A stretch of DNA of 64,000 bases from positions 1-64,000 of the forward strand of contig JAIELK010000001.1 in assembly GCA_019753175.1 (NCBI GenBank). Reading direction: 5' to 3'. The notes beneath the pieces are model-generated. The model did not search any database. It was not told the origin of the DNA and was given only the letters and a program-made list of their open reading frames with translations. Of the stretch, positions 1 through 64,000 are shown piece after piece (position 1 is the stretch's first letter; the number at the start of each line of letters is the position of its first letter). Both the position numbers and the translations under genes were made by a program. This DNA is from Hyphomonadaceae bacterium (GTDB lineage: Bacteria; Pseudomonadota; Alphaproteobacteria; Caulobacterales; Aquidulcibacteraceae).

Positions 1-86
1 CCCGCCTGCGCGAGAGCATGATGTACAAGATCGCGAAACCGGCAACGCAGCGCGCGTGGGCCGGGCAAAGGCGCGTCAGGCCCCGC
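1..86. other. window edge, no gene assigned
   Basis: This short stretch lies downstream of the pyruvate kinase stop codon. I see no complete gene, and the GTG that overlaps the stop runs into a stop after four codons. A minus-strand gene may begin near the edge (an ATG at about 20 reads leftward out of the window), but too little is present to call it. Confidence 0.3.
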
Positions 87-1505
87 TCACCGCTCCTCGA
101 CTTTGAAAATCCGGATCGTGTTGGTCTTGCCAGGGCGGCCGAACGGGATGCCGGCAATGACGGCGACGCGGTCGCCCGCTTCCGCCACGCCCAACGCGCG
201 CACGGCGGCATCGGCTTTCGCCACCATGTCCTCGACATTGGTGGCGTCCTCGGTGACGACGCTGCGCACGCCCCACACCAGCGTCAAGCGCCGCGCCGTC
301 TCGGTCACCGGCGTCAAGCCGATGACGCCGCAGCGCGGGCGCTCGCGCGCCAGCCTGAGCGCCGTCGAGCCGGTCGCGGTGTAGGCCACCACTGCGGCGC
401 AGCCGATGACGTCGGCGATGTGGCGCGCCGACAGCGCGATGGCGTCGGCGGTGGTGGCCTGCGGCGGGGTCATGTCGCGCGGCAGCGAGGCCCAGTATTC
501 GTTGTCGGCTTCGACGGCGCGGATGATGCGATCCATGATCGCCACCGCGCTCTGCGGATGGCGACCGACCGCGCTCTCCGCCGACAGCATCACCGCGTCG
601 GCGCCTTGATACACGGCGGTGGCCACGTCCGAGGCCTCCGCCCGCGTCGGCGTCGGCGCGTCGACCATGCTTTCGAGCATGTGGGTCGCCACGATCACCG
701 GCCGGCCCGCCGCGCGGGCGGTGCGGATGATCTTGCGCTGCGCGATCGGCACCTGTTCGGGCGGCAGCTCGACGCCGAGATCGCCGCGCGCCACCATCAC
801 CGCGTCCGACGCTTCGACGATGGCCTCGATTTCGGAGAGCGCGGACGGCTTCTCGATCTTGGAGATGATGCCGGCGCGATCGCCGATCAGGTCGCGCGCC
901 TCGCGCACATCCTCGGCATGTTGTACAAAGGAAAGCGCCACATAATCGACGCCGAGATCCAGCGCATAGGCCAGATCTTCGCGATCCTTGTCGGTCAGCG
1001 CCGAGATCGGGATGCGGCGCGTCGGCACGTTCACGCCCTTCTGATTTTTCAGAACGCCGCCGAAATCGACGCGCGCCTTCACTTGCGTGCGGCCGCGCTC
1101 GATCACGGTGACCTGCATCTTGCCGTCGTCGAACTTGAGAATGTCGCCCTCTTCGAGCGAATTCACCAATTCCGGATGCGGCATGCGGATGAGCTTGCCC
1201 TCGCCCGCTTCACTCGATGCTTCGAGGGTAACGACATCGTTGTGCTTCAGCGTCACCTGCCCATCGGCGAACATGCCGACGCGGATCTTCGGACCCTGCA
1301 AGTCGGCGAACACGCCGACAGGCGCGCCAGCACTCTGCTCGGCGGCGCGGATCGCCGCCATGCGCCGGGCGTGATCGTCGCGTCCGCCGTGACTGAAATT
1401 CAAGCGGAAACAATCGACGCCGGCCTGGATCAGCATCGCCAAGCGTTCGGGCGGATCGCTGGCCGGGCCCATGGTGGCAACAATCTTGCAGTCGCGCGCG
1501 CGCAT
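87..1505 (-). CDS. pyk: pyruvate kinase
   Basis: Cytoplasmic glycolytic enzyme converting phosphoenolpyruvate and ADP to pyruvate and ATP. The 472-residue protein has the usual family length. The N-terminal barrel start is clear (KIVATMGPAS, then LNFSHG for the substrate loop), followed by the B domain, the metal/substrate signature ARGDLGVELP, and ATHMLESM leading to the C-terminal allosteric domain. The start at 1505 places KIVATMGPAS about seven residues from the N-terminus, as is normal. The next gene upstream is the SMP-30 protein, 87 bases away on the same strand, so co-transcription is possible but not shown. Confidence 0.96.
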   Translation of the reverse strand: MRARDCKIVATMGPASDPPERLAMLIQAGVDCFRLNFSHGGRDDHARRMAAIRAAEQSAGAPVGVFADLQGPKIRVGMFADGQVTLKHNDVVTLEASSEAGEGKLIRMPHPELVNSLEEGDILKFDDGKMQVTVIERGRTQVKARVDFGGVLKNQKGVNVPTRRIPISALTDKDREDLAYALDLGVDYVALSFVQHAEDVREARDLIGDRAGIISKIEKPSALSEIEAIVEASDAVMVARGDLGVELPPEQVPIAQRKIIRTARAAGRPVIVATHMLESMVDAPTPTRAEASDVATAVYQGADAVMLSAESAVGRHPQSAVAIMDRIIRAVEADNEYWASLPRDMTPPQATTADAIALSARHIADVIGCAAVVAYTATGSTALRLARERPRCGVIGLTPVTETARRLTLVWGVRSVVTEDATNVEDMVAKADAAVRALGVAEAGDRVAVIAGIPFGRPGKTNTIRIFKVEER

Positions 1506-1592
1506 TCATTCGCCCCGAGTCAGGTGTCCGGCATCAGGTATCAGCAATCACGGGCGGCGTCATGTTTCGGCGCGCGCGGCGTGCCGCCACGG

Positions 1593-2504
1593 CTAGTACG
1601 GCGCAAAGTTGAGCTTCAGCCCCGGCTCGGGCCAGCGCGTCTTGATCAGTTTGCCCGTACCCGAAAGCGTGATGTACGCATCGCGCATATCGGGGCCGCC
1701 GAAGCAGATATTGGTCACCAGCAGGTCCGGGAACGGCGTATGCGTCGAGACGCCGGCCGGCGTGATCGTGGTGATTCCGCCAGCGCCGATGGTGGCGACG
1801 CAAACATCGCCATTGGCCTGCACCGCGAGGCTGTCGAAATAGACATGCGCCGCTTGCGTGCACACCACGCGGCCGCCAAGCCCGAACGCGCCCGGCGCGA
1901 CGTCGCCTGCGCCGGTGATGTCGAACGCCCACAAGCGCCCGGTCTCGGTCTCGGCGGCGTAGACCGTGCGCTCGTCCGGCGCGAGGCCGACGCCGTTCAA
2001 GCCGACATACCCATACGCGGCTTCCTTGATCAGCGAGCCGTCGGGCTTGGCGTAATAGAGACCGCCGCGATCCTTCGAGCGCGCGTAATTCTTGCCGAGA
2101 TCGGTGAACCAGAAGCCGCCCGACTTGTCGAACACGAGATCGTTCGGGCCAGAGAGCCGTTGCCCGTTCACGCTCTCGTACAGGCGCTCGACTTTGCCAG
2201 TCGCAAGATCGACGCGTTCAATGCGCCCGGTGATGTAATCGGCGGCGGCGTGACCGGGCACTGTCAAGCCCATCACGTCGTGCCAGGCAAAGCCGCCATT
2301 GTTGGTGATGTAGATTGCGCCATCTGGCCCGAACGCGGCGCCGTTCGGCCCGCCGCCGATCTCAGCGATCACTTCGCTCTTGCCGTTCCAGCAGCGCGTC
2401 AGCGTCTGGCGCTTGATCTCGACCAGGATGACGCTGCCGTCCGGCATGACGATGGGACCTTCGGGGAATTGCAGGTTCTCGGCGACAAGTTCGAACGTAC
2501 TCAT
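1593..2504 (-). CDS. SMP-30/gluconolactonase family sugar-lactone hydrolase
   Basis: 303-residue six-bladed propeller protein of the SMP-30/gluconolactonase/LRE family, predicted to hydrolyse a sugar lactone with a bound divalent metal. The N-terminal FPEGPIV carries the conserved metal-ligand Glu. GPNDLVFD near the middle and the blade sequence APDERTVYAAETETGRLWAF match the family. No signal peptide is seen, so it is probably cytoplasmic. The natural substrate cannot be told from sequence. It lies between pyk and folA on the same strand. Confidence 0.85.
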   Translation of the reverse strand: MSTFELVAENLQFPEGPIVMPDGSVILVEIKRQTLTRCWNGKSEVIAEIGGGPNGAAFGPDGAIYITNNGGFAWHDVMGLTVPGHAAADYITGRIERVDLATGKVERLYESVNGQRLSGPNDLVFDKSGGFWFTDLGKNYARSKDRGGLYYAKPDGSLIKEAAYGYVGLNGVGLAPDERTVYAAETETGRLWAFDITGAGDVAPGAFGLGGRVVCTQAAHVYFDSLAVQANGDVCVATIGAGGITTITPAGVSTHTPFPDLLVTNICFGGPDMRDAYITLSGTGKLIKTRWPEPGLKLNFAPY

Positions 2505-2527
2505 GTCTCACACGACGTTTTGACAGA

Positions 2528-2671
2528 GCCCTTCTCCCGCACGGGCGGGGGAAGGTGGCCCGAAGGGCCGGATGAGGGTGGGCATATCAGGAAAAGGCGC
2601 CAAGCGGACTACCGCGCCCCCTCATCCGCCAGCTTCGCTGACACCTTCTCCCCCTCACGGGGGAGAAGGCC
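2528..2671. repeat. palindromic element, family B (CTCATCCG / TTCTCCCC type)
   Basis: Two inverted arms at about 2528-2583 and 2614-2671. Each has a short C-rich hairpin (CTTCTCCC...GGGGGAAGG) followed by GGATGAGGG or its complement. The right arm runs into the end of folA and encodes its last 20 or so residues. The same type of sequence, more diverged, is found inside uvrD. Related short intergenic palindromes are common in alphaproteobacteria. Confidence 0.8.
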
Positions 2672-3172
2672 ACGTTCCAACACGCGAACCAAAAAATCAG
2701 CCTCGTCGTTCGGGCCGCGCGCGACCGCTTCGCGGGAAACGTCGCGCCAGCGCGAGAGATCGAGATCAAGCCGTGCGTTGCCTTCCGGTTCGAGATTCAC
2801 TTCCGTCAATACGATCCGATCCGCCAAAGGCAGCGTCGCTTCATACACTTGCGCGCCGCCGATGACGCAGACCTCGTCCGCGCCGCTGGCTTGCGCGATG
2901 GCGCGCCCCGCTGCGAGCATGGCGTCGAGGCTTGAAAACACCCGTGCACCCTCGGCGACGAACGACGCGTCGCGCGTCAGCACAAGGTTCGCCCTGCCCG
3001 GCAGCGGCCGCTTCGGCAGGCTCTCCCAAGTCTTGCGCCCCATCAGCACCGGCTTGCCCATGGTCGCGGCCTTGAAGCGCTTCAAGTCGGACGACAGCCG
3101 CCACGGCAGCGCGCCGTCACGGCCAATGACGCCATTCTTCGCAACGGCGACGACGAGGGTCAGCTTGATCAC
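2609..3172 (-). CDS. folA: dihydrofolate reductase, repeat-derived C-terminal tail
   Basis: NADPH-dependent reduction of dihydrofolate to tetrahydrofolate, needed after thymidylate synthase. Family motifs are present: VAKNGVIGRDGALPWRLSSD (substrate site with the active-site Asp), MGRKTWESLP and VIGGAQVYEATLPLAD. I chose GTG at 3172 because AGGAAGG lies five bases upstream and the DUF1232 gene stops at 3183. A longer reading would add an unrelated N-terminus. The protein is 187 residues. The family normally ends near DFLVRVLER, and the following 20 residues are encoded by one arm of a palindromic repeat, so they are probably an acquired tail. Confidence 0.93.
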   Translation of the reverse strand: MIKLTLVVAVAKNGVIGRDGALPWRLSSDLKRFKAATMGKPVLMGRKTWESLPKRPLPGRANLVLTRDASFVAEGARVFSSLDAMLAAGRAIAQASGADEVCVIGGAQVYEATLPLADRIVLTEVNLEPEGNARLDLDLSRWRDVSREAVARGPNDEADFLVRVLERGLLPREGEKVSAKLADEGAR

Positions 3173-3182
3173 GTCGACCTTC

Positions 3183-3578
3183 CTAGCGCGCCACGGTGGC
3201 TGCGGCGAGCCAGATCGCGAGCCCGATCGCCGCAATCCAAAGCGCGACGATGACCAGCGCGGCGGTTCGGTTCACCGGCTTTTCCGCAAGGATCGCAGCG
3301 GCGCGTCGATGCTCCTCCATCAAAGGAGCAGGAATGAGCTTCAGCGCGAGCCAGAGCCCCGCCGGCAACAGGATGAGATCGTCGAGATAACCCAGCACCG
3401 GAATGAAGTCGGGTATGAGATCGATGGGCGAGAACGCATAGGCGACCACGAACGCGGCCCACGCCTTGGCGTACCAGGGCGTGCGCGGATCGCGCGCCGC
3501 GAGGTAGAGCGCCAGCGTATCGCGCCGCAGCGCGCGGGCCCAGTGTTTCAGGGCGTCAAGCATGGGTATCATTTGCAC
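3183..3578 (-). CDS. YkvA/DUF1232 family membrane protein
   Basis: 131-residue protein with the DUF1232 signature around residues 35-75: [20 protein letters not shown] followed by [19 protein letters not shown] second hydrophobic stretch lies at the C-terminus ([20 protein letters not shown]), so it is probably an inner-membrane protein with about three segments. The molecular role of this family is not established. It is immediately upstream of folA, with eleven bases between stop and start, so the two are likely one transcript. A later Met (MLDALKHW) is also a possible start. Confidence 0.85.
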
Positions 3579-3588
3579 CTGCGCGCCC

Positions 3589-3693
3589 CGTCATCCCGGA
3601 CATGCGAAGCGTGATCCGGGACCCAGGGGCCAACGCACAGCTTGGTGTCTCCTGGGTTCCGGGATCCGCCTCCGGCGGCCCCGGAATGACGAG
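3589..3693. repeat. palindromic element, family A (GTCATTCCGG type)
   Basis: Inverted repeat with outer arms CGTCATCCCGG...CCGGGACCCAGG at 3589-3627 and CCTGGGTTCCGGG...CCGGAATGACGAG at 3651-3693. It fills the gap between two minus-strand genes, and the stop codon of the upstream gene (3695-3697) abuts it. Members of this family recur at 19328, 36668 and 47001. Confidence 0.85.
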
Positions 3694-3694
3694 C

Positions 3695-4270
3695 TTAGCT
3701 ACCGGCACCACATCGCGCTGTCCCAATTACTGGCGACCAAATTGCGAAGAGAATTGAACCACCCAAGGTGACAGCGCTAAGCCCCCGACAGATGTTGGCT
3801 TGAAGCTGCAAGAGTTTGTCCGCCGCGGGCTCTTCGCGCTCCTTTTCAAGAGTCAGGAACGCTTCCTTGATCACTTCCGCATTTTTTGCCTCTCGTTGCG
3901 CGACTTCGTTTGTGTGTGAGTCTAGAGCGGCAAACTTTGCGTTTGCCTCCACAGCAACCATGGCTTGACGGGCCGCCCCGCCTATCTTCAGCATCCTCAT
4001 GCTGGCGCGATTAATCACTTCGCCCTCAAGGACAACACTCGACAAGGCCCACACCATTCCGAAGAAGAAAGCGGTGGCGAGCCAACGCACACTCGACCAA
4101 TCACAAATCTCCCCGCCAATCGATGCGCTAAAGCAGAGCAAGAGCGCGGCGCCATTGCCAACCAGCAGCCACGTTCCAACTCGAATGTCTCGATCATACT
4201 CCTGGCGGCGCCACTCCTGCGTCACCGCAGAGGCATCTTGTTGCAGGTTGCGAAACTGCTCGTCCAACAT
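3695..4270 (-). CDS. hypothetical membrane protein, three predicted segments
   Basis: I do not recognise the family. The ATG at 4270 is preceded by GGAGAGAC and gives 191 residues starting MLDEQFRNLQ. Three hydrophobic segments are visible at about residues 34-55 (starting VGTWLLVGNG), 63-85 (WLATAFFFGMVWALSSVVL) and near the C-terminus (GLSAVTLGGSILFAIWSPVI). Between the second and third is a charged, probably helical cytoplasmic region rich in Glu, Ala and Lys. Base composition is slightly lower in GC than its neighbours. The stop codon directly abuts a palindromic element. Confidence 0.6.
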   Translation of the reverse strand: MLDEQFRNLQQDASAVTQEWRRQEYDRDIRVGTWLLVGNGAALLLCFSASIGGEICDWSSVRWLATAFFFGMVWALSSVVLEGEVINRASMRMLKIGGAARQAMVAVEANAKFAALDSHTNEVAQREAKNAEVIKEAFLTLEKEREEPAADKLLQLQANICRGLSAVTLGGSILFAIWSPVIGTARCGAGS

Positions 4271-4292
4271 GTCTCTCCATAGAACGAGCCGC

Positions 4293-5135
4293 TTAAACCG
4301 CAATCGGCGCTTTGATCGCGGGATGCGCTGTGTAGTTCGACAGCGCGAAGTCCGCATACTCGAACGCGAAGATATCCGTCCGCTCCGGGTTCAACGTCAT
4401 GGTTGGCGCTGGGTATGGCGCGCGCGCGAGTTGAGTCTTCGCCTGCTCGAAATGATTGTGGTACAGGTGCGCGTCGCCGAACGTGTGCACGAATTCGCCG
4501 GGTTGAAGCCCCGTCACCTGCGCCATCATCTGCGTCAGCAGCGCATAAGACGCGATGTTGAACGGCACGCCGAGAAACACGTCGGCGCTGCGCTGGTAGA
4601 GCTGGCAGCTCAGTTTTCCTTCGGCGACGAAGAACTGGAACATGCAATGGCAGGGCGGCAGCGCCATCTGGTCGACGTCGGCGGGGTTCCACGCCGACAC
4701 GATATGCCGGCGCGAGTTCGGGTTGGTCTTGATGGAGGCAACGACATTGGCGATCTGATCGATCACGCGCCCGTCCTTGGCTTCCCACGAGCGCCATTGC
4801 TTGCCGTACACCGGCCCAAGCTCGCCCTGCTCGTTAGCCCACTCGTCCCAAATGGTGACGCCCTGCTCTTGCAGCCAGCGCACATTGGAATCGCCGCGCA
4901 GGAACCAGAGCAGCTCCAGAATGATCGACTTGAGGTGCAGCTTTTTGGTGGTCAACAGCGGAAAGCCGGCGGCGAGATCGAAGCGCAGCTGCCGGCCGAA
5001 CACGCCGCGCGTACCGGTGCCGGTGCGGTCGCCCCGATCGACGCCGTGATCGAGGATGTCCTGAAGCAGCCCCAGATACGCGATATCGGCCTGCGATGGG
5101 AGGGCGTCAGGGACTGGCTTTGGTTGTGCGCTCAT
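4293..5135 (-). CDS. thyA: thymidylate synthase
   Basis: Methylates dUMP to dTMP using methylene-tetrahydrofolate and produces dihydrofolate, the substrate of the nearby folA product. The 280-residue protein has [12 protein letters not shown] at the phosphate loop, the WDEWAN segment, [10 protein letters not shown] with the catalytic Cys, the Arg-rich [21 protein letters not shown] and the C-terminal KAPIAV. The ATG at 5135 (MSAQPKP) was preferred to the alternative start at 5171 because the family normally begins close to the YLGLLQDIL helix. thyA and folA lie within 2 kb on the same strand. Confidence 0.96.
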
Positions 5136-5178
5136 GATGTCAATATGGCGCGACTCGGGCCGCTCCACCACGCTTGGC

Positions 5179-5898
5179 TCAGGCGGCGGACGCAGGCAGC
5201 GCCGCGCACCCGCCCCGCCCGCTCTTACGCACTTGCCGGATCAGCGGGCCCGCCAGCCAGGCCGCGCGCGCGTTGACGTCGACGCCCGCCGCGCGCAGCG
5301 CCCGCGCCATCCATTGATTGCAGACGTTGAACAGATGAAACGAGCCGCGCGTGCGCAGAAATGCCGAGCGGCCAATGACCTTGCCGTCCGACGTGCGGAT
5401 CGCCGCGCCCGTTTCGTCCAGCACGAGGGCGCGGTCAATGTAGGCGACGAAGCGCGTCGCGCCCTCGCGCGAGACGCCGATGGCGAGATCGTCGTTGGGT
5501 CCGAGATAAACCGATGCCGGCCCCGCATTGTAGGCGACGTGCAAGACGCTTGGGCTCGGCGGGATGATGGCGTCGAGGCCAAGCAACAGATCGGTCCCGT
5601 CAGAATAGTAGAAGCGCTGGTCGCCCCAGCCGATCAGGAAGCTGCGCGCGTCGGGAAACAGGCGGCGCAGCGGATGAGCCTCCGGGAAAATCTCCGCCGG
5701 CGCGCCGATGTCGCTGTGATAGCCGTTGGAGTAGAGGTGCAATTCCACGCAATCGCCGGGGCCGGGCTGCGCCACCCTGGGCGCCGGCACCGGCAAATAC
5801 AGGTAGGCAAACAGCAGCGTCGCCGCGAGCGTCAGTGTAGCTGCGATTGGTCGGCGCCGTAGCCGTCCCCGCTTAACAAGCGCACGCGAAATGCCCAT
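5179..5898 (-). CDS. DUF2459 (TIGR02117-type) protein
   Basis: 239-residue protein with one N-terminal membrane anchor ([19 protein letters not shown]) and a probable periplasmic body. The stretches [33 protein letters not shown] and [19 protein letters not shown] resemble DUF2459 proteins, a family of unknown function often found as conserved proteins near metabolic genes. The ATG at 5898 ([11 protein letters not shown]) is inside the 3' end of aqpZ, giving a 67-base overlap on the same strand. That overlap suggests coupling, although a start slightly downstream cannot be excluded. Confidence 0.75.
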
Positions 5899-6548
5899 CC
5901 GGCCAGTCCCGCCCCGATCATCGGCGCCACGAAGAACAGCCACAGCTGGCTCAGCGCATCGCCCAGCACCCACAGCGCGGGGCCAAGCGAACGCGCCGGG
6001 TTCACCGAAACGCCGGTCACCTGAATGCCTACAATGTGGATGCCGGCGAGCGTTAGCCCAATCACCAATCCGGCAAGTTGCGCCGGGGCGTGGCGCTGGG
6101 TGACGCCCAGGACAACCACAACGAACAGGAAGGTGGCGATCACCTCAAACACGGCGCCGGCGGCGAGGCTGTAGCCGCCTGGCGATCCCGTGCCGTAGCC
6201 GTTCTGGCCGAGGCCGCTGTCGGCAGTATATTGCAGGTTGCCGGAAGCAATTACGTAGAGCACGCCCGCGCCGACGATGGCGCCCGCAAACTGCGCCAGC
6301 CAATAGCCAAGCATCTCGCCCCGGCTCATGCGGCCGGCAATCCAGACAGCGAAGCTAACCGCGGGGTTCACATGGCAGCCCGACACCGGCCCGATCCCGT
6401 AGGCCATGGCCACGATGGCGAAGCCAAACGCCAGCGCGATGCCCAAATTCCCGACTTGCTGCGGCGCCAGAACCGCCGCGCCGCATCCAATCAGCACCAA
6501 AGTGAAAGTGCCGATGAACTCCGCCGCGAGCTTCTTGGTAATCAGCAT
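5832..6548 (-). CDS. aqpZ: aquaporin Z-like water channel
   Basis: Inner-membrane MIP channel of 238 residues with six membrane segments. Both pore NPA boxes are present, HVNPAVSFAVW in the first half and SVNPARSLGPAL in the second. The residues around the boxes (His before the first NPA, Arg after the second) are those of water-selective aquaporins rather than glycerol channels. I chose the ATG at 6548 (MLITKKLAAEFIGTF), matching the family's usual start. Its end overlaps the next gene. tmRNA lies divergently upstream. Confidence 0.93.
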   Translation of the reverse strand: MLITKKLAAEFIGTFTLVLIGCGAAVLAPQQVGNLGIALAFGFAIVAMAYGIGPVSGCHVNPAVSFAVWIAGRMSRGEMLGYWLAQFAGAIVGAGVLYVIASGNLQYTADSGLGQNGYGTGSPGGYSLAAGAVFEVIATFLFVVVVLGVTQRHAPAQLAGLVIGLTLAGIHIVGIQVTGVSVNPARSLGPALWVLGDALSQLWLFFVAPMIGAGLAGWAFRVRLLSGDGYGADQSQLH

Positions 6549-6617
6549 GGGCCGTCTCCCTCGCGCCACCAATCGGCGCGAATCTGCGCGGGTGTCCAGT
6601 GCGCCGCTCGCACACGC

Positions 6618-6646
6618 TTCAAATACGCCGCCGACATCGCTATATT
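6618..6646 (+). promoter_or_regulatory. candidate ssrA promoter
   Basis: TTCAAA at 6618-6623 and TATATT at 6641-6646 with a 17-base spacer fit a sigma-70 promoter. A start near 6652 would place the first hairpin of the acceptor RNA (GTCCGG-GCAA-CCGGAC at 6654-6669) at the 5' end of the transcript. This is a consensus match only. Confidence 0.4.
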
Positions 6647-6651
6647 GCGAG

Positions 6652-6942
6652 TCGTCCGGGCAACCGGACTATGGCGATAAACGCGCGGAGATAGGCGGAT
6701 CGGACCCGGGTGCGATGCCCGGCGGCTCCACCACTTCTTCCTCGTTGGGGAAGCATGGGGCCGAAACAGGATCGACGGACGTTGAAGGCCGAGGCTTTTG
6801 CTCGGGTGGTCCCGTTACAGGCCAAACAGCATAGTTGCCAACGACAACAACGCTGAGGAATTCGCCCTCGCTGCGTAAGCAGTGCGGAGTTTTCCGAACC
6901 TAAGTCCTGACGAGTAGCATCCTCAGGCGGGGCCCCCCGGCG
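6652..6942 (+). ncRNA. ssrA: transfer-messenger RNA, circularly permuted two-piece form
   Basis: Rescues stalled ribosomes and tags the nascent chain for proteolysis. The acceptor piece comes first. It has a GNRA-capped hairpin (6654-6669), a T-arm (CCCGGGTGCGATGCCCGG) and an acceptor 3' strand CGGCTCC-A with encoded CCA ending at 6733. The coding piece begins at 6757 with GGGGCCGAAACAGGATCGAC. GGGGCCG pairs with CGGCTCC over seven positions and gives a G-U at the third pair, the alanine identity element. The tag reading frame 6837-6878 encodes ANDNNAEEFALAA then TAA, very like the Caulobacter tag. Acceptor before coding piece is the permuted alphaproteobacterial order. Exact processed ends are not determined. 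Confidence 0.95.
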
Positions 6943-6968
6943 CCCGGCAACAGAAGCCGGGGATTTTT
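6943..6968 (+). terminator. intrinsic terminator of ssrA
   Basis: A six-base stem CCCGGC/GCCGGG with a seven-base loop is followed by GATTTTTG, about 65 bases after the tag stop codon. It lies just before the promoter region of the GFA-family gene. Confidence 0.7.
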
Positions 6969-7008
6969 GCCCCACTCGTCGCGCGCTGCAATCGTGTTAG
7001 ATTGCATC

Positions 7009-7413
7009 ATGCCCGACACCATCCGCACCGGCCGCTGTTTGTGCGGCGCCGTACGCTTTGAAACGCGTGGCGAGCCACGCTTCATCTCCAATTGCCATTG
7101 CGAAAGCTGCCGGCGCGCCTCCTCAGCACCGTCCGTCACCTGGGCGGGCTTCAAAAGCGAGCAAGTCAACTTCATAGGCGAGACCATGCGCGGCTACGCC
7201 TCAACGCCAGGGGTGACGCGATCGTTTTGCGGCGTGTGCGGCTCGCCGCTCGCCTTCCACGGCGACCGTTGGTCAGGCGAGACGCATATTCCGGTGTGCG
7301 CGTTTGACGCGCCCGAAACGCTGGCGCCCGCAAGCGACCACTTCGAAAACGAAAAACTCCCGTGGGCGGCGCTACTTGGCGCTCACAAGGCTGAGAACGC
7401 AACCGACGCATAG
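7009..7413 (+). CDS. GFA family (glutathione-dependent formaldehyde-activating type) zinc protein
   Basis: 134-residue cytoplasmic protein of the GFA/CENP-V fold. The zinc-binding Cys sets are visible: GRCLCGAVRFE near residues 8-18, NCHCESCRR near residue 30 and FCGVCGSPLAF near residue 72. Despite the name, most family members have no proven activity on S-hydroxymethylglutathione, so function is left open. The ATG at 7009 gives the expected N-terminus. An upstream in-frame start at 6967 would lie in the ssrA terminator and is unlikely. Confidence 0.88.
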   Translation: MPDTIRTGRCLCGAVRFETRGEPRFISNCHCESCRRASSAPSVTWAGFKSEQVNFIGETMRGYASTPGVTRSFCGVCGSPLAFHGDRWSGETHIPVCAFDAPETLAPASDHFENEKLPWAALLGAHKAENATDA

Positions 7414-7553
7414 CGTGCTCTCGCCTCGCGCGCGAGCGTCGCGTTTCGCCTGCCGACGGTGCGCAGCGCCCGTGAATTCTCGCTGCGTGGAACAACAATT
7501 GACTGGCCGAAATGAGCCGGTAAGGGTTTCCCGGAAGCGGAGAGAGGCGACAC

Positions 7554-8033
7554 GTGGCCGAAGACACAATCGGATACGAACATCTGATGCAAGACGCGAT
7601 GCGTGGCGTCGTCCGCGCGGCGCTGCAACATGCCACCAGGCCCAGTGGCCTCCCTGGCAAGCATCATTTCTACATCACCTTTCGCACGCACTTCCCCGGC
7701 GTAGCGATCCCGGAGCATCTGCGCGCGCGCTATCCCGATGAAATGACGATCGTGCTCGAGCATCAGTTCTGGGATCTCGAAGTCTACACTGATCGCTTTC
7801 GCGTCATCCTGAAATTCGCTGGTCAGCCGCACCCAATCACGATCCCGCTCGCGGCAATCACGCGCTTTTTCGATCCGAGCGTCAAATTCGGGCTGCAGTT
7901 TGAGCAGCGTCAGCTCGACGAGGCGCGCATGGCGTCAGGCGACGACGCCATGCCGCAGCTCCGAGAGGCCGTCGAACCGCCGCCAAACGCCGATGCCGCC
8001 GTGGTCAGTCTCGACGCCTTCCGCAAGAAGTAA
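7554..8033 (+). CDS. sspB: SspB-type ClpXP adaptor (alpha-proteobacterial form)
   Basis: Delivers ssrA-tagged proteins to ClpXP. The 159-residue protein has the SspB fold, with HHFYITFRTHFPGVAIPEHL, RYPDEMTIVLEHQFWDLEVY and ITIPLAAITRFFDPSVKFGLQF matching the alpha-proteobacterial branch. It ends in a flexible acidic/proline tail with a short C-terminal motif (VVSLDAFRKK), the position where SspB binds ClpX. The start is GTG at 7554 with AGAGAGG upstream. The gene lies about 0.6 kb from ssrA, with the tag recognised by its product. It converges directly with the RusA gene: the two stops are adjacent at 8031-8036. Confidence 0.93.
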   Translation: MAEDTIGYEHLMQDAMRGVVRAALQHATRPSGLPGKHHFYITFRTHFPGVAIPEHLRARYPDEMTIVLEHQFWDLEVYTDRFRVILKFAGQPHPITIPLAAITRFFDPSVKFGLQFEQRQLDEARMASGDDAMPQLREAVEPPPNADAAVVSLDAFRKK

Positions 8034-8390
8034 TTACGGCGCAGCTCGACGCATCGTGCGCAACACAATGCGGTCGCGCTCGCCCTGAATGCGCTCGCAC
8101 AACAGACGCGCGATCTGACTGTCGTCGAAGAACACGTGGCCCTTAAGCGCGTCCAGCAAGGCTTTGGCGAGATTATCGAGATCAAGGCGCGGAACGTCGC
8201 CGGCGTACTGCATGACAAGCTCGACCTCGTACTCGCCATGGCGCGGCCGCACCTGAAACTCCTTGCGGAAGAACTCGTACACGAGCGGCTTGTAGTAGCG
8301 CGCCTGGGTGGTCACGCCCTCGATCGCGATTTCAACCCCTGTTGCGATCAAGCGCGCCCGGACCTTGCCGCGGCCGGTCCATTCGCTCAT
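8034..8390 (-). CDS. RusA-like Holliday junction resolvase
   Basis: 118-residue protein with the core of RusA endonucleases: PRLDLDNLAKALLDALKG, then VFFDDSQIARLLCER, holding the conserved Asp residues that bind the metal. RusA enzymes cut four-way DNA junctions and are most often carried by phages, but no phage genes are seen nearby. The ATG at 8390 overlaps the upstream gene's stop by ATGA, so the two are translationally coupled. Longer readings upstream are the wrong frame of the partner gene. Confidence 0.82.
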   Translation of the reverse strand: MSEWTGRGKVRARLIATGVEIAIEGVTTQARYYKPLVYEFFRKEFQVRPRHGEYEVELVMQYAGDVPRLDLDNLAKALLDALKGHVFFDDSQIARLLCERIQGERDRIVLRTMRRAAP

Positions 8391-9397
8391 GCCGCGACGC
8401 CGTGGGTTGCGCGCAGCGCCGACAACACCGCTGCGCGGAACCCCGAGCGACGCTGCATCTCGCCGTCCGGCGCGTAATAAAAGCAGGGCGCTTCGATCTG
8501 ATGGGTCCGCAGCCCCGCGCTGGCTTCGTCGAGCCTCCCCCAAAGACATACGAAGACGCAGCGTGGAATGGCGCCCTCCGCGGCAAGCGCACTCAGAGTT
8601 GAGTCGCCGCCATCCGACAGATCGGCGATGACGACGTCGCTGGACGCGAGCGCCAAATCGAAGATCATGGCTCGCCAATGATCCGACGCGCTAAGCGGAA
8701 GCGCTTCCGGCGCCAGCATGGCGCTGATGTTCATCCCGATCAGGCTGCGCATCGCATTGGCGCGGGCGCGATAGTCGGCGGCCGAGCGAACCGCGCCTGC
8801 CTCTGCGCGCTGGGCGAAGCTCAGAATGTGGCCGAAGGGCCGCAGCTCCGTGCTCAGCATGCGCCTCGCCGGCGCGCGCGTCGCCGCGTCCGCCCTCGAC
8901 GCCAAGAAGAGGATGCGCGCCGGCTTGGCGCGGAAGATCGAAGCGAAAAGCCACAGGATCACAAGCGCCGCGCAGAGCCCCGCCAGCGCCATCGCCGCAA
9001 TGCTTGCGACTGCAACGCCGGTGTAGAATGCAACGACGGCGCAAGCGGCCGCGCCGAACCCGGCCGCAATCGCGAGCTTGCCCGCAGCTGAACGAATTGC
9101 ACCCTCAATACCGAAGAAGAGGCGTGCGCCGCGCGCGACATCCACCGGCGCAAGAAAGCTGGGGCATGCGTGCCGCCACGGGTCAAGCGCGCCGCCGCGC
9201 GCGCGAAGCTCGGCGGCGGCCGCAGCGCGAGCGGCCTCGCTGTGGTCGGGATTGAGCGCCGCCGCGCGCAACGCGCGGTCGGACAGCCGGCGCACCGCCT
9301 CTTCGGAGGGAGACGCCGCACGCAGCGCGCTGTGCGTCCTCATCTCGCCCAACTGCACCCCCCAGTCCCCAGCTTGATTGACCGACCCCATCCCCAT
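8387..9397 (-). CDS. membrane protein with C-terminal Rossmann-like domain, function unknown
   Basis: I do not recognise the family. From the ATG at 9397 (AAGGGG four bases upstream) the protein has 336 residues. A helical, Arg/Ala-rich N-terminal part (residues 1-85) contains sequence like a degenerate TPR (ALNPDHSEAARAAAAAEL). Two closely spaced hydrophobic segments lie at about residues 105-150. A C-terminal alpha/beta domain follows (ARILFLASRADA...SSDVVIADLSDGGDST...CVFVCLWGRLDEA). That domain has the look of a nucleotide-binding or deoxyribosyltransferase-like fold, but this is a guess from pattern. It is coupled to the RusA gene. Confidence 0.6.
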   Translation of the reverse strand: MGMGSVNQAGDWGVQLGEMRTHSALRAASPSEEAVRRLSDRALRAAALNPDHSEAARAAAAAELRARGGALDPWRHACPSFLAPVDVARGARLFFGIEGAIRSAAGKLAIAAGFGAAACAVVAFYTGVAVASIAAMALAGLCAALVILWLFASIFRAKPARILFLASRADAATRAPARRMLSTELRPFGHILSFAQRAEAGAVRSAADYRARANAMRSLIGMNISAMLAPEALPLSASDHWRAMIFDLALASSDVVIADLSDGGDSTLSALAAEGAIPRCVFVCLWGRLDEASAGLRTHQIEAPCFYYAPDGEMQRRSGFRAAVLSALRATHGVAA

Positions 9398-9441
9398 ATC
9401 CCCTTGCGGATCGATCCTAGATTCTCCCGAGGTTCTCCCCA

Positions 9442-10827
9442 ATGGCAACCCGCACCGAAACAGACACGTTCGGCCCCATCGAAGTGCCCTCGGACGCATA
9501 CTGGGGCGCCCAGGCGCAGCGGTCGTTGGAGAACTTCCGCATTGGCGAGGAAAAGATGCCCAAACCGGTGATCCGGGCCTTGGGCATAGTCAAGCGCGCG
9601 GCGGCCGAAACCAACATGGCCCTGGGCCAACTCGATCCTGCGATCGGGGAGGCAATCGTCAAGGCCGCCCAGGAGGTCATCGAGGGCAAGCTCGATACCC
9701 ACTTCCCGCTCTCGGTCTGGCAGACCGGATCGGGCACCCAGTCCAACATGAACGCCAATGAGGTGATTTCGAACCGCGCCATCGAGATGCTGGGCGGAGA
9801 GGTCGGGTCTAAGAAGCCGATCCACCCCAACGACCACGTGAACATGTCGCAGAGTTCAAACGACACGTTCCCGACAGCCATGCACATCGCTGCTGCCGAA
9901 GAGATCGAGCACCGGCTCAAGCCGGCGCTGCAGAAGCTGCGCAATGCGCTCAACGACAAGGCCCAGGCTTGGTCGCATATCATCAAGATCGGCCGCACCC
10001 ATACGCAGGATGCGACACCGCTCACCCTGGGTCAGGAGTTCTCGGCCTACGTCCAGCAACTCGATAACGGGTTGCACCGCATCGAACAGTCGATGCCGCT
10101 GCTGATGCAACTCGCTCAGGGCGGGACCGCCGTGGGCACCGGCCTCAACGCACCCCTCGGATTCGCCGAGAAGGTCGCCGAGCGGATTGCTGCGATCACA
10201 CAGATGAAGTTCACCAGCGCACCCAACAAGTTCGAAGCGCTGGCCGCCCATGACGCCATGGTGTTCGCGCACGGCGCGCTCAACACTGTCGCTGCGTCGT
10301 TGTTCAAGATCGCCAACGACATTCGCTTCCTCGGCAGCGGCCCGCGTTCGGGTCTGGGTGAGCTGATGCTCCCTGAAAACGAGCCGGGCTCATCCATCAT
10401 GCCGGGCAAGGTCAACCCTACCCAGTGCGAGTCCGTGACCATGGTCTGCTGCCAGGTCTTCGGCAACCACGCGGCGATCACCTTCGCCGGCGCCAGCGGC
10501 CACTTCGAGTTGAACGTATTTAATCCGGTTATGGCCTACAATTTCCTGCAATCGACTCGGTTGCTGGCCGACGCCGCCGTCAGCTTCGCCGACAAGTGCG
10601 TGGCGGGCATCGTCCCGAGAGAGGACAATATCCGCGCCAATCTCGAACGCTCGCTGATGCTCGTCACCGCGCTTGCGCCGAAGTTCGGGTATGACCGGGC
10701 AGCGAAAATCGCCAAAGTCGCCCACAAGAACGGAACCACTCTGCGAGAAGAAGCGCTCAAGGACGGCATCTCAGCCGAAGACTTCGACGCCCTGGTGCGT
10801 CCCGAGAGCATGCTTGCGCCACACTAA
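9442..10827 (+). CDS. fumC: fumarate hydratase class II
   Basis: TCA-cycle enzyme interconverting fumarate and malate, iron-independent, cytoplasmic homotetramer. The 461-residue protein matches the family length. The signature [15 protein letters not shown] is present, with the mobile catalytic-loop Ser, as are [14 protein letters not shown] and [13 protein letters not shown]. The ATG at 9442 gives the usual short N-terminus ([16 protein letters not shown]). It is divergent from the membrane protein/RusA pair and followed by the DUF4169/RHH pair, a neighbourhood commonly seen beside fumC in alphaproteobacteria. Confidence 0.97.
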
Positions 10828-10978
10828 GGCGCTCGCTTTGGCGCTCGCTTTATCGGTGCATTGATCGCCGTCGGCTTGCGCGAGGTCGTTTGCACAATTG
10901 TCATAATTTAGAATGCTTATCTTTGAGGTTCTACTTCTTTACTATTGCGAAGCACTGTCCCCCGCCTAAATGAACATT
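10828..10978 (+). other. AT-rich intergenic region after fumC
   Basis: Starts with a 12-base tandem repeat (GGCGCTCGCTTT twice, 10828-10851) and then becomes clearly AT-richer than the surrounding genes (10885-10960). It probably carries the promoter of the DUF4169/RHH pair, but I cannot point to a clear -35/-10 set. Confidence 0.35.
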
Positions 10979-11176
10979 ATGGTCGAGGTTGTGAATCTAC
11001 GGCGCGTTCGAAAGAACAAGGAGCGGGTTCAAGCCGAGGCGGCAGCAGCGGAAAAGCGCGCAGCGTTCGGGCGTAGCAAGCACGAGAAGAAGCTGGCGAG
11101 CGCAGAACGAGATGCTGCGGAACGAAAGCTCGAAGGGCATAAGCGCGATGGACATCAGCGAAACGATGACGTCTAG
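10979..11176 (+). CDS. DUF4169 family protein
   Basis: Very small (65 residues), highly charged protein. VVNLRRVRKNKERVQAE at the N-terminus followed by AAFGRSKHEKK and AAERKLEGHKRD is the DUF4169 pattern. Function is unknown. It overlaps the following RHH gene by 29 bases, which suggests the two are co-expressed. The ATG at 10979 places VVNLR at residues 3-7 as in relatives; an ATG nine bases upstream is the alternative. Confidence 0.75.
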   Translation: MVEVVNLRRVRKNKERVQAEAAAAEKRAAFGRSKHEKKLASAERDAAERKLEGHKRDGHQRNDDV

Positions 11177-11426
11177 CGGCGGCGGAAAGGCTACCGACGC
11201 GGCCAATGGCGGCACGCTGCAGAAGCGTTCGATGCGCATTGCCGGACATCGCACATCCTTGGCTTTGGAACAGGAGTTTTGGGCCGGCCTCGAGAAGATC
11301 GCGAACGCCCGCAATCTCAGCCTGCCGATGTTGATCGCCTCCATAGACACCGAGCGTGCGCAGCGTGCTCCAGATGCTTCGCTTGCATCCGCGGTGCGGG
11401 TGTTCGTCCTCGAGAACCGACTTTAG
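11148..11426 (+). CDS. ribbon-helix-helix domain protein
   Basis: 92-residue protein. After a low-complexity Gly/Ser/Thr N-terminus it shows QKRSMRIAGHRTSLALEQEF and ARNLSLPMLIASID, fitting the RHH-type domain (PF13467-like) that accompanies DUF4169 proteins in alphaproteobacteria. RHH proteins often bind DNA, but a target is not known. The start could be 11148 (MDISETM) or the Met six residues later. It converges with the first TIR gene, with only three bases between the stops. Confidence 0.75.
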   Translation: MDISETMTSSGGGKATDAANGGTLQKRSMRIAGHRTSLALEQEFWAGLEKIANARNLSLPMLIASIDTERAQRAPDASLASAVRVFVLENRL

Positions 11427-11429
11427 GCG

Positions 11430-12449
11430 TTATTGCAGCGGCCGCCCGTAGAGTACGAGCGCGTAGTAGCAAGGCTGCACGGTGCAATTCTGCATCACCG
11501 CCTGCGCGGTAAACGGCCCTGACCATTGCGGCGCCGCCGAGACGATCGGAGTCGCGTCCGTCAGCACGTCCTGCGAAACGATCACATTGTTCTGATCGTA
11601 GAGGATCAGATTGAAATCGGCGCAGTCGTTGTCGCAGACGCCGATAATGCGATAATCGTAGCCCACCTCCAACGTCGCCGGCGTGTTCGAATACTCCCCC
11701 TGGCGCAGTTGTCCGTGCACCGGATCCGAAACCCGCTGGAAGCCTTGTTGAACGAACGCCTGTTCGACAGTGGCGAGGCGATCGAGGACTTGTTGCCCAT
11801 AGTCTTGCGTCTGTACTGGCGCGACCGCCGTCGCCACCGGTTGGACGGCCGTGGCGACCGGCTGAGTGCCGGCGGGCTGATCAGGCAAGAACGATCCGAT
11901 AATGGCCAGCACCGCGATCAGCGCAGCGATACCCCCGCCGACCCACGCCAGCGTCGGCACGCGCCCGCTGGGCGGGCTTGTTGCGGCGGCTGGAGGCGCG
12001 GGTGTTGGCGCCGCAGCCGCACGCGGCGGGGCGCTCATCCCGATCTGCGGTCGCGGTTCGCGCGTCATCGCCGTGCGGACAGCTTCGACGAAGCGCCGCC
12101 ACCCGGGGTGCTGTTGATCGCCGGTCCAGTCGGACAAGTTGGCCGCTTGCACTTCGCCAAAACCGAACGGCGCTTGCGATTTGTCGATCATGGCGGGGAT
12201 GAGCACGCCCTTGTCGCGTCCGAGCCGCGCTTCCTCACGCACCCATTGCGACTTCGTGGAGTGTTCGCTCCAGAGCACGATGAGCGCCTTGCACTGCGTC
12301 AGCTTGGCTTCAATGTAATCCGCCCAGGTGGTTCCGGGCGGAATCTCGTTGTCCCAGAACACCTCGACGCCAGCCGCCGCGAGCGCAGTCGCGACTTGCT
12401 CGGCGCGCGCCGCGTCCTCGCGCGCATAGGACAAAAACACGTCCGCCAT
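11430..12449 (-). CDS. TIR-domain membrane protein with Cys-containing periplasmic module
   Basis: 339 residues in three parts. Residues 2-127 are a TIR_2-type domain: VFLSYARED, FWDNEIPPGTTWADYIE, and SQWVREEARLGR with the Glu expected at the NADase active site. A Pro/Ala-rich linker follows, then one membrane segment at about residues 168-190 (LAWVGGGIAALIAVLAIIGSF). Residues 220-339 form a predicted periplasmic domain with two Cys pairs, VCDNDC and CTVQPC. That domain is clearly related to the whole mature region of the secreted protein encoded at 19882-20310. TIR domains signal or cleave NAD; a role in defence is possible but unproven here. The adjacent upstream gene carries a closely related TIR domain. 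Confidence 0.85.
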   Translation of the reverse strand: MADVFLSYAREDAARAEQVATALAAAGVEVFWDNEIPPGTTWADYIEAKLTQCKALIVLWSEHSTKSQWVREEARLGRDKGVLIPAMIDKSQAPFGFGEVQAANLSDWTGDQQHPGWRRFVEAVRTAMTREPRPQIGMSAPPRAAAAPTPAPPAAATSPPSGRVPTLAWVGGGIAALIAVLAIIGSFLPDQPAGTQPVATAVQPVATAVAPVQTQDYGQQVLDRLATVEQAFVQQGFQRVSDPVHGQLRQGEYSNTPATLEVGYDYRIIGVCDNDCADFNLILYDQNNVIVSQDVLTDATPIVSAAPQWSGPFTAQAVMQNCTVQPCYYALVLYGRPLQ

Positions 12450-12499
12450 GACCCCTCCTCCGCTTCTTCTTAGCGGGAGCGCTGGCGCCGTTCAAACCG

Positions 12500-13366
12500 T
12501 CATTCGCCTTTCGGGTTGGGACCGTGCTGATTGGCGCCCGGCTGGCCGGGGATAAACACAAGCAACAGCACGACAAGCAAACCAAGATAAGGAATGACGA
12601 CCAGCGCCGCGAGCCAGCCTGACCAGCCAACGTCATGCGCGCGCCGGCTCGACACCGCAACCGAAGGTGCGAGCAGCGCGAGCCATGTCAGCGCGGTGAT
12701 GACGATGGAGTTCGCGGAGTTGGTGTAGGGATCGGTCCCAAACAGGCCAACGTCGAGCAGCATCGTCACCAGCATGACGCCGATGCTGAACAGCATGAAC
12801 CAGCCGAACTCTGAGCGTCGCGCCCGCCCTCCACCGTCGAAGTACATGCGAAAGCAGCGGGAAATGTAACCGAGCGGCGACAGCGTCTGAGTGCTCTGCG
12901 CATCGGCGCCAGAAAATGTAGGTGTGGGCTGTGCAAACATCGCCGCGCGCTGTGGCTTCGGCGCCGGCGCATCGGCCCCGCGCGCCGCGCGATACACGGC
13001 GTTCGAAAACCGCGTCCAGCTCGGCTGCGCATAGTCGCCGTTCCATGCCGAGAGATCGGCCGCCTGCACCTCGCCGAAGCCGAACGGCGCCGGCGACCCA
13101 TCGAGCATGGCCGGAATCAGCTTGCCCGACTCACGGCCCATGCGCGCTTCTTCACGCACCCACTGCGACCCGATCGAGTTGGCGCTCCACAGCACAACCA
13201 CCGCTTTGCAAGCGCCAAGCTTCCCTTCGATGTAGTCGGCCCACGTCTGCCCGGGCGGAATTTCAGTGTCCCAAAAGCAATCGAGCCCAAGCGCCTGCAG
13301 CGCGCGCGCAACCTGATCGGCCCGCGCCTTGTCCTCGCGCGCGTAGGATATGAAAACTTCGGCCAC
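12500..13366 (-). CDS. TIR-DUF805 membrane protein
   Basis: 288 residues from GTG at 13366, preceded by GGGGAGAACG. Residues 1-125 are a TIR_2 domain almost parallel to that of the next gene downstream (VFISYARED, FWDTEIPPGQTWADYIE, SQWVREEARMGR, FGFGEVQAADLSAW). After a linker, residues 165-288 are a DUF805 integral membrane domain: GGRARRSEFGWFMLFSIGV, SRRAHDVGWSGW and a GANQHGPNPKGE end, with about four membrane segments. Both TIR genes read in the same direction 50 bases apart, so this is a tandem TIR duplication in which the C-terminal half differs. Confidence 0.87.
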   Translation of the reverse strand: MAEVFISYAREDKARADQVARALQALGLDCFWDTEIPPGQTWADYIEGKLGACKAVVVLWSANSIGSQWVREEARMGRESGKLIPAMLDGSPAPFGFGEVQAADLSAWNGDYAQPSWTRFSNAVYRAARGADAPAPKPQRAAMFAQPTPTFSGADAQSTQTLSPLGYISRCFRMYFDGGGRARRSEFGWFMLFSIGVMLVTMLLDVGLFGTDPYTNSANSIVITALTWLALLAPSVAVSSRRAHDVGWSGWLAALVVIPYLGLLVVLLLVFIPGQPGANQHGPNPKGE

Positions 13367-13450
13367 CGTTCTCCCCGCTTCCGGCACAAGGGAATGCTGA
13401 TAGCCGGAGTCCGCGCGCTTGCGAAGCGACGAGACGAGATTGCACGAGGT

Positions 13451-13938
13451 TCATGTCGAGGGCGGGCTTACAAGACCCGCATAATCCGCGAAGCGGCGCT
13501 CGAACACCTCGACCCAACCCATGTTGTACCCGTCGCGCATCTTTGCCCCTTCTTCGGCGAGACGCTCCCAGTTCTCATGCGTGAGCGTCACCCGGCAGCT
13601 GGCGTCGCTCAGCGGTTCGAAGTGCACGGATACCAGCGTGCCCTGCTCGACCGGACGGCCGAGGCGCCACGCCATCGCGAAGCGCACGCCCGGCTCGTAG
13701 ATCTCGACTTCGCCCCACGCCAGTTCGCGCCCATCGTTCAGCGTCTCGTAGATGCGCCGCCGACGCGCGGCTCGACCGTAGGTTTCACCGTGGTTTCGCC
13801 CGCCTTGGTGTTGGCGCGCGTGTGCGTTTCGAGCGGCCACCACGCGCCCATCTCGGCGGTGAAAATGCGGAACGCATCGGCGGCCGAACGGCGCACGTCG
13901 ATGCGCTTCACAACCGGCGCAATCTCTACAACGCTCAT
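13451..13938 (-). pseudogene. SRPBCC/AHSA1-like protein, frameshifted
   Basis: The ATG at 13938 opens MSVVEIAPVVKRIDVRR and continues as a normal SRPBCC (AHSA1) domain to VEPRVGG, where the frame breaks near 13755. The rest (IYETLNDGRELAWGEVEIYE to SPPST) continues in another frame to 13451. One extra C in the run GGCGGC|GCATC (giving GGCGGCCGCATC) would restore a single 162-residue protein. Either the gene is recently inactivated or the base is a sequence error. These proteins often pair with an ArsR regulator, as here, where start and stop overlap by ATGA (13935-13938). Confidence 0.75.
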
Positions 13939-14237
13939 TGGTCCTTCTCCGCATGATCCTTGAAGCGCGTCAGGGCGCCGTCCCAGAAGCTGTCGAGCCA
14001 ATCGCGCAACTCGCGCAGACCCTCGGCATGGATGCGATAGATGCGCGCCGTTCCGCGCGGCTCGTCGCGCACGAGGCCCGCGTCTTTCAGCGCTTTCAGA
14101 TGCTGCGACACAGCGGGGCGGCTGACAGGCAAACCGCGCGCGATCTCCCCAACGCTCGCCGGCCCCGCGCGCAGACGCTCGAACACCGCGCGACGCGTAG
14201 GATCGGCAAGGGTAGCGAGGGCTGAAGCGTAAGTCAC
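13935..14237 (-). CDS. ArsR-family winged-helix regulator
   Basis: 100-residue DNA-binding repressor with the helix-turn-helix in VGEIARGLPVSRPAVSQHLK and the family start LADPTRRAVFERLRAGPAS. There are no clustered Cys residues, so it is not an obvious metal sensor. It belongs to the ArsR group that sits before SRPBCC/AHSA1 genes. The start is GTG at 14237, and a promoter (TTGACA-17-TAACGT) ends only about six bases before it, so the mRNA may be leaderless. A perfect inverted repeat GTAAG-N6-CTTAC spans the start codon and would suit self-repression. Confidence 0.9.
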   Translation of the reverse strand: MTYASALATLADPTRRAVFERLRAGPASVGEIARGLPVSRPAVSQHLKALKDAGLVRDEPRGTARIYRIHAEGLRELRDWLDSFWDGALTRFKDHAEKDQ

Positions 14238-14271
14238 ATCTTACGTTAGCTATCACTTACCTCTCTGTCAA
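14229..14271 (-). promoter_or_regulatory. arsR promoter with overlapping operator
   Basis: On the minus strand TTGACA (14266-14271), a 17-base spacer and TAACGT (14243-14248) form a good promoter. The 16-base palindrome GTAAGTCACATCTTAC (14229-14244) overlaps the -10 and the GTG start, and a related GTAAGTGATAGCTAAC lies in the spacer. This arrangement fits an autoregulated ArsR gene. Confidence 0.6.
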
Positions 14272-14328
14272 CACTCGTGGCGTCGTTCTTGTTTCGTGCT
14301 AGGGGCGAAGCGCTACACTCGGATTCGG

Positions 14329-16842
14329 ATGTCAGAAGACACACTCCCCATCTCGCAGCGCGCGGCGGCCGCGCCGCCTTATCTGGCGACGCTGAACCCC
14401 GAGCAGCGCGCGGCGGTGGAGGCGCTCGACGGCCCGGTGCTGGTGCTGGCCGGCGCCGGCACCGGCAAGACGCGCGTGCTGACCACGCGGCTCGCGCATC
14501 TCTTATCCACGGGCCGCGCGAAACCGTGGAGCGTGCTCGCCGTCACCTTCACCAACAAGGCCGCGCGCGAAATGCGCGAACGCGTGGAAGTCTTGCTCGG
14601 CCCGGGCGGCGGCGGTTTGCCCTGGCTCGGAACCTTTCACTCGATCAGCGCGCGCATGCTGCGCACGCACGCCGAGCTTGTCGGCCTGAAAAACACCTTC
14701 ACCATCCTCGACACCGACGACCAGATCCGCCTGCTCAAACAGATCATCGAAGCGGAAAACATCGACGAAAAACGCTGGCCCGCGCGCCAGCTCGCCGGGC
14801 TGCTCGATAGCTGGAAGAACCGCGCGCTCACGCCTGATCGCGTGCCGAAGAACGAAGCGTTCCAATTCGCCGACGGCGCCGGCGTGAAGCTGTACACACT
14901 CTATCAGCAGCGGCTGAAGATCCTCAACGCCTGCGACTTCGGCGATCTGCTGATGCATATGATCGACATTTTCCAGCGTCACGCCGACGTGCTGGAAACG
15001 TATCACAAGAAGCTCTCCCACCTGCTCGTGGACGAGTATCAGGACACCAACGTCGCGCAGTATCTGTGGCTGCGGCTGCTGGCGCAGGCGCGCAAGAATT
15101 TATGCGTGGTCGGCGACGACGATCAGTCGATCTACGGCTGGCGCGGCGCCGAGGTCGATAACATCCTGCGCTTCGAGCACGACTTCCCAGGCGCACAAGT
15201 GGTGCGTTTGGAGCGCAACTACCGCTCGACGGGGCATATCCTCGCCGCCGCCGCTCATCTGATCGCACACAATCGCGGCCGCTTAGGCAAAACGCTGTTC
15301 ACCGACGACGAACTGGGCGCGCGCGTCAAAGTGCGCGGCGTCTGGGATGGCGAAGCCGAAGCCCGGCTGGTGGCGGACGATATCGAGGCGTGGGTGAGTG
15401 CGACACTCCCCCTCCCCCTTGCGGGGAGGGGGTTGGGGGGTGAGGGGCGTGCAAACGCCCAGACGCCGGACGTGTCGGATCGCCCCTCCTCCCCTACCCC
15501 TCCTCCGCTAGGGAGGAGGATATATTCCGACTGTGCAGTACTCGTCCGCGCCGCCTGGCAGATGCGCGCCTTCGAAGAGCGCTTTCTGATGTTGCGCATT
15601 CCGTACAAGGTGATCGGCGGACCGCGCTTCTTCGAGCGTGCCGAGGTGCGCGATGCGCATGCGTATCTGCGCCTGATCCGCTCCGAGGACGACGACCTCG
15701 CCTTCGAGCGCGTGGTCAACCAACCCAAACGCGGCGTCGGCGAAGGGACAGTGCAGAAGTTGCATGCGCACGCGGGCAAGCCGCAGGTGCGCTTCGTCAC
15801 CGATCACGGACCCTTGTTCGACGCAGAAACCGGCGAAGTGGTGACGGCGCAAGACGAAGCGCCCGGTGGCGCTACGCGCTTCCGCTCGATGGTCGCCGCG
15901 GCGCGCGAACTGGTGCTCACCGACGAACTGCCGCTGAAGGCAAAGACGGCGCTGCGTGCGTTCCTCAACGATCTCGACCGCTGGCGCGAGCTGTCGCGCA
16001 GCGTAAGCCACGTCGAACTCGCCGAGACCATTCTCGACGAAAGCGGCTACACCGAGATGCTGCGCAACGACAAATCCCCACAGGCGCAGACGCGATTGGA
16101 GAACCTGAAGGAACTGGTCCAATCCATGGGCCAGTACGATACGCTGGAGGCGTATCTTGAACACGTCTCCTTGGTGCTGGACATCGAAGCCGAGAGCGAG
16201 GGCGAGAACGTACAACTCTCCACTTTGCACGCGGCCAAAGGCTTGGAATGGCCGCTCGTTTTCCTGCCCGGCTGGGAAGAAGAAGTGTTTCCGTCGAAGC
16301 GATCCATTGAGGAGAGCGGCGAGAAAGGCCTCGAAGAAGAGCGCCGGCTCGCTTACGTAGGCATTACCCGCGCCCGCGAACGCGCCTACATCTCGTTCGC
16401 CGCCAACCGCCAGATCTACGGGCGCTGGCAAACGGTGCTGCCCTCGCGCTTCATCGATGAATTGCCGCCGGCCAATGTCGATGCGATCAGCGAGACCGGT
16501 TACGCCATGCAGGCGGGCGGCGTGCGCGAAGCGGCGGCGCGGTTCGATGCGTACGCGCCCGGCGCGGGCTTCAACAGCGCCTATCAATCGCCCGGCTGGC
16601 GGCGGGCGCAGGAAAACGCCGGCAAGCGCGGCAAACCGCCGATGCTCGAAGGCGAAGCGCGCCTCATCGCCAAGTCAGGCGACGAAGACTCGCACTACCA
16701 GCGCGGCGACCGCATCTTCCATCAGAAGTTCGGTTACGGCCTCATCCGCGCCGTCGAAGGCAACAAGCTGACCGTCGACTTCGACAAAGCTGGCGAAAAG
16801 CGCGTGATCGACAGCTTCGTGATTCCGGCGAGCGCGGCTTGA
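14329..16842 (+). CDS. uvrD: UvrD/PcrA-type DNA helicase with in-frame repeat insertion
   Basis: 3'-5' superfamily 1 helicase acting in excision and mismatch repair; 837 residues. Motif I is AGAGTGKTRVLTTRLA, motif II DEYQDTN, motif III DDDQSIYGWRGAEV, motif IV YRST, motif V LSTLHAAKGLEW and motif VI YVGITRARER. A C-terminal Tudor-like end (RIFHQKFGYGLIRAVEG) is present. I chose the ATG at 14329 (MSEDTLPIS). Residues 356-398 (codons 15394-15522) interrupt the usual sequence between the 2A-domain motif ARLVADDIEAW and YSDCAVLVRA. They consist of two nested inverted repeats rich in Pro, Gly and Leu, and the reading frame is preserved. Confidence 0.95.
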   Translation: MSEDTLPISQRAAAAPPYLATLNPEQRAAVEALDGPVLVLAGAGTGKTRVLTTRLAHLLSTGRAKPWSVLAVTFTNKAAREMRERVEVLLGPGGGGLPWLGTFHSISARMLRTHAELVGLKNTFTILDTDDQIRLLKQIIEAENIDEKRWPARQLAGLLDSWKNRALTPDRVPKNEAFQFADGAGVKLYTLYQQRLKILNACDFGDLLMHMIDIFQRHADVLETYHKKLSHLLVDEYQDTNVAQYLWLRLLAQARKNLCVVGDDDQSIYGWRGAEVDNILRFEHDFPGAQVVRLERNYRSTGHILAAAAHLIAHNRGRLGKTLFTDDELGARVKVRGVWDGEAEARLVADDIEAWVSATLPLPLAGRGLGGEGRANAQTPDVSDRPSSPTPPPLGRRIYSDCAVLVRAAWQMRAFEERFLMLRIPYKVIGGPRFFERAEVRDAHAYLRLIRSEDDDLAFERVVNQPKRGVGEGTVQKLHAHAGKPQVRFVTDHGPLFDAETGEVVTAQDEAPGGATRFRSMVAAARELVLTDELPLKAKTALRAFLNDLDRWRELSRSVSHVELAETILDESGYTEMLRNDKSPQAQTRLENLKELVQSMGQYDTLEAYLEHVSLVLDIEAESEGENVQLSTLHAAKGLEWPLVFLPGWEEEVFPSKRSIEESGEKGLEEERRLAYVGITRARERAYISFAANRQIYGRWQTVLPSRFIDELPPANVDAISETGYAMQAGGVREAAARFDAYAPGAGFNSAYQSPGWRRAQENAGKRGKPPMLEGEARLIAKSGDEDSHYQRGDRIFHQKFGYGLIRAVEGNKLTVDFDKAGEKRVIDSFVIPASAA
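15394..15522. repeat. palindromic element, family B, in frame within uvrD
   Basis: 129 bases, exactly 43 codons. They contain a C-rich hairpin (CCCCTCCCC-CTTGC-GGGGAGGGG), a longer pairing between TGAGGGGCG and CGCCCCTC, and a second hairpin (CCTCCTCC-GCTAG-GGAGGAGG). It resembles the element at the end of folA in composition and arrangement. No stop codon is present in the uvrD frame. Confidence 0.8.
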
Positions 16843-16894
16843 GCTCTTCCCGCCAGGACGGTCGTATGCTACCCGAAACTGGGGAGCTTGTGCG

Positions 16895-18664
16895 ATGGCG
16901 GACGTCTTCATCTCGTACAAACGCGAGGATCGGCGGGTCGCCGAGCGGCTTTCGATTGCCCTCGAGCAACTCGGTTTTGACGTCTGGTGGGATTTCGAAC
17001 TCTTGTCCGGCGATCGCTTTCGCAAGGTGATCGAGAAGGTCATCGACCAGTGTTCGGCGACCATCGTGCTGTGGTCGAACCTCTCGCGCGAGAGCACCTT
17101 CGTCGTCGACGAGGCCGCCTACGCGCGCGAGCAGAACAAGCTTTGCCCTGCGCGCATTGACGATTGCCGGCTGCCGCTCGGCTTCGGCGGTGACCACGTT
17201 GTCGATCTGAGCGCCTGGGATGGCGAGATGGGCCACGAAGGCCTGCAGGCGATCTTGCGGGCGGTCGAAGCCAAGAGCGGCAAGAAGGCCCGTCTCGGCG
17301 GGCGCGCACGCGACGCCAATGACCAGAAGCGCTTTGCTGAACTCGAAGCGTTCAAGGCGGCGCAGATCGCGGAAAATCTGAGCGCGCTGCGTGCGTTCCT
17401 GCGCGACTATCCCGATGGCGCATTCGCCAAGTTCGTGCGCGCGCAATTGGAGGAACTGGAAGCGCGCGCGCCAAAGGTCACAGCGCCCGCAGATGCGCCA
17501 AACCTCGCTCTAACGCCGACGCCAGAACCGCGGAGATCGGCGCCACAGGGAGAACTTGCGCTCGACGCCGCTTCCCCGCCTGCCCCGCCGCGCGATGAGC
17601 CGCATACGCCCAAGAGCCTGCCATGGGCGATGATCGGCATTGGCGGTGCGCTGGCGATTGCGCTTATCGCGCTTGTGGTGGCGCTTCGTCCCTGGGACAG
17701 CGCCGAGCCGCCGCCGGCGGCAACCACGATCGAGGCGACGCGCAATGTCGACGCCGAGATCGAGGCCGCGCGGGCCGAGGAGCGGGAACGCGCGCAAGCC
17801 GAGTTCGCCGAGCGCGAGCGGCAATTGCGCGAGCAAGGCGCAAGCGAAGAAGCTGCGCGCCGCCAAACCGAGCAAGAGCAGGCCGACCGCACCGCCTGGG
17901 GCGTGGCGCAGCGCGCCAACTCCCTGGCCGCCTATGACGCTTACCTCTCGGCCTATCCCTCCGGCATTCACGCCACCGACGCGAGGAGCGCCCGCCAGCG
18001 CCTGTCCGCCGCAGCGAGTGCGCCGGCTGCCGCGCCCGCCGCCTACGATCTTGCGCAATTGCATCCCGACGTGCGCCGCGCCGTCGAGCAGGCGCGCGAT
18101 GCCGAGCGCCGTGCCAACGCCGCCGCCGCCCGCGCCCGCGAAGCCGCCGTCAGCGCCCAGGACGCCGCCCGCCGCGCCCGCGCCGGCGAGGCAGGGTATG
18201 GCGTCGAGACGTTGCGCGACGGTGATCGCTATGAGGGTGGATTTTCGAGTGGTGCCCGCAACGGCTACGGCGTTTATGTCCATGCAGAACCCTCGAACTT
18301 GGGCGATCGCTATGAGGGGCAATTCAGCAACGGTCGTTTCAGCGGCGTCGGCGTCGCTGCCTATCCGAGGAACCCCACCACCGACGCCAGCAATGTGCTC
18401 GGCTATGAAGGCGAATGGGCCCATAGTGACCGAAACGGCGTGGGTGTCTTCTCTTGGCGTAATGGTAGCCGATATGCGGGGGGCAACCGCGACGACGCCT
18501 TTAGCGGCCCCGGTGTGAGTTACCCTGCAAATGGCAACCGCTACGAAGGCGAGTGGGCCAACAGCCTCCCGAATGGGTCAGGTGTATGGTGGGACCCACA
18601 GGGCCGCGTATTACAAGCTGGCATCTGGGCCAACGGCCAACTCACACGAGCGCTGAGCCGCTGA
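16895..18664 (+). CDS. TIR-MORN repeat membrane protein
   Basis: 589 residues. Residues 2-125 are a TIR domain (VFISYKRED, VWWDFELLSGDRF, and FVVDEAAYAREQ with the candidate catalytic Glu). Then comes LRAFLRDYPDGAFAKFVRAQL, a short TPR-like unit repeated after the membrane as YDAYLSAYPSGIHATDARS. The membrane segment is about residues 243-266. A charged Glu/Arg/Ala coiled coil follows, then five MORN repeats at about residues 441-585 (GDRYEGGFSSGARNGYGVY and similar), ending QLTRALSR. The likely topology is TIR inside, MORN in the periplasm. GGGGAG precedes the ATG. It follows uvrD by 52 bases. Function is unknown; TIR enzymes often signal by NAD breakdown. Confidence 0.85.
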   Translation: MADVFISYKREDRRVAERLSIALEQLGFDVWWDFELLSGDRFRKVIEKVIDQCSATIVLWSNLSRESTFVVDEAAYAREQNKLCPARIDDCRLPLGFGGDHVVDLSAWDGEMGHEGLQAILRAVEAKSGKKARLGGRARDANDQKRFAELEAFKAAQIAENLSALRAFLRDYPDGAFAKFVRAQLEELEARAPKVTAPADAPNLALTPTPEPRRSAPQGELALDAASPPAPPRDEPHTPKSLPWAMIGIGGALAIALIALVVALRPWDSAEPPPAATTIEATRNVDAEIEAARAEERERAQAEFAERERQLREQGASEEAARRQTEQEQADRTAWGVAQRANSLAAYDAYLSAYPSGIHATDARSARQRLSAAASAPAAAPAAYDLAQLHPDVRRAVEQARDAERRANAAAARAREAAVSAQDAARRARAGEAGYGVETLRDGDRYEGGFSSGARNGYGVYVHAEPSNLGDRYEGQFSNGRFSGVGVAAYPRNPTTDASNVLGYEGEWAHSDRNGVGVFSWRNGSRYAGGNRDDAFSGPGVSYPANGNRYEGEWANSLPNGSGVWWDPQGRVLQAGIWANGQLTRALSR

Positions 18665-18842
18665 GAGCGGCAAATGTGGGCCGCCGGCTCCTCAACACCG
18701 GCATGGGTCTAAGGAGAATGCCAGCAACGAGAGTCCACCTTAGCACTTCCGCTGCCATGGCGTACTCTGGGACCCGCAAGGCCGCGTCAGCCAACAGGGC
18801 ATCAGGACGAACGGCCAGTTCACGCAAGCGCTGACGCGCTAA
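18665..18842 (+). pseudogene. decayed duplicate of the TIR-MORN gene 3' end
   Basis: Read in the frame that ends at TAA 18840-18842, this region gives HGVLWDPQGRVSQQGIRTNG then QFTQALTR. That matches the last residues of the upstream gene (GVWWDPQGRVLQAGIWANG, QLTRALSR), with an in-frame stop further upstream (TAG at about 18741). It is a remnant of a duplicated MORN end and has no start of its own. Confidence 0.75.
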
Positions 18843-18886
18843 AGCCCCAGGTCGACGCCTGGAGCGCAGGCGCCTATAGCACGCCC

Positions 18887-19894
18887 ATGCTCCTCCTTAC
18901 CGCCCTTGGCTCGCTTGCGCAGGTCCGCGCTGCCGCCGACGAACTCGACCGCCACGACCCCTCGCCCGCCGACGCCGTGAGCTGGTTCGAGGAGAAGCCG
19001 GGCAAGTTCCGGCTCGAACTGTACGTGCCGACCAAGCAGGACGCGGCGAGCGCGCAAGCGATCGTCGGCGCCGCCGCGCCGGAGCTGCATCTCAAGCAGA
19101 AGAAACTGAAGGACGCCGACTGGGTGGCGATGTCGCTCGAAGGCCTGCCCGCTGTGCGCGCCGGGCGCTTCGTCGTCGCCGGCGCGCATGCGCTGGCGCG
19201 CGAACACAGCGGCCGCACCAAGATTTGGATCGAAGCCAGCGAAGCGTTCGGCACCGGCCACCACGGCACCACCTGGGGCTGTCTGATGGGATTGGAGCAC
19301 TATCTGCGGCGGCGCGGGAAGCGCTCACACCCATTCCCGGGGCGCGGCAAAGCCGCGAGCCCGGGACCCATAAACACTAAGGTAGAAAAAGCCTGCGCGC
19401 CCGCCGGCGCCCTCTCAGGTGCGATTGTGCCTATGGGTCCCGGACTTGGCGCTTCGCGCCAATCCGGGAATGGGTGGAAGGTCCTCGATGTCGGCGCGGG
19501 CTCCGGCGTGCTTGCCATCGCCGCGGCAAAGCACGGCGCCGAAGCGCTCGCCATTGAGATCGACCGGCGCGCCGCCGCCATCGCCGCCATCAACGTTGAG
19601 CAGAACAAGGTTGCTCAGCGCGTACGCGTCATCGCCGGCGACGGGGCCCGCAGCATCGCGGGCAAGCGCTTCGATCTCGTCTTCGCCAATATCCTGATGC
19701 GACCACTCATCCGCCTTGCGCCAAAGCTGGTCGCCGCGACCGCGCCAGGCGGCGCGCTTATCCTGTCAGGCCTGTTGCGCACACAGGCGCCGCTGGTGCG
19801 CGAGGCGTACGCCAATCGCGGTCTGCTGCTGGAGCGGCAGATCCCCAAGGAAGCTTGGATGACGTTGGTGTGGCGCAAACCTCAACGCGCATAG
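18887..19894 (+). CDS. prmA: ribosomal protein L11 methyltransferase with in-frame repeat insertion
   Basis: SAM-dependent trimethylation of ribosomal protein L11; cytoplasmic. The N-terminal L11-binding domain is followed by FGTGHHGTTWGCL, the SAM-binding VLDVGAGSGVLAIAAA and the catalytic-loop FANILMRPL, all typical. The protein is 335 residues, about 50 longer than usual. The extra residues (about 148-197, between LRRRG and WKVLDVG) coincide with a palindromic element whose frame is open. It overlaps the convergent small secreted protein gene by 13 bases. Confidence 0.93.
   Translation: MLLLTALGSLAQVRAAADELDRHDPSPADAVSWFEEKPGKFRLELYVPTKQDAASAQAIVGAAAPELHLKQKKLKDADWVAMSLEGLPAVRAGRFVVAGAHALAREHSGRTKIWIEASEAFGTGHHGTTWGCLMGLEHYLRRRGKRSHPFPGRGKAASPGPINTKVEKACAPAGALSGAIVPMGPGLGASRQSGNGWKVLDVGAGSGVLAIAAAKHGAEALAIEIDRRAAAIAAINVEQNKVAQRVRVIAGDGARSIAGKRFDLVFANILMRPLIRLAPKLVAATAPGGALILSGLLRTQAPLVREAYANRGLLLERQIPKEAWMTLVWRKPQRA
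19328..19476. repeat. palindromic element, family A, in frame within prmA
   Basis: Inverted arms of about 45 bases at 19328-19372 (CACCCATTCCCGG...CCGGGACCCATA) and 19432-19476 (TATGGGTCCCGG...CCGGGAATGGGTG), separated by 59 bases. Same family as the elements at 3589, 36668 and 47001. It is open in the prmA frame. Confidence 0.85.
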
Positions 19895-20310
19895 ACGTTG
19901 AGCGCAACCCAACACACATCGGCGGAGCAGCGCGTGACGTCGGCCTCGATCGTGTACGAACCGGTGATGTTTGGCCGCAATCGTGCGCCGGCGCCTCCGG
20001 CGATGGTTCCGCCGCCCGGGTCGCGTACGCGGAGAGCCAGGCCGCCACAGCGGTCGTCGCAAACCGCTGCGACGAAGTACTCGCGCCCCGCCCGCAACGT
20101 CACCGTGAACGCCTCGCCGCTTCCCGCCGGCGCAGCGGCGGAGAACGGCCCGGCCACCCGGGCGAAGCCCTCTTCGGCAACGGCGCTGTCGACACGCGCG
20201 AGGTGCTCCGCGAGTTGGCGCGCGAACGGATCGGGCACTTGCGCGGCCACGGGTCCCGCCAGCAGCGAAATCCCGCACAGCAGCGCCGCAATTGCCTTCA
20301 AAAGCCGCAT
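19882..20310 (-). CDS. secreted protein with the Cys-pair module shared with a TIR protein
   Basis: 142 residues with a clear Sec signal peptide (LLKAIAALLCGISLLAGPVAAQ, cleavage near AQ). The mature part has VCDDRCGGLALRVRDP and CSADVCWVALNVYAR, two Cys pairs at the same positions as in the C-terminal domain of the TIR protein at 11430-12449. The preceding pattern (VDSAVAEEGFARVAGP) also matches that protein (VEQAFVQQGFQRVSDP). It is probably a periplasmic disulfide-bonded binding module of unknown ligand. AGGATCA precedes the ATG. The gene converges with prmA. Confidence 0.75.
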   Translation of the reverse strand: MRLLKAIAALLCGISLLAGPVAAQVPDPFARQLAEHLARVDSAVAEEGFARVAGPFSAAAPAGSGEAFTVTLRAGREYFVAAVCDDRCGGLALRVRDPGGGTIAGGAGARLRPNITGSYTIEADVTRCSADVCWVALNVYAR

Positions 20311-20412
20311 TGATCCTGCCCAGGCGAGGCTCGCCTCTTAACCTCCGCCGAGAAAGCGTTAGACTCAAGCCACTGAACACCGCCTGAACTGGCGAACCGA
20401 GGAAGCAGCGAC

Positions 20413-22224
20413 GTGTTCCAAACCTACGACGATCCAGGCGGCCCGGCGCTCGGCCGCAAACATCTGCCGCGCTTGAGAAAAGCGCTGAAAGCCGCAGGCC
20501 TCGACGGCTTCATCGTCCCGCATGAAGACGAATGGCAAAATGAATATGTGCCCCCGGCGTTCGATCGCCTGATGTGGGCGACCGGCTTCACTGGATCGGC
20601 CGGCGCGGCTGTCGTGCTCGCCGATCACGCCGCCATCTTCACCGACGGCCGCTACACATTGCAGGTGCGCGCGCAAGTCGATGGGGACTTGTTCGAGTAT
20701 CGCGATCTGATCGATGGCGGCCCCACCGCTTACCTGCGCGAGCGCGCGAAGAACGGCGACAAGATCGGCTTCGATCCGAAGCTTCACAGTCCAGATAGCC
20801 TTGACCGTCTGCGCAAGGCCGCCGAAGCGGCGGGCGCCGTGCTGGTCGCCGTCGCTCCGAACCCCATCGATACGATCTGGGACAACCGCCCGCCTATCCC
20901 GACCGCGCGCGTCGAACCGCATGCGGAAAGCTACGCCGGAGAGAGCAGCTCATCGAAACGGCGCCGCCTCGGGGAAGCGCTGGCCAAAGACAAAGCCGAT
21001 GCGGTGGTGCTGACCTCGCCAGCCTCGCTCGCATGGCTGTTCAACATTCGCGGCGGCGACGTCGCGCGCACGCCCCTGCCGCTTGGTGAAGCGATCTTGC
21101 GCAGCGACGGCACGGCCGATCTTTTCCTCGCCGACGAAAAGGTCTCGCCCGAGCTACGCCAATGGCTCGGCAACGAAGTCGCGATCAAGCCGAGCGACGA
21201 GCTGCCGCGCGCACTGTCGGAGCTGCGCACCAAGCGCGTTCAGCTCGATCCGGCCACGGCGTCGGCCTGGTACTTCGAGCAATTAGGCAACGCCGGCGCC
21301 GAGATCGTGCGCGGACAAGACCCCGTCGTGTTGCCGCGCGCGTGCAAGAACGCCGCCGAGATCGAAGGTTCGCGTAAGGCGCACGCGCGCGATGGCGCCG
21401 CCGTCTCGCGGTTCTTGCATTGGCTCGCGAGCGAAGGCCAGAGCGGCAAGGCGCAAGAGATCGAAGCCTGCCAGAAGCTAGAGAGTTTCCGCGCTGCGAC
21501 CGGCGCTTTGAAGGATTTGTCGTTCGACTCGATTTCCGGCGCTGGGCCCAACGGCGCCATCGTGCACTATCGCGTCACCAAGAAGACCAATCGCCGGCTC
21601 GCGCGCGGCTCGCTGTTTCTGATCGACAGCGGCGGCCAGTATCTCGACGGCACTACCGACATCACCCGCACCGTCGCCATCGGCCGGCCGACGAAAGAAA
21701 TGCGCGAGCGGTTCACGCGCGTGCTGAAGGGGCACATCGCGCTCTCGCGTGTGCGCTTTCCGAAGGGCACCACGGGGCACCAACTCGACGCGCTAGCCCG
21801 CATGAGCCTGTGGGAAGCCGGACTCGATTACGATCACGGCACCGGCCATGGCGTCGGCGTCTATCTCGGCGTGCACGAAGGCCCGCATCGGATCGCCAAG
21901 TTCGTCAACACGCAGCCGCTGGAGCCAGGCATGATCGTCTCCAACGAGCCTGGCTATTACAAGACCGGCGGCTACGGCATCCGCATCGAGAACCTGCAGG
22001 TGGTGACGCCTGCGGCAGATATTGCGGGCGGCGAACGGCCAATGCTCGGCTTCGAGACGCTGACGCTCGCGCCGATCGACCGTGCGCTGATCGTCAAGCC
22101 ATTGCTGACGAAAGAAGAACGCGAGTGGCTGAACGCCTACCACGCGCGCGTGTGGGAGAAGATCGGCCCGCAGCTTGAGGGCGACGCAAAGGCGTGGCTG
22201 GAGACGGCGACGGCGGCGATATGA
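20413..22224 (+). CDS. M24 family aminopeptidase (Xaa-Pro aminopeptidase, large type)
   Basis: 603 residues with two creatinase-type N-terminal domains and a C-terminal pita-bread catalytic domain. Metal-binding motifs are present: LIDSGGQYLDGTTDITRT (both Asp ligands), HGTGHGVGVYLGVHEGPH, MIVSNEPGYYKTGGYGIRIEN (Glu) and a later Glu. Cytoplasmic, it removes N-terminal residues before proline. The start is GTG at 20413 with GGAAGCAGCGAC upstream. About 600 residues is the usual size for this aminopeptidase P-like branch, longer than E. coli PepP. Confidence 0.92.
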   Translation: MFQTYDDPGGPALGRKHLPRLRKALKAAGLDGFIVPHEDEWQNEYVPPAFDRLMWATGFTGSAGAAVVLADHAAIFTDGRYTLQVRAQVDGDLFEYRDLIDGGPTAYLRERAKNGDKIGFDPKLHSPDSLDRLRKAAEAAGAVLVAVAPNPIDTIWDNRPPIPTARVEPHAESYAGESSSSKRRRLGEALAKDKADAVVLTSPASLAWLFNIRGGDVARTPLPLGEAILRSDGTADLFLADEKVSPELRQWLGNEVAIKPSDELPRALSELRTKRVQLDPATASAWYFEQLGNAGAEIVRGQDPVVLPRACKNAAEIEGSRKAHARDGAAVSRFLHWLASEGQSGKAQEIEACQKLESFRAATGALKDLSFDSISGAGPNGAIVHYRVTKKTNRRLARGSLFLIDSGGQYLDGTTDITRTVAIGRPTKEMRERFTRVLKGHIALSRVRFPKGTTGHQLDALARMSLWEAGLDYDHGTGHGVGVYLGVHEGPHRIAKFVNTQPLEPGMIVSNEPGYYKTGGYGIRIENLQVVTPAADIAGGERPMLGFETLTLAPIDRALIVKPLLTKEEREWLNAYHARVWEKIGPQLEGDAKAWLETATAAI

Positions 22225-22248
22225 GCACCGCCTTGCGCCGCAGGCCCG

Positions 22249-25445
<3,197 letters not shown>

Positions 25446-25558
25446 CACCTGGGCCTCTTCTTGCTCGGCACAAAGGCGCGCCGAAGCGCGAACCGGTGCG
25501 TGATACAGGATGACAGGCACGCCGCAAAGCGCTGCTACTGCGCCCGGGATGAGCGGTA

Positions 25559-26488
25559 TCAGCCCGCTGCCGCCATGGCCGGGGACGCCACCCGCGGCGC
25601 CATGTCGGCCCGCGCCGCGCCTTCCAAGCACCAGGCCTCGGGTGTGTCCAAGAGCGCGCGGACGAGGCGCGCGTTGAGCGCATGCCCCGGTTGATCCGCC
25701 ACAAAGCGGCCACAAATCGACGCGCCGGCCATAGCGAGGTCGCCAATCGCATCGAGCAGCTTGTGGCGCACGAATTCGTCCTCGAAGCGAAGCCCCTCCG
25801 GGTTCACCACGCGCCCGGCGTCGACCACCACGGCGTTGTCCAAGGACGCACCGCGACCCAACCCGGCCGCGCGGAGCATCTCGACATCGGAGAGAAACCC
25901 GAATGTGCGCGCGTCCGCAATTTCCCCAAGGAAGCTCTTAGGAGTCAGCTCGATCCGGCGGCGCTGCACACCGATCGCGGGATCCGCGAAGCGGATCGTC
26001 ACATCCAAGTCGAGGCCCTCAAAACCCTCACTCGGCAGCAAGGCGGCGCTCTTGGCGCCCATGCGCACCTCGATCGGCTCAAGGACGCGGATGACGCAGC
26101 GCGACGCACGTTGCTGTTCGATACCGGCGTTCAGCAACACCCGCACAAACGGCGCCGAAGAGCCATCCAGAATGGGCACTTCCGGCCCGTCGATCTCAAC
26201 CAGCAAATTGTCGATGCCCAGACCGGCGCACGCTGACAGCAAATGCTCAACGGTCGCCAATTCGACGCCGGCAGCGTTGCGAATGGCGGTACAGTTGCGG
26301 GTGTCGGAAATCAGGTCGGCATGCGCGCGGATGGCATTATCCACACCCCGTACGTCCGAGCGTACGAACACGATGCCAGAATTGGCGGGCGCCGGCATCA
26401 GCGCCATGCGGACGTGCGATCCCGAGTGGACCCCGACGCCCGCACACATGGCAGGCCCTGCTATGGTCTGTTGACGCAACGCAACCAC
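25559..26488 (-). CDS. lpxC: UDP-3-O-acyl-N-acetylglucosamine deacetylase
   Basis: Zinc deacetylase for the first committed step of lipid A synthesis. 309 residues with the zinc ligands in ATVEHLLSACAGLG and FVRHKLLDAIGDLAMAG, and the substrate stretch EVPILDGSSAPF. It therefore indicates an LPS-producing cell. The start is uncertain: GTG at 26488, or TTG at 26479, which has a better-spaced GAGGG. It lies between ftsZ and bamD and is divergent from the helical-repeat gene. Confidence 0.95.
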   Translation of the reverse strand: MVALRQQTIAGPAMCAGVGVHSGSHVRMALMPAPANSGIVFVRSDVRGVDNAIRAHADLISDTRNCTAIRNAAGVELATVEHLLSACAGLGIDNLLVEIDGPEVPILDGSSAPFVRVLLNAGIEQQRASRCVIRVLEPIEVRMGAKSAALLPSEGFEGLDLDVTIRFADPAIGVQRRRIELTPKSFLGEIADARTFGFLSDVEMLRAAGLGRGASLDNAVVVDAGRVVNPEGLRFEDEFVRHKLLDAIGDLAMAGASICGRFVADQPGHALNARLVRALLDTPEAWCLEGAARADMAPRVASPAMAAAG

Positions 26489-26618
26489 CCTCTTTCCCCC
26501 AAAAGGGAATGGGCCCCCCGACCCAGATCGGTTTGCTTATGGGCGCCCCGCCCGGACCCAACAACACAAGTTGCGTTACGGTTTGTGACGATTAACGAAT
26601 GGGACCGAAAGGCCGCTT

Positions 26619-28343
26619 TTGACAACGCCCCCCCCTTCCGATGCGAGCCACGATGCTGACCTCCTCATGGAGCGTGCGCGCTTGGGAGGGCCTGACGCCG
26701 CGGCCGCGGCGCGGCGCGCGGCGGCGCTCACCGAACCGCATGATCGCGAGCGCGCCCGCGAAGCGCTCTCGATTGCGCTTCGGCTGGAGCCGCTCGATCC
26801 CGCGCCGCGCCTGGCGCTTGCGAGGCTGGCCGCAGAGGATGGCGAGCTCGACGTCGCTTGCCGCGAGGCCGAAGCGGTTCTGAGGGACGCGGTCGACAAA
26901 GCTGCGCAAGCGCGGGCGGCCTATCTGCTCGGCGAAATCACCCGCCTCCGCGGCGACGCAAGCGCTGCGCGAGAGCACTACGAAAAAACCCTGCACATCG
27001 AAGACGCCATTCTCAAACTCAATCGCTCGGAGGCGGCGGCGGTCCGATGGTACGCGCGCGCCAGAGGACGGCTCGCCGAACTGGACGCCGAGGACGGGAT
27101 GCGCGAGCGGGCTCTCACGGGCGCCGAGGGCGCTTTGGCGATGTTGCGCGCGTCGGCCGCAGCATTGGGTGAAGCGCCAGTGCTGGCCGCGGACATCGCC
27201 GACGCTGAAGCACGGCTTGCGGGACTCGAATTGGACGCTGGACAGGCGATGTCCGCGCGCCGTCGGTTAGGCGAAGCGATCGCTCGGTACGAAGCCCTCG
27301 CGGTGACGGAGAAAGACGAGCCGCATTGGCGTTCAGCGCTGGCCGACGCTTGGTCGTTGGCCGCGGAGGCTGACTTCGTACGCGGCGCCGCAGAGGACGC
27401 GCGCACAGCGATGGACAAGGCCCTGCACGCGCGGCTGCGTCTTGCGGCGAAGCACGGCGACGAAGTGTGGGCACTGGCCGGCGTTTGGCGCAAGCGCGCC
27501 GCCCTGCTCGAAGCGCTCGGCGACACGGCCTCCGCCGCTCAATCGCTAGAGCAAGCGTGCGCCTTGGCGGGAAAATTGGTTGAGCGCGCCGAGCATCCGC
27601 AGGCGCCGACGCGCTTTCTTGTGCATACGTTGCTCGAACGGGCCGACCAAGCGCTCCGCACCCAAGCGCTCGATGTCGCGCAAGCAGCCGCCAACGAAGC
27701 GCTGGCGCGCGCCGAGCCGTTCGCGCGCGCTGAAGGCGCCGAGGCGGCTTGGCTGACCGAAGCCGGCGCATGCTGGGATCGGCTGGCGGAGATCGCCCGC
27801 AAAGCGGGAGCAAATCACCAGGCGCGCGAAGCCTGTGCGCGGTCCGTCGAATTTTTCCGCATGGGCCTCGATCGCCAAAGCGAGCATCCGCGGCAGATGC
27901 TCAATTTGTCAGCCGCGCTGCTGAAGCTCGGCGATGTCGCGCTGGCCATCGGCGGCAACGCTGAGGCGCGCGCGAGCTTCCAAGAGAGCGCCAACCTGCG
28001 CGCGCAGCTCAGCGCCGCATCGCCCGACGCAGCGTCGCTCCACGCGTACGCAACCGCGCTCGAACGCGTCGGACTGGCGGCGGCCGCGCAAGCCGACTGG
28101 ATGGCGGCGCGGCAGGCCTGGCTGCACGAGCTTTCTTTGGCGGACCGCATCTTTGACGATGCCGAAGCGCCCGAGGCTCTGCGGTTTCGCGCTATCGTGG
28201 AATCCCATCTTGCGGGCTTAAAGAGCAGCGAGGCGCAGCAATATCGGCGCGCGGCGCTGGTGCGGCTACGGCAGCTTGAGCGGATGCGCAACCTTAGCCC
28301 TGCCGACGCAGCGTTGAAGCGGCGCTTGGAACTCGGCGCCTAG
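26619..28343 (+). CDS. helical (TPR-like) repeat protein, unknown function
   Basis: 574 residues, almost entirely alpha-helical, Ala/Arg/Glu-rich, with many degenerate TPR-like pairs (AREALSIALRLEPLDPAPRLALARLA, split here, and REHYEKTLHIEDAIL). There is no signal peptide, membrane segment or catalytic motif. Cytoplasmic scaffold or interaction role is inference. The start is TTG at 26619 (MTTPPPSDASHD) with AAGG upstream; a later ATG is possible. It is the only plus-strand gene between lpxC and ftsZ, and ends 24 bases from the end of ftsZ. Confidence 0.65.
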   Translation: MTTPPPSDASHDADLLMERARLGGPDAAAAARRAAALTEPHDRERAREALSIALRLEPLDPAPRLALARLAAEDGELDVACREAEAVLRDAVDKAAQARAAYLLGEITRLRGDASAAREHYEKTLHIEDAILKLNRSEAAAVRWYARARGRLAELDAEDGMRERALTGAEGALAMLRASAAALGEAPVLAADIADAEARLAGLELDAGQAMSARRRLGEAIARYEALAVTEKDEPHWRSALADAWSLAAEADFVRGAAEDARTAMDKALHARLRLAAKHGDEVWALAGVWRKRAALLEALGDTASAAQSLEQACALAGKLVERAEHPQAPTRFLVHTLLERADQALRTQALDVAQAAANEALARAEPFARAEGAEAAWLTEAGACWDRLAEIARKAGANHQAREACARSVEFFRMGLDRQSEHPRQMLNLSAALLKLGDVALAIGGNAEARASFQESANLRAQLSAASPDAASLHAYATALERVGLAAAAQADWMAARQAWLHELSLADRIFDDAEAPEALRFRAIVESHLAGLKSSEAQQYRRAALVRLRQLERMRNLSPADAALKRRLELGA

Positions 28344-28367
28344 CGCAGGTTCAATAAACAGGTTGCG

Positions 28368-29696
28368 TCAGCGCGGATTCATCTGCCGGCGCAGGAAGGC
28401 AGGGATTTCCAGCTCTTCGTCCAATGACGCGTCGCGGGGCGCCGCATCGGTTGGTTGCGTCCGCACGGGAGGGTCTTCTTCAAGATTGAAATCGCGCGCT
28501 GCGGGTTCGGGCAGGCGCGCCTCCGGCTTCTTCCGGCCGAACAGCGAGAAGCCGCCGCGTCGTGGCTCCTGCCCGACATCGTTGGCGAAACGCGGTCGCG
28601 CTTCCTCGAACTCTTCGGCCACCGGCTCCGGTGGGCGAGCCGGTTCCGGACGCGGCGTTACCAGCGGCCGGCGCGGCGCCGCCTCCGCAGCCCGTCTCGC
28701 AGGCTCAACCACGGTCTGCTGCGTGACGATGTGCTCGTCATCGATGCCGGTCGCGACCACGGCCACGCGCATGCGCCCTTCCAAGGTCTCGTCGAATGTG
28801 GAGCCCAAGATGATGTTCGCGTTGGGATCGACTTCAGCGCGAATTTCGTTGGCGGCTTGATCGACCTCGTAGAGTGTCATGTCGAAGCCGCCGGTGATGT
28901 TGATCAGCACGCCTTTGGCGCCGCGCATCGAAACGATGTCGAGCAACGGATTGGCCATGGCGCCGTGTGCGGCCTCAAGGGCGCGATTGGGCCCGCCGGC
29001 TTCGCCCGTGCCCATCATCGCCGTGCCCATCTCGGCCATCACCGTTCGCACGTCGGCGAAGTCGAGATTGATCAGGCCCGGCATCACCATGAGATCGGTC
29101 ACGCCGCGCACGCCCGAGTAAAGCACCTGGTCGGCGAGTTGGAATGACTCGGCGAAGGTGGTCCGCTCATTGGCGATGCGGAAGAGATTCTGGTTGGGAA
29201 TGACAATCAGCGTGTCGACATGCTTGCGCAGCTCCTGCACACCCTGCTCGGCCAGCTGCATGCGGCGCTGACCCTCGAAGTGGAACGGCTTGGTCACCAC
29301 CGCGATGGTCAAGATGCCACGCTCGCGCGCCGTGCGCGCGATGACAGGGGCGGCGCCGGTGCCGGTGCCCCCGCCCATGCCGGCGGCGACAAACACCATG
29401 TGTGCGCCTTCGAGGAACTCGATGATTTCGGGTTGGCTCTCCTGCGCCGCCGCCTGACCGACTTCAGGGCGTGCGCCCGCGCCGAGGCCTTCGGTAATGG
29501 CGTGCCCCAGCTGCAGCCGGTTTGGCGTGCGTGCGCGCGTCAGCGCTTGCGCGTCGGTGTTGGCGACGACGAACTCGACACCTTGGAGCCTGGCGTCGAT
29601 CATGTTGTTGACGGCGTTGCCGCCGGCTCCGCCCACTCCAAACACCACTATGCGCGGCTTCAGGTCCCTGACGGCCGGCATGCTGTACTGACTCAT
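28368..29696 (-). CDS. ftsZ: cell division protein FtsZ
   Basis: Tubulin-like GTPase that forms the Z-ring. 442 residues. The N-terminal [20 protein letters not shown], the GTP-binding [12 protein letters not shown] and [11 protein letters not shown] are all present. A Pro/Arg/Glu-rich linker (about residues 320-425) leads to the conserved tail [12 protein letters not shown], which binds FtsA. I chose the ATG at 29696, immediately after an alternative GTG at 29699; GGAGCGGG lies just upstream. A CtrA-type box is in the upstream gap, so cell-cycle control is likely. It is the last gene of the dcw cluster. Confidence 0.97.
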
Positions 29697-29763
29697 CACC
29701 CGCTCCAGAGCGACCGACTCGCACGATTCGCGATCGCCCGCATTGCAGCGTCCTTCGCCGCGT

Positions 29764-29778
29764 TTAAGGTTTCTTTAA
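29764..29778. promoter_or_regulatory. CtrA-type box upstream of ftsZ
   Basis: A perfect TTAA-N7-TTAA (TTAAGGTTTCTTTAA) lies 68 bases before the ftsZ ATG, in the 159-base gap between ftsA and ftsZ. In Caulobacter the master regulator CtrA binds this motif in the ftsZ promoter and represses it. The gap is AT-richer than the genes on either side. Confidence 0.7.
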
Positions 29779-29855
29779 GTTTCACAATCGCGCGGATTTG
29801 CGGCGACGCTGCGACCGCACATGGTCAGGCTGCGGGGGCCTGACAAGCCGTAGGT

Positions 29856-31178
29856 CTAGAAATTGTCGCGCAGCCAAGTCCAGGCGCCGGTCGTGGCCTG
29901 GCGCAGGGTTACGAGCATGTTCGCCAGCGACGGCTGAAATGCTTCCTCGACATCGTCGAGGGTCGGCTCGTCGAGGCGAAGGCGCAACAACCCCGCCGCG
30001 GCGGCGTAACCGGGACCCGCCTCGCCATGGTCGAAGCCGCAGAGATCAAAGGGGCGGCCGAGGCGGACCGGCATGCCCAGCGCCTCGGACGCCAATTCAC
30101 GGACGCCGGGCATCATCGCGCCGCCACCGACCAACACCGCTCGCTGCGGCCCGGCGGCGCCGGCGAAACCCGCCCGCGCCAAGCGATCGCGGGCGACCAG
30201 CATCATTTCGAAGAAGCGCGGCGTCAGCGTTTCGGCAATCACCCCGCGCAGCGTGGTGGCGGCCTCAAGCCGGCCATCGAACCCGAGCCGCGGCGCCTGC
30301 ACCGCTTCGCGCGGATCGCATGCAGCGCCGACCGAGCCGAAGTGGAGTTTCACCCGCTCGGCCGCGGCAAAGGTGGTTTGCAGCTTGTGCGCAAGATCGC
30401 GGGTCAGGCGCACGCCGCCGACGGCGACGGTCTCGGCATGCAACAACGCGCCGTCGGCGAACACGCTCAGACCGAGCGAGCCCGCGCCGATATCGAGCAG
30501 GAGCGCGCCCTGCTCGAACTCATCGGCCGTCAGCGCCGACGCCGCAGCGGCCTTCGGTCCAGCGATAAGGGTCTCAACCTCAGCCCCAGCCATGCGCACG
30601 CACGCCTTGAGCGCGTTGATCGCATCGGTGGGCGCGGTGACAATGCAGGCTTCGATCGCCAACTTGCGCCCAGCCTTGCCGACCGGATCGTCGATGGGAG
30701 CGCCGTCGTCCACGAAGTAGCGGAGCGGCTCGATATGCAAGACAGTGAGCTGCGGCGAGGGGAAAGACTCAAGGGCGGCGTCGAACACCGCGTCGACATC
30801 CCGCCCGGCGATGACGCCACTGCGGATACGCACTGCGCCGCGGAGAATCCGTGACTGTACCCCTGGCCCGGAGTACGAGGCTGTCACACGCGTGATCGAC
30901 GCGCCGGCCATCGCCGAGGCCTCCTCGATGGCGACCCGGATTGCGCGCGCGCACGCCTCGAAATCCGCCGCCTTACCCGAGGCTATGGCGGGAGCGGTCT
31001 GCTGTCCGACGCCCAGCACGCGCAATGGCCGATCCGGATGCAAATCCAGCACCGGGTCGCGGCGCGTCGCCAAGCAAACCGTTTTCGACACGCCAACATC
31101 CAAAGCCGCGACCAGCGGCAAAGCCGGCAGCGACGCCGGTTCGCGCTCGGCGCGGCGGGTGAGAAGCAGTGCGGTCAT
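29856..31178 (-). CDS. ftsA: cell division protein FtsA
   Basis: Actin-like ATPase that tethers FtsZ to the membrane; 440 residues. The N-terminal VAALDVGVSKTVCLATRR is the phosphate-1 loop, later LLLDIGAGSLGLSVF is phosphate-2, and the adenosine motif is AVLVGGGAMMPGVRELASE. The extreme C-terminus (TTGAWTWLRDNF) is an amphipathic helix as expected for membrane attachment. The ATG at 31178 overlaps the ftsQ stop by ATGA. The longer reading to 31382 would overlap ftsQ by 200 bases and is rejected. Confidence 0.95.
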   Translation of the reverse strand: MTALLLTRRAEREPASLPALPLVAALDVGVSKTVCLATRRDPVLDLHPDRPLRVLGVGQQTAPAIASGKAADFEACARAIRVAIEEASAMAGASITRVTASYSGPGVQSRILRGAVRIRSGVIAGRDVDAVFDAALESFPSPQLTVLHIEPLRYFVDDGAPIDDPVGKAGRKLAIEACIVTAPTDAINALKACVRMAGAEVETLIAGPKAAAASALTADEFEQGALLLDIGAGSLGLSVFADGALLHAETVAVGGVRLTRDLAHKLQTTFAAAERVKLHFGSVGAACDPREAVQAPRLGFDGRLEAATTLRGVIAETLTPRFFEMMLVARDRLARAGFAGAAGPQRAVLVGGGAMMPGVRELASEALGMPVRLGRPFDLCGFDHGEAGPGYAAAAGLLRLRLDEPTLDDVEEAFQPSLANMLVTLRQATTGAWTWLRDNF

Positions 31179-32113
31179 GCGCCGCCCGCCACGAAAGGAC
31201 CGCCTTCGAGAGCCGGGCGAACCCGCACGGCCAAGCGCCCTGGCGCCCGCATATCGAGCCGAGTCACCGGCCGGTCGAGCAACGCATAGGCGATATGGAG
31301 CTGTTCGAGGCGCGCCAACGCTTCGGGCGCACCATTCTCCGGCAATGCCACCACGGCCCCGGAGCGCAACTTCAAATTCCACCGTCGATCGTTGACGCGC
31401 GCGATATGGACGATGCGGGCGCGCAGGTTCGGCAGCCCTTCAAGCGCCGCCAGCAGTGGCGGCGACGCTGGCCCGGCGTCGGCGCCGACAACACGGATTA
31501 GCTCTGGGTGATCGGCTGCTGCCTCGGTGCTCAGGCGCTCGCCATTCGCATCGATCACCGACACTGTCTCCCCATCGTCCCAGATCGCGTATTCCTGGCG
31601 GCGTTCAACTTCTATGATCACGGTCGCGGGCCAGAGCCGCCGCACCCGCGCTGACGCAACCCAATCGAGAGCCTCGACTTGCGCTTTCACGACATCGGGG
31701 TCGAGCGCAAGGATCGAATGACGCCCTTCTGGCGTCACCAATCGGCGCACCTCGGAAGCGCGCGCTTCCGTGATCGGCGCGGTGTCTGGCATCTGCTCAA
31801 CCTTGATCTCGCCGATGGCGAAACCGATGCGCGCCGCAGCAGCGTCGGAACTGCGCGTCACCGCCTCGTTGGCGTCGAACAGTGAGGAGCCGAGCCATGT
31901 CGCGCCCACGGCGGCGGCGCCGAAGAACAGCACGACACCCGTTATCGCGTAAGCGAGGCTCTTGCCGTTGACATGCACATCGCTCGGCCCAAGACCGCCC
32001 GACAACTTGATGCGCGCGAGCCGCGGCACGGATTCAAACGACGGGGCATGACTTGAACGGCGCGCGCCGCGCCCGTCGCCGCGTCCTGGACGGCGCGCTC
32101 TCATCGCGGCCAT
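31175..32113 (-). CDS. ftsQ: cell division protein FtsQ
   Basis: Single-pass inner-membrane divisome protein, 312 residues. A basic cytoplasmic tail ([19 protein letters not shown]) precedes one membrane segment at about residues 45-65 ([21 protein letters not shown]). The POTRA domain (IKVEQMPDT onward) and the beta domain ([24 protein letters not shown] split over two motifs) follow. The start is ATG 32113 with GGAGG seven bases upstream. It overlaps the end of ddl, and its own stop overlaps ftsA, so ddl-ftsQ-ftsA are coupled. Confidence 0.92.
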
Positions 32114-33015
32114 GACGCGTCCTCCAAAATCCACTGCACCAAATCGTCGTAGGACATGCCAAGGTGAGCGGCTTGCTCGGGCACGAGTGAAGTCGGCGTC
32201 ATCCCCGGCTGCGTGTTCACTTCGAGGAGCGCGATGCGGTTGCGCTTGGGATCGTAGCGGAAATCCGCGCGCGTCACGCCGCGACAGCCGAGCGCGGTGT
32301 GGGCTGCTTCCGCTGCGCGCAGGCATTGGTCTGAAATGCTTTGCGGAATGTCGGCGGGAACTAAGTGGCGCGAGCCGCCCTCGGCGTATTTGGCGTCGAA
32401 ATCGTACCACTCGCCAGCGGGCAGGATGTCCGTCACCGCCAGCGCCCCGCGCCCGTGCATGACAGCGACCGTCAGCTCCTTGCCGTCAATGAATTCCTCG
32501 ACCAGCACGTCGTCGCCGAAGGTCCAATCGGGATCGAGCAATTGTTCGGGCGGGCGGTTGGCGCCTTCGCGCACGATGAAGACGCCGACCGAGGAGCCCT
32601 GCGCGTTGGGCTTGACCACATACGGCGCCGGCATCGGGTGCGCCTTGGCGGCCTCCAGCCGATGCATCAGCTTGCCGGCGGCAAGCGGCAGCCCGGCCTG
32701 GGCGAAAATCGCTTTGGATTTGTCCTTGTCCATGGCGAGCGCCGAGGCGAGCACGCCGGAATGGGTGTAGGGAAGCTTGAGATAATCGAGCACGCCCTGG
32801 GTGCGGCCGTCTTCGCCCCATTCACCATGCAGCGCGTTGAACACGACATCGACGCGCGCCGCGCGCAAACGTTCGATCCAATCCTCATCCTGCGGATCGA
32901 TTTCGATGACGTCATGGCCCAGGCGGCGCAGCGCAGCCGCGCAACCCGCACCGGAGCTTAAGCTCACGGGCCTTTCAGGGCTTAGTCCGCCCAATAACAC
33001 CGCCACCCGCGCCAT
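32101..33015 (-). CDS. ddl: D-alanine-D-alanine ligase
   Basis: ATP-grasp enzyme making D-Ala-D-Ala for peptidoglycan. 304 residues with [19 protein letters not shown] at the N-terminus, [16 protein letters not shown] in the ATP-grasp core, [10 protein letters not shown] and the C-terminal [19 protein letters not shown]. It has the length of the DdlB type. It is located in the dcw cluster just before ftsQ, as in many proteobacteria, but separated from murB by a plus-strand acyltransferase gene. Confidence 0.96.
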
Positions 33016-33306
33016 TGCACGCGCCTCAACCCACTACCCGACCCAGAAAACGCCCGGTGGGAAATCGCTTTTCTGCGCTTCCTCCACCGTCTCACAATGA
33101 AACGCTTGGAGGTTAAGGCAAGGTTTGATTGCAGCGCTTTATGGATTGATTTTTATGGTGAATTTTTCGTTGCGATGAAAGAATGGTTAGCGGCCGCGGG
33201 CTTCGACGCAGGCTACCAAGTGAACCCTAGCTTCGGTTTGACAGCCGCGGTGACGATTGCTCCGGCTCGCTTTCTCTCGCAGACAGGCGCCGGGAGCGGA
33301 GTCGCG
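33016..33306 (+). other. divergent intergenic region before the acyltransferase
   Basis: 291 bases between ddl and the chosen start of the acyltransferase. It has a lower-GC core (about 33110-33185) that likely holds the promoters of both divergent genes. An in-frame open stretch (33097-33306) lacks a good ribosome-binding site and family match, and I treat it as untranslated. Confidence 0.4.
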
Positions 33307-34371
33307 ATGGCGAGATCGGGGGAAAGCGCTGGCGGGCGCGTGATCGGTCTCGATGTCGCGCGCGGCGCGCTCATGGCCTACGTGGTCATCGCCATCCACG
33401 GCATGTTCTGGCTGAACCTCGTCTCATGGGACGTGGCCTCTGTGTTCCTGTTCGAGATGCCGCTAATCTTCATGATCGCCGGCGCAGCGTTCTATCTTTC
33501 AGAGCAAGGCGCGCCGGTTAACAATTATTTCGACTTCCTTGCGCGGCGCGGCGTGCGCATCCTCGTTCCCTACTTCGCCTACGCGATCGTCGAAGCGCTG
33601 ATCATGATCGCGCTACGCTACCACGAGGTCGACACCGCGCTTGCCGCGCTTGGCGCGTGGCTCAACCCGATCAATGGCGGCGCAGGCTACTCAGAGCGGA
33701 TGATGAACTGGCATCTCTGGTTCGTAGCCCCGTTCCTGGCGGTGACGGCGCTCATGCCTTTCCTCGGTCCACTCGCCGCACGCGCACACGCGCCACTGTG
33801 GTCGCAGGCGCTGGGTGCGGCCGCGCTGGTCTTGGCAGTTGATTTGCTCGACACCACGCGTCTCGGCATGGTGCAGACGATCGTGTTCTACGCGCTGTGG
33901 GCGGCGTTCGGTTTTGCGTTGGCCGCGAACTACGCGCGCACCAAGCTCGCCGATTTCTTGCTCATGGGCGGGATTGCAGCCGCGGCCTTAGCAGCAGCGT
34001 TTGCACTGATGCCCGACCAGCTCACATTCCAGATGCAGAGCAACAAATTCCCGCCTAATGCGCTGTTCTTCCTGTTCTGCTGCGTCTGGGTCTCCGTTTT
34101 CCTGGTCCTGGCGCGGCTGCTCAGCCCACAATTGCTTCAGCAGGCGGCGACGCATCCGCTGCTGGCGCCGTTCATACGCAGCGGCTACTCGATCTATCTG
34201 TGGCAAGGGCTTGGCTATTGGAGCGCAGTGCAAGCGGGCCGCGCCCTGGACTGGAGCAATCTGGCCATCTGGCCGCTGGCGATTGCGTTCTCTGTAGCGC
34301 TCGGCCTTGTGGCTTCGCCGCTTGAGCGGATCAGGCTGCCGAAACCGGCCCGGACCGCCCAACCCGCTTGA
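33307..34371 (+). CDS. acyltransferase 3 family membrane protein
   Basis: 354-residue inner-membrane protein with about ten hydrophobic segments. The N-terminal [20 protein letters not shown] followed by HGMFW is the acyltransferase-3 motif (D-x-x-R-G and a conserved His), then [18 protein letters not shown] and the ...[10 protein letters not shown] loop. Family members O-acetylate or acylate surface sugars; the substrate here is unknown. I chose the ATG at 33307. It is on the opposite strand inside the dcw cluster, between ddl and murB, and converges with murB over 41 bases. Confidence 0.85.
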
Positions 34372-35260
34372 TCTCCCAGTCGAGTTCAATGCCGCTGTGG
34401 GCTTTCACCGTCGCGCGCACATCTTCGCCCAGGCCTTCGATATCAGCGGCGGTCGCTTCGCCAGTGTTGATCAGGAAGTTCGCGTGCTTCTCACTCACTT
34501 GCGCACCGCCCCGCTTGGCGCCGCGCATGCCCGCTTCGTCCACGAGCATCCATGCCGACAATTTGTCGCCGTTCGGCGCATGTGGATTTTTGAATGTCGA
34601 GCCGCCCGTCTTCTCGCGGATCGGCTGCGAGCCTTCGCGCCTTGACGTGATCTCCGCCATGCGCGCGGTGATCGCCTCAGGCGCGTCGGGCGCGCCCTGA
34701 AAGGTCGCGTCGAGAAAGATCACATCCTCCGCCAGCGCATTGTGGCGATAGGTGTAGCCAAAGTCGGCGTTGCTCAACGTTACACGTTTTCCCGAGCGGG
34801 TGAGCGCGGTCGCCTGCACCAGCACATCCTTGGTTTCGCGCCCGTAGCAGCCTGCGTTCATCGTCAGCGCGCCGCCGATCGTGCCGGGCACGCCAACAAA
34901 GAATTCGAGGCCCGCGATCCCCGCCTTGGCTGCGGCCTTCGCCACCATGCCGTCGAGCGCTCCCGCGCCGGCGCGCAACCGTGCATCCTGCAGGATGTCG
35001 ACCTGTCCGAACGCGCGCCCCGCCAGCCGGACCACGACGCCGGGCACGCCGCCGTCCCGCACGATGAGGTTCGAGCCGACGCCAAGGGTGAGAAGCGGAA
35101 CGTCGGCGGGCAGAGCCGCGAGAAAGGTTGCGAGATCATCCATGTCAGCCGGAATGAACAGCGCATCAGCCGGCCCGCCGACACGAAACCAGGTGAACGG
35201 CGCCAGCTTTTCACCGCGGAGCAGCTGGCCGCGCACGGGAGGCAGGTTGAGTTCACTCAT
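34331..35260 (-). CDS. murB: UDP-N-acetylenolpyruvoylglucosamine reductase
   Basis: FAD enzyme reducing UDP-GlcNAc-enolpyruvate to UDP-MurNAc, cytoplasmic. 309 residues with [54 protein letters not shown] and the catalytic-Ser region [12 protein letters not shown]. It precedes ddl in transcription order with one plus-strand gene between. The start at 35260 is immediately next to the small lipoprotein region on the other strand. Confidence 0.96.
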
Positions 35261-35363
35261 TGTTGATGGGCTATCGCAGGCTTGTGAAGTCGATCAAGGG
35301 GCGGGACCACTCCCCGCATGCCCGGACAGGCTTCATACTACGCAGAGTTTCAGGAGAACGACC

Positions 35364-35732
35364 ATGGTTCGGACTGCTCTTTTCGCCACGGCGGCGCTGC
35401 TGGCGGCATGCACCACCCCTACGGAAACCGATCAGGCCGCCGCGCCGGCTGACCGGGATTGCTTCAACGCGCAAATGGCCAACGGCTTTTCCTACATCGA
35501 TGAAAACCACATCGACGTAAGAGTGAGCGCCAATCGCAAGTATCGCCTGACGACCATGTTCAACGCCCGCGATCTCGACTGGACTCAAGCGATCGCCATC
35601 CGCTCCACCTCAGCCTGGATCTGCACCGGCAACGGGCTTGGCGTCGAGTTGATCGGCGGCAATCCGCAGCGCACCTATCCCGTGCGCGGCATCGAGCGCC
35701 TGCCCGACGATGCGCCGGTTCAGGGCAGCTAG
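35364..35732 (+). CDS. small lipoprotein, DUF6491-like
   Basis: 122 residues with a lipoprotein signal peptide: hydrophobic core then LLAACTT, with the lipidated Cys at about residue 16. The mature part DRDCFNAQMANGFSYIDENH, VRVSANRKYRLTTMF and CTGNGLGVEL resembles DUF6491 lipoproteins. Function is unknown. AGGAGAACGACC gives a strong ribosome-binding site for ATG 35364. It is divergent from murB and converges with the HAD hydrolase gene (4-base overlap at the stops). Confidence 0.75.
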   Translation: MVRTALFATAALLAACTTPTETDQAAAPADRDCFNAQMANGFSYIDENHIDVRVSANRKYRLTTMFNARDLDWTQAIAIRSTSAWICTGNGLGVELIGGNPQRTYPVRGIERLPDDAPVQGS

Positions 35733-36592
35733 CCGCTGACGGGCAGCCCGGCGCGCAGCGCGATACGGCCCAGCGCGCCTTTGACGATGACATCGAGCTG
35801 GCTCTTCGGCTGGTAGTCGGCGGGCGCGACATAGCTCACGCGATCTTCGGCAATCAGCCGGCTGATCTTGTCGAGGCTTCTGGGCTCGGTCCACTGATAG
35901 GGATCGAGCACGGCGATGGCGCAGCCGCCTTGGCTGGTCACCATCTTCATGGTTGGGATGTCGGTGTCGCCGTCGCCGATGAAGATCATGCGCTCGAACG
36001 GCAGCACGCGCGCGTCGTTGTGCATCCAGCGATTGATCGCTTCGGTATCGTGGACGTTGTCGATGCCCTTGTTGATGCGGAACAGGAACTGCGTTTTTGT
36101 GGTGTAGTTGATCGCCACGCTCGGCCACTTCGCCTCGCCGTTCTTGTCGTACAGGAAGCGCGAGGCGAACACTTGCCGGAAGCGGCGAAACAGCACGCAG
36201 CCTTCGATCATCTCGTAGATGCCGGATGAAATCACATAATGGTCGAGTTGCAGGCCGAGATCGTCGCCGAAGGCGTCGATACGCTCGAACCAATGATCCA
36301 GGCCGTCGAAGAAATCCGGATCACGCCCGCTTTCCTGCAGTTGTTTGCGCGTCACCGGCCGGCCCGCCGCGCGCGCGCGATCGAGCATCAGGTGCATGTA
36401 GACCAGGATTTCGTCGGCGTCCTCGGCCTTAGCGAGGCGTTTCACCTCGAGCCAGAAATCGGCGTGCTTCATGCCGGCGATATCGGGAATGAAGCTGCGC
36501 TCCTGCAGATTGCCGCGCGCCAGCGTGCCGTCAAAATCGTAGATCAGGGCGGCGCGCAGCGGCTGGGGCCTACGGTGGGCGGTGTCGGGCAT
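35729..36592 (-). CDS. HAD-family phosphatase
   Basis: 287-residue haloacid dehalogenase-type phosphatase. Motif I is IYDFDGTLARGNLQ (nucleophile Asp), motif II ISSG, and motif IV MIFIGDGDTDIPTMKM with the metal-binding acidic residues. An alpha-helical cap lies between them. Its substrate is not evident; similar proteins are annotated as phosphoserine-phosphatase-like. The ATG at 36592 was chosen over a longer start at 36643. It is the next gene after murC on the minus strand, with a palindromic element between. Confidence 0.85.
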   Translation of the reverse strand: MPDTAHRRPQPLRAALIYDFDGTLARGNLQERSFIPDIAGMKHADFWLEVKRLAKAEDADEILVYMHLMLDRARAAGRPVTRKQLQESGRDPDFFDGLDHWFERIDAFGDDLGLQLDHYVISSGIYEMIEGCVLFRRFRQVFASRFLYDKNGEAKWPSVAINYTTKTQFLFRINKGIDNVHDTEAINRWMHNDARVLPFERMIFIGDGDTDIPTMKMVTSQGGCAIAVLDPYQWTEPRSLDKISRLIAEDRVSYVAPADYQPKSQLDVIVKGALGRIALRAGLPVSG

Positions 36593-36667
36593 TGAACCCG
36601 GCTGCGGGGAGTCGGGCGAGGGGTCAAGGATTCGGGGGGCCACATCGGAGCGCCATCCAACAGACCG

Positions 36668-36780
36668 CTGTCATCCCGGACGCGCGAAGCGCGATCCGGG
36701 ACCCAGGAGATCGTAGGGTGCCGCGTTGGCCTTTGGGTCCCGGCTCTACGCCGCTCACGCGGCTCCGGCCGGGATGACGG
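36668..36780. repeat. palindromic element, family A, overlapping the 3' end of murC
   Basis: Left arm CTGTCATCCCGGACGCG...CCGGGACCCAGG (36668-36707), right arm TTTGGGTCCCGG...CCGGGATGACGG (36732-36780). The right arm encodes the last codons of murC (VIPAGAA and the TGA stop at 36755). Confidence 0.85.
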
Positions 36781-38200
36781 CAGTGTTTGCGATCACCCCC
36801 CCCAACTTCCCCGGCAGCGCATTCGCATACGCGGTGATATCCCCGGCGCCCAGGCACACGACGATATCGCCCGGCTTTGCTTCCTCGCGCACGAAATCGG
36901 CCAGCGCGTCCAGGCTCGCAAGCTTGCGCGCGTCGCGGTGGCCGTGGCTTTTCAGGCTGGCGGCGAGCGCATCGGCGCTGATCCCTTCGATCGGCGCCTC
37001 GCCGGCGGGGTAGACATCCGCCACCGCGGCGATGTCGGCGTCGTTGAAGCAGGTGGAGAAATCCTTGAACAAGTCGCGCAGGCGCGTGTAGCGATGGGGC
37101 TGTACAACAGCCAGCACACGGCCTTCGGTCATCTCGCGCGCGGCCGAGAGCACGGCGGCGATTTCCACCGGATGGTGGGCGTAATCGTCGATGATGCGCA
37201 CGTCGTTCCAAGTGCCGGTGGTGGTGAAGCGCCGCTTCACACCGGCGAACTTCTTCAGCCCCTTGCGGATGCCGTCGTCGGTGACGCCCAGCTCGCGGGC
37301 CACCGCGATCGCAGCAACGGCGTTCTGCACATTGTGCCGCCCCGCCACCGGCAAAAACAAATCGTGGAGCGTTACCCCCGGGCCTTCGCCCTTGCGCCGC
37401 GCCACAACGTCGAACGTCGAGCCGTCGCGCGACGGGCGCACATTGACTGCGCACACATCGGCCTGCGGATTGAAGCCGTAGGAAATGACGCGCCGGTCGC
37501 GCACTTGCGCCGCCAACGCCTGCACCTGGGGATGATCGAGGCACATCACCGCAAAGCCGTAGAATGGGATGTTTTCCACGAAGGTCTGGTAGGCCGCGTT
37601 CATGGCTTCGACAGTGCCGTAATGGTCGAGGTGCTCAGCGTCCATATTGGTGACCACCACCGCGGTGGCGCGCAGGCGCGTGAAGGTGCCGTCGCTTTCG
37701 TCGGCCTCCACCACCATCCATTCGCCCTCGCCCATGCGCGCGTTCGCGCCGTAGGCGTTGATGATGCCGCCGTTGATGACGGTGGGATCCTTGCCTCCGG
37801 CGTCGAGCAGCGCTGCGATCATGGAGGTGGTGGTGGTTTTGCCGTGGGTGCCGCCGATCGCCACCGTCCACTTTAGCCGCATGATTTCGGCCAGCATCTC
37901 CGCGCGCTTTACGATCGGGACGCCGCGCGCACGCGCGGCGTCGGTTTCGGGATTGCCGTTCTTGATGGCGGAGGACACCACCACGACGCCCGCATGCGCG
38001 GCGTTCTCGGCCTTGTGGCCGATCAACACCCTTATTCCTTGCGCACGCAGACGCTCGGTATTGGCGCTCTCCTTGGCGTCCGAGCCCGTGACCTCGTAGC
38101 CGAGATTTTTCATCACCGCGGCGATGCCGGACATGCCAATGCCGCCGATGCCGACGAAATGAATGGGGCCGGTGTCGAACGGAATGGCGCGGCGCAGCAT
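36755..38200 (-). CDS. murC: UDP-N-acetylmuramate-L-alanine ligase
   Basis: Adds L-alanine to UDP-MurNAc, first of the Mur ligases; cytoplasmic, 481 residues. The N-terminal [14 protein letters not shown] is the UDP-binding site, [20 protein letters not shown] the ATP P-loop, EADESDGTF the metal site and [14 protein letters not shown] the C-terminal domain. The ATG at 38200 gives the usual start ([15 protein letters not shown]). The last seven residues and stop lie in a palindromic element, so the native C-terminus was probably replaced. It is separated from murG by an ECF operon and a plus-strand gene. Confidence 0.96.
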
Positions 38201-38303
38201 GGGATCAGTCTCGCAAAAAGGGGCCATCGCCCACAACCTTCGGTTTGACCTTTGTTAACCTTAGGATGCGATGACTCAAGCTGCACTCTAGGGACGGAAA
38301 CAG

Positions 38304-39410
38304 ATGTACTTCAAGCTGATGGTCGGCGCCTCGCTGCTGTGCTTGGGAGCTGCTGGCTGTGCCTCCACTGAGGACGTGCGCGCCATGCAGCGGCCGGAGT
38401 TGCCCCCGACTCATGTGGCGCTCGCAGATAGCAATTCGCTCCTTCACGAAAACATCGCGATCTACGAGATCGCGGGAGCGCCTGAGTTTCGGCTGTTCGA
38501 TGGCGGCGCAGTCATCACGACGAGACCGACGCGAGCGGATGTCGCGACCATGCTCCAGTCTTGGCTGTCAAACGCCGATATGCTGTCCGAAAACATCGGC
38601 GAGGCAGACTACCTTCTCACAGTTCGTTTTACGGATCTCCGTGGTCCCGATGTCATTCCGTTCACCGATAAGCGCGCGCGGGCAAGCGTCGAATATGTCC
38701 TTGAGAGACGTCAATGCGTCCAAAGCCGGGAGCCGCGCGAAAGCTGCACGCTGTTCGCCGGCTCGTATCAGGCGCAGTTGCAAGCACGTATGCCAGGCGT
38801 CACCCAGGAAATGGTGCGGGGGGCGATCGCGTCGGGATTGATTGGCGTCGCTGTCGCATCTGAAGTCAGCAACTCAGAAGACGCGGGCGGAGCGGCGGCG
38901 GCGGTCGGGGGCGCGCTAGGTCTCGGCTCAGCGGGATTCGCTTCCGTGCACGACACGCTGCTTTGGGATTGGCCGGAGGCAAGCGCACACGCAGCCCCGC
39001 GCTTGGCTGACGGGCTAGGTTTGGGGATCGTTCTAGGCGCTGCCGCTGCAGGGTACGGAGACGGTGTTGTAAGCGAGCCTGCTGCGCGCTGGAGAGGCGG
39101 AGTTGCTGGCGCCGCGATCGGTTTCCTAGCGGCTGCGCCCGCTGGCCGAAGAGTCGAGCGCTGGGACGACATCGCCACGCCCGGCGCATTCAACGGCACA
39201 CATCGTCGCCACCAGGCCGTGGCAGGCATGATGCGCCAGCATTTCAATCGGTTCCTGTTCGATCTCGACGAAGCTGATCTGATCACCATCCGCGACGCCG
39301 TGGCCTGCTCCGAACTCAACCCGAACGGCTATAGACCGGCGCTCATCACATCCACCGCAAGTGCAGTTGCATACGATTGCCCCATCGGTGAGACGCGTCG
39401 CGTTAGTTGA
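38304..39410 (+). CDS. glycine/alanine-rich lipoprotein, unknown function
   Basis: 368 residues with a lipobox (LGAAGCAS, Cys at about residue 19). The first half has a folded region (ADYLLTVRFTDLRGPDVIPF) and a Cys pair (CVQSREPRESC), probably disulfide-bonded. The second half has two glycine-zipper-like hydrophobic stretches (GGAAAAVGGALGLGSAGFAS and LGLGIVLGAAAAGYGDG). I do not recognise the family. It is divergent from murC and converges with the small membrane protein of the ECF operon. Confidence 0.6.
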   Translation: MYFKLMVGASLLCLGAAGCASTEDVRAMQRPELPPTHVALADSNSLLHENIAIYEIAGAPEFRLFDGGAVITTRPTRADVATMLQSWLSNADMLSENIGEADYLLTVRFTDLRGPDVIPFTDKRARASVEYVLERRQCVQSREPRESCTLFAGSYQAQLQARMPGVTQEMVRGAIASGLIGVAVASEVSNSEDAGGAAAAVGGALGLGSAGFASVHDTLLWDWPEASAHAAPRLADGLGLGIVLGAAAAGYGDGVVSEPAARWRGGVAGAAIGFLAAAPAGRRVERWDDIATPGAFNGTHRRHQAVAGMMRQHFNRFLFDLDEADLITIRDAVACSELNPNGYRPALITSTASAVAYDCPIGETRRVS

Positions 39411-39418
39411 CGCGCCAC

Positions 39419-39742
39419 CTAAAGACGCAGCAGCGCGCGCGAGCGCGCCAGCGTCGCCGCCGGCCCCTGCGTCGCCAGCAGCGCCACAAGATAGCCCGCG
39501 ACGATCGCGCCAGCGCTCGCCAGCAGCGGCTGCACGTCAGCGGCCGTCATGCCGAAGGCCCCGGCAAGCGGAGCGATGAGCCCGACGCCGGTGAAGGCCG
39601 CGATCAGCTTCAAGCCGCGGATGGCCGCGGCGCGGCGCTTGCGCTTCAGCGCCACGCGCGCGAGCACGTCGATGCGAAAACCGGGATCGGGCGTCTTTGG
39701 CGCCTCGCCCAGCAATGCAGCCAGGGTGATGTCGTTGGTCAT
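39419..39742 (-). CDS. two-helix membrane protein, putative anti-sigma partner
   Basis: 107 residues: a cytoplasmic N-terminus (DITLAALLGEAPKTPDPGFR) and two membrane segments (LIAAFTGVGLIAPLAGAFG and ASAGAIVAGYLVALLATQG). The start overlaps the ECF sigma stop by ATGA, so the two are coupled. Small membrane proteins encoded directly after an ECF sigma factor often hold it inactive, but no zinc-type anti-sigma motif is seen, so the role is inferred from position only. Confidence 0.6.
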   Translation of the reverse strand: MTNDITLAALLGEAPKTPDPGFRIDVLARVALKRKRRAAAIRGLKLIAAFTGVGLIAPLAGAFGMTAADVQPLLASAGAIVAGYLVALLATQGPAATLARSRALLRL

Positions 39743-40284
39743 GACTGCGTCTCCGTAACAAGTCCAAGCGCGGCCTGCAAACGCGCACGGCCGCGCTGAA
39801 CGTGCGATTTCACCGTGCCGAGCGGCAGCTTGAGCGCTTCGGCAGCCTCGGCGTGGGTGAATTCCTGACCCAGGCAGAGCGCCAGCACGGCGCGCTGATC
39901 CTCTGGCAGCTCGTCTATGGCGCGGCGCAGTGCAAGGCGTTGGGCGCTGCGATCGTGGGGATCACTCGCGCCATCCTCAAGCATCGCATATGCGTCTTCG
40001 CGCGCCATTCTTCGCGCGCCGGCTCGACGCGCGCGCCGCCAGTACTGGAACGCCACGCCGCAGATGAAGGTTCGCAGCCGCGAGCCGCCGTCATAGCGCG
40101 CCAGCACTTCCCAGGTGCGCGCAAACGCGTCCTGCGCCAGATCGTCCGCGTCTGCGGCGTTACCCGTCAGCCGGCGCAGGAACGCCCGCACCGCCGACTG
40201 GTTGGCGTCCACCAATTGACCGTAGGCGCGCATGTCGCCGTTGCGCGCGAGACGGACGAGGCGCGCCTCTTCGGCGGCGTCCAT
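39739..40284 (-). CDS. ECF-family RNA polymerase sigma factor
   Basis: 181 residues with region 2 (ADDLAQDAFARTWEVLARYD, in which the DLAQDAF helix binds core polymerase and the -10 element) and region 4 (LPEDQRAVLALCLGQEFTHA then AAEALKLPLGTVKSHVQRGR). It is likely an alternative sigma factor of the extracytoplasmic-function type. It lies six bases after DUF6249 and is coupled to the downstream membrane protein. The regulon is unknown. The three genes sit in the dcw cluster between murG and murC. Confidence 0.92.
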   Translation of the reverse strand: MDAAEEARLVRLARNGDMRAYGQLVDANQSAVRAFLRRLTGNAADADDLAQDAFARTWEVLARYDGGSRLRTFICGVAFQYWRRARRAGARRMAREDAYAMLEDGASDPHDRSAQRLALRRAIDELPEDQRAVLALCLGQEFTHAEAAEALKLPLGTVKSHVQRGRARLQAALGLVTETQS

Positions 40285-40290
40285 GGCGGT

Positions 40291-40686
40291 TTACTTCCGC
40301 GCCAGGAACATCATCACAAGGCCGCCGAGCGCCATCACGCCCATGCCCGCCGCCACCGCAAGGAAAATCCAAGCCCAATCCTCAGTCGGGTGGATGAACC
40401 AGTAGGCGATGCCAAAGCCTGTCGCGAGCGCGGCGAAGGTGAAGAACGTCCAGCCGCTGTCGTGAAAGCGCGATCGCGGCGATGTCGTGACGCCGTCTTC
40501 GTCCCAGTCCTTCGCCGCAAGCTTCAGCAGTTCGGGCGGCGGCTCTTTACCCTGGTCGGTGTAGGTCTTGATCAGATCGATCACATTGCGCGTGCGGCGT
40601 TCGCTGGTGAACCCACCTGAAACGGCCATGACCATCCCGAAGATCGGGAAGATCAGCCACCAGAAATCCCGAAACAGCTCTTCCAT
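40291..40686 (-). CDS. DUF6249-like small membrane protein
   Basis: 131 residues with an N-terminal membrane segment (WWLIFPIFGMVMAVSGGF), a soluble part (RRTRNVIDLIKTYTDQGKEP then PPELLKLA) and a C-terminal hairpin of two segments (FFTFAALATGFGIAYWFI, WAWIFLAVAAGMGVMALGGL). This resembles DUF6249, often encoded with ECF sigma factors. GGGAGAG lies before the GTG/ATG pair; ATG at 40686 is chosen. It is the first gene of a three-gene sigma operon. Confidence 0.7.
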   Translation of the reverse strand: MEELFRDFWWLIFPIFGMVMAVSGGFTSERRTRNVIDLIKTYTDQGKEPPPELLKLAAKDWDEDGVTTSPRSRFHDSGWTFFTFAALATGFGIAYWFIHPTEDWAWIFLAVAAGMGVMALGGLVMMFLARK

Positions 40687-40751
40687 CACACTCTCCCAGA
40701 GGCGGCTTCACACTCTACCGCCGCCGAGACCAGTCCTGGATGCGGACGCTT

Positions 40752-41843
40752 TCAAGCCGCAACGCTCTCGGCCAAATCGGCCAGGGTCTTGGCGGCGTCC
40801 GGCCTGGCCGCGGCGCGGGCAGCGGCGGCGCGAACGGCGAGCCCATGGGGGTCCCCCAGGCGCTGTTCCAGGAGAAGAGCGAGCGCCTCAGGCGTGAATT
40901 GAGCTTCCGAGAGGACATCGGCCGCGCCGACCGACGTCAAGCCAGCCGCATTGGCCGTCTGGTGGTCGTCCGCGGCGGCGGCGAAGGGCACGAGGATGGC
41001 TGGCCGGCCGGCCACTTGCAGCTCGGTGACCGTGGACGCGCCTGCCCGGGCGATCACCAGATGCGCCGCCGAAAGCCGTTCGCCCATGTTGTTGAAGAAG
41101 GCGGAGACCTCGGCCCTCACGCCAGCCTCGCGATAGGCGGATCGGACCTCCTCGACCTGTTCCTCACGCGCCTGCTGCACCACTGTCAGCCGCGCGCGCA
41201 ACGCTTCTGGCAACAAGGTCACCGCCACCGGGATCACGTCGCCGAACAGCTTCGCGCCTTGGCTGCCGCCGATCACCAGCAGATTGAGCGGCCCGCCAGC
41301 GGGTGCTTCAGGATACGGCCGCGCGCGCGCTTCAAGGATCGGCAGCCGCACCGGATTACCAACGACACGTTTTCGGTTTGCCGCTTGCTGCGGCAAGCCG
41401 TCGAGCCGTTCGAAACCACTGGCGACAATCGCAGCGCTCGAAGCGAGCGCGCGATTGACGCGACCGAGCACCGAGTTCTGCTCGTGGATGAGGATCGGGA
41501 CTTTGTGCGCACGCGCCGCCATCAGCGCCGGGAACGAAGGATAGCCGCCAAAACCCGCGACCAATGCCGGGCGCGTTTCGCGGAAGCGCGCCTTGGCTTC
41601 GCCAACGCCGCGCCAAATCTTCAACGCCGCCGGCAACGCCTTCAGCGGATGCAGCGTGGGCGACGCGGCGGCGACATCCTCGACGCGCTCGGCGGGAAAG
41701 TGTTCCGCATAACGCCGTCCGCGCGCATCCGTCATCAGCACCACGCGCCAGCCGCGCTGCCGCATTTCCTCGGCAAACGCCGCCGCTGGGAAGAGATGTC
41801 CGCCGGTGCCCCCCGCGGCAATGACGACAACTCTTTTGCTCAT
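40752..41843 (-). CDS. murG: undecaprenyl-PP-MurNAc-pentapeptide GlcNAc transferase
   Basis: Makes lipid II from lipid I at the inner face of the membrane. 363 residues of GT-B fold. The G-loops are IAAGGTGGHLFPAAAFAEE near the N-terminus and NLLVIGGSQGAKLFGD in the middle. The C-terminal site HLVIARAGASTVTELQVAGR binds UDP-GlcNAc. The start ATG 41843 overlaps the ftsW stop by ATGA. It is the last gene of the long murE-to-murG run before the ECF operon. Confidence 0.96.
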   Translation of the reverse strand: MSKRVVVIAAGGTGGHLFPAAAFAEEMRQRGWRVVLMTDARGRRYAEHFPAERVEDVAAASPTLHPLKALPAALKIWRGVGEAKARFRETRPALVAGFGGYPSFPALMAARAHKVPILIHEQNSVLGRVNRALASSAAIVASGFERLDGLPQQAANRKRVVGNPVRLPILEARARPYPEAPAGGPLNLLVIGGSQGAKLFGDVIPVAVTLLPEALRARLTVVQQAREEQVEEVRSAYREAGVRAEVSAFFNNMGERLSAAHLVIARAGASTVTELQVAGRPAILVPFAAAADDHQTANAAGLTSVGAADVLSEAQFTPEALALLLEQRLGDPHGLAVRAAAARAAARPDAAKTLADLAESVAA

Positions 41844-42985
41844 GAGGCAAAGCGTCCTGAGTCGCTGGTCAGAAAGGCGCCTGGCCGGTTGCGCAACAGC
41901 GACAAGCAGAAGCCGAGCGCAAGCGCCGACCCGATCATCGAAGAGCCGCCAAACGAGATGAACGGCAAGGTCATGCCTTTCGCCGGCAGCAAGCTCAAAT
42001 TCACCGCGATGTGAATAGCCGCTTGCGAGACGAGCAACGTGATGAGTCCCGCCGCGGCGAGCTGCTCAAACGGCATGTTCAGCCGGCTCGCGCGGGAAAG
42101 CCCGCGAAACGCCAGCGCGCCAAACAGCAGCACCAGGCCCAGCGAAGCCAGCAAGCCGAATTCCTCGGCCGCGACCGCAAAGACAAAGTCCGCGTGCGCA
42201 TCGGGCAGCGAACGCTTGATGACGCCCTCTCCGGGTCCGCGGCCGAAAACGCCGCCGGCGGCGATCGCGTCGAGCGCGCGGTTGACCTGGTAGGCGGCGT
42301 CGCCTTCGGGATTGAGAAAGGCGTCGATGCGCACGCGCACATGCGGATAGAAGGTATAGACCGCCCAGGCGCCAAAGCCGGCCAGCACCGCGCCGCCGAG
42401 CAGCCAGCGCAATGCGAGTCCCGACAGGAACAGCATCGGCCCCAGACATAGCGCGAGCAGAGCACTCTGCCCGATGTCCGGCTGAGCGAGCAACGCCGCC
42501 GCGGCCAAGCCAAGCAAACACAGTGACACAAGGCGGCCGGGAAAGCGGGGCGACTTCATCGTTTCGCCGAGCATCCACGCCCACACCACGATCAGCGCCG
42601 GCTTCAGTATCTCCGAGGGCTGCAGCGAAAAGAAGCCGAAATCGAACCAGCGTTGCGCGCCCTTCACCTCCGGACCGATCCACGCAGCCAGGGCGCAGAG
42701 CGGTAGAAACAGGGCGGCAAGAATGGTCGCAAACCGCCTGATCTGCCGCGGCTCGAGCGCAGCCGCCGCCAACATGACGACGATGCCAAGCGCGGCATAG
42801 GCCGTCTGCCGTCCGGCGAAATAAAACGCCTCCTCAATGCGGATGCGCGCGGTAGCGACGGGGCTTGAAGCCATAGAAAACAGGATGCCCAATCCAATCA
42901 GCACGGCGGCGATCGTCAGCAACACCCGATCATAGCTGCGCATGCGGTGCATCGCGGCGGCGACGTTCTCTGCGACAGCGGTCAT
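41840..42985 (-). CDS. ftsW: septal peptidoglycan glycosyltransferase FtsW
   Basis: SEDS polymerase of the divisome, about ten membrane segments, 381 residues. Recognisable parts: KGAQRWFDFGFFSLQPSEIL (the RW...QPSE motif), AQPDIGQSALL, VNRALDAIAAGGVFGRGPGE and the C-terminal LPAKGMTLPFISFGGSSM, the family signature. It pairs with FtsI (PBP3) as polymerase and transpeptidase. ATG 42985 overlaps the murD stop by ATGA; the longer reading overlaps murD and is rejected. Confidence 0.96.
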   Translation of the reverse strand: MTAVAENVAAAMHRMRSYDRVLLTIAAVLIGLGILFSMASSPVATARIRIEEAFYFAGRQTAYAALGIVVMLAAAALEPRQIRRFATILAALFLPLCALAAWIGPEVKGAQRWFDFGFFSLQPSEILKPALIVVWAWMLGETMKSPRFPGRLVSLCLLGLAAAALLAQPDIGQSALLALCLGPMLFLSGLALRWLLGGAVLAGFGAWAVYTFYPHVRVRIDAFLNPEGDAAYQVNRALDAIAAGGVFGRGPGEGVIKRSLPDAHADFVFAVAAEEFGLLASLGLVLLFGALAFRGLSRASRLNMPFEQLAAAGLITLLVSQAAIHIAVNLSLLPAKGMTLPFISFGGSSMIGSALALGFCLSLLRNRPGAFLTSDSGRFAS

Positions 42986-44406
42986 GCAGCGTCTCCGTTT
43001 TGCGACGCTTGAGACGCAACCAAGCCAGCGACGATGCGTTTGAACTGATCGCCGCGGTCCTCGAAGCTCTTGAATTGATCGAACGACGCGCACGCTGGCG
43101 ATAGCAGCACAACAGGATGCGACTCGCCGGAAGCACGCGCATCGGAGAACGCCTGGGTCACCGCCGTCTCAAGATCGCCCGCCATCGTGGTCGGGACCTT
43201 GCCGCGCAGCACGTCGGAAAAATCGCCAGCCGCCTGCCCGATCAGGTAGGCGCGCGCAATGCGTGGGAAGAAGGGCGCGAGCTCCTCGATGCCGCCGTCC
43301 TTCGCGACGCCGCCAGCAATCCAGTACACGCGCGGAAACACCGCCAGCGCTTGAGCGGCTGCGCCAGCGTTTGTGGCCTTGGAGTCGTTGATGAAACGCA
43401 CGCCGTTGACCGACGCCGCCCGCTCCAGACGATGCGGCAAGCCGGCGAAGCTCGACAGAGCCGATGCGATCGCCTTGGCCTCGACGCCAAGCGCGCGCAA
43501 CGCCGCGTAGGCCGCCGCCGCGTTCTGCGCGTTGTGCTTGCCGAGCAGAGCCGGCGTACGCGACAGATCGGCGGCGACCTCCGATCGGCCGCCCAACGCG
43601 TCGAACAATTTGTCGCCCAGCGCTGAAACGCCGCGCCCCAGCGCTTTGCCGGCCGAGATCGGTGCAACGTGCCGGACCCCATCCGACGTCAGCTCCGTGC
43701 AGACAGCGGCGCTGGCGTCGTCGTCGACGCCGACAATCGCCCAATCGCCGGCGCCCTGGTTGAGAAAGATCCGCTTCTTGGCGGCGATGTAGGCGGCCAT
43801 GTTGCCGTGACGGTCCAAATGGTCCGGCGAAATGTTCAGCCAGACGGCGACGTCGAGCCTCAGCGAACGGGTGATATCGAGTTGGAACGAGGACAGCTCC
43901 AGAATGTAGTACGCGCCGGCATGAAGCGGCGGCAGATCGAGCGCAGCCGCGCCGATGTTTCCGCCCAGACGCACGTCCTTGCCGACGGCGCTCAAGATGT
44001 GCGCGATCAGCGCCGACGTGGTGGACTTCCCATTGGTGCCTGTCACGCCGACCAGTTTCGGGCGGCCGCTCGCGGGCAGTGCGTTCACCGCGCGCGCGAA
44101 CAGCTCGATGTCCGACATGATCGGCACGCCCGTCGCTTCCGCCAGCGTGACGACGCGATGCGGTTCTGGAAATGTGAGCGGCACGCCCGGAGACAGCACA
44201 AGCGCTGAAAACGTACGCCAGTCGCGTGCGTTGATGTCGGAGACGGGCACGCCCGCAGCGCTCGCTGCGGCGCGTGTAGCGTCGCTGTCGTCCCACGCAT
44301 GTACCCGTGCGCCGCCCGCGGCCAGCGCGCGCGCGGCCGCGAGGCCGGTTCGCGCCAAGCCGAACACGGCAACGTCACGTCCCTTGAACTCCGTGATCGG
44401 GATCAT
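42982..44406 (-). CDS. murD: UDP-N-acetylmuramoylalanine-D-glutamate ligase
   Basis: Adds D-glutamate in the third ligase step. 474 residues with the P-loop GVTGTNGKSTTSALI, the metal/carbamate region FQLDITRSLRLDVAVWLNIS, and the C-terminal INDSKATNAGAAAQALAVF. Stop overlaps the ftsW start. It is 42 bases after mraY and transcribed with it. Confidence 0.96.
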   Translation of the reverse strand: MIPITEFKGRDVAVFGLARTGLAAARALAAGGARVHAWDDSDATRAAASAAGVPVSDINARDWRTFSALVLSPGVPLTFPEPHRVVTLAEATGVPIMSDIELFARAVNALPASGRPKLVGVTGTNGKSTTSALIAHILSAVGKDVRLGGNIGAAALDLPPLHAGAYYILELSSFQLDITRSLRLDVAVWLNISPDHLDRHGNMAAYIAAKKRIFLNQGAGDWAIVGVDDDASAAVCTELTSDGVRHVAPISAGKALGRGVSALGDKLFDALGGRSEVAADLSRTPALLGKHNAQNAAAAYAALRALGVEAKAIASALSSFAGLPHRLERAASVNGVRFINDSKATNAGAAAQALAVFPRVYWIAGGVAKDGGIEELAPFFPRIARAYLIGQAAGDFSDVLRGKVPTTMAGDLETAVTQAFSDARASGESHPVVLLSPACASFDQFKSFEDRGDQFKRIVAGLVASQASQNGDAA

Positions 44407-44448
44407 CCGATCTCTCCTCCAGGAAGAGACCTGCGCTGCTTCGCGTCG

Positions 44449-45594
44449 TTAACGCAACTTCAAAGTCGCAAGCCCCGCCATCGCAAAGATCACCGAAATA
44501 ATCCAGAAGCGAATGACGATGGTCGGCTCTTGCCAACCAAGCTTTTCGAAGTGGTGATGGATCGGCGCCATCAGGAAGATGCGGCGTCCCGTGCGCTTGT
44601 ACACCGCAACTTGCAGCATCACCGATAAGGTTTCGAGCACGAACAGACCGCCGACTATGGCGAGGACGATCTCGTGCTTGCTGGCGACCGCGACGGCGCC
44701 GAGCAGCCCGCCGAGCGCAAGTGAACCGGTGTCTCCCATGAACACGCGCGCGGGCGGCGCATTGTACCACAAGAACCCGAGCGACGCGCCCAGCAGCGCG
44801 CCAAGGATGGTGGCGAGTTCGCTCACCCCTTCGACGTGAGGAATGCCGAGATAGGCGGAGTAGTCGACGCGCCCAACCAAATAGCAGATCATCCCGAACG
44901 TCGCTGCGGCGACCATCACCGGGCCGATGGCCAAACCGTCGAGCCCATCGGTGAGGTTCACGGCATTGCCGAAACCGACGATCACAATCATCGCAAACAC
45001 GATGTAGAAGGCGAGCAATTGAATGCCCCACCCGGAGAGGAACGGCAGCGCCACGGCGGTCAGCGGCTCGCCCGCCATCAACGCCGTCAGAAAGCCCATC
45101 ACCGTGTGCGTTTCGCCAGGCGTGGTGGCGATCCACTCGGCCGCCAGCATGGCGAGCACGGCGAACAGCGCGATGGCGAATTCAAACACAAGGCGCAGCT
45201 TCGCCGACAATCCCCCGTGATGCTGTTTGGTGACTTTGGCAAAGTCATCGACAAAGCCGATCGTGCCGAAGCCAAGAGTCACCGCCAGCACCGCCCACAC
45301 ATAGGCGTTGGACAGATCCGCCCAGAGCAATGAAGAGATGCCGAGGCTGATGAGGATAATCAGCCCGCCCATGGTGGGCGTGCCCTTCTTGGTGAGCAGA
45401 TGTCCTTCAGGACCATCGGTCCGGATCGGCTGGCCCTTGCCCTGCTTTTTGCGCAGCCAGGCGATGAAAGGCGCGCCGATCGCGAAGGCGATGATCATGG
45501 CGGTGAACATCGCGCCGCCGGTGCGGAAAGTGATGTAGTTGAACAGGTTGAAGAATTGCGAGCGCTCTTCGAACTGCCCCAAGAGCTCTAGCAT
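44449..45594 (-). CDS. mraY: phospho-MurNAc-pentapeptide translocase
   Basis: Polytopic membrane enzyme attaching phospho-MurNAc-pentapeptide to undecaprenyl phosphate to give lipid I. 381 residues with [20 protein letters not shown] (the DD motif), [31 protein letters not shown] and [13 protein letters not shown]. About ten membrane segments. The start at 45594 lies inside the last codons of murF (7-base overlap). Confidence 0.97.
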
Positions 45595-46994
45595 CTAGCT
45601 CCCCCTTCAAGCGCTTTGAGGGCGGCGACCACCAGGCTCATGCGCGAACTGTTCGACCCCTTGACCAACACCACGTCGCCCGCGCGCAACGAACCGGCGA
45701 TGATTGGAATCAGGGATTCCGCGTTCTCCGCATAGCCGCCGCGACGCTCGGGCGGAAGCGCCTCCATCAGCGCCGCCATGCGCGGACCCGCGGCGAACGC
45801 CAAATCAATCCCCGCCGTAGCCAACGGCTCGGCGAGGCCCGCATGGTACGCGCGTTCGTTCGCGCCTAGTTCCAACATATCCCCAAGCGCAACGATCCGG
45901 CGCCCACCCGCGCCCGGCGTCCGCGCCGCCAGCGTAGCGAACGCCGCGGCCATCGAGGACGGGTTGGCGTTATAGGAATCGTCGACGAGCACGAAATCGC
46001 CAAAGGGCGCTGCGACGATGATGGCCACGCCGCGGCCATCGAACGCGCGAAGATGCTCCAGCGCATGCGCCGCCGCTTCCACATCGGCGCCGACGCAATC
46101 GGCCGCCGCGAGCGCGGCCACCGAGTTGAGCGCCCAGTGCGCGCCTTCGACGCCAATCCGGTAGCGCAAAGACCGTCCCAGGACTTCCGCTTCAGCGGTC
46201 GAGCCGGTGGCGTCCATGTCAAACTTCAGAAGCCGCGCCTCGCAGCCGGCATCGCGACCGAAGCGAACGATCGTGGCGCCGTTGCGCTCGGCTGCGGCAA
46301 GCAAGCGATCGGCGTGCGGCGCTTCACTGGGGACGAGCGCAGCCCCGCCCGGTTCCAGCCCGGAATAAATGTCGCCCTTCTCGTCGGCGATGGCTTCGAG
46401 CGAGCCCAGGTTCTCGATGTGCGCCGGCGCGATCCAGGTGATCAGCGCGCAGTGCGGCCGCACCTGCTGTGTCAACGGCAAGATTTCGCCGCGATGGTTC
46501 ATCCCCATTTCGAATACGCCAAAGGCGCTTTCGCGCGGCATGCGCGCCAAGGTCAGCGGCACACCCCAGTGGTTGTTGTAGCTCTTGACGGAGCGATGCG
46601 TTGCACCACTCGCCGCAAGACAGAGCGCCAGCGCTTCCTTGGTCGAAGTCTTGCCGACCGAGCCCGTGACGCCAACCCGTTTGGCGGGGCTGCGTTCGCG
46701 CGCGGCGGCGCCGAGCTTGCGCAAGCCTTCGAGCACGTCAGGCACGACAAGCGCCGGACCCAGGCCCTCCGCCTTGCTTTCATCGGAGATCAGCGCGGCG
46801 GCCGCGCCGCTCACGAAAGCCTGCGCTAGAAAATCGTGGCCGTCGCGCACATCCTTCAGCGCGACGAAGAGATCGCCCGGCTCAAGGCTGCGCGTATCGA
46901 TCGAGACGCCCTGCACCGACCACCGATCGCCATTGACGAGGCGTCCGCCTGTCGCACGCACCGCTTCCGCAGCAGTCCAAAGCGGCCCCGTCAC
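45588..46994 (-). CDS. murF: UDP-MurNAc-tripeptide D-alanyl-D-alanine ligase
   Basis: Attaches D-Ala-D-Ala, completing the pentapeptide. 468 residues with the P-loop [15 protein letters not shown], the [10 protein letters not shown] segment, the [12 protein letters not shown] motif and the C-terminal [12 protein letters not shown]. The start is GTG at 46994. The gap to murE is 130 bases and holds a palindromic element, unlike the tight spacing elsewhere in the cluster. Confidence 0.96.
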
Positions 46995-47000
46995 TGTACG

Positions 47001-47112
47001 CCCTCGTCATTCCGGGGCTCGCGGAGCGAGAACCCGGAACCCAGTGGCAACCGTCGAACCCTGTGATCCCCTGGGTTCCGGATCGCGCTTAGTGCGTCCG
47101 GAATGACGAGGG
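47001..47112. repeat. palindromic element, family A, between murE and murF
   Basis: Ends match perfectly in inverted orientation: CCCTCGTCATTCCGG at 47001-47015 and CCGGAATGACGAGGG at 47098-47112, with CCGGAACCCAG/CTGGGTTCCGG inside. It fills nearly all of the murE-murF gap and would fold in the mRNA seven bases before the murF start codon. Confidence 0.9.
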
Positions 47113-47124
47113 TGATAGAACCAA

Positions 47125-48570
47125 TCAAGTTTGAACCTCCAACGCCGCGCGCGCCACGTCTTGATCAGAGAATGGATGGATCACGCCCTTGATGATCTGC
47201 CCGGTCTCGTGGCCCTTGCCCGCGATCATCAGCGCGTCGCCCGCTTTCAGCATCGACACGGCTTCGGCGATCGCCTGCGCGCGATCGCCGATCTCCACCG
47301 CGCTTGCGGCGCCCGCCATGATCTGTGCGCGTATAACGCCTGCGTCTTCGTTGCGCGGGTTGTCGTCAGTGACGATCACGACGTCGGCGTGGCGCGCAGC
47401 AATCGCGCCCATCTTCGCGCGTTTACCGGCGTCGCGGTCGCCGCCGCACCCGAACACCACGATGATGCGCCCCGGCGCGTGCGGCCGCGCCGCGCGCAGC
47501 AACACGTCGAGGCCGTCGGGCGTGTGCGCGTAGTCGACGAAGACGTGGCCGCCGCTCTTGCTCTGGCCGACGTGCTCCATGCGGCCTTTCACAGGCTTAA
47601 GTTTCGCCATGCCGGACCAAACCGCATTCGCCGCTTCGCCGAGCGCCAGCGCGAGCGCCGCCGCCATCACGGCATTGATCGCCTGAAACTCGCCGATCAG
47701 CGGCAGCTCAACCTCATGCTCGGCGCCAGACCAACGCAAGCGCATCGATTGCGCATTCGGCCGCGGTTGAATCTCCACGATTTTGAGGCCTTCAACGCCA
47801 GCGCGCCACCCCGCCGTCACGATCGGCAGCGCCGCCTTGCGCGCGCGCGCTTCAAACACCTCTGCCTCGCGCGAGTCCGCGTTGATCACAGCCACGCCCG
47901 CTGGCTTCACGATCTCCCAGATCCGCTGCTTGGCCTCGCGATAAGCCTCCATGGTTCTGTGATAGTCGAGATGATCCTGCGTCAGATTGGTGAAGCCGCC
48001 GGCGTCGAGCGGAACGAAGTCGACGCGATGCTGCGCCAGCCCATGGCTCGAGACTTCCATCGCGACATGCGTAACGCCGTCGTCAGCCAGCATTTGCAGC
48101 GTCTGATGAATTTGCACGGGATCGGCGGTGGTGTGGCCGAGATCGCGCACATTCCCATCCCAGATTGCGCCGAGCGTGCCCATGCTGGCGGCGCGCTTGC
48201 CCGCGCCGGTCCAGATCTGGCGAAGGAAGTCGACGGTCGAGCTCTTGCCGTTGGTGCCGGTGACTCCGACGATGACGCCCGGCCGGCGCGGATAGAACAA
48301 CGATGCGGCGCGCGCGATGTCGACGCGCGGATTTGCGCTCACGACATGGGCGAGGCCGGGATCGGCGTGCAGATCGCCGCCAGAGAGCACCGCGACGGCG
48401 CCGTTGGCCTTTGCCTGCGCAATGAAGTCGCGCCCATGTGCGGCGGTGCCTTGCAACGCGGCAAACAAGAAACCCGGGCGCACGGCGCGCGAGTCCGCGG
48501 TCAAACCGGCAATCTCAAGCTGAGCGGCGTCCGCCGGGACGCCGGTGGGAAACAAGTCGCCGAGCTTCAT
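47125..48570 (-). CDS. murE: UDP-MurNAc-dipeptide:diaminopimelate ligase
   Basis: Adds the third stem residue. 481 residues with the P-loop GVTGTNGKSSTVDFLRQI, MEVSSHGLAQHRV, and TDDNPRNED, whose DNPR motif selects meso-diaminopimelate and fits a Gram-negative wall. It is followed by a repeat before murF. The start ATG 48570 is nine bases after the ftsI stop. Confidence 0.96.
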   Translation of the reverse strand: MKLGDLFPTGVPADAAQLEIAGLTADSRAVRPGFLFAALQGTAAHGRDFIAQAKANGAVAVLSGGDLHADPGLAHVVSANPRVDIARAASLFYPRRPGVIVGVTGTNGKSSTVDFLRQIWTGAGKRAASMGTLGAIWDGNVRDLGHTTADPVQIHQTLQMLADDGVTHVAMEVSSHGLAQHRVDFVPLDAGGFTNLTQDHLDYHRTMEAYREAKQRIWEIVKPAGVAVINADSREAEVFEARARKAALPIVTAGWRAGVEGLKIVEIQPRPNAQSMRLRWSGAEHEVELPLIGEFQAINAVMAAALALALGEAANAVWSGMAKLKPVKGRMEHVGQSKSGGHVFVDYAHTPDGLDVLLRAARPHAPGRIIVVFGCGGDRDAGKRAKMGAIAARHADVVIVTDDNPRNEDAGVIRAQIMAGAASAVEIGDRAQAIAEAVSMLKAGDALMIAGKGHETGQIIKGVIHPFSDQDVARAALEVQT

Positions 48571-48579
48571 GTTCTCCCT

Positions 48580-50196
48580 CTAGCGCCGGGCCGCCGCCGG
48601 CTCCACCGCCAGGCCCAGCATCGGCGCGATCCGGCGCAGCACACGGCCAGCAACCGGCGCGGCCACGACGCCGCCCCGATCACCCGCCCGGGTGTCGTCC
48701 AACGCGACCACAATCACGTAGCGCGGATCGTTGGCCGGGAACACCCCCGCGAACGAGGAGAAGTTGCGCTGTTCGTCATAGCTGGCGTCGTCCGCCAGCT
48801 TCTCCGCCGTCCCGGTTTTGCCGGCGACCGCAAGACCGGGCACGTCCGCCGCGCGGCCCGTCCCCTGTGTCACCACGGCGCGCATGTAACTCAACACCTG
48901 ACGCGCCACAGGTTCGGAAAACACCGGCGTTCGTTCGACCGCACTGGCGTCGCGCAGCTGCAGCGTGGGCGTGACCCGCGCGCCGCCATTGACGAAAACG
49001 GTGTAGGCGCCGGCCAGCGACGCCGGTGTGGCCGCAAGCCCGTAACCGATGCCAAGACCGGCGACATCGCGCTCGCCACGAACCGGCGGCGCGAGCGGGG
49101 CTTGATCGCGCCCGAGCTCCAAGCCTGACGCTTGCGTCAGACCAAGGCGCTCCAAGTAAGCGCGCTGTCGCTCCGAACCCAGGCGCAGCGCCAACCGCGC
49201 TGCGCCAATGTTCGACGACCGTGTCAGCAGCTCGCGGAGCCCGACCAGGCCGACGATCCGCTCCTGATCTTCGATGCGGGTGTCGCCCAGCAGGAGCGGC
49301 TGACTGAGATCGAAAACCTCCGCCGGCCGCGCTCGTCCCTCCTCCAACGCCATCGCCACGGTGAACGGCTTCAGCGTGGAGCCGAGTTCGTGCACGTCGC
49401 CGGCAACCCGGTCCCGCCGCGCCGCGTCCGGCGCCTGCCCGGCGAGGTTGGGATCGAAGGCCGGCCATGACGCGAGCGCCAATGTCTCGCCGCTGCGGCC
49501 GTCGAGAATGATCGCCGCGGCGCCGGATGCGTTCGCCGCCCGCGCCGCGGCGTCCAGTTCGGCCTCCAAAGCGTACTGCACCCGCACGTCGAGGGAGAGC
49601 CGCAGCGTGCGGCCTTCCCGGCCGGCGCTCCTGATTTCTTCGTCGAGCCCGCGCTCGACGCCGGCCAGCGGATTCAAGTCGATGTCCGTGAACCCGAGCG
49701 CGTGCGCGGCCAGCGCGCCTTGCGGATAGCTACGCCGATGCTCGGCGACGGAGCCCACGCCAACAAGCGTCAGCGCCTGCGCCCGCGCGCGCTGTTCCTC
49801 GTCGAGCCCGCGCTGCAGGTACACAAGCCGTCGCGAGCGATCGCTCAAGCGGCGCACGAGCGTCGTTCGATCAAGCGTAGGAAACGCCGCGATGAGGCGA
49901 TCTGCGGTCTGTTCGGGATTGGCGACCCGATGCGGCTCCGCCGTCAGGGCGTAGGCGCGCACGGTCGTCGCCAACAGCACGCCGTGACGGTCGACGATGT
50001 CGCCACGCGGCAAGCCATGCAGCTGCGCGGCGCGTGGGCCAGCGAGTGGATCGCCAGAGAACGCAAGCTGGACAGCGCGCCCCGCCAACAACAGCAACAA
50101 CGCGAACACCGCAAGCGCCAGCAACCGGATACGGTCGCGCGCCGGCGCCGGCGTCTCGACGTCGAAGCGCGCCACGTCCGCGCTGAACACGGTCAC
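48580..50196 (-). CDS. ftsI: peptidoglycan transpeptidase FtsI (PBP3)
   Basis: Class B penicillin-binding protein of the divisome, 538 residues. Short cytoplasmic tail and one membrane segment (RLLALAVFALLLLLAGRAVQ), then the pedestal domain (RGDIVDRHGVLLATTV) and the transpeptidase domain with active-site motif GSTLKPF, SSN and KTGTAEK. The start is GTG at 50196, overlapping the ftsL stop (GTGA). It works with FtsW from the same cluster. Confidence 0.96.
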   Translation of the reverse strand: MTVFSADVARFDVETPAPARDRIRLLALAVFALLLLLAGRAVQLAFSGDPLAGPRAAQLHGLPRGDIVDRHGVLLATTVRAYALTAEPHRVANPEQTADRLIAAFPTLDRTTLVRRLSDRSRRLVYLQRGLDEEQRARAQALTLVGVGSVAEHRRSYPQGALAAHALGFTDIDLNPLAGVERGLDEEIRSAGREGRTLRLSLDVRVQYALEAELDAAARAANASGAAAIILDGRSGETLALASWPAFDPNLAGQAPDAARRDRVAGDVHELGSTLKPFTVAMALEEGRARPAEVFDLSQPLLLGDTRIEDQERIVGLVGLRELLTRSSNIGAARLALRLGSERQRAYLERLGLTQASGLELGRDQAPLAPPVRGERDVAGLGIGYGLAATPASLAGAYTVFVNGGARVTPTLQLRDASAVERTPVFSEPVARQVLSYMRAVVTQGTGRAADVPGLAVAGKTGTAEKLADDASYDEQRNFSSFAGVFPANDPRYVIVVALDDTRAGDRGGVVAAPVAGRVLRRIAPMLGLAVEPAAARR

Positions 50197-50507
50197 GGCG
50201 CTGCTCCGGCCTCTGGGAGATGATCGTCGATGGCGCTCTGCGGCAGCGCCGCACTCTCCTGACCGACCACTAACCCAAGACGCTCTTCGGCAAGCTGTTC
50301 GATGCGTCCAGGGCTCTCCAGCGTTGCGATCTCGGATCGGAGTTCGCGCAAGCGCGCTTCGCGTTCGGCAATCTCAAGGTTGAGCGCGCGCACGCGCGTC
50401 TCGGCGCGCGCCGCATCGCTCTTGGCTCGGTAGAGGCCAACCGCGAGCAACGCCACAACAATGACGGCGGCGGCTTGAAGCAAACGGATCAATCGAGTTT
50501 TCGCCAT
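50193..50507 (-). CDS. ftsL: cell division protein FtsL-like
   Basis: 104-residue bitopic protein: a basic short tail (MAKTRLIRLL), one membrane segment (AAAVIVVALLAVGLY), then a periplasmic coiled coil (ARAETRVRALNLEIAEREAR, LRELRSEIATLE). Size, topology and place between rsmH and ftsI identify FtsL despite weak sequence conservation in this family. It overlaps rsmH by 19 bases and ftsI by 4. Confidence 0.88.
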   Translation of the reverse strand: MAKTRLIRLLQAAAVIVVALLAVGLYRAKSDAARAETRVRALNLEIAEREARLRELRSEIATLESPGRIEQLAEERLGLVVGQESAALPQSAIDDHLPEAGAAP

Positions 50508-51469
50508 TCAGCCTCCGCTTTCGGCGCCAAGCCCGGCGGTTCGAGGTCGCCCCACGCCGGCGCGTCTGTCCGCACAGCCCAGCGCAGACTGGCGGAGCGC
50601 GCCCGCGGGTTGGCCGCCACCTCCTCATCCGACGGCGCCGTCGCGCGCCTTCGGTCCAGCCGGAAGCTTGGCGCGCGCTCCGGCGCAACATCGGGCGCAT
50701 GGCGCGACCCGCGTCCGCGCGCATCGGCGCGCTCGGTCAGGAACAGCTTGACCATACGGTCCTCAAGCGAGTGAAAGGAGACGACAACCAAACGGCCGCC
50801 CGGCTTCAGCTTCGCTTCGGCGGCGGACAGGCCGCGTGCGATTTCGCCAAGCTCGTCGTTCACCAGCATGCGCAGGGCCTGAAACGTCTTTGTCGCGGGG
50901 TGGGTGCGCGCGCCCTTGCGCCCGCCCACCGCGTCCTCGACGATTTTCGCAAAGGCGAGCGTGCGCGTGATCGGCTTTGCTGCCCGCGCCTGCACGATGG
51001 CGCGCGCGATGCGACGGCTGTCGTCGTCTTCGCCGTAGCGATAGATGAGTTCGGCGAGCGCGGGCTCGCTTAGGCGATTGACCGCGTCGGCGGCGCTCAA
51101 ACCTTGCTTCTCCATCCGCATGTCGAGCGCCGCGTCCGCTTGAAACGAAAAGCCTCGTTCTGCCTGGTCGAGCTGAAACGAGGAGACGCCGAGATCGAAC
51201 ACGACGCCCGTTAATTGCTCGTTTACGAACGCGCCGATTTCACCGAATCGCGCAGCAATAAGCGTCAAGCGGTCAGGGAACTGCGCTTCCAGCGCCGCAC
51301 CGCGCGCGATCGCGTCTGGATCACGGTCGAAGGCGATCACGCGTGCGCCGGCCTCGAGCATCGCGCGGGTGTAGCCGCCGCCGCCGAACGTGGCGTCGAC
51401 AATGAGCGCGCCGGGCTCGATCGAGAGCGCCTCGAGCGCTTCACGCAGCAGGACGGGGGCGTGGGTCAT
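50489..51469 (-). CDS. rsmH: 16S rRNA m4C1402 methyltransferase
   Basis: SAM enzyme (MraW) methylating C1402 of 16S rRNA. 326 residues. THAPVLLREALEALS and VDATFGGGGYTRAMLEAGA are diagnostic, with FSFQADAALDMRM and VVSFHSLEDRMVKLF further on. ATG 51469 is used; the upstream reading to 51496 has no family match. It is the first gene of the dcw cluster here. mraZ, which usually precedes it, is not present between rsmH and nusG. Confidence 0.95.
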   Translation of the reverse strand: MTHAPVLLREALEALSIEPGALIVDATFGGGGYTRAMLEAGARVIAFDRDPDAIARGAALEAQFPDRLTLIAARFGEIGAFVNEQLTGVVFDLGVSSFQLDQAERGFSFQADAALDMRMEKQGLSAADAVNRLSEPALAELIYRYGEDDDSRRIARAIVQARAAKPITRTLAFAKIVEDAVGGRKGARTHPATKTFQALRMLVNDELGEIARGLSAAEAKLKPGGRLVVVSFHSLEDRMVKLFLTERADARGRGSRHAPDVAPERAPSFRLDRRRATAPSDEEVAANPRARSASLRWAVRTDAPAWGDLEPPGLAPKAEAEWRKLD

Positions 51470-51507
51470 CGCTGAACAACCCCTAATCGTTGGCAATGAA
51501 GCGAAGG

Positions 51508-51525
51508 GCCGCCAGCGAAGGCGGC
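51508..51525 (-). terminator. weak hairpin between nusG and rsmH
   Basis: A six-base stem GCCGCC/GGCGGC with loop TTCGCT (minus strand) followed by CCCTTCGCTTCATT. It is possibly a terminator or attenuator for nusG read-through into rsmH. There is no proper T run, so support is limited. Confidence 0.3.
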
Positions 51526-51638
51526 TCGGGTCCGTATCAATGGGCAGTGCCGATACAGGCTCACACGGGCCAGCTTAGAGCGAGTCCGCCCCGCGCGCGC
51601 TGGCGAGATGCTCCTCCGACAGTTCCGCGAAAGCGGAC

Positions 51639-52217
51639 CTACCGAAGCTTCTCTACTTGCCCGTATTCGAGGTCGACCGGGGTTTCGCGGCCGAAGATCA
51701 TGACCGCGACCTTGAGACGCCCGCGCTCTTCATCCACTTCCGAAACCAAGCCTTCGAAGCTTTGGAACGGCCCGTCCGACACGCGAACCTTCTCGCCCAC
51801 TTCGTAGTGGATGAGTTGGCGCGGTTTGGCGCTCGCCTGTTCGGCGACGCGACCCAAGATGCGTTCGACCTCGCGATCGCTGACCGGCTGCGGCTTGTTC
51901 TGCGTGCCCAGAAAACCTGTCACCTTCGGCGTATTCTTGACCAAGTGGTAGGCTTGGTCGGTCATTTCCATCTTGACCAGCACATAGCCTGGGAAGTGGC
52001 GATGCTGGCGCACCTTCTTGGCGCCGCGAACCACCTCGGTGACTTCCTCGGTCGGCACCTGGATGTCTTCGAACTGCTCTTCGAGGCCCTGACGCTGCGC
52101 CTGCTCGCGAATCGCCTCAGCGACCTTGCCCTCGAAGTTCGAATAGGCATGGACGATGTACCAGCGCGCCTTGCCGGAATAACGCGGCTTTGCCTCGACG
52201 GTTTCTGCTTCAACCAT
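51639..52217 (-). CDS. nusG: transcription termination/antitermination factor NusG
   Basis: 192 residues. The NGN domain (KARWYIVHAYSNFEGKVAEA, FPGYVLVKMEM) binds RNA polymerase and the C-terminal KOW domain (EVGEKVRVSDGPFQSFEGLV) contacts Rho or ribosomal protein S10. ATG 52217 gives the usual start; a TTG at 52226 overlaps secE. It follows secE as in most bacteria, but the next gene downstream is rsmH rather than rplK. Confidence 0.95.
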   Translation of the reverse strand: MVEAETVEAKPRYSGKARWYIVHAYSNFEGKVAEAIREQAQRQGLEEQFEDIQVPTEEVTEVVRGAKKVRQHRHFPGYVLVKMEMTDQAYHLVKNTPKVTGFLGTQNKPQPVSDREVERILGRVAEQASAKPRQLIHYEVGEKVRVSDGPFQSFEGLVSEVDEERGRLKVAVMIFGRETPVDLEYGQVEKLR

Positions 52218-52222
52218 GGCGA

Positions 52223-52462
52223 TCAACCAAACAGACCCAAAAGGAAACTCATGGTGTTACGCAGGATGAGGTCGACAAGGAAGAAGAACACCCCGGCCAA
52301 CAGCGCCATGATCAGCACCATGATGGTCGAGACCGTGACTTCCTGGCGCGTGGCCCATGTGACCTTGCGCCCTTCGGCGCGGACCTCGCCGAAGAAGCGG
52401 AACAGTCCGCCTTTGCGCCGCGGCTCGGCTTCCTGTTCTTGATCGGCGGTATCCATCGACAT
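52223..52462 (-). CDS. secE: preprotein translocase subunit SecE
   Basis: 79 residues, the single-segment form of SecE. A charged N-terminus leads to FFGEVRAEGRKVTWATRQEV, the conserved cytoplasmic amphipathic helix, then one membrane segment (IMVLIMALLAGVFFFLVDLI). It clamps SecY in the translocon. GGAAG lies before ATG 52462; ATG 52456 is possible. It is preceded by tRNA-Trp and followed by nusG, the classical arrangement. Confidence 0.95.
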   Translation of the reverse strand: MSMDTADQEQEAEPRRKGGLFRFFGEVRAEGRKVTWATRQEVTVSTIMVLIMALLAGVFFFLVDLILRNTMSFLLGLFG

Positions 52463-52530
52463 CCGGCTTCCGACTTCCCTCTGAACTGCGCATCACATCG
52501 GACCGCCTCGCGCTTTACGCAAGACGGGCC

Positions 52531-52606
52531 TGGCAGGAGTGGAGGGACTCGAACCCCCGACCCTCGGTTTTGGAGACCGATGCTCTACCAGCTGAGCTAC
52601 ACTCCT
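52531..52606 (-). tRNA. trnW: tRNA-Trp (CCA)
   Basis: Minus-strand cloverleaf: acceptor stem AGGAGTG/CACTCCT with discriminator G and encoded CCA, D arm GCTCAGCTGGTAGAGC, anticodon arm CGGTCTCCAAAACCG with anticodon CCA, and T arm GGGGGTTCGAGTCCCTC. It directly precedes secE, as is usual for trnW. Confidence 0.96.
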
Positions 52607-52745
52607 AGTCCCGGCCACACGCTTCCCCTTCGCGTTGCAAATTCTGCTTGCGGAGCAAAGGGAAGGCGGCCGCGAGCGCGCTGGTGGCGCCGCGGGCCGG
52701 CAAGGGGGCGCTTATGCCCGATGGCACAAGCGCCTGCAAGGGCGG

Positions 52746-53135
52746 TCAGTCGCCGTCGTAGAGCACTTCCCAGGCGTGCCCGTCCGGGTCGGTGAAATAG
52801 CCCGCGTACATGCCGTCATCCTCTTCGGCGGCGGTGACGGAAGCGCCGGCGGCCTTGGCCTTGGAAAGCACTTGGTCGACCTCGCCCCGGGTCTCGACGA
52901 AATATGACAGCATGGCCGAGAGGCTGCCTTTGGCAGCGACCCCCTTGCCGACGCCCTCCGCGTACTCGCCAAAATCTTCGCGGTTCAGCAGCACCAGATA
53001 GATGCCGTCGAGATCCAGCGCCGCGTGGTCCTCATCGCCCTCCTCGACCGTCAAGCCAAGGCCGTCGCGATAGAACTTCAGCGACTTCTGCAAATCGTCG
53101 ACGGGAATGGTGACGCAAGAAATCGCTGCCGGCAT
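52746..53135 (-). CDS. VOC-family (glyoxalase/bleomycin-resistance fold) protein
   Basis: 129-residue protein with the paired beta-alpha-beta-beta-beta modules: CVTIPVDDLQKSLKFYRDGL at the start and AGYFTDPDGHAWEVLYDGD at the end, with the expected acidic metal-ligand position near the C-terminus. It could act in isomerisation, dioxygenation or antibiotic binding; the substrate is unknown. GGAGGATCCG precedes ATG 53135. It lies between tRNA-Trp and the outer-membrane protein gene. Confidence 0.82.
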   Translation of the reverse strand: MPAAISCVTIPVDDLQKSLKFYRDGLGLTVEEGDEDHAALDLDGIYLVLLNREDFGEYAEGVGKGVAAKGSLSAMLSYFVETRGEVDQVLSKAKAAGASVTAAEEDDGMYAGYFTDPDGHAWEVLYDGD

Positions 53136-53390
53136 CGGATCCTCCAAAATCGCTGATAATCAGCCACGCCCTTGGATGATTGGATTCTCAAGCCGGCAAA
53201 ACCAAAAACGGTTAAAGGCGCTGTAATATTTAGGGAAACTTGGCGCCTTTGCGACTGACCCCGTGGGTTTTGCGCAACGCCAGATGCGCACCGGCGCCTC
53301 GTTTCGGCGCCGGCGCTTTCAAGGCTGGTGTAAGCTCGCTAAGTACCCGCGCAGGCGGGTTTGAAACTGCCCAAACAGGGGAAAGCACTC

Positions 53391-54146
53391 ATGAACAAAC
53401 TCATCGCGTCGGCTGCCGCTCTGCTGGCGCTCGCCGCGCCTGGCATGGCCGCAGCCCAAACGGGCTACGTGGGCCTCTCTTACTCCAGCAACGACGACAG
53501 CGAAATCAACACCACCGCGCTGAGCGGCGCGGTTGCGCTGGGATCTAGTTTCCAGCTCGACGGCACCTATGCCAACGCTGAAGCTGACGGCGGCGGCGAG
53601 GCTGATTTCTGGAACCTCGGAGGCCACCTGTTCAACCGCAGCGGCAACATGCTCTGGGGCGGCTACCTCGGATACTCGACGCTGGATTTCGCTGGAGATT
53701 CCCTCGACGAGTGGACCATCGCCGGTCAGATGCAGTACTACGCTGACCGCACGACATTCAGCGGCGACCTGAGCTATTCTCAGGCCGAATTCTTGGTTGA
53801 CTTGGATGTGTGGGGCCTGGACGGGGAAATCCGTCACTTCGCGACCGACAACTTCTCGATCCAAGGCAACCTTGGCTACTTCGACGCATCGGCTGACGGG
53901 GGCGCCAGCGTCGATGGCTTGCGCTACGGCATCGGCGCCGAGTGGCAGCTCAGTGGTGCTCCCTTCAGCATCTACGGCGGCTGGCAGCAGATCGATGTTG
54001 AAGATGAAGACGCCTCCTCGCTCGGCGTCGGCGTTCGCTGGAACTTTGGCGGTACCTTGTTCGAGCGGAACCGTTCGGGCGCTGGATTGAACCGTCCGGT
54101 CGGCTTCAACGAGAGCCTTTTGCTCGGCGGCGCGACGCCACGCTGA
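53391..54146 (+). CDS. outer-membrane beta-barrel protein, family not assigned
   Basis: 251 residues with a signal peptide (ASAAALLALAAPGMAAAQ, cut after AQ). The mature chain alternates short aromatic-ended beta strands (YVGLSYSS, FQLDGTYAN, MLWGGYLGYST, IQGNLGYFD, LRYGIGAEWQL, FSIYGGWQQI, LGVGVRWNFG), as in small porin-like barrels, but ends with a polar tail rather than a terminal Phe. AGGGGAAAGC precedes ATG 53391. A strong terminator follows. It lies on the plus strand between fusA and the VOC gene. Confidence 0.75.
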   Translation: MNKLIASAAALLALAAPGMAAAQTGYVGLSYSSNDDSEINTTALSGAVALGSSFQLDGTYANAEADGGGEADFWNLGGHLFNRSGNMLWGGYLGYSTLDFAGDSLDEWTIAGQMQYYADRTTFSGDLSYSQAEFLVDLDVWGLDGEIRHFATDNFSIQGNLGYFDASADGGASVDGLRYGIGAEWQLSGAPFSIYGGWQQIDVEDEDASSLGVGVRWNFGGTLFERNRSGAGLNRPVGFNESLLLGGATPR

Positions 54147-54170
54147 TCGCAGAGCAATGGCGAAAAGAGA

Positions 54171-54199
54171 AACGCCCCGGCTTCGGCCGGGGCGTTTTT
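54171..54199 (+). terminator. intrinsic terminator of the outer-membrane protein gene
   Basis: A perfect 11-base stem (AACGCCCCGGC with GCCGGGGCGTT) capped by a TTCG tetraloop, followed by TTTTTC. It begins 24 bases after the stop codon. Confidence 0.9.
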
Positions 54200-54220
54200 C
54201 TTCGCCGACACCGCAACAGA

Positions 54221-54246
54221 AAGGGCCGCTCTCATGAGCGGCCCTT
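54221..54246 (-). terminator. terminator hairpin downstream of fusA
   Basis: A ten-base perfect stem AAGGGCCGCT/AGCGGCCCTT with a six-base loop. On the minus strand it is followed by TCTGTTGCGG. It probably ends the rpsL-rpsG-fusA transcript; the opposed terminator for the plus-strand gene is next to it. Confidence 0.6.
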
Positions 54247-54305
54247 GGTGTTTCGTCGCATTGGATCCACGTCGGTCAGCTCAGTGAGCACCCCGCGCGC
54301 TAACC

Positions 54306-56387
<2,082 letters not shown>

Positions 56388-56473
56388 GACAATTCTGTCC
56401 GTATGCTAAGGACACCGGCGTCTTGCGAGCCGGTGGTTAGGCCGGCTTTGAGAGCGCCGGCGATCCGTTTGGA

Positions 56474-56956
<483 letters not shown>

Positions 56957-57328
56957 TTACTTCGGTCGTTTGGCGCCATAGAGCGAGCGGCGCTTCTTGC
57001 GGTCCTTGACCCCTTGGGTGTCGAGCACGCCACGCAGGATGTGGTAGCGCACACCCGGCAAATCCTTCACCCGGCCGCCGCGGATCAGCACCACCGAGTG
57101 CTCCTGCAGGTTGTGGCCTTCGCCCGGGATGTAGCACACCGCCTCGATGCCGGTGGTCAGGCGCACCTTGGCCACTTTCCGCAGCGCCGAGTTCGGCTTC
57201 TTCGGGGTGGTCGTATAGACCCGTGTGCACACGCCGCGCCGCTGCGGGCACGCCTTCAGGGCCGGAGACTTGTTGCGCGCCGGATTGGGTGACCGCGGCT
57301 TGCGGATCAGCTGGTTGATCGTCGGCAT
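56957..57328 (-). CDS. rpsL: 30S ribosomal protein S12
   Basis: 123 residues, the standard length, with [30 protein letters not shown] (the decoding-site Lys is present, wild type) and [20 protein letters not shown]. It is the first gene of the rpsL-rpsG-fusA operon. Upstream is a 250-base divergent gap. Confidence 0.98.
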
Positions 57329-57576
57329 TTCGCCCTTTTTCTCTTCCCGTGGTCCAAACTCAAGTAGCGCGCCCTTGCAGCCCCCTGGGGGACCGCGTCG
57401 CGGCGCGCTGAAAACAGTCCAATCGGCGGGGCCCGGGCCAAAGCAAGCTTAAGGGCAGCCGTTCCGAGTGAGGGCGGAGACATACGGGCGACGGGCGCAG
57501 GCGTCAAGCGGCGGGCTGGGCGAAGCGAGCCGGCTGGGGCTAAGCTACCGCGATCGTGGATGTCAGGGCGGACCGA
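57329..57576. other. divergent intergenic region between rpsL and the next gene
   Basis: 248 bases that must hold the str operon promoter (minus) and the plus-strand promoter of the hypothetical gene. I see GC-rich palindromic stretches but no convincing -35/-10 pair. No open reading frame here is supported. Confidence 0.4.
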
Positions 57577-58194
57577 ATGCAGCAAGAACCCGGCGGAGTG
57601 AGGCGTCTCATCAGTGCAGCGTTCGAAGGGGATTCGCCTCCGGCGCAGCTCAGCGTGGGCTTGGTGACCCTGGTGGAGCTGTGCCAGTTGGCCATGCCCG
57701 ATCCAAACCTGATGAGAGCGCAGCTGTTGGCTGCTGGCTTCGTTCAGGGCAAGGAGGCGCCCGCTATGGCGGCGGCCTCGACCCTGGCGCTTGAGACCAA
57801 TATCTTCACGTCGCCGGTGCGCAATCTGCGGCACACGATCTACGGCAACGAACGCCTGCAATCGCCGGTGATCATGCTTCTGAGCGAAGGAGACACTGAC
57901 AAGGGCGGCGTCGTTTTCGCCAGCGCCGTTTTTCGCGAAGCGATCGAAGCGGACGTCGTAAAGGCAGTAACGCACGTCACCGGCAAGACGCCGCTAACCG
58001 GCAGCACTACGCGCAACGCGGAGGGCAAGCTCTTGAGACGCGTTTTCTGGGACACGGAATATGTGGCTGGCGTCCAGGGCATCGTTGCCAGTGGACCCGA
58101 GAATGTGGAGGCCACCCACTTGCCGCGGGCGATAACCGCCTTCGCGAAGAGTGGAGCTAGGCCAGCCGCCGTTGCGCAAGGACGCGCGCCTTAA
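57577..58194 (+). CDS. hypothetical protein
   Basis: 205 residues from ATG 57577, chosen because AGGGCGG is five bases upstream; a GTG 21 bases earlier has none. I do not recognise the family. The N-terminal third is helical and Ala-rich. The middle has a probable beta region (LQSPVIMLLSEGDTDKGGVV) and a Gly/Thr loop (VTGKTPLTGSTTRNAEGK). There is no signal peptide or membrane segment. It converges with the next gene and overlaps it by 38 bases. Confidence 0.55.
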   Translation: MQQEPGGVRRLISAAFEGDSPPAQLSVGLVTLVELCQLAMPDPNLMRAQLLAAGFVQGKEAPAMAAASTLALETNIFTSPVRNLRHTIYGNERLQSPVIMLLSEGDTDKGGVVFASAVFREAIEADVVKAVTHVTGKTPLTGSTTRNAEGKLLRRVFWDTEYVAGVQGIVASGPENVEATHLPRAITAFAKSGARPAAVAQGRAP

Positions 58195-58633
58195 ACATGG
58201 TCCTTCCACGCACATCCGAAAATGAGGTGGAGATCGTCGCCAGCTTCATGCCCGGCAGTTCGATGCGATAGGCGCGCGCGCGCATCTCTGGATCGGTCGG
58301 ATGCGCGACATCATCCATCTGTTGCGCTGCTGGAAATGCCTTTGCCAAACGTTCGTGCAACAGTTTGGTTGCTGCGCGGACATCGTCGCCAAAGAACCAA
58401 ACGTCGCACGCGCTGCCGTGCATATCCACAAACACGCCCTCCTGCCCGGCGGGGTAGAACAATGTGTTCCCTCCTGGCTCAAGCCCCAGCAACGCGCGCT
58501 CATCATCTGTCAGCTGAGCCGGGGGTGCGGGGGTGCGGCCGGCAACGTCGCCCCGGATCATCCTGAGACAGCCGTCGACCACGATCTCCGCCGCCAACGC
58601 AGCCGACGACGTGGGAATTTGAGTATCAGCCAT
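58157..58633 (-). CDS. hypothetical protein
   Basis: 158 residues, cytoplasmic by appearance and not recognised. Features seen: an Ala-rich helix (SAALAAEIVVDGCLRMIRG), a Pro-rich turn (TPAPPAQLTDDERALLG), a compact beta-alpha region (GVFVDMHGSACDVWFFGDDV), and a basic end (FKARVLAQRRLA). It overlaps the convergent neighbour at the 3' ends, and its start faces the beta-hydroxylase gene about 110 bases away. Confidence 0.55.
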   Translation of the reverse strand: MADTQIPTSSAALAAEIVVDGCLRMIRGDVAGRTPAPPAQLTDDERALLGLEPGGNTLFYPAGQEGVFVDMHGSACDVWFFGDDVRAATKLLHERLAKAFPAAQQMDDVAHPTDPEMRARAYRIELPGMKLATISTSFSDVRGRTMFKARVLAQRRLA

Positions 58634-58745
58634 TCAAATCATGCCTCGCTGACGCCGGGGGATGGTGGCATACCGCCGGAGCGACCTCAACATCGCCCGG
58701 CTACTGCCTTGCGCCGCTGCGCCATGCGATCCAGTGTGGCGGCCA

Positions 58746-60011
58746 ATGCAAAGACTGACTCCAGAAGTGCTGGCGTCCCAAGCGGAAATGGCTGAGCGCC
58801 TAGGCCGCAAGGCCGAGGCTGATCGAATTTGGCAGGCGCTGATCGACGAAGCGCCGGACCATCAGCGCGCCGCCTACGCGCGTGGCCGGCGTTTCCTCGA
58901 GGCGGGCGACGCCGCCGCCGCCTTGCCCCTGCTTCAAACAGCCGAAGCCAAGGACCGCAAACACGCTGAAACGCCGCTCTACATCGCGCTGGCCCATCGT
59001 ATGCTCGGGGACCTCGATAGCGCCCTTGCAGCAATCGACCGAGCGCTAGCCCTGGATCCGTATTTCTTCGTCGCCCTCATATCCAAGGCGAGTCTGCTCG
59101 AAGCCAAGGGGAAGCCACGCGCAGCCGCGCGATGCTACGCCGACGCCATCAAGATTGCTCCATCACTGGATGCGCTCGGACCGACGATGCGCATTGCACT
59201 GTCCCGCGCACAAAGCGCAGTCGCGCAAAACGCTTCGGCCTTAGCCGAGCACCTGCACCGCAGCACCGCCCATTTGCGACCCAAGCTCGCAGGAGAGCGC
59301 CTAGAGCGCTTCGACGAGAGTCTGGACATCGTAGCGGGTCTAAAACGCCGCTACGTGCATGATCCGATCCTGTTTTACTATCCGGGTCTGCCTGCGACCA
59401 CCTTCTACGATCGAAGCCTGTTTCCGTGGCTTAAGACGTTGGAGGCAGCGACCCCCGTGATCGTGGAAGAACTGGAAGCCGTCCTTAGAGAGGACAGCAA
59501 TCGCTTTTCGCCCTACATCCAGTTGCCGCCGGAAGCGCCCGTCAATCAATGGCGGCAACTCAATCATTCAATGCTCTGGAGCACTTTCCACCTCTGGCGC
59601 GACGGCGTGAGGCAGGACGCCAATTGCATACGATGCCCGCGCACTGCCGCACTTCTTGAACAATTGCCGATGGCTCATCAACAAGGGTTCGGGCCAACGG
59701 CCTTGTTCTCTGTGCTCAGCCCCCACACCACAATTCCACCGCATACCGGTTCAACCAACGTCAGGTTATTGACCCACTTGCCGTTAATCCTGCCGCCGAA
59801 TTGCCGATTCCGCGTGGGCAATCATGTGCGACAGTGGCGAATGGGCGAGGCCTGGGTGTTCGACGATTCAATCGATCATGAGGCCTGGAACGACAGCGAT
59901 GAGACCCGCGTCATCCTCATCTTCGATGTATGGAACCCACTCGTTAGAGAACCGGAGCGTACACTAATCAGCGCGCTGATGCTTGCCCTCAAGGCATACA
60001 ACGCCGACTGA
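58746..60011 (+). CDS. TPR-aspartyl/asparaginyl beta-hydroxylase-like protein
   Basis: 421 residues. The N-terminal half (about residues 1-150) has TPR helical repeats (MAERLGRKAEADRIWQALID, ALAHRMLGDLDSALAAIDRA). The C-terminal half is an AspH-type 2OG-Fe(II) domain. PHTGSTNVRLLTHLPL gives the iron ligand His333, plus Arg340 and His344, and FDDSIDHEAWN gives the second iron His378 and the partner RVILIFDVWNP. The order TPR then hydroxylase is that of vertebrate aspartyl beta-hydroxylase. The ATG at 58746 was chosen. The stop lies two bases from the end of the convergent sulfotransferase gene. Confidence 0.85.
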   Translation: MQRLTPEVLASQAEMAERLGRKAEADRIWQALIDEAPDHQRAAYARGRRFLEAGDAAAALPLLQTAEAKDRKHAETPLYIALAHRMLGDLDSALAAIDRALALDPYFFVALISKASLLEAKGKPRAAARCYADAIKIAPSLDALGPTMRIALSRAQSAVAQNASALAEHLHRSTAHLRPKLAGERLERFDESLDIVAGLKRRYVHDPILFYYPGLPATTFYDRSLFPWLKTLEAATPVIVEELEAVLREDSNRFSPYIQLPPEAPVNQWRQLNHSMLWSTFHLWRDGVRQDANCIRCPRTAALLEQLPMAHQQGFGPTALFSVLSPHTTIPPHTGSTNVRLLTHLPLILPPNCRFRVGNHVRQWRMGEAWVFDDSIDHEAWNDSDETRVILIFDVWNPLVREPERTLISALMLALKAYNAD

Positions 60012-60013
60012 CC

Positions 60014-61450
60014 TCAACTTAGATCAAGTTGACCGACATAGTCGCGCAGCTCGTCAACGTGGCGTTCGTATCGCCGCCAACGGCCGGACGACTCAGCGTG
60101 CAGCGGTCGGCGCACCTGCCAAACACTGGCGGTCTTGACCAACGCATCGCGCTCGTAAAATGCGAGGCAGTCATCATTCCACGGCAGTCCGCAGAACGCC
60201 AAAACCTCCTCAAGCACCTCGCGCGGACGCCTCACAAACTGATCGTAGTCGAAGTTATGAAGGTCGGCGCCGAAGCGCTCTTTCCAGTGGCGCAGAAGCC
60301 GACGCTCCTGCCCCAGATAGTGAGCAATATCCTGCAGATCGAAAGCATAGCTCATGCTTGGATCGAGATGGAGGAAGAACACCGAAAGGCAGTTGTCCAA
60401 CGGGTCCCGCACGGTGCGGACGATTTTTGCCTCGGGAAACATCGCCTTCAGATCGGCGATCCGAAGGAAGTTGTCCGGCCGTTTGTCGGTGACGAACTCC
60501 GCCGTCGGAAACGCGCGTGCCGCGGACTGCCGATAGAAATCGGCCGCGGCTGCGACTTGCTCGCGGGTCGGATTCGATGCGTTCACGAACTTGCTCAAAG
60601 CCAACGGCAACAGCGCGGTCTCGCCGGCCGCGCTGACTTTTGGATGCGCGGCCAACACTCGCTCCAGCAGAGTCGAGCCGGACCGGAACATGCCGCATAT
60701 GAAGATGACCTGAGGCTTCGCCGGCTCTAGGTTCGCCGCAGGCGGGGTCGGCGTGTCAATCAGCCTCTGGATCAGCGCTTCTTGCCTCGCGCGATCATAG
60801 CGCGGCGCACCCTCACGCGCCGCGCTATTAGCGCGAACATACGTCGAGAACGCCTCATCATAGCACCCGCACTCGTCTAGCGCTCGCGCAAGTGCAAACA
60901 ACAAGCTCGCCCGATCTGGCCCTTTGACATCCGCACGCGCTGTTGCGTCACGAAGCTGTCCGATCACGGGATCGCAATCGGTTTCAAACCGAGTGCAGTT
61001 GGCTAAACGGCTGAGCGCCTCCCAACATTGTGGATGAGCCGTCAAGATGGAGCGGTAGCGTTGCGCGGCGGCGCCTTTCCGCCCGCGATCTTCGTCCAGA
61101 TTTGCGTAATTCAGGGCGGCAGGAAGATAGTGCGGGTTAGACGCCAATGCAGCCAACAATTCCTGCTCTGCAGACACGGCATCGAGCAGGTCGTCAGAGA
61201 GAATGACCGCGCGGTTCAGACGAACCTCCTCCGGGCATTCTATGCCCAGGTCGAGCGCGCGCTGGTACGAGTTCAGGGCTGCCTGCGGCAAGCCGAGCCT
61301 GCGCTGAACCCAGCCGAGATTGTACCAGCTCGGGGCCAAGTCGGGCCTCAGCGCGAGCACCTTTTCGTACGCCGTCGCGGCCTCGCCATAAGCGCCGGCC
61401 TCTCGGAGACGCCCCGCCCGTTCCAGAAGGTGACTGATATCTTCCGTCAT
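60014..61450 (-). CDS. TPR-sulfotransferase
   Basis: 478 residues. Residues 1-210 are TPR repeats (AYEKVLALRPDLAPSWYNLG, LNSYQRALDLGIECPEEV). The C-terminal half is a PAPS-dependent sulfotransferase: FICGMFRSGSTLLERVLAAH is the 5'-phosphosulfate loop, and VRTVRDPLDNCLSVFF is the 3'-phosphate part. Such TPR-sulfotransferases are numerous in Caulobacterales. The acceptor substrate is unknown. The ATG at 61450 was chosen. It converges with the beta-hydroxylase gene and is divergent from the next sulfotransferase-like gene. Confidence 0.88.
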   Translation of the reverse strand: MTEDISHLLERAGRLREAGAYGEAATAYEKVLALRPDLAPSWYNLGWVQRRLGLPQAALNSYQRALDLGIECPEEVRLNRAVILSDDLLDAVSAEQELLAALASNPHYLPAALNYANLDEDRGRKGAAAQRYRSILTAHPQCWEALSRLANCTRFETDCDPVIGQLRDATARADVKGPDRASLLFALARALDECGCYDEAFSTYVRANSAAREGAPRYDRARQEALIQRLIDTPTPPAANLEPAKPQVIFICGMFRSGSTLLERVLAAHPKVSAAGETALLPLALSKFVNASNPTREQVAAAADFYRQSAARAFPTAEFVTDKRPDNFLRIADLKAMFPEAKIVRTVRDPLDNCLSVFFLHLDPSMSYAFDLQDIAHYLGQERRLLRHWKERFGADLHNFDYDQFVRRPREVLEEVLAFCGLPWNDDCLAFYERDALVKTASVWQVRRPLHAESSGRWRRYERHVDELRDYVGQLDLS

Positions 61451-61509
61451 GGCCAGCCGTGCTCTACTGAGGGACTTAACACTTCGCATCGAAGTCTCAA
61501 GGCGAGTTG

Positions 61510-62559
61510 ATGTCGCGCGCGGGCGCTCTCGAAAAACTGCGGCATGATTTGCTCGCCGGACCCAACCTCGTCCCGCACAATCTCAACCTTTCTGCCAACA
61601 ACATCCTTTTGATTCGGCTGTCTGACGAGGCGCTACAAACCGCAAGTTTCCTGGACGAGAGAGTTGTCTCCCCCGAGACGCCAGGCATTTGGGTCAGCGT
61701 CAACACCCTCCGCGAGGCGCTGACGCCACCGCCAATTGTCCCCCCATTGCGCTACATCTTCCACATCGGCCACGTGGGCTCGACGCTGCTCAGCCGCCTG
61801 TTAGGCGAGATTCGTGGTGTCGCAGCGCTGCGCGAGCCCTTCGTGTTGCGCCGGCTGGCCGAGGCGCACGACGCTCTGAACACGCCCCTCAGCCTCTACG
61901 ATCAGCCCGTTTTCGCAAGCCTGACCCGAGATCTGCTGACGCTGCTCGGCAGGTGTTCAGCCGACAAGCGGGCCGTGGTCATCAAACCCACCAGCGCTGT
62001 TGGTCGCATGGCGGACTGGCTCATGGCGCACGCGCCGCAATCACGCTGTGTCTATCTCCACCTCGACGCCGAGCCCTTTCTCGCCGCCGTTCTTGCCGGC
62101 AAGAACTCCATCGTAGACTTGCGTGGCCATGCACAAGAGCGGCTTCGGCGCCTGCTGCGGCTGCGCCCACACCAGCCGGTCGCGCCGCTGTACGCATTAA
62201 GCTCGGGAGAACTCGCCGCCCAAGCGTGGCTCACCGAGACACTGACAATGCGACAACTCGCCAAGAGACTTCCCGACAAGACCAGTCTTGTGTCGTTTGA
62301 TGACTTGCTTGCATCTCCAGCGCTGGTCTTGGCGGCTATCTGCGCGCACCTGGAGCTGGCGGTCGCACCCGGCGAAATCGACGCTGTGTTGGCGGGACCC
62401 ACGCTCACCCGTTACGCGAAAGCGCCGGCGCACGAGTACTCGCCAGCTCTGCGAACTCAATATCTCCGCGAGTCCCGGCAACGCAACGCAGAAGAAATAG
62501 CGCGCGGCCTGCTCTGGATCGACCGCATGCGTGAACAAGGCATAAACCTAGAGGCGTGA
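61510..62559 (+). CDS. sulfotransferase-like P-loop protein
   Basis: 349 residues with FHIGHVGSTLLSRLLGE, a variant of the sulfotransferase 5'-phosphosulfate loop in which the usual R-S-G-T-T is H-V-G-S-T, followed by ALREPFVLRRLAEAHD. The later elements (SRCVYLHLDAEPFLAAVLAG) keep only part of the 3'-phosphate site. The protein may be a diverged or inactive relative. ATG 61510 is used, with AAGGCG upstream. It overlaps the convergent oxygenase gene by 12 bases. Confidence 0.7.
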   Translation: MSRAGALEKLRHDLLAGPNLVPHNLNLSANNILLIRLSDEALQTASFLDERVVSPETPGIWVSVNTLREALTPPPIVPPLRYIFHIGHVGSTLLSRLLGEIRGVAALREPFVLRRLAEAHDALNTPLSLYDQPVFASLTRDLLTLLGRCSADKRAVVIKPTSAVGRMADWLMAHAPQSRCVYLHLDAEPFLAAVLAGKNSIVDLRGHAQERLRRLLRLRPHQPVAPLYALSSGELAAQAWLTETLTMRQLAKRLPDKTSLVSFDDLLASPALVLAAICAHLELAVAPGEIDAVLAGPTLTRYAKAPAHEYSPALRTQYLRESRQRNAEEIARGLLWIDRMREQGINLEA

Positions 62560-63213
62560 CCACCGTCTGGTCAGGTTTTGGCGAACCGCTTCCAACCGCA
62601 TCCTGTTTGCCCAATGCATCTTGCCGCCCTCAAGTGCGCTGATTTCGCCGAGCTCGAACAGCACGTTGCGCTCATCCTCCTCCGGCACCATGCTTTCAAT
62701 GAAGGTGATCGAAACCAAACGCTCGCCCGATCTCACCGCCGCGACTTCATGCAGCGTTGTTGAGGGATAGACGATGGCTGAGCCTGCCTGCGCGCGCAGC
62801 GGCACCGCCTTAGATCCAAGGTGGAGAACCAGTTCTCCGCCTTCATACGTTGCGGCATCGGAGAGAAACACGGTGCACGACAGGTCGGCTCTCAAAATTC
62901 CGTGCGGAGCCGGCATGAGTGCGGCGTCCGCATGCACACCATACTTCATGCCGGCCGTGTAGCGCGCCAACAGGGGCGGCGCGATGCGCTTCGGCAGTGC
63001 GAAGTCGCAGAATTCCCGCGATCGCCTCAGCGCATCATGCACAATGGCCGACGCTTCGGCAGTCGCGCTATCGGCTGGATCGCCCTGCAAATTCTCCTTG
63101 AGCTGAAACGCCGGGTTTGACGCGCGACCGTCAACGAAGCGCGCCGCGGCCGCCAAGGCGCGCAGTTTATGCACTTCATCAGCTGACAGCACCTGCTTGA
63201 TCTCCAAGATCAT
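62548..63213 (-). CDS. PKHD-type 2OG-Fe(II) oxygenase
   Basis: 221-residue Fe(II)/2-oxoglutarate hydroxylase of the YbiX/PiuC group. MILEIKQVLSADEVHKLRA is the family start. ARYTAGMKYGVHADAALM holds the HxD iron motif. LSCTVFLSDAATYEGGELVL and YPSTTLHEVAAVRSGERLVS give the second His and the 2OG-binding Arg, then FIESMV. The start at 63213 overlaps the upstream sulfotransferase stop by ATGA, so the two are coupled. The PKHD group is often linked to iron-uptake genes, but none is seen here. Confidence 0.88.
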   Translation of the reverse strand: MILEIKQVLSADEVHKLRALAAAARFVDGRASNPAFQLKENLQGDPADSATAEASAIVHDALRRSREFCDFALPKRIAPPLLARYTAGMKYGVHADAALMPAPHGILRADLSCTVFLSDAATYEGGELVLHLGSKAVPLRAQAGSAIVYPSTTLHEVAAVRSGERLVSITFIESMVPEEDERNVLFELGEISALEGGKMHWANRMRLEAVRQNLTRRWSRL

Positions 63214-64000
63214 GCGCCTTCTCCCACGCGCGCGGCATCCGATCGTTTTTCTTGACGCTCTCCGCTGACCGGATCGAGGCCATGGCGGCGCAGCGCATCC
63301 GCCAACGGTGTCAGGAATGGCGCATACTTCCCGCCCCCAACATCGCCAAGACGCGGGGGTTTGCGCGCCTGCATTGTGCTGAGGGTGCCGATGACGCGAT
63401 CCGAGAGCCAGTACTTGAGGCACGCAGAGTCCCAGGTAAGCCCGCATGAGTCCAGCAGTGCTGGGCATGCACTCTCGAAGTTGGCGACGAAGTCCTCGTA
63501 TTGGACGGTCACATACCGCTCCCGCATAGTCCGTTCCCAATGCGCCATCAGGCGAGCGTACTCCGTGTAATAGTGGCCGACATTGCGTAGATCCGTCTTG
63601 AACGAAACGAACTTCGAGAACTCGTTTCGAAAGATCGACAAGCCAGTGTCCAAGGGGTTGCGCTTGAGATGCACGACGCGCGCGCTGGGAAACACCAGGA
63701 ACAAGATGGGCAGGGCGTCATAATTCCAGGGGTTCTTGTCTGTGACGAAACTGCGTCCGGAAGTCCCCGGAAGGTCGGCCCAGAAGGCCTCTCTCCAGCG
63801 CCGAACGTGTTCGCTGGTAATGCCCTCGCCGCCGCGCTCTCGCAGGACCGCCAATGCCTCCTGCATCACCCACCGCATCACCGGGCGCTCGCCGCACGCG
63901 ATGACATCGGCGTGCGCGGCAAGAACGCTTTCGATCAGCGTGGTTCCCGATCTCGGCATCCCGACGATGAAGATCGGCGTCGGTTCGTTCTCTGCTTCGA
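63210..64000 (-). CDS. sulfotransferase family protein (partial, 5' end outside window)
   Basis: C-terminal part of a sulfotransferase; the frame continues leftward on the minus strand out of the window at 64000, with EAENEPTPIFIVG leading into MPRSGTTLIESVLAAHADV, the 5'-phosphosulfate loop. VVHLKRNPLDTGLSIFRNEF is the 3'-phosphate site. By analogy with its neighbour it may have an N-terminal TPR part not seen here. It is coupled to the PKHD oxygenase gene. Confidence 0.88.
   Translation of the reverse strand, partial: EAENEPTPIFIVGMPRSGTTLIESVLAAHADVIACGERPVMRWVMQEALAVLRERGGEGITSEHVRRWREAFWADLPGTSGRSFVTDKNPWNYDALPILFLVFPSARVVHLKRNPLDTGLSIFRNEFSKFVSFKTDLRNVGHYYTEYARLMAHWERTMRERYVTVQYEDFVANFESACPALLDSCGLTWDSACLKYWLSDRVIGTLSTMQARKPPRLGDVGGGKYAPFLTPLADALRRHGLDPVSGERQEKRSDAARVGEGA

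Follow-up and report, generated by a model that had tools for sequence, protein, structure and literature searches.

What is the segment that interrupts prmA, the gene for ribosomal protein L11 methyltransferase, in the window (the whole 64,000-nucleotide stretch of DNA that was analyzed), and how did it come to lie in a conserved gene with the reading frame still open? The ORF at this position was matched to Pfam family PF06325 (PrmA; 3.7e-47), with the match split over two stretches. The segment is bordered by LRRR on one side and by the SAM motif, VLDVGAGSG, on the other and adds ~51 residues to the PrmA of the source genome. A first-pass annotation had placed a palindrome in frame within prmA, with about 50 residues between LRRRG and the SAM motif; both claims were borne out, the first by an inverted pair of hairpins within the conserved prmA ORF and the second by an insert of 51 amino acids (aa). 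The segment is probably a nonautonomous dimer resembling CGTC-tagged REPs, which was inserted in frame and tolerated and which belongs to a family that would be mobilized by a cognate standalone GIY-YIG nuclease.

An inverted-repeat search identified two arms of 50 nt each (19328-19377 and 19427-19476) that were 76% complementary and separated by 49 nt. Folded as single-stranded DNA, the element had a free energy of -52.1 kcal/mol, compared with a mean of -30.1 kcal/mol (standard deviation, 2.75) for dinucleotide shuffles (z = -8.0). A chance palindrome was rejected, as 0 of 200 shuffles were as stable as the element. Both arms were paired in the minimum-energy structure, as in the long-hairpin inverted doublets of the REPIN type, and each 46-nt arm also folded alone as a hairpin (Table 1), with a 7-bp outer stem, an inner stem of 6 to 7 bp, and a 3-nt loop. 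The heads of the two arms point outward, at 19329 on the plus strand and at 19464 on the minus strand, in the arrangement of a head-to-head inverted dimer. Stop-free frames through the element numbered one per strand, and the frame on the plus strand is the one used by prmA, in which the dimer is translated as HPFPGRGKAASPGP...SRQSGNG. No target duplication was seen at the prmA insert. No Rfam model matched at the element; matches in the whole window were limited to three (one tRNA and, at a single place, two tmRNA models).

Table 1. Positions of prmA, its insert, and related repeat features in the window
Feature	Position	Strand	Basis
Family B insert in pcrA/uvrD (approximate limits)	15400..15513	+	Filled place in 8/25 genus genomes; folding
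prmA (ribosomal protein L11 methyltransferase), carries insert	18887..19894	+	335 aa; Pfam PF06325, alignment of 25 relatives, dN/dS
A2-subfamily palindrome dimer (two inverted REP-like hairpins plus spacer)	19328..19476	+	Arms, folding, frame
5' REP-like unit, head CACCCATTCCCGG	19328..19373	+	Hairpin z = -5.7; exact A2 head 19329-19340
3' REP-like unit, inverted	19431..19476	-	Hairpin z = -6.3; exact A2 head 19464-19475
A1 (CGTC-headed) dimer, sister of A2	3589..3691	.	Exact heads 3589, 3681
A1 dimer, sister of A2	36669..36779	.	Heads 36669 (one mismatch), 36769 (exact)
A1 dimer, sister of A2	47005..47108	.	Exact heads 47005, 47098

PrmA was searched for in 61 genomes, of which 30, including the source genome, belonged to the same genus, and the site was readable in the prmA genes of 27 of these (G015, G024, and G028 gave remote matches only). 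As the first-pass annotation had supposed, the segment is not constant in PrmA: it was missing from 22 of the 27 readable same-genus genes, and a constant PrmA domain was rejected on this count. The prmA genes of three genomes of the same family (G030, G035, and G036) also had no insert. The site was filled in the remaining five same-genus genes, namely, those of the source genome (A2 dimer, 51 aa), G007 (family B, 49 aa), G022 (24 aa), G012 (21 aa), and G011 (resembling family B by eye and interrupted by the end of the contig), and the fillings represented at least two unrelated families. Outside the insert, an alignment of 25 PrmA proteins (three of 28 candidate rows were dropped for doubtful ends) was nearly gap free, with motifs kept, and dN/dS ranged from 0.02 to 0.14 both before and after the site in eight pairs, five of which included an inserted lineage. 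Given these low ratios on both sides, PrmA with the insert is most likely a working gene product that is still made and used, and it presumably still methylates L11. In a tree of the same 25 rows, G007 was placed in a supported clade (97/95) with the uninserted G029, G003, and G004; most other forks were poorly resolved, and the bootstrap had not converged. Because these clade-mates lack the insert, the family B insertion at the prmA site of G007 was, judging from the sequences, most likely an independent event.

A second conserved gene, pcrA/uvrD, carries a family B insert less than 5 kb from the prmA insert, and family B is unrelated to family A. The statement in the first-pass annotation that two unrelated repeat families had entered two conserved genes within 5 kb therefore held, with family B in pcrA/uvrD and A2 in prmA. 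The strand from 15395 to 15518 folded with a z score of -4.85; the inverted-repeat finder reported no pair at the pcrA/uvrD insert. Among the 26 genus loci taken for comparison, 25 were readable, and these comprised 8 in which that place was filled, by inserts of 19 to 50 aa that varied in sequence, and 17 in which it was empty. The prmA insert of G007 was similar to the pcrA/uvrD insert of the window (82.6% over 46 nt, E = 2.6e-9), and the prmA and pcrA/uvrD sites were each filled in several species.

Recurrence of the arms, on which the first-pass reading depended, was found in the source genome, a 3.13-Mb assembly of 40 contigs with an estimated completeness of 99.94%. The prmA element had 24 blastn matches at E ≤ 0.001, a number that counts the prmA segment itself and matches on both strands to one palindrome, and these represented about ten separate loci. 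Palindromes of the prmA type and those with a CGTC head were designated A2 and A1, respectively, both labels being coined in this analysis. The A2 outer head, CACCCAT[TC]CCCGG, had 17 exact copies in the source genome, compared with 0 for a reversed control pattern, and A1 heads numbered 47. Exact A2 heads in the window were limited to the two of the prmA element. The intergenic copies at 3589, 36668, and 47001 had been assigned to the same family as the prmA insert; they share its design but belong to the sister subfamily, A1, with a CGTC head, and their blastn matches to the prmA element were weak (E = 0.066, 1.3, and 9.3, respectively). Coding versus intergenic placement was checked at eight further A2 loci of the source genome, which were viewed against bare open frames. 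At locus L216 (contig C10 of the source genome, G000), a full A2 dimer lies directly upstream of an ORF that we take to be pheS.

Genes matching PF01541 numbered two in the source genome and encoded a single-domain GIY-YIG protein (6.2e-11) and UvrC (TIGR00194, 3.6e-126). Around the gene for the former, a protein of 110 residues encoded on contig C7, three A2 dimers were found, two before the gene and one after it. These dimers consist of the same two unequal arms as the prmA insert, arranged in the same order, and the spacer is longer in the insert. Relatives of the protein were found in 17 of the 30 genus genomes (32 matches); 30 of the 32 matches were taken, with 29 loci scored together and one, L064, scored separately. 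An A arm, with one mismatch allowed, was present within 250 bp of the gene or inside it at 28 of the 29 loci, and exact heads were present at 24 of the 29, or at 29/30 and 25/30, respectively, with L064, whose gene is bordered on each side by exact A1 arms; these counts are partly circular, because the heads were chosen after the genus loci had been read. The single locus without an arm, L060, encodes a remote GIY-YIG protein (E = 7.8e-4). Arms within 300 bp stood on both sides of 13 of the 29 genes, on one side of 15, and on neither side of 1, and L064 adds one both-sided gene. The density of exact heads was 2.46 per kb near these genes and 0.16 per kb beyond 600 bp, and at the 30 prmA loci it was 0.10 per kb, two of the three arms there being the prmA insert itself. 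When arms at the genus loci were counted by nuclease clade and palindrome subfamily, 45 were MARY-A1, 26 were RVDE-A2, 11 were REEAGG-A3, and 3 were off the diagonal. GIY-YIG genes and palindromes are thus tightly and subfamily-specifically associated.

The copy number of A2 was higher in genomes with an A2-clade nuclease (P = 0.0019, with the clade of one G007 match assumed), and this test is not specific, because the copy number of A1 was also higher in these genomes (P = 0.0025). The source genome contains A1 heads, yet no GIY-YIG protein of the A1 clade was found in it. Catalytic-type residues (Y, YxG, R, H, E, and N) were invariant in 26 aligned genus GIY-YIG proteins. Profile relatives of the GIY-YIG protein in the PDB were 1zg2 (1.8e-7) and 1ywl (8.5e-4), NCBIfam gave no match to the source-genome protein at 0.001, and PADLOC gave none for two GIY-YIG proteins. 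At three loci of the A3 subfamily (L053, L061, and L068), the A3 head lies 51 to 54 nt before the stop codon of the GIY-YIG gene; the frame of the gene enters the arm, so that the repeat supplies the last codons of the gene.

Loci outside the genus were examined with a motif-free flank test, in which the best local alignment was taken between the 300 bp before and the 300 bp after each gene. When the genus GIY-YIG alignment was used to scan the GTDB genome collection, at least 572 relatives were confirmed, of which the best 80 were kept. The best 80 of these at least 572 included loci from Bradyrhizobium, Methylobacterium, Caulobacter, Brevundimonas, Sphingomonas, Rhizobium, Pseudomonas, Lysobacter, and Massilia, as well as one from a Hyphomonadaceae metagenome-assembled genome (L074) that may be near the source's own group. 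A strict pattern for the GIY-YIG nuclease motif fitted 64 of the best 80 loci. Among the 75 of the best 80 with enough flank, the median flank score was 36, compared with 18 for 129 other ORFs at the same loci (P = 3e-13). Scores of ≥35 were reached by 40 of these 75 GIY-YIG genes versus 2 of the 129 neighboring ORFs, and scores of ≥25 were reached by 53 versus 23. In a shifted-window version of the test on the best 80, the medians were 36 (n = 79) and 18 (n = 65), with scores of ≥25 in 63 and 11, respectively. The motif GTCAT[TC]CC occurred within 250 bp of the gene at 51 of the best 80 loci, compared with 8 of 80 in the band from 1,000 to 1,250 bp, and CGTCAT[TC]CC occurred at 29 near the gene and at 4 in the distant band. 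Palindromes of the CGTC-tagged type are numerous at the best 80 loci.

At 29 class-level loci for which true gene ends were used, flank scores of ≥25 were found at 22 of 29 versus 2 of 27 controls, and GTCAT[TC]CC was near the gene at 12 of 29 versus 1 of 29 in the control. Cruder flanks that started 60 nt outside the domain gave little signal at the class-level loci (≥25 in 6/29 versus 1/28), probably because the palindromes hug the GIY-YIG gene. Among class genomes of 3.3 to 4.5 Mb that were ≥90% complete (eight with weak matches were excluded), the median number of CGTC-type heads was 42 in the 39 with a strong GIY-YIG match and 25 in the 44 without one (P = 0.002); G102 had 123 CGTC heads and no GIY-YIG match. 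Over 99 loci, similarity between proteins was weakly related to similarity between flanks (Spearman coefficient, 0.15; control bands, -0.03). Flank similarity exceeded the control at protein similarities of 0.7 to 0.85 (median, 40 versus 20) and not below, and the closest bin was uninformative because the control was high there too (77 versus 60). In a plasmid collection, GIY-YIG relatives also matched records from Neisseria, Aeromonas, Photobacterium, and Planktothrix, which gives the nuclease a range wider than the alpha-proteobacteria.

Related replicons were found to differ at single sites. The sufB and sufC genes of Azospirillum lipoferum 4B are separated by a GIY-YIG gene that is flanked on each side by CGTC dimers. 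The 11 next-best Azospirillum records (89.6 to 96.5% identity) matched this region in two pieces, without the GIY-YIG stretch, and sufB adjoins sufC in the three Azospirillum records that were inspected. The filled and empty Azospirillum sites differ beyond a clean insert, as short intergenic sequence also differs. One Sphingobium intergenic site (L257 and L258 versus L252) was found in three states in different plasmids: a GIY-YIG gene between two single CGTC-type arms in one plasmid group, a solo CGTC palindrome in TomTYG74, and a different, CTCTCC-type palindrome in TomTYG72. No target duplication was seen at the Azospirillum and Sphingobium sites, and the Sphingobium alignment was likewise not clean. 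Single arms stand tight on both sides of the GIY-YIG gene in Novosphingobium aromaticivorans DSM 12444, and CGTC-type arms stand on both sides of that of Rhizobium plasmid CIAT894; no arms were found directly at the GIY-YIG gene of Rhizobium plasmid K1/93. Species thus differ in the presence of a REP-flanked GIY-YIG gene.

Slx1 cuts branched DNA. By analogy, the nuclease encoded beside the palindromes may cut their hairpins, and cutting may drive their copying, in which case the palindromes would be mobilized by the GIY-YIG nuclease. The mobile unit would be the inverted dimer of REP-like hairpins, one copy of which has landed in PrmA at a place that seems to tolerate additions, after LRRR and before the SAM motif, VLDVG. 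The nuclease gene would persist inside or beside its own palindromes, typically in the order dimer, gene, dimer, and the nuclease would act in trans on dimers without the gene, in the manner proposed for RAYT transposases and REPINs. An Slx1-type nuclease acting on a dimer in the form of a hairpin or cruciform could lead to copying via break repair or strand release, and a unit in which dimers enclose the enzyme gene could spread as a whole.

The main rival to mobilization by the nuclease is that the GIY-YIG gene is a passenger, homing into dimers that are its preferred landing sites and that spread by other means. This explanation, which was judged unlikely, would account for the Sphingobium site, where the gene lies between arms in one plasmid group and TomTYG74 has only the solo palindrome, for genus heads that are far more numerous than nuclease genes, and for genomes with many heads and no such gene. 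It fits less well with the finding that each genus nuclease clade has its own palindrome subfamily, a pattern that a match of enzyme to substrate would predict, although homing could yield part of it. It is also disfavored by the RAYTs, the other candidate enzyme examined, which do not carry dimers, and by other gene classes, which were covered as neighboring ORFs only and of which 2 of 129 scored ≥35.

It is improbable that the dimers are ordinary REPINs moved in trans by RAYT (Y1_Tnp) transposases, even though their design is REPIN-like, the source genome has three Y1_Tnp matches, and at least one such match was found in 16 of the 30 genus genomes. When 30 of the 34 genus matches were taken as RAYT loci, an exact A head was present within 500 bp of 0 of the 30, compared with 24 of 30 GIY-YIG loci, so that no RAYT gene among these was flanked by an exact cognate repeat, and RAYT was rejected as the enzyme linked to the A palindromes. 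With one mismatch allowed, heads were present at 6 of 30 RAYT loci versus 28 of 30 GIY-YIG loci, and those at RAYT loci were no denser near the gene (0.17 per kb) than far from it (0.33 per kb). The RAYT-linked tag GTAG was not enriched around the best 80 of the at least 572 GIY-YIG genes (ratio, 1.0), and in a 2013 survey of CGTC-tagged REPs, CGTC repeats were not found around any RAYT gene (PMC3733652).

A local origin of the palindromes through replication or repair errors, or as terminators, with no dedicated enzyme and with nuclease genes that merely tolerate them, is very improbable: it would agree with the absence of a visible target duplication, and it is countered by similar copies that are scattered over separate sites and keep one arrangement of two arms and by strong enrichment at one gene family and not at the 129 neighboring ORFs. 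Least credible of all is a selected, lineage-specific extension of PrmA, a new domain instead of a tolerated insertion, for which the filling of the site in 5 of 27 readable genus genomes might speak, since the fillings are unlike in sequence and in length (51, 49, 24, and 21 aa, and one cut off where its contig stops) and matches to dispersed repeats were found for two of them.

Mobilization of the dimers by a cognate nuclease has its closest working model in the REPIN/RAYT pairing, in which inverted REP doublets are the proposed mobile unit and different groups lie beside different enzyme genes, as described by Bertels and Rainey in 2011 (PMC3116915). The two pairings are alike in their inverted doublets and in that distinct groups adjoin distinct enzyme genes. 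They differ in that the enzyme here is of the GIY-YIG type and is not a tyrosine transposase, that GTAG is not enriched, and that the RAYT loci of the genus are without the repeats.

The repeats themselves have their counterpart in the CGTC-tagged REPs, which are mostly head-to-head inverted dimers and are commonest in alpha-proteobacteria (Di Nocera et al. 2013, PMC3733652). CGTC REPs also occur within genes, UvrD/REP helicase being among the proteins named, and intragenic CGTC repeats of R. conorii were equated with RPE-4 and RPE-6 (PMC3733652). The A1 copies of the window agree with this class in having a CGTC head and a CCCA tail, as do the A. lipoferum copies, with CGTC heads and GATCCAG tails. 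The A2 copy in prmA differs from it: the head is of the ACCC type (CACCCATTCCCGG) and not CGTC, TGTC, or CCTC, and the loop is longer and contains an inner stem, whereas CGTC REPs have a stem of 8 to 9 bp and a loop of 4 to 5 nt. A further difference is the associated GIY-YIG gene, which is found here and also in A. lipoferum and N. aromaticivorans, both among the CGTC species named in PMC3733652. With an open frame through the element and homologs that are without it, the prmA insert also fits in-frame intragenic palindromes of the kind found in Rickettsia (RPEs), to which it was likened by description as a palindrome translated within a gene.

The GIY-YIG nuclease of the source type resembles the UPF0213, or bacterial Slx1-like, standalone nucleases in having a single GIY-YIG domain and in its PDB relatives, and its sequence appears to place it near the UPF0213 proteins. 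Standalone bacterial GIY-YIG domains were grouped with Slx1 by Dunin-Horkawicz et al. in 2006, in a paper whose main text contains no word starting with "palindrom" and in which no link to palindromic repeats was seen (PMC1564403). The same text describes an HsdR protein that acquired a GIY-YIG domain by very recent insertion, a case that fits the present picture. No published link between GIY-YIG proteins and REPs was found in a literature search that had preprints and most subscription papers outside its range; in PMC9465073, a paper unrelated by its title, the two terms occur together in one gene table. Intragenic REPs, RPEs, and REP dimers were already known, and the association with a GIY-YIG nuclease is what is added here.

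CGTC REPs occur widely among alpha-proteobacteria; the 2013 survey stated that they "apparently lack a dedicated transposase" and left their mobilizer as an open question (PMC3733652). A small nuclease gene that looks active by sequence beside each subfamily makes this question testable, and the tie to the nuclease raises the weight of the prmA finding because it offers a direct test of that question. The chances appear evenly balanced that these units form a widespread class of mobile elements, in which a standalone, Slx1-like, structure-specific GIY-YIG nuclease serves hairpin or cruciform REP dimers, with a separate subfamily for each clade; this nuclease would then supply the missing means of movement for CGTC REPs throughout the Proteobacteria, and many in-frame additions to proteins, that in PrmA among them, would be traced to it. 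If so, it would represent a new chemistry for bacterial mobile DNA and would help explain in-frame insertions in PrmA and PcrA/UvrD and the presence of different repeats at one place across species.

Clustered upstream of prmA, between 11430 and 18664 of the window, are three ORFs with similar N termini (VFLSYAREDAARA, VFISYAREDKARA, and VFISYKREDRRVA), which are presumably TIR-like.
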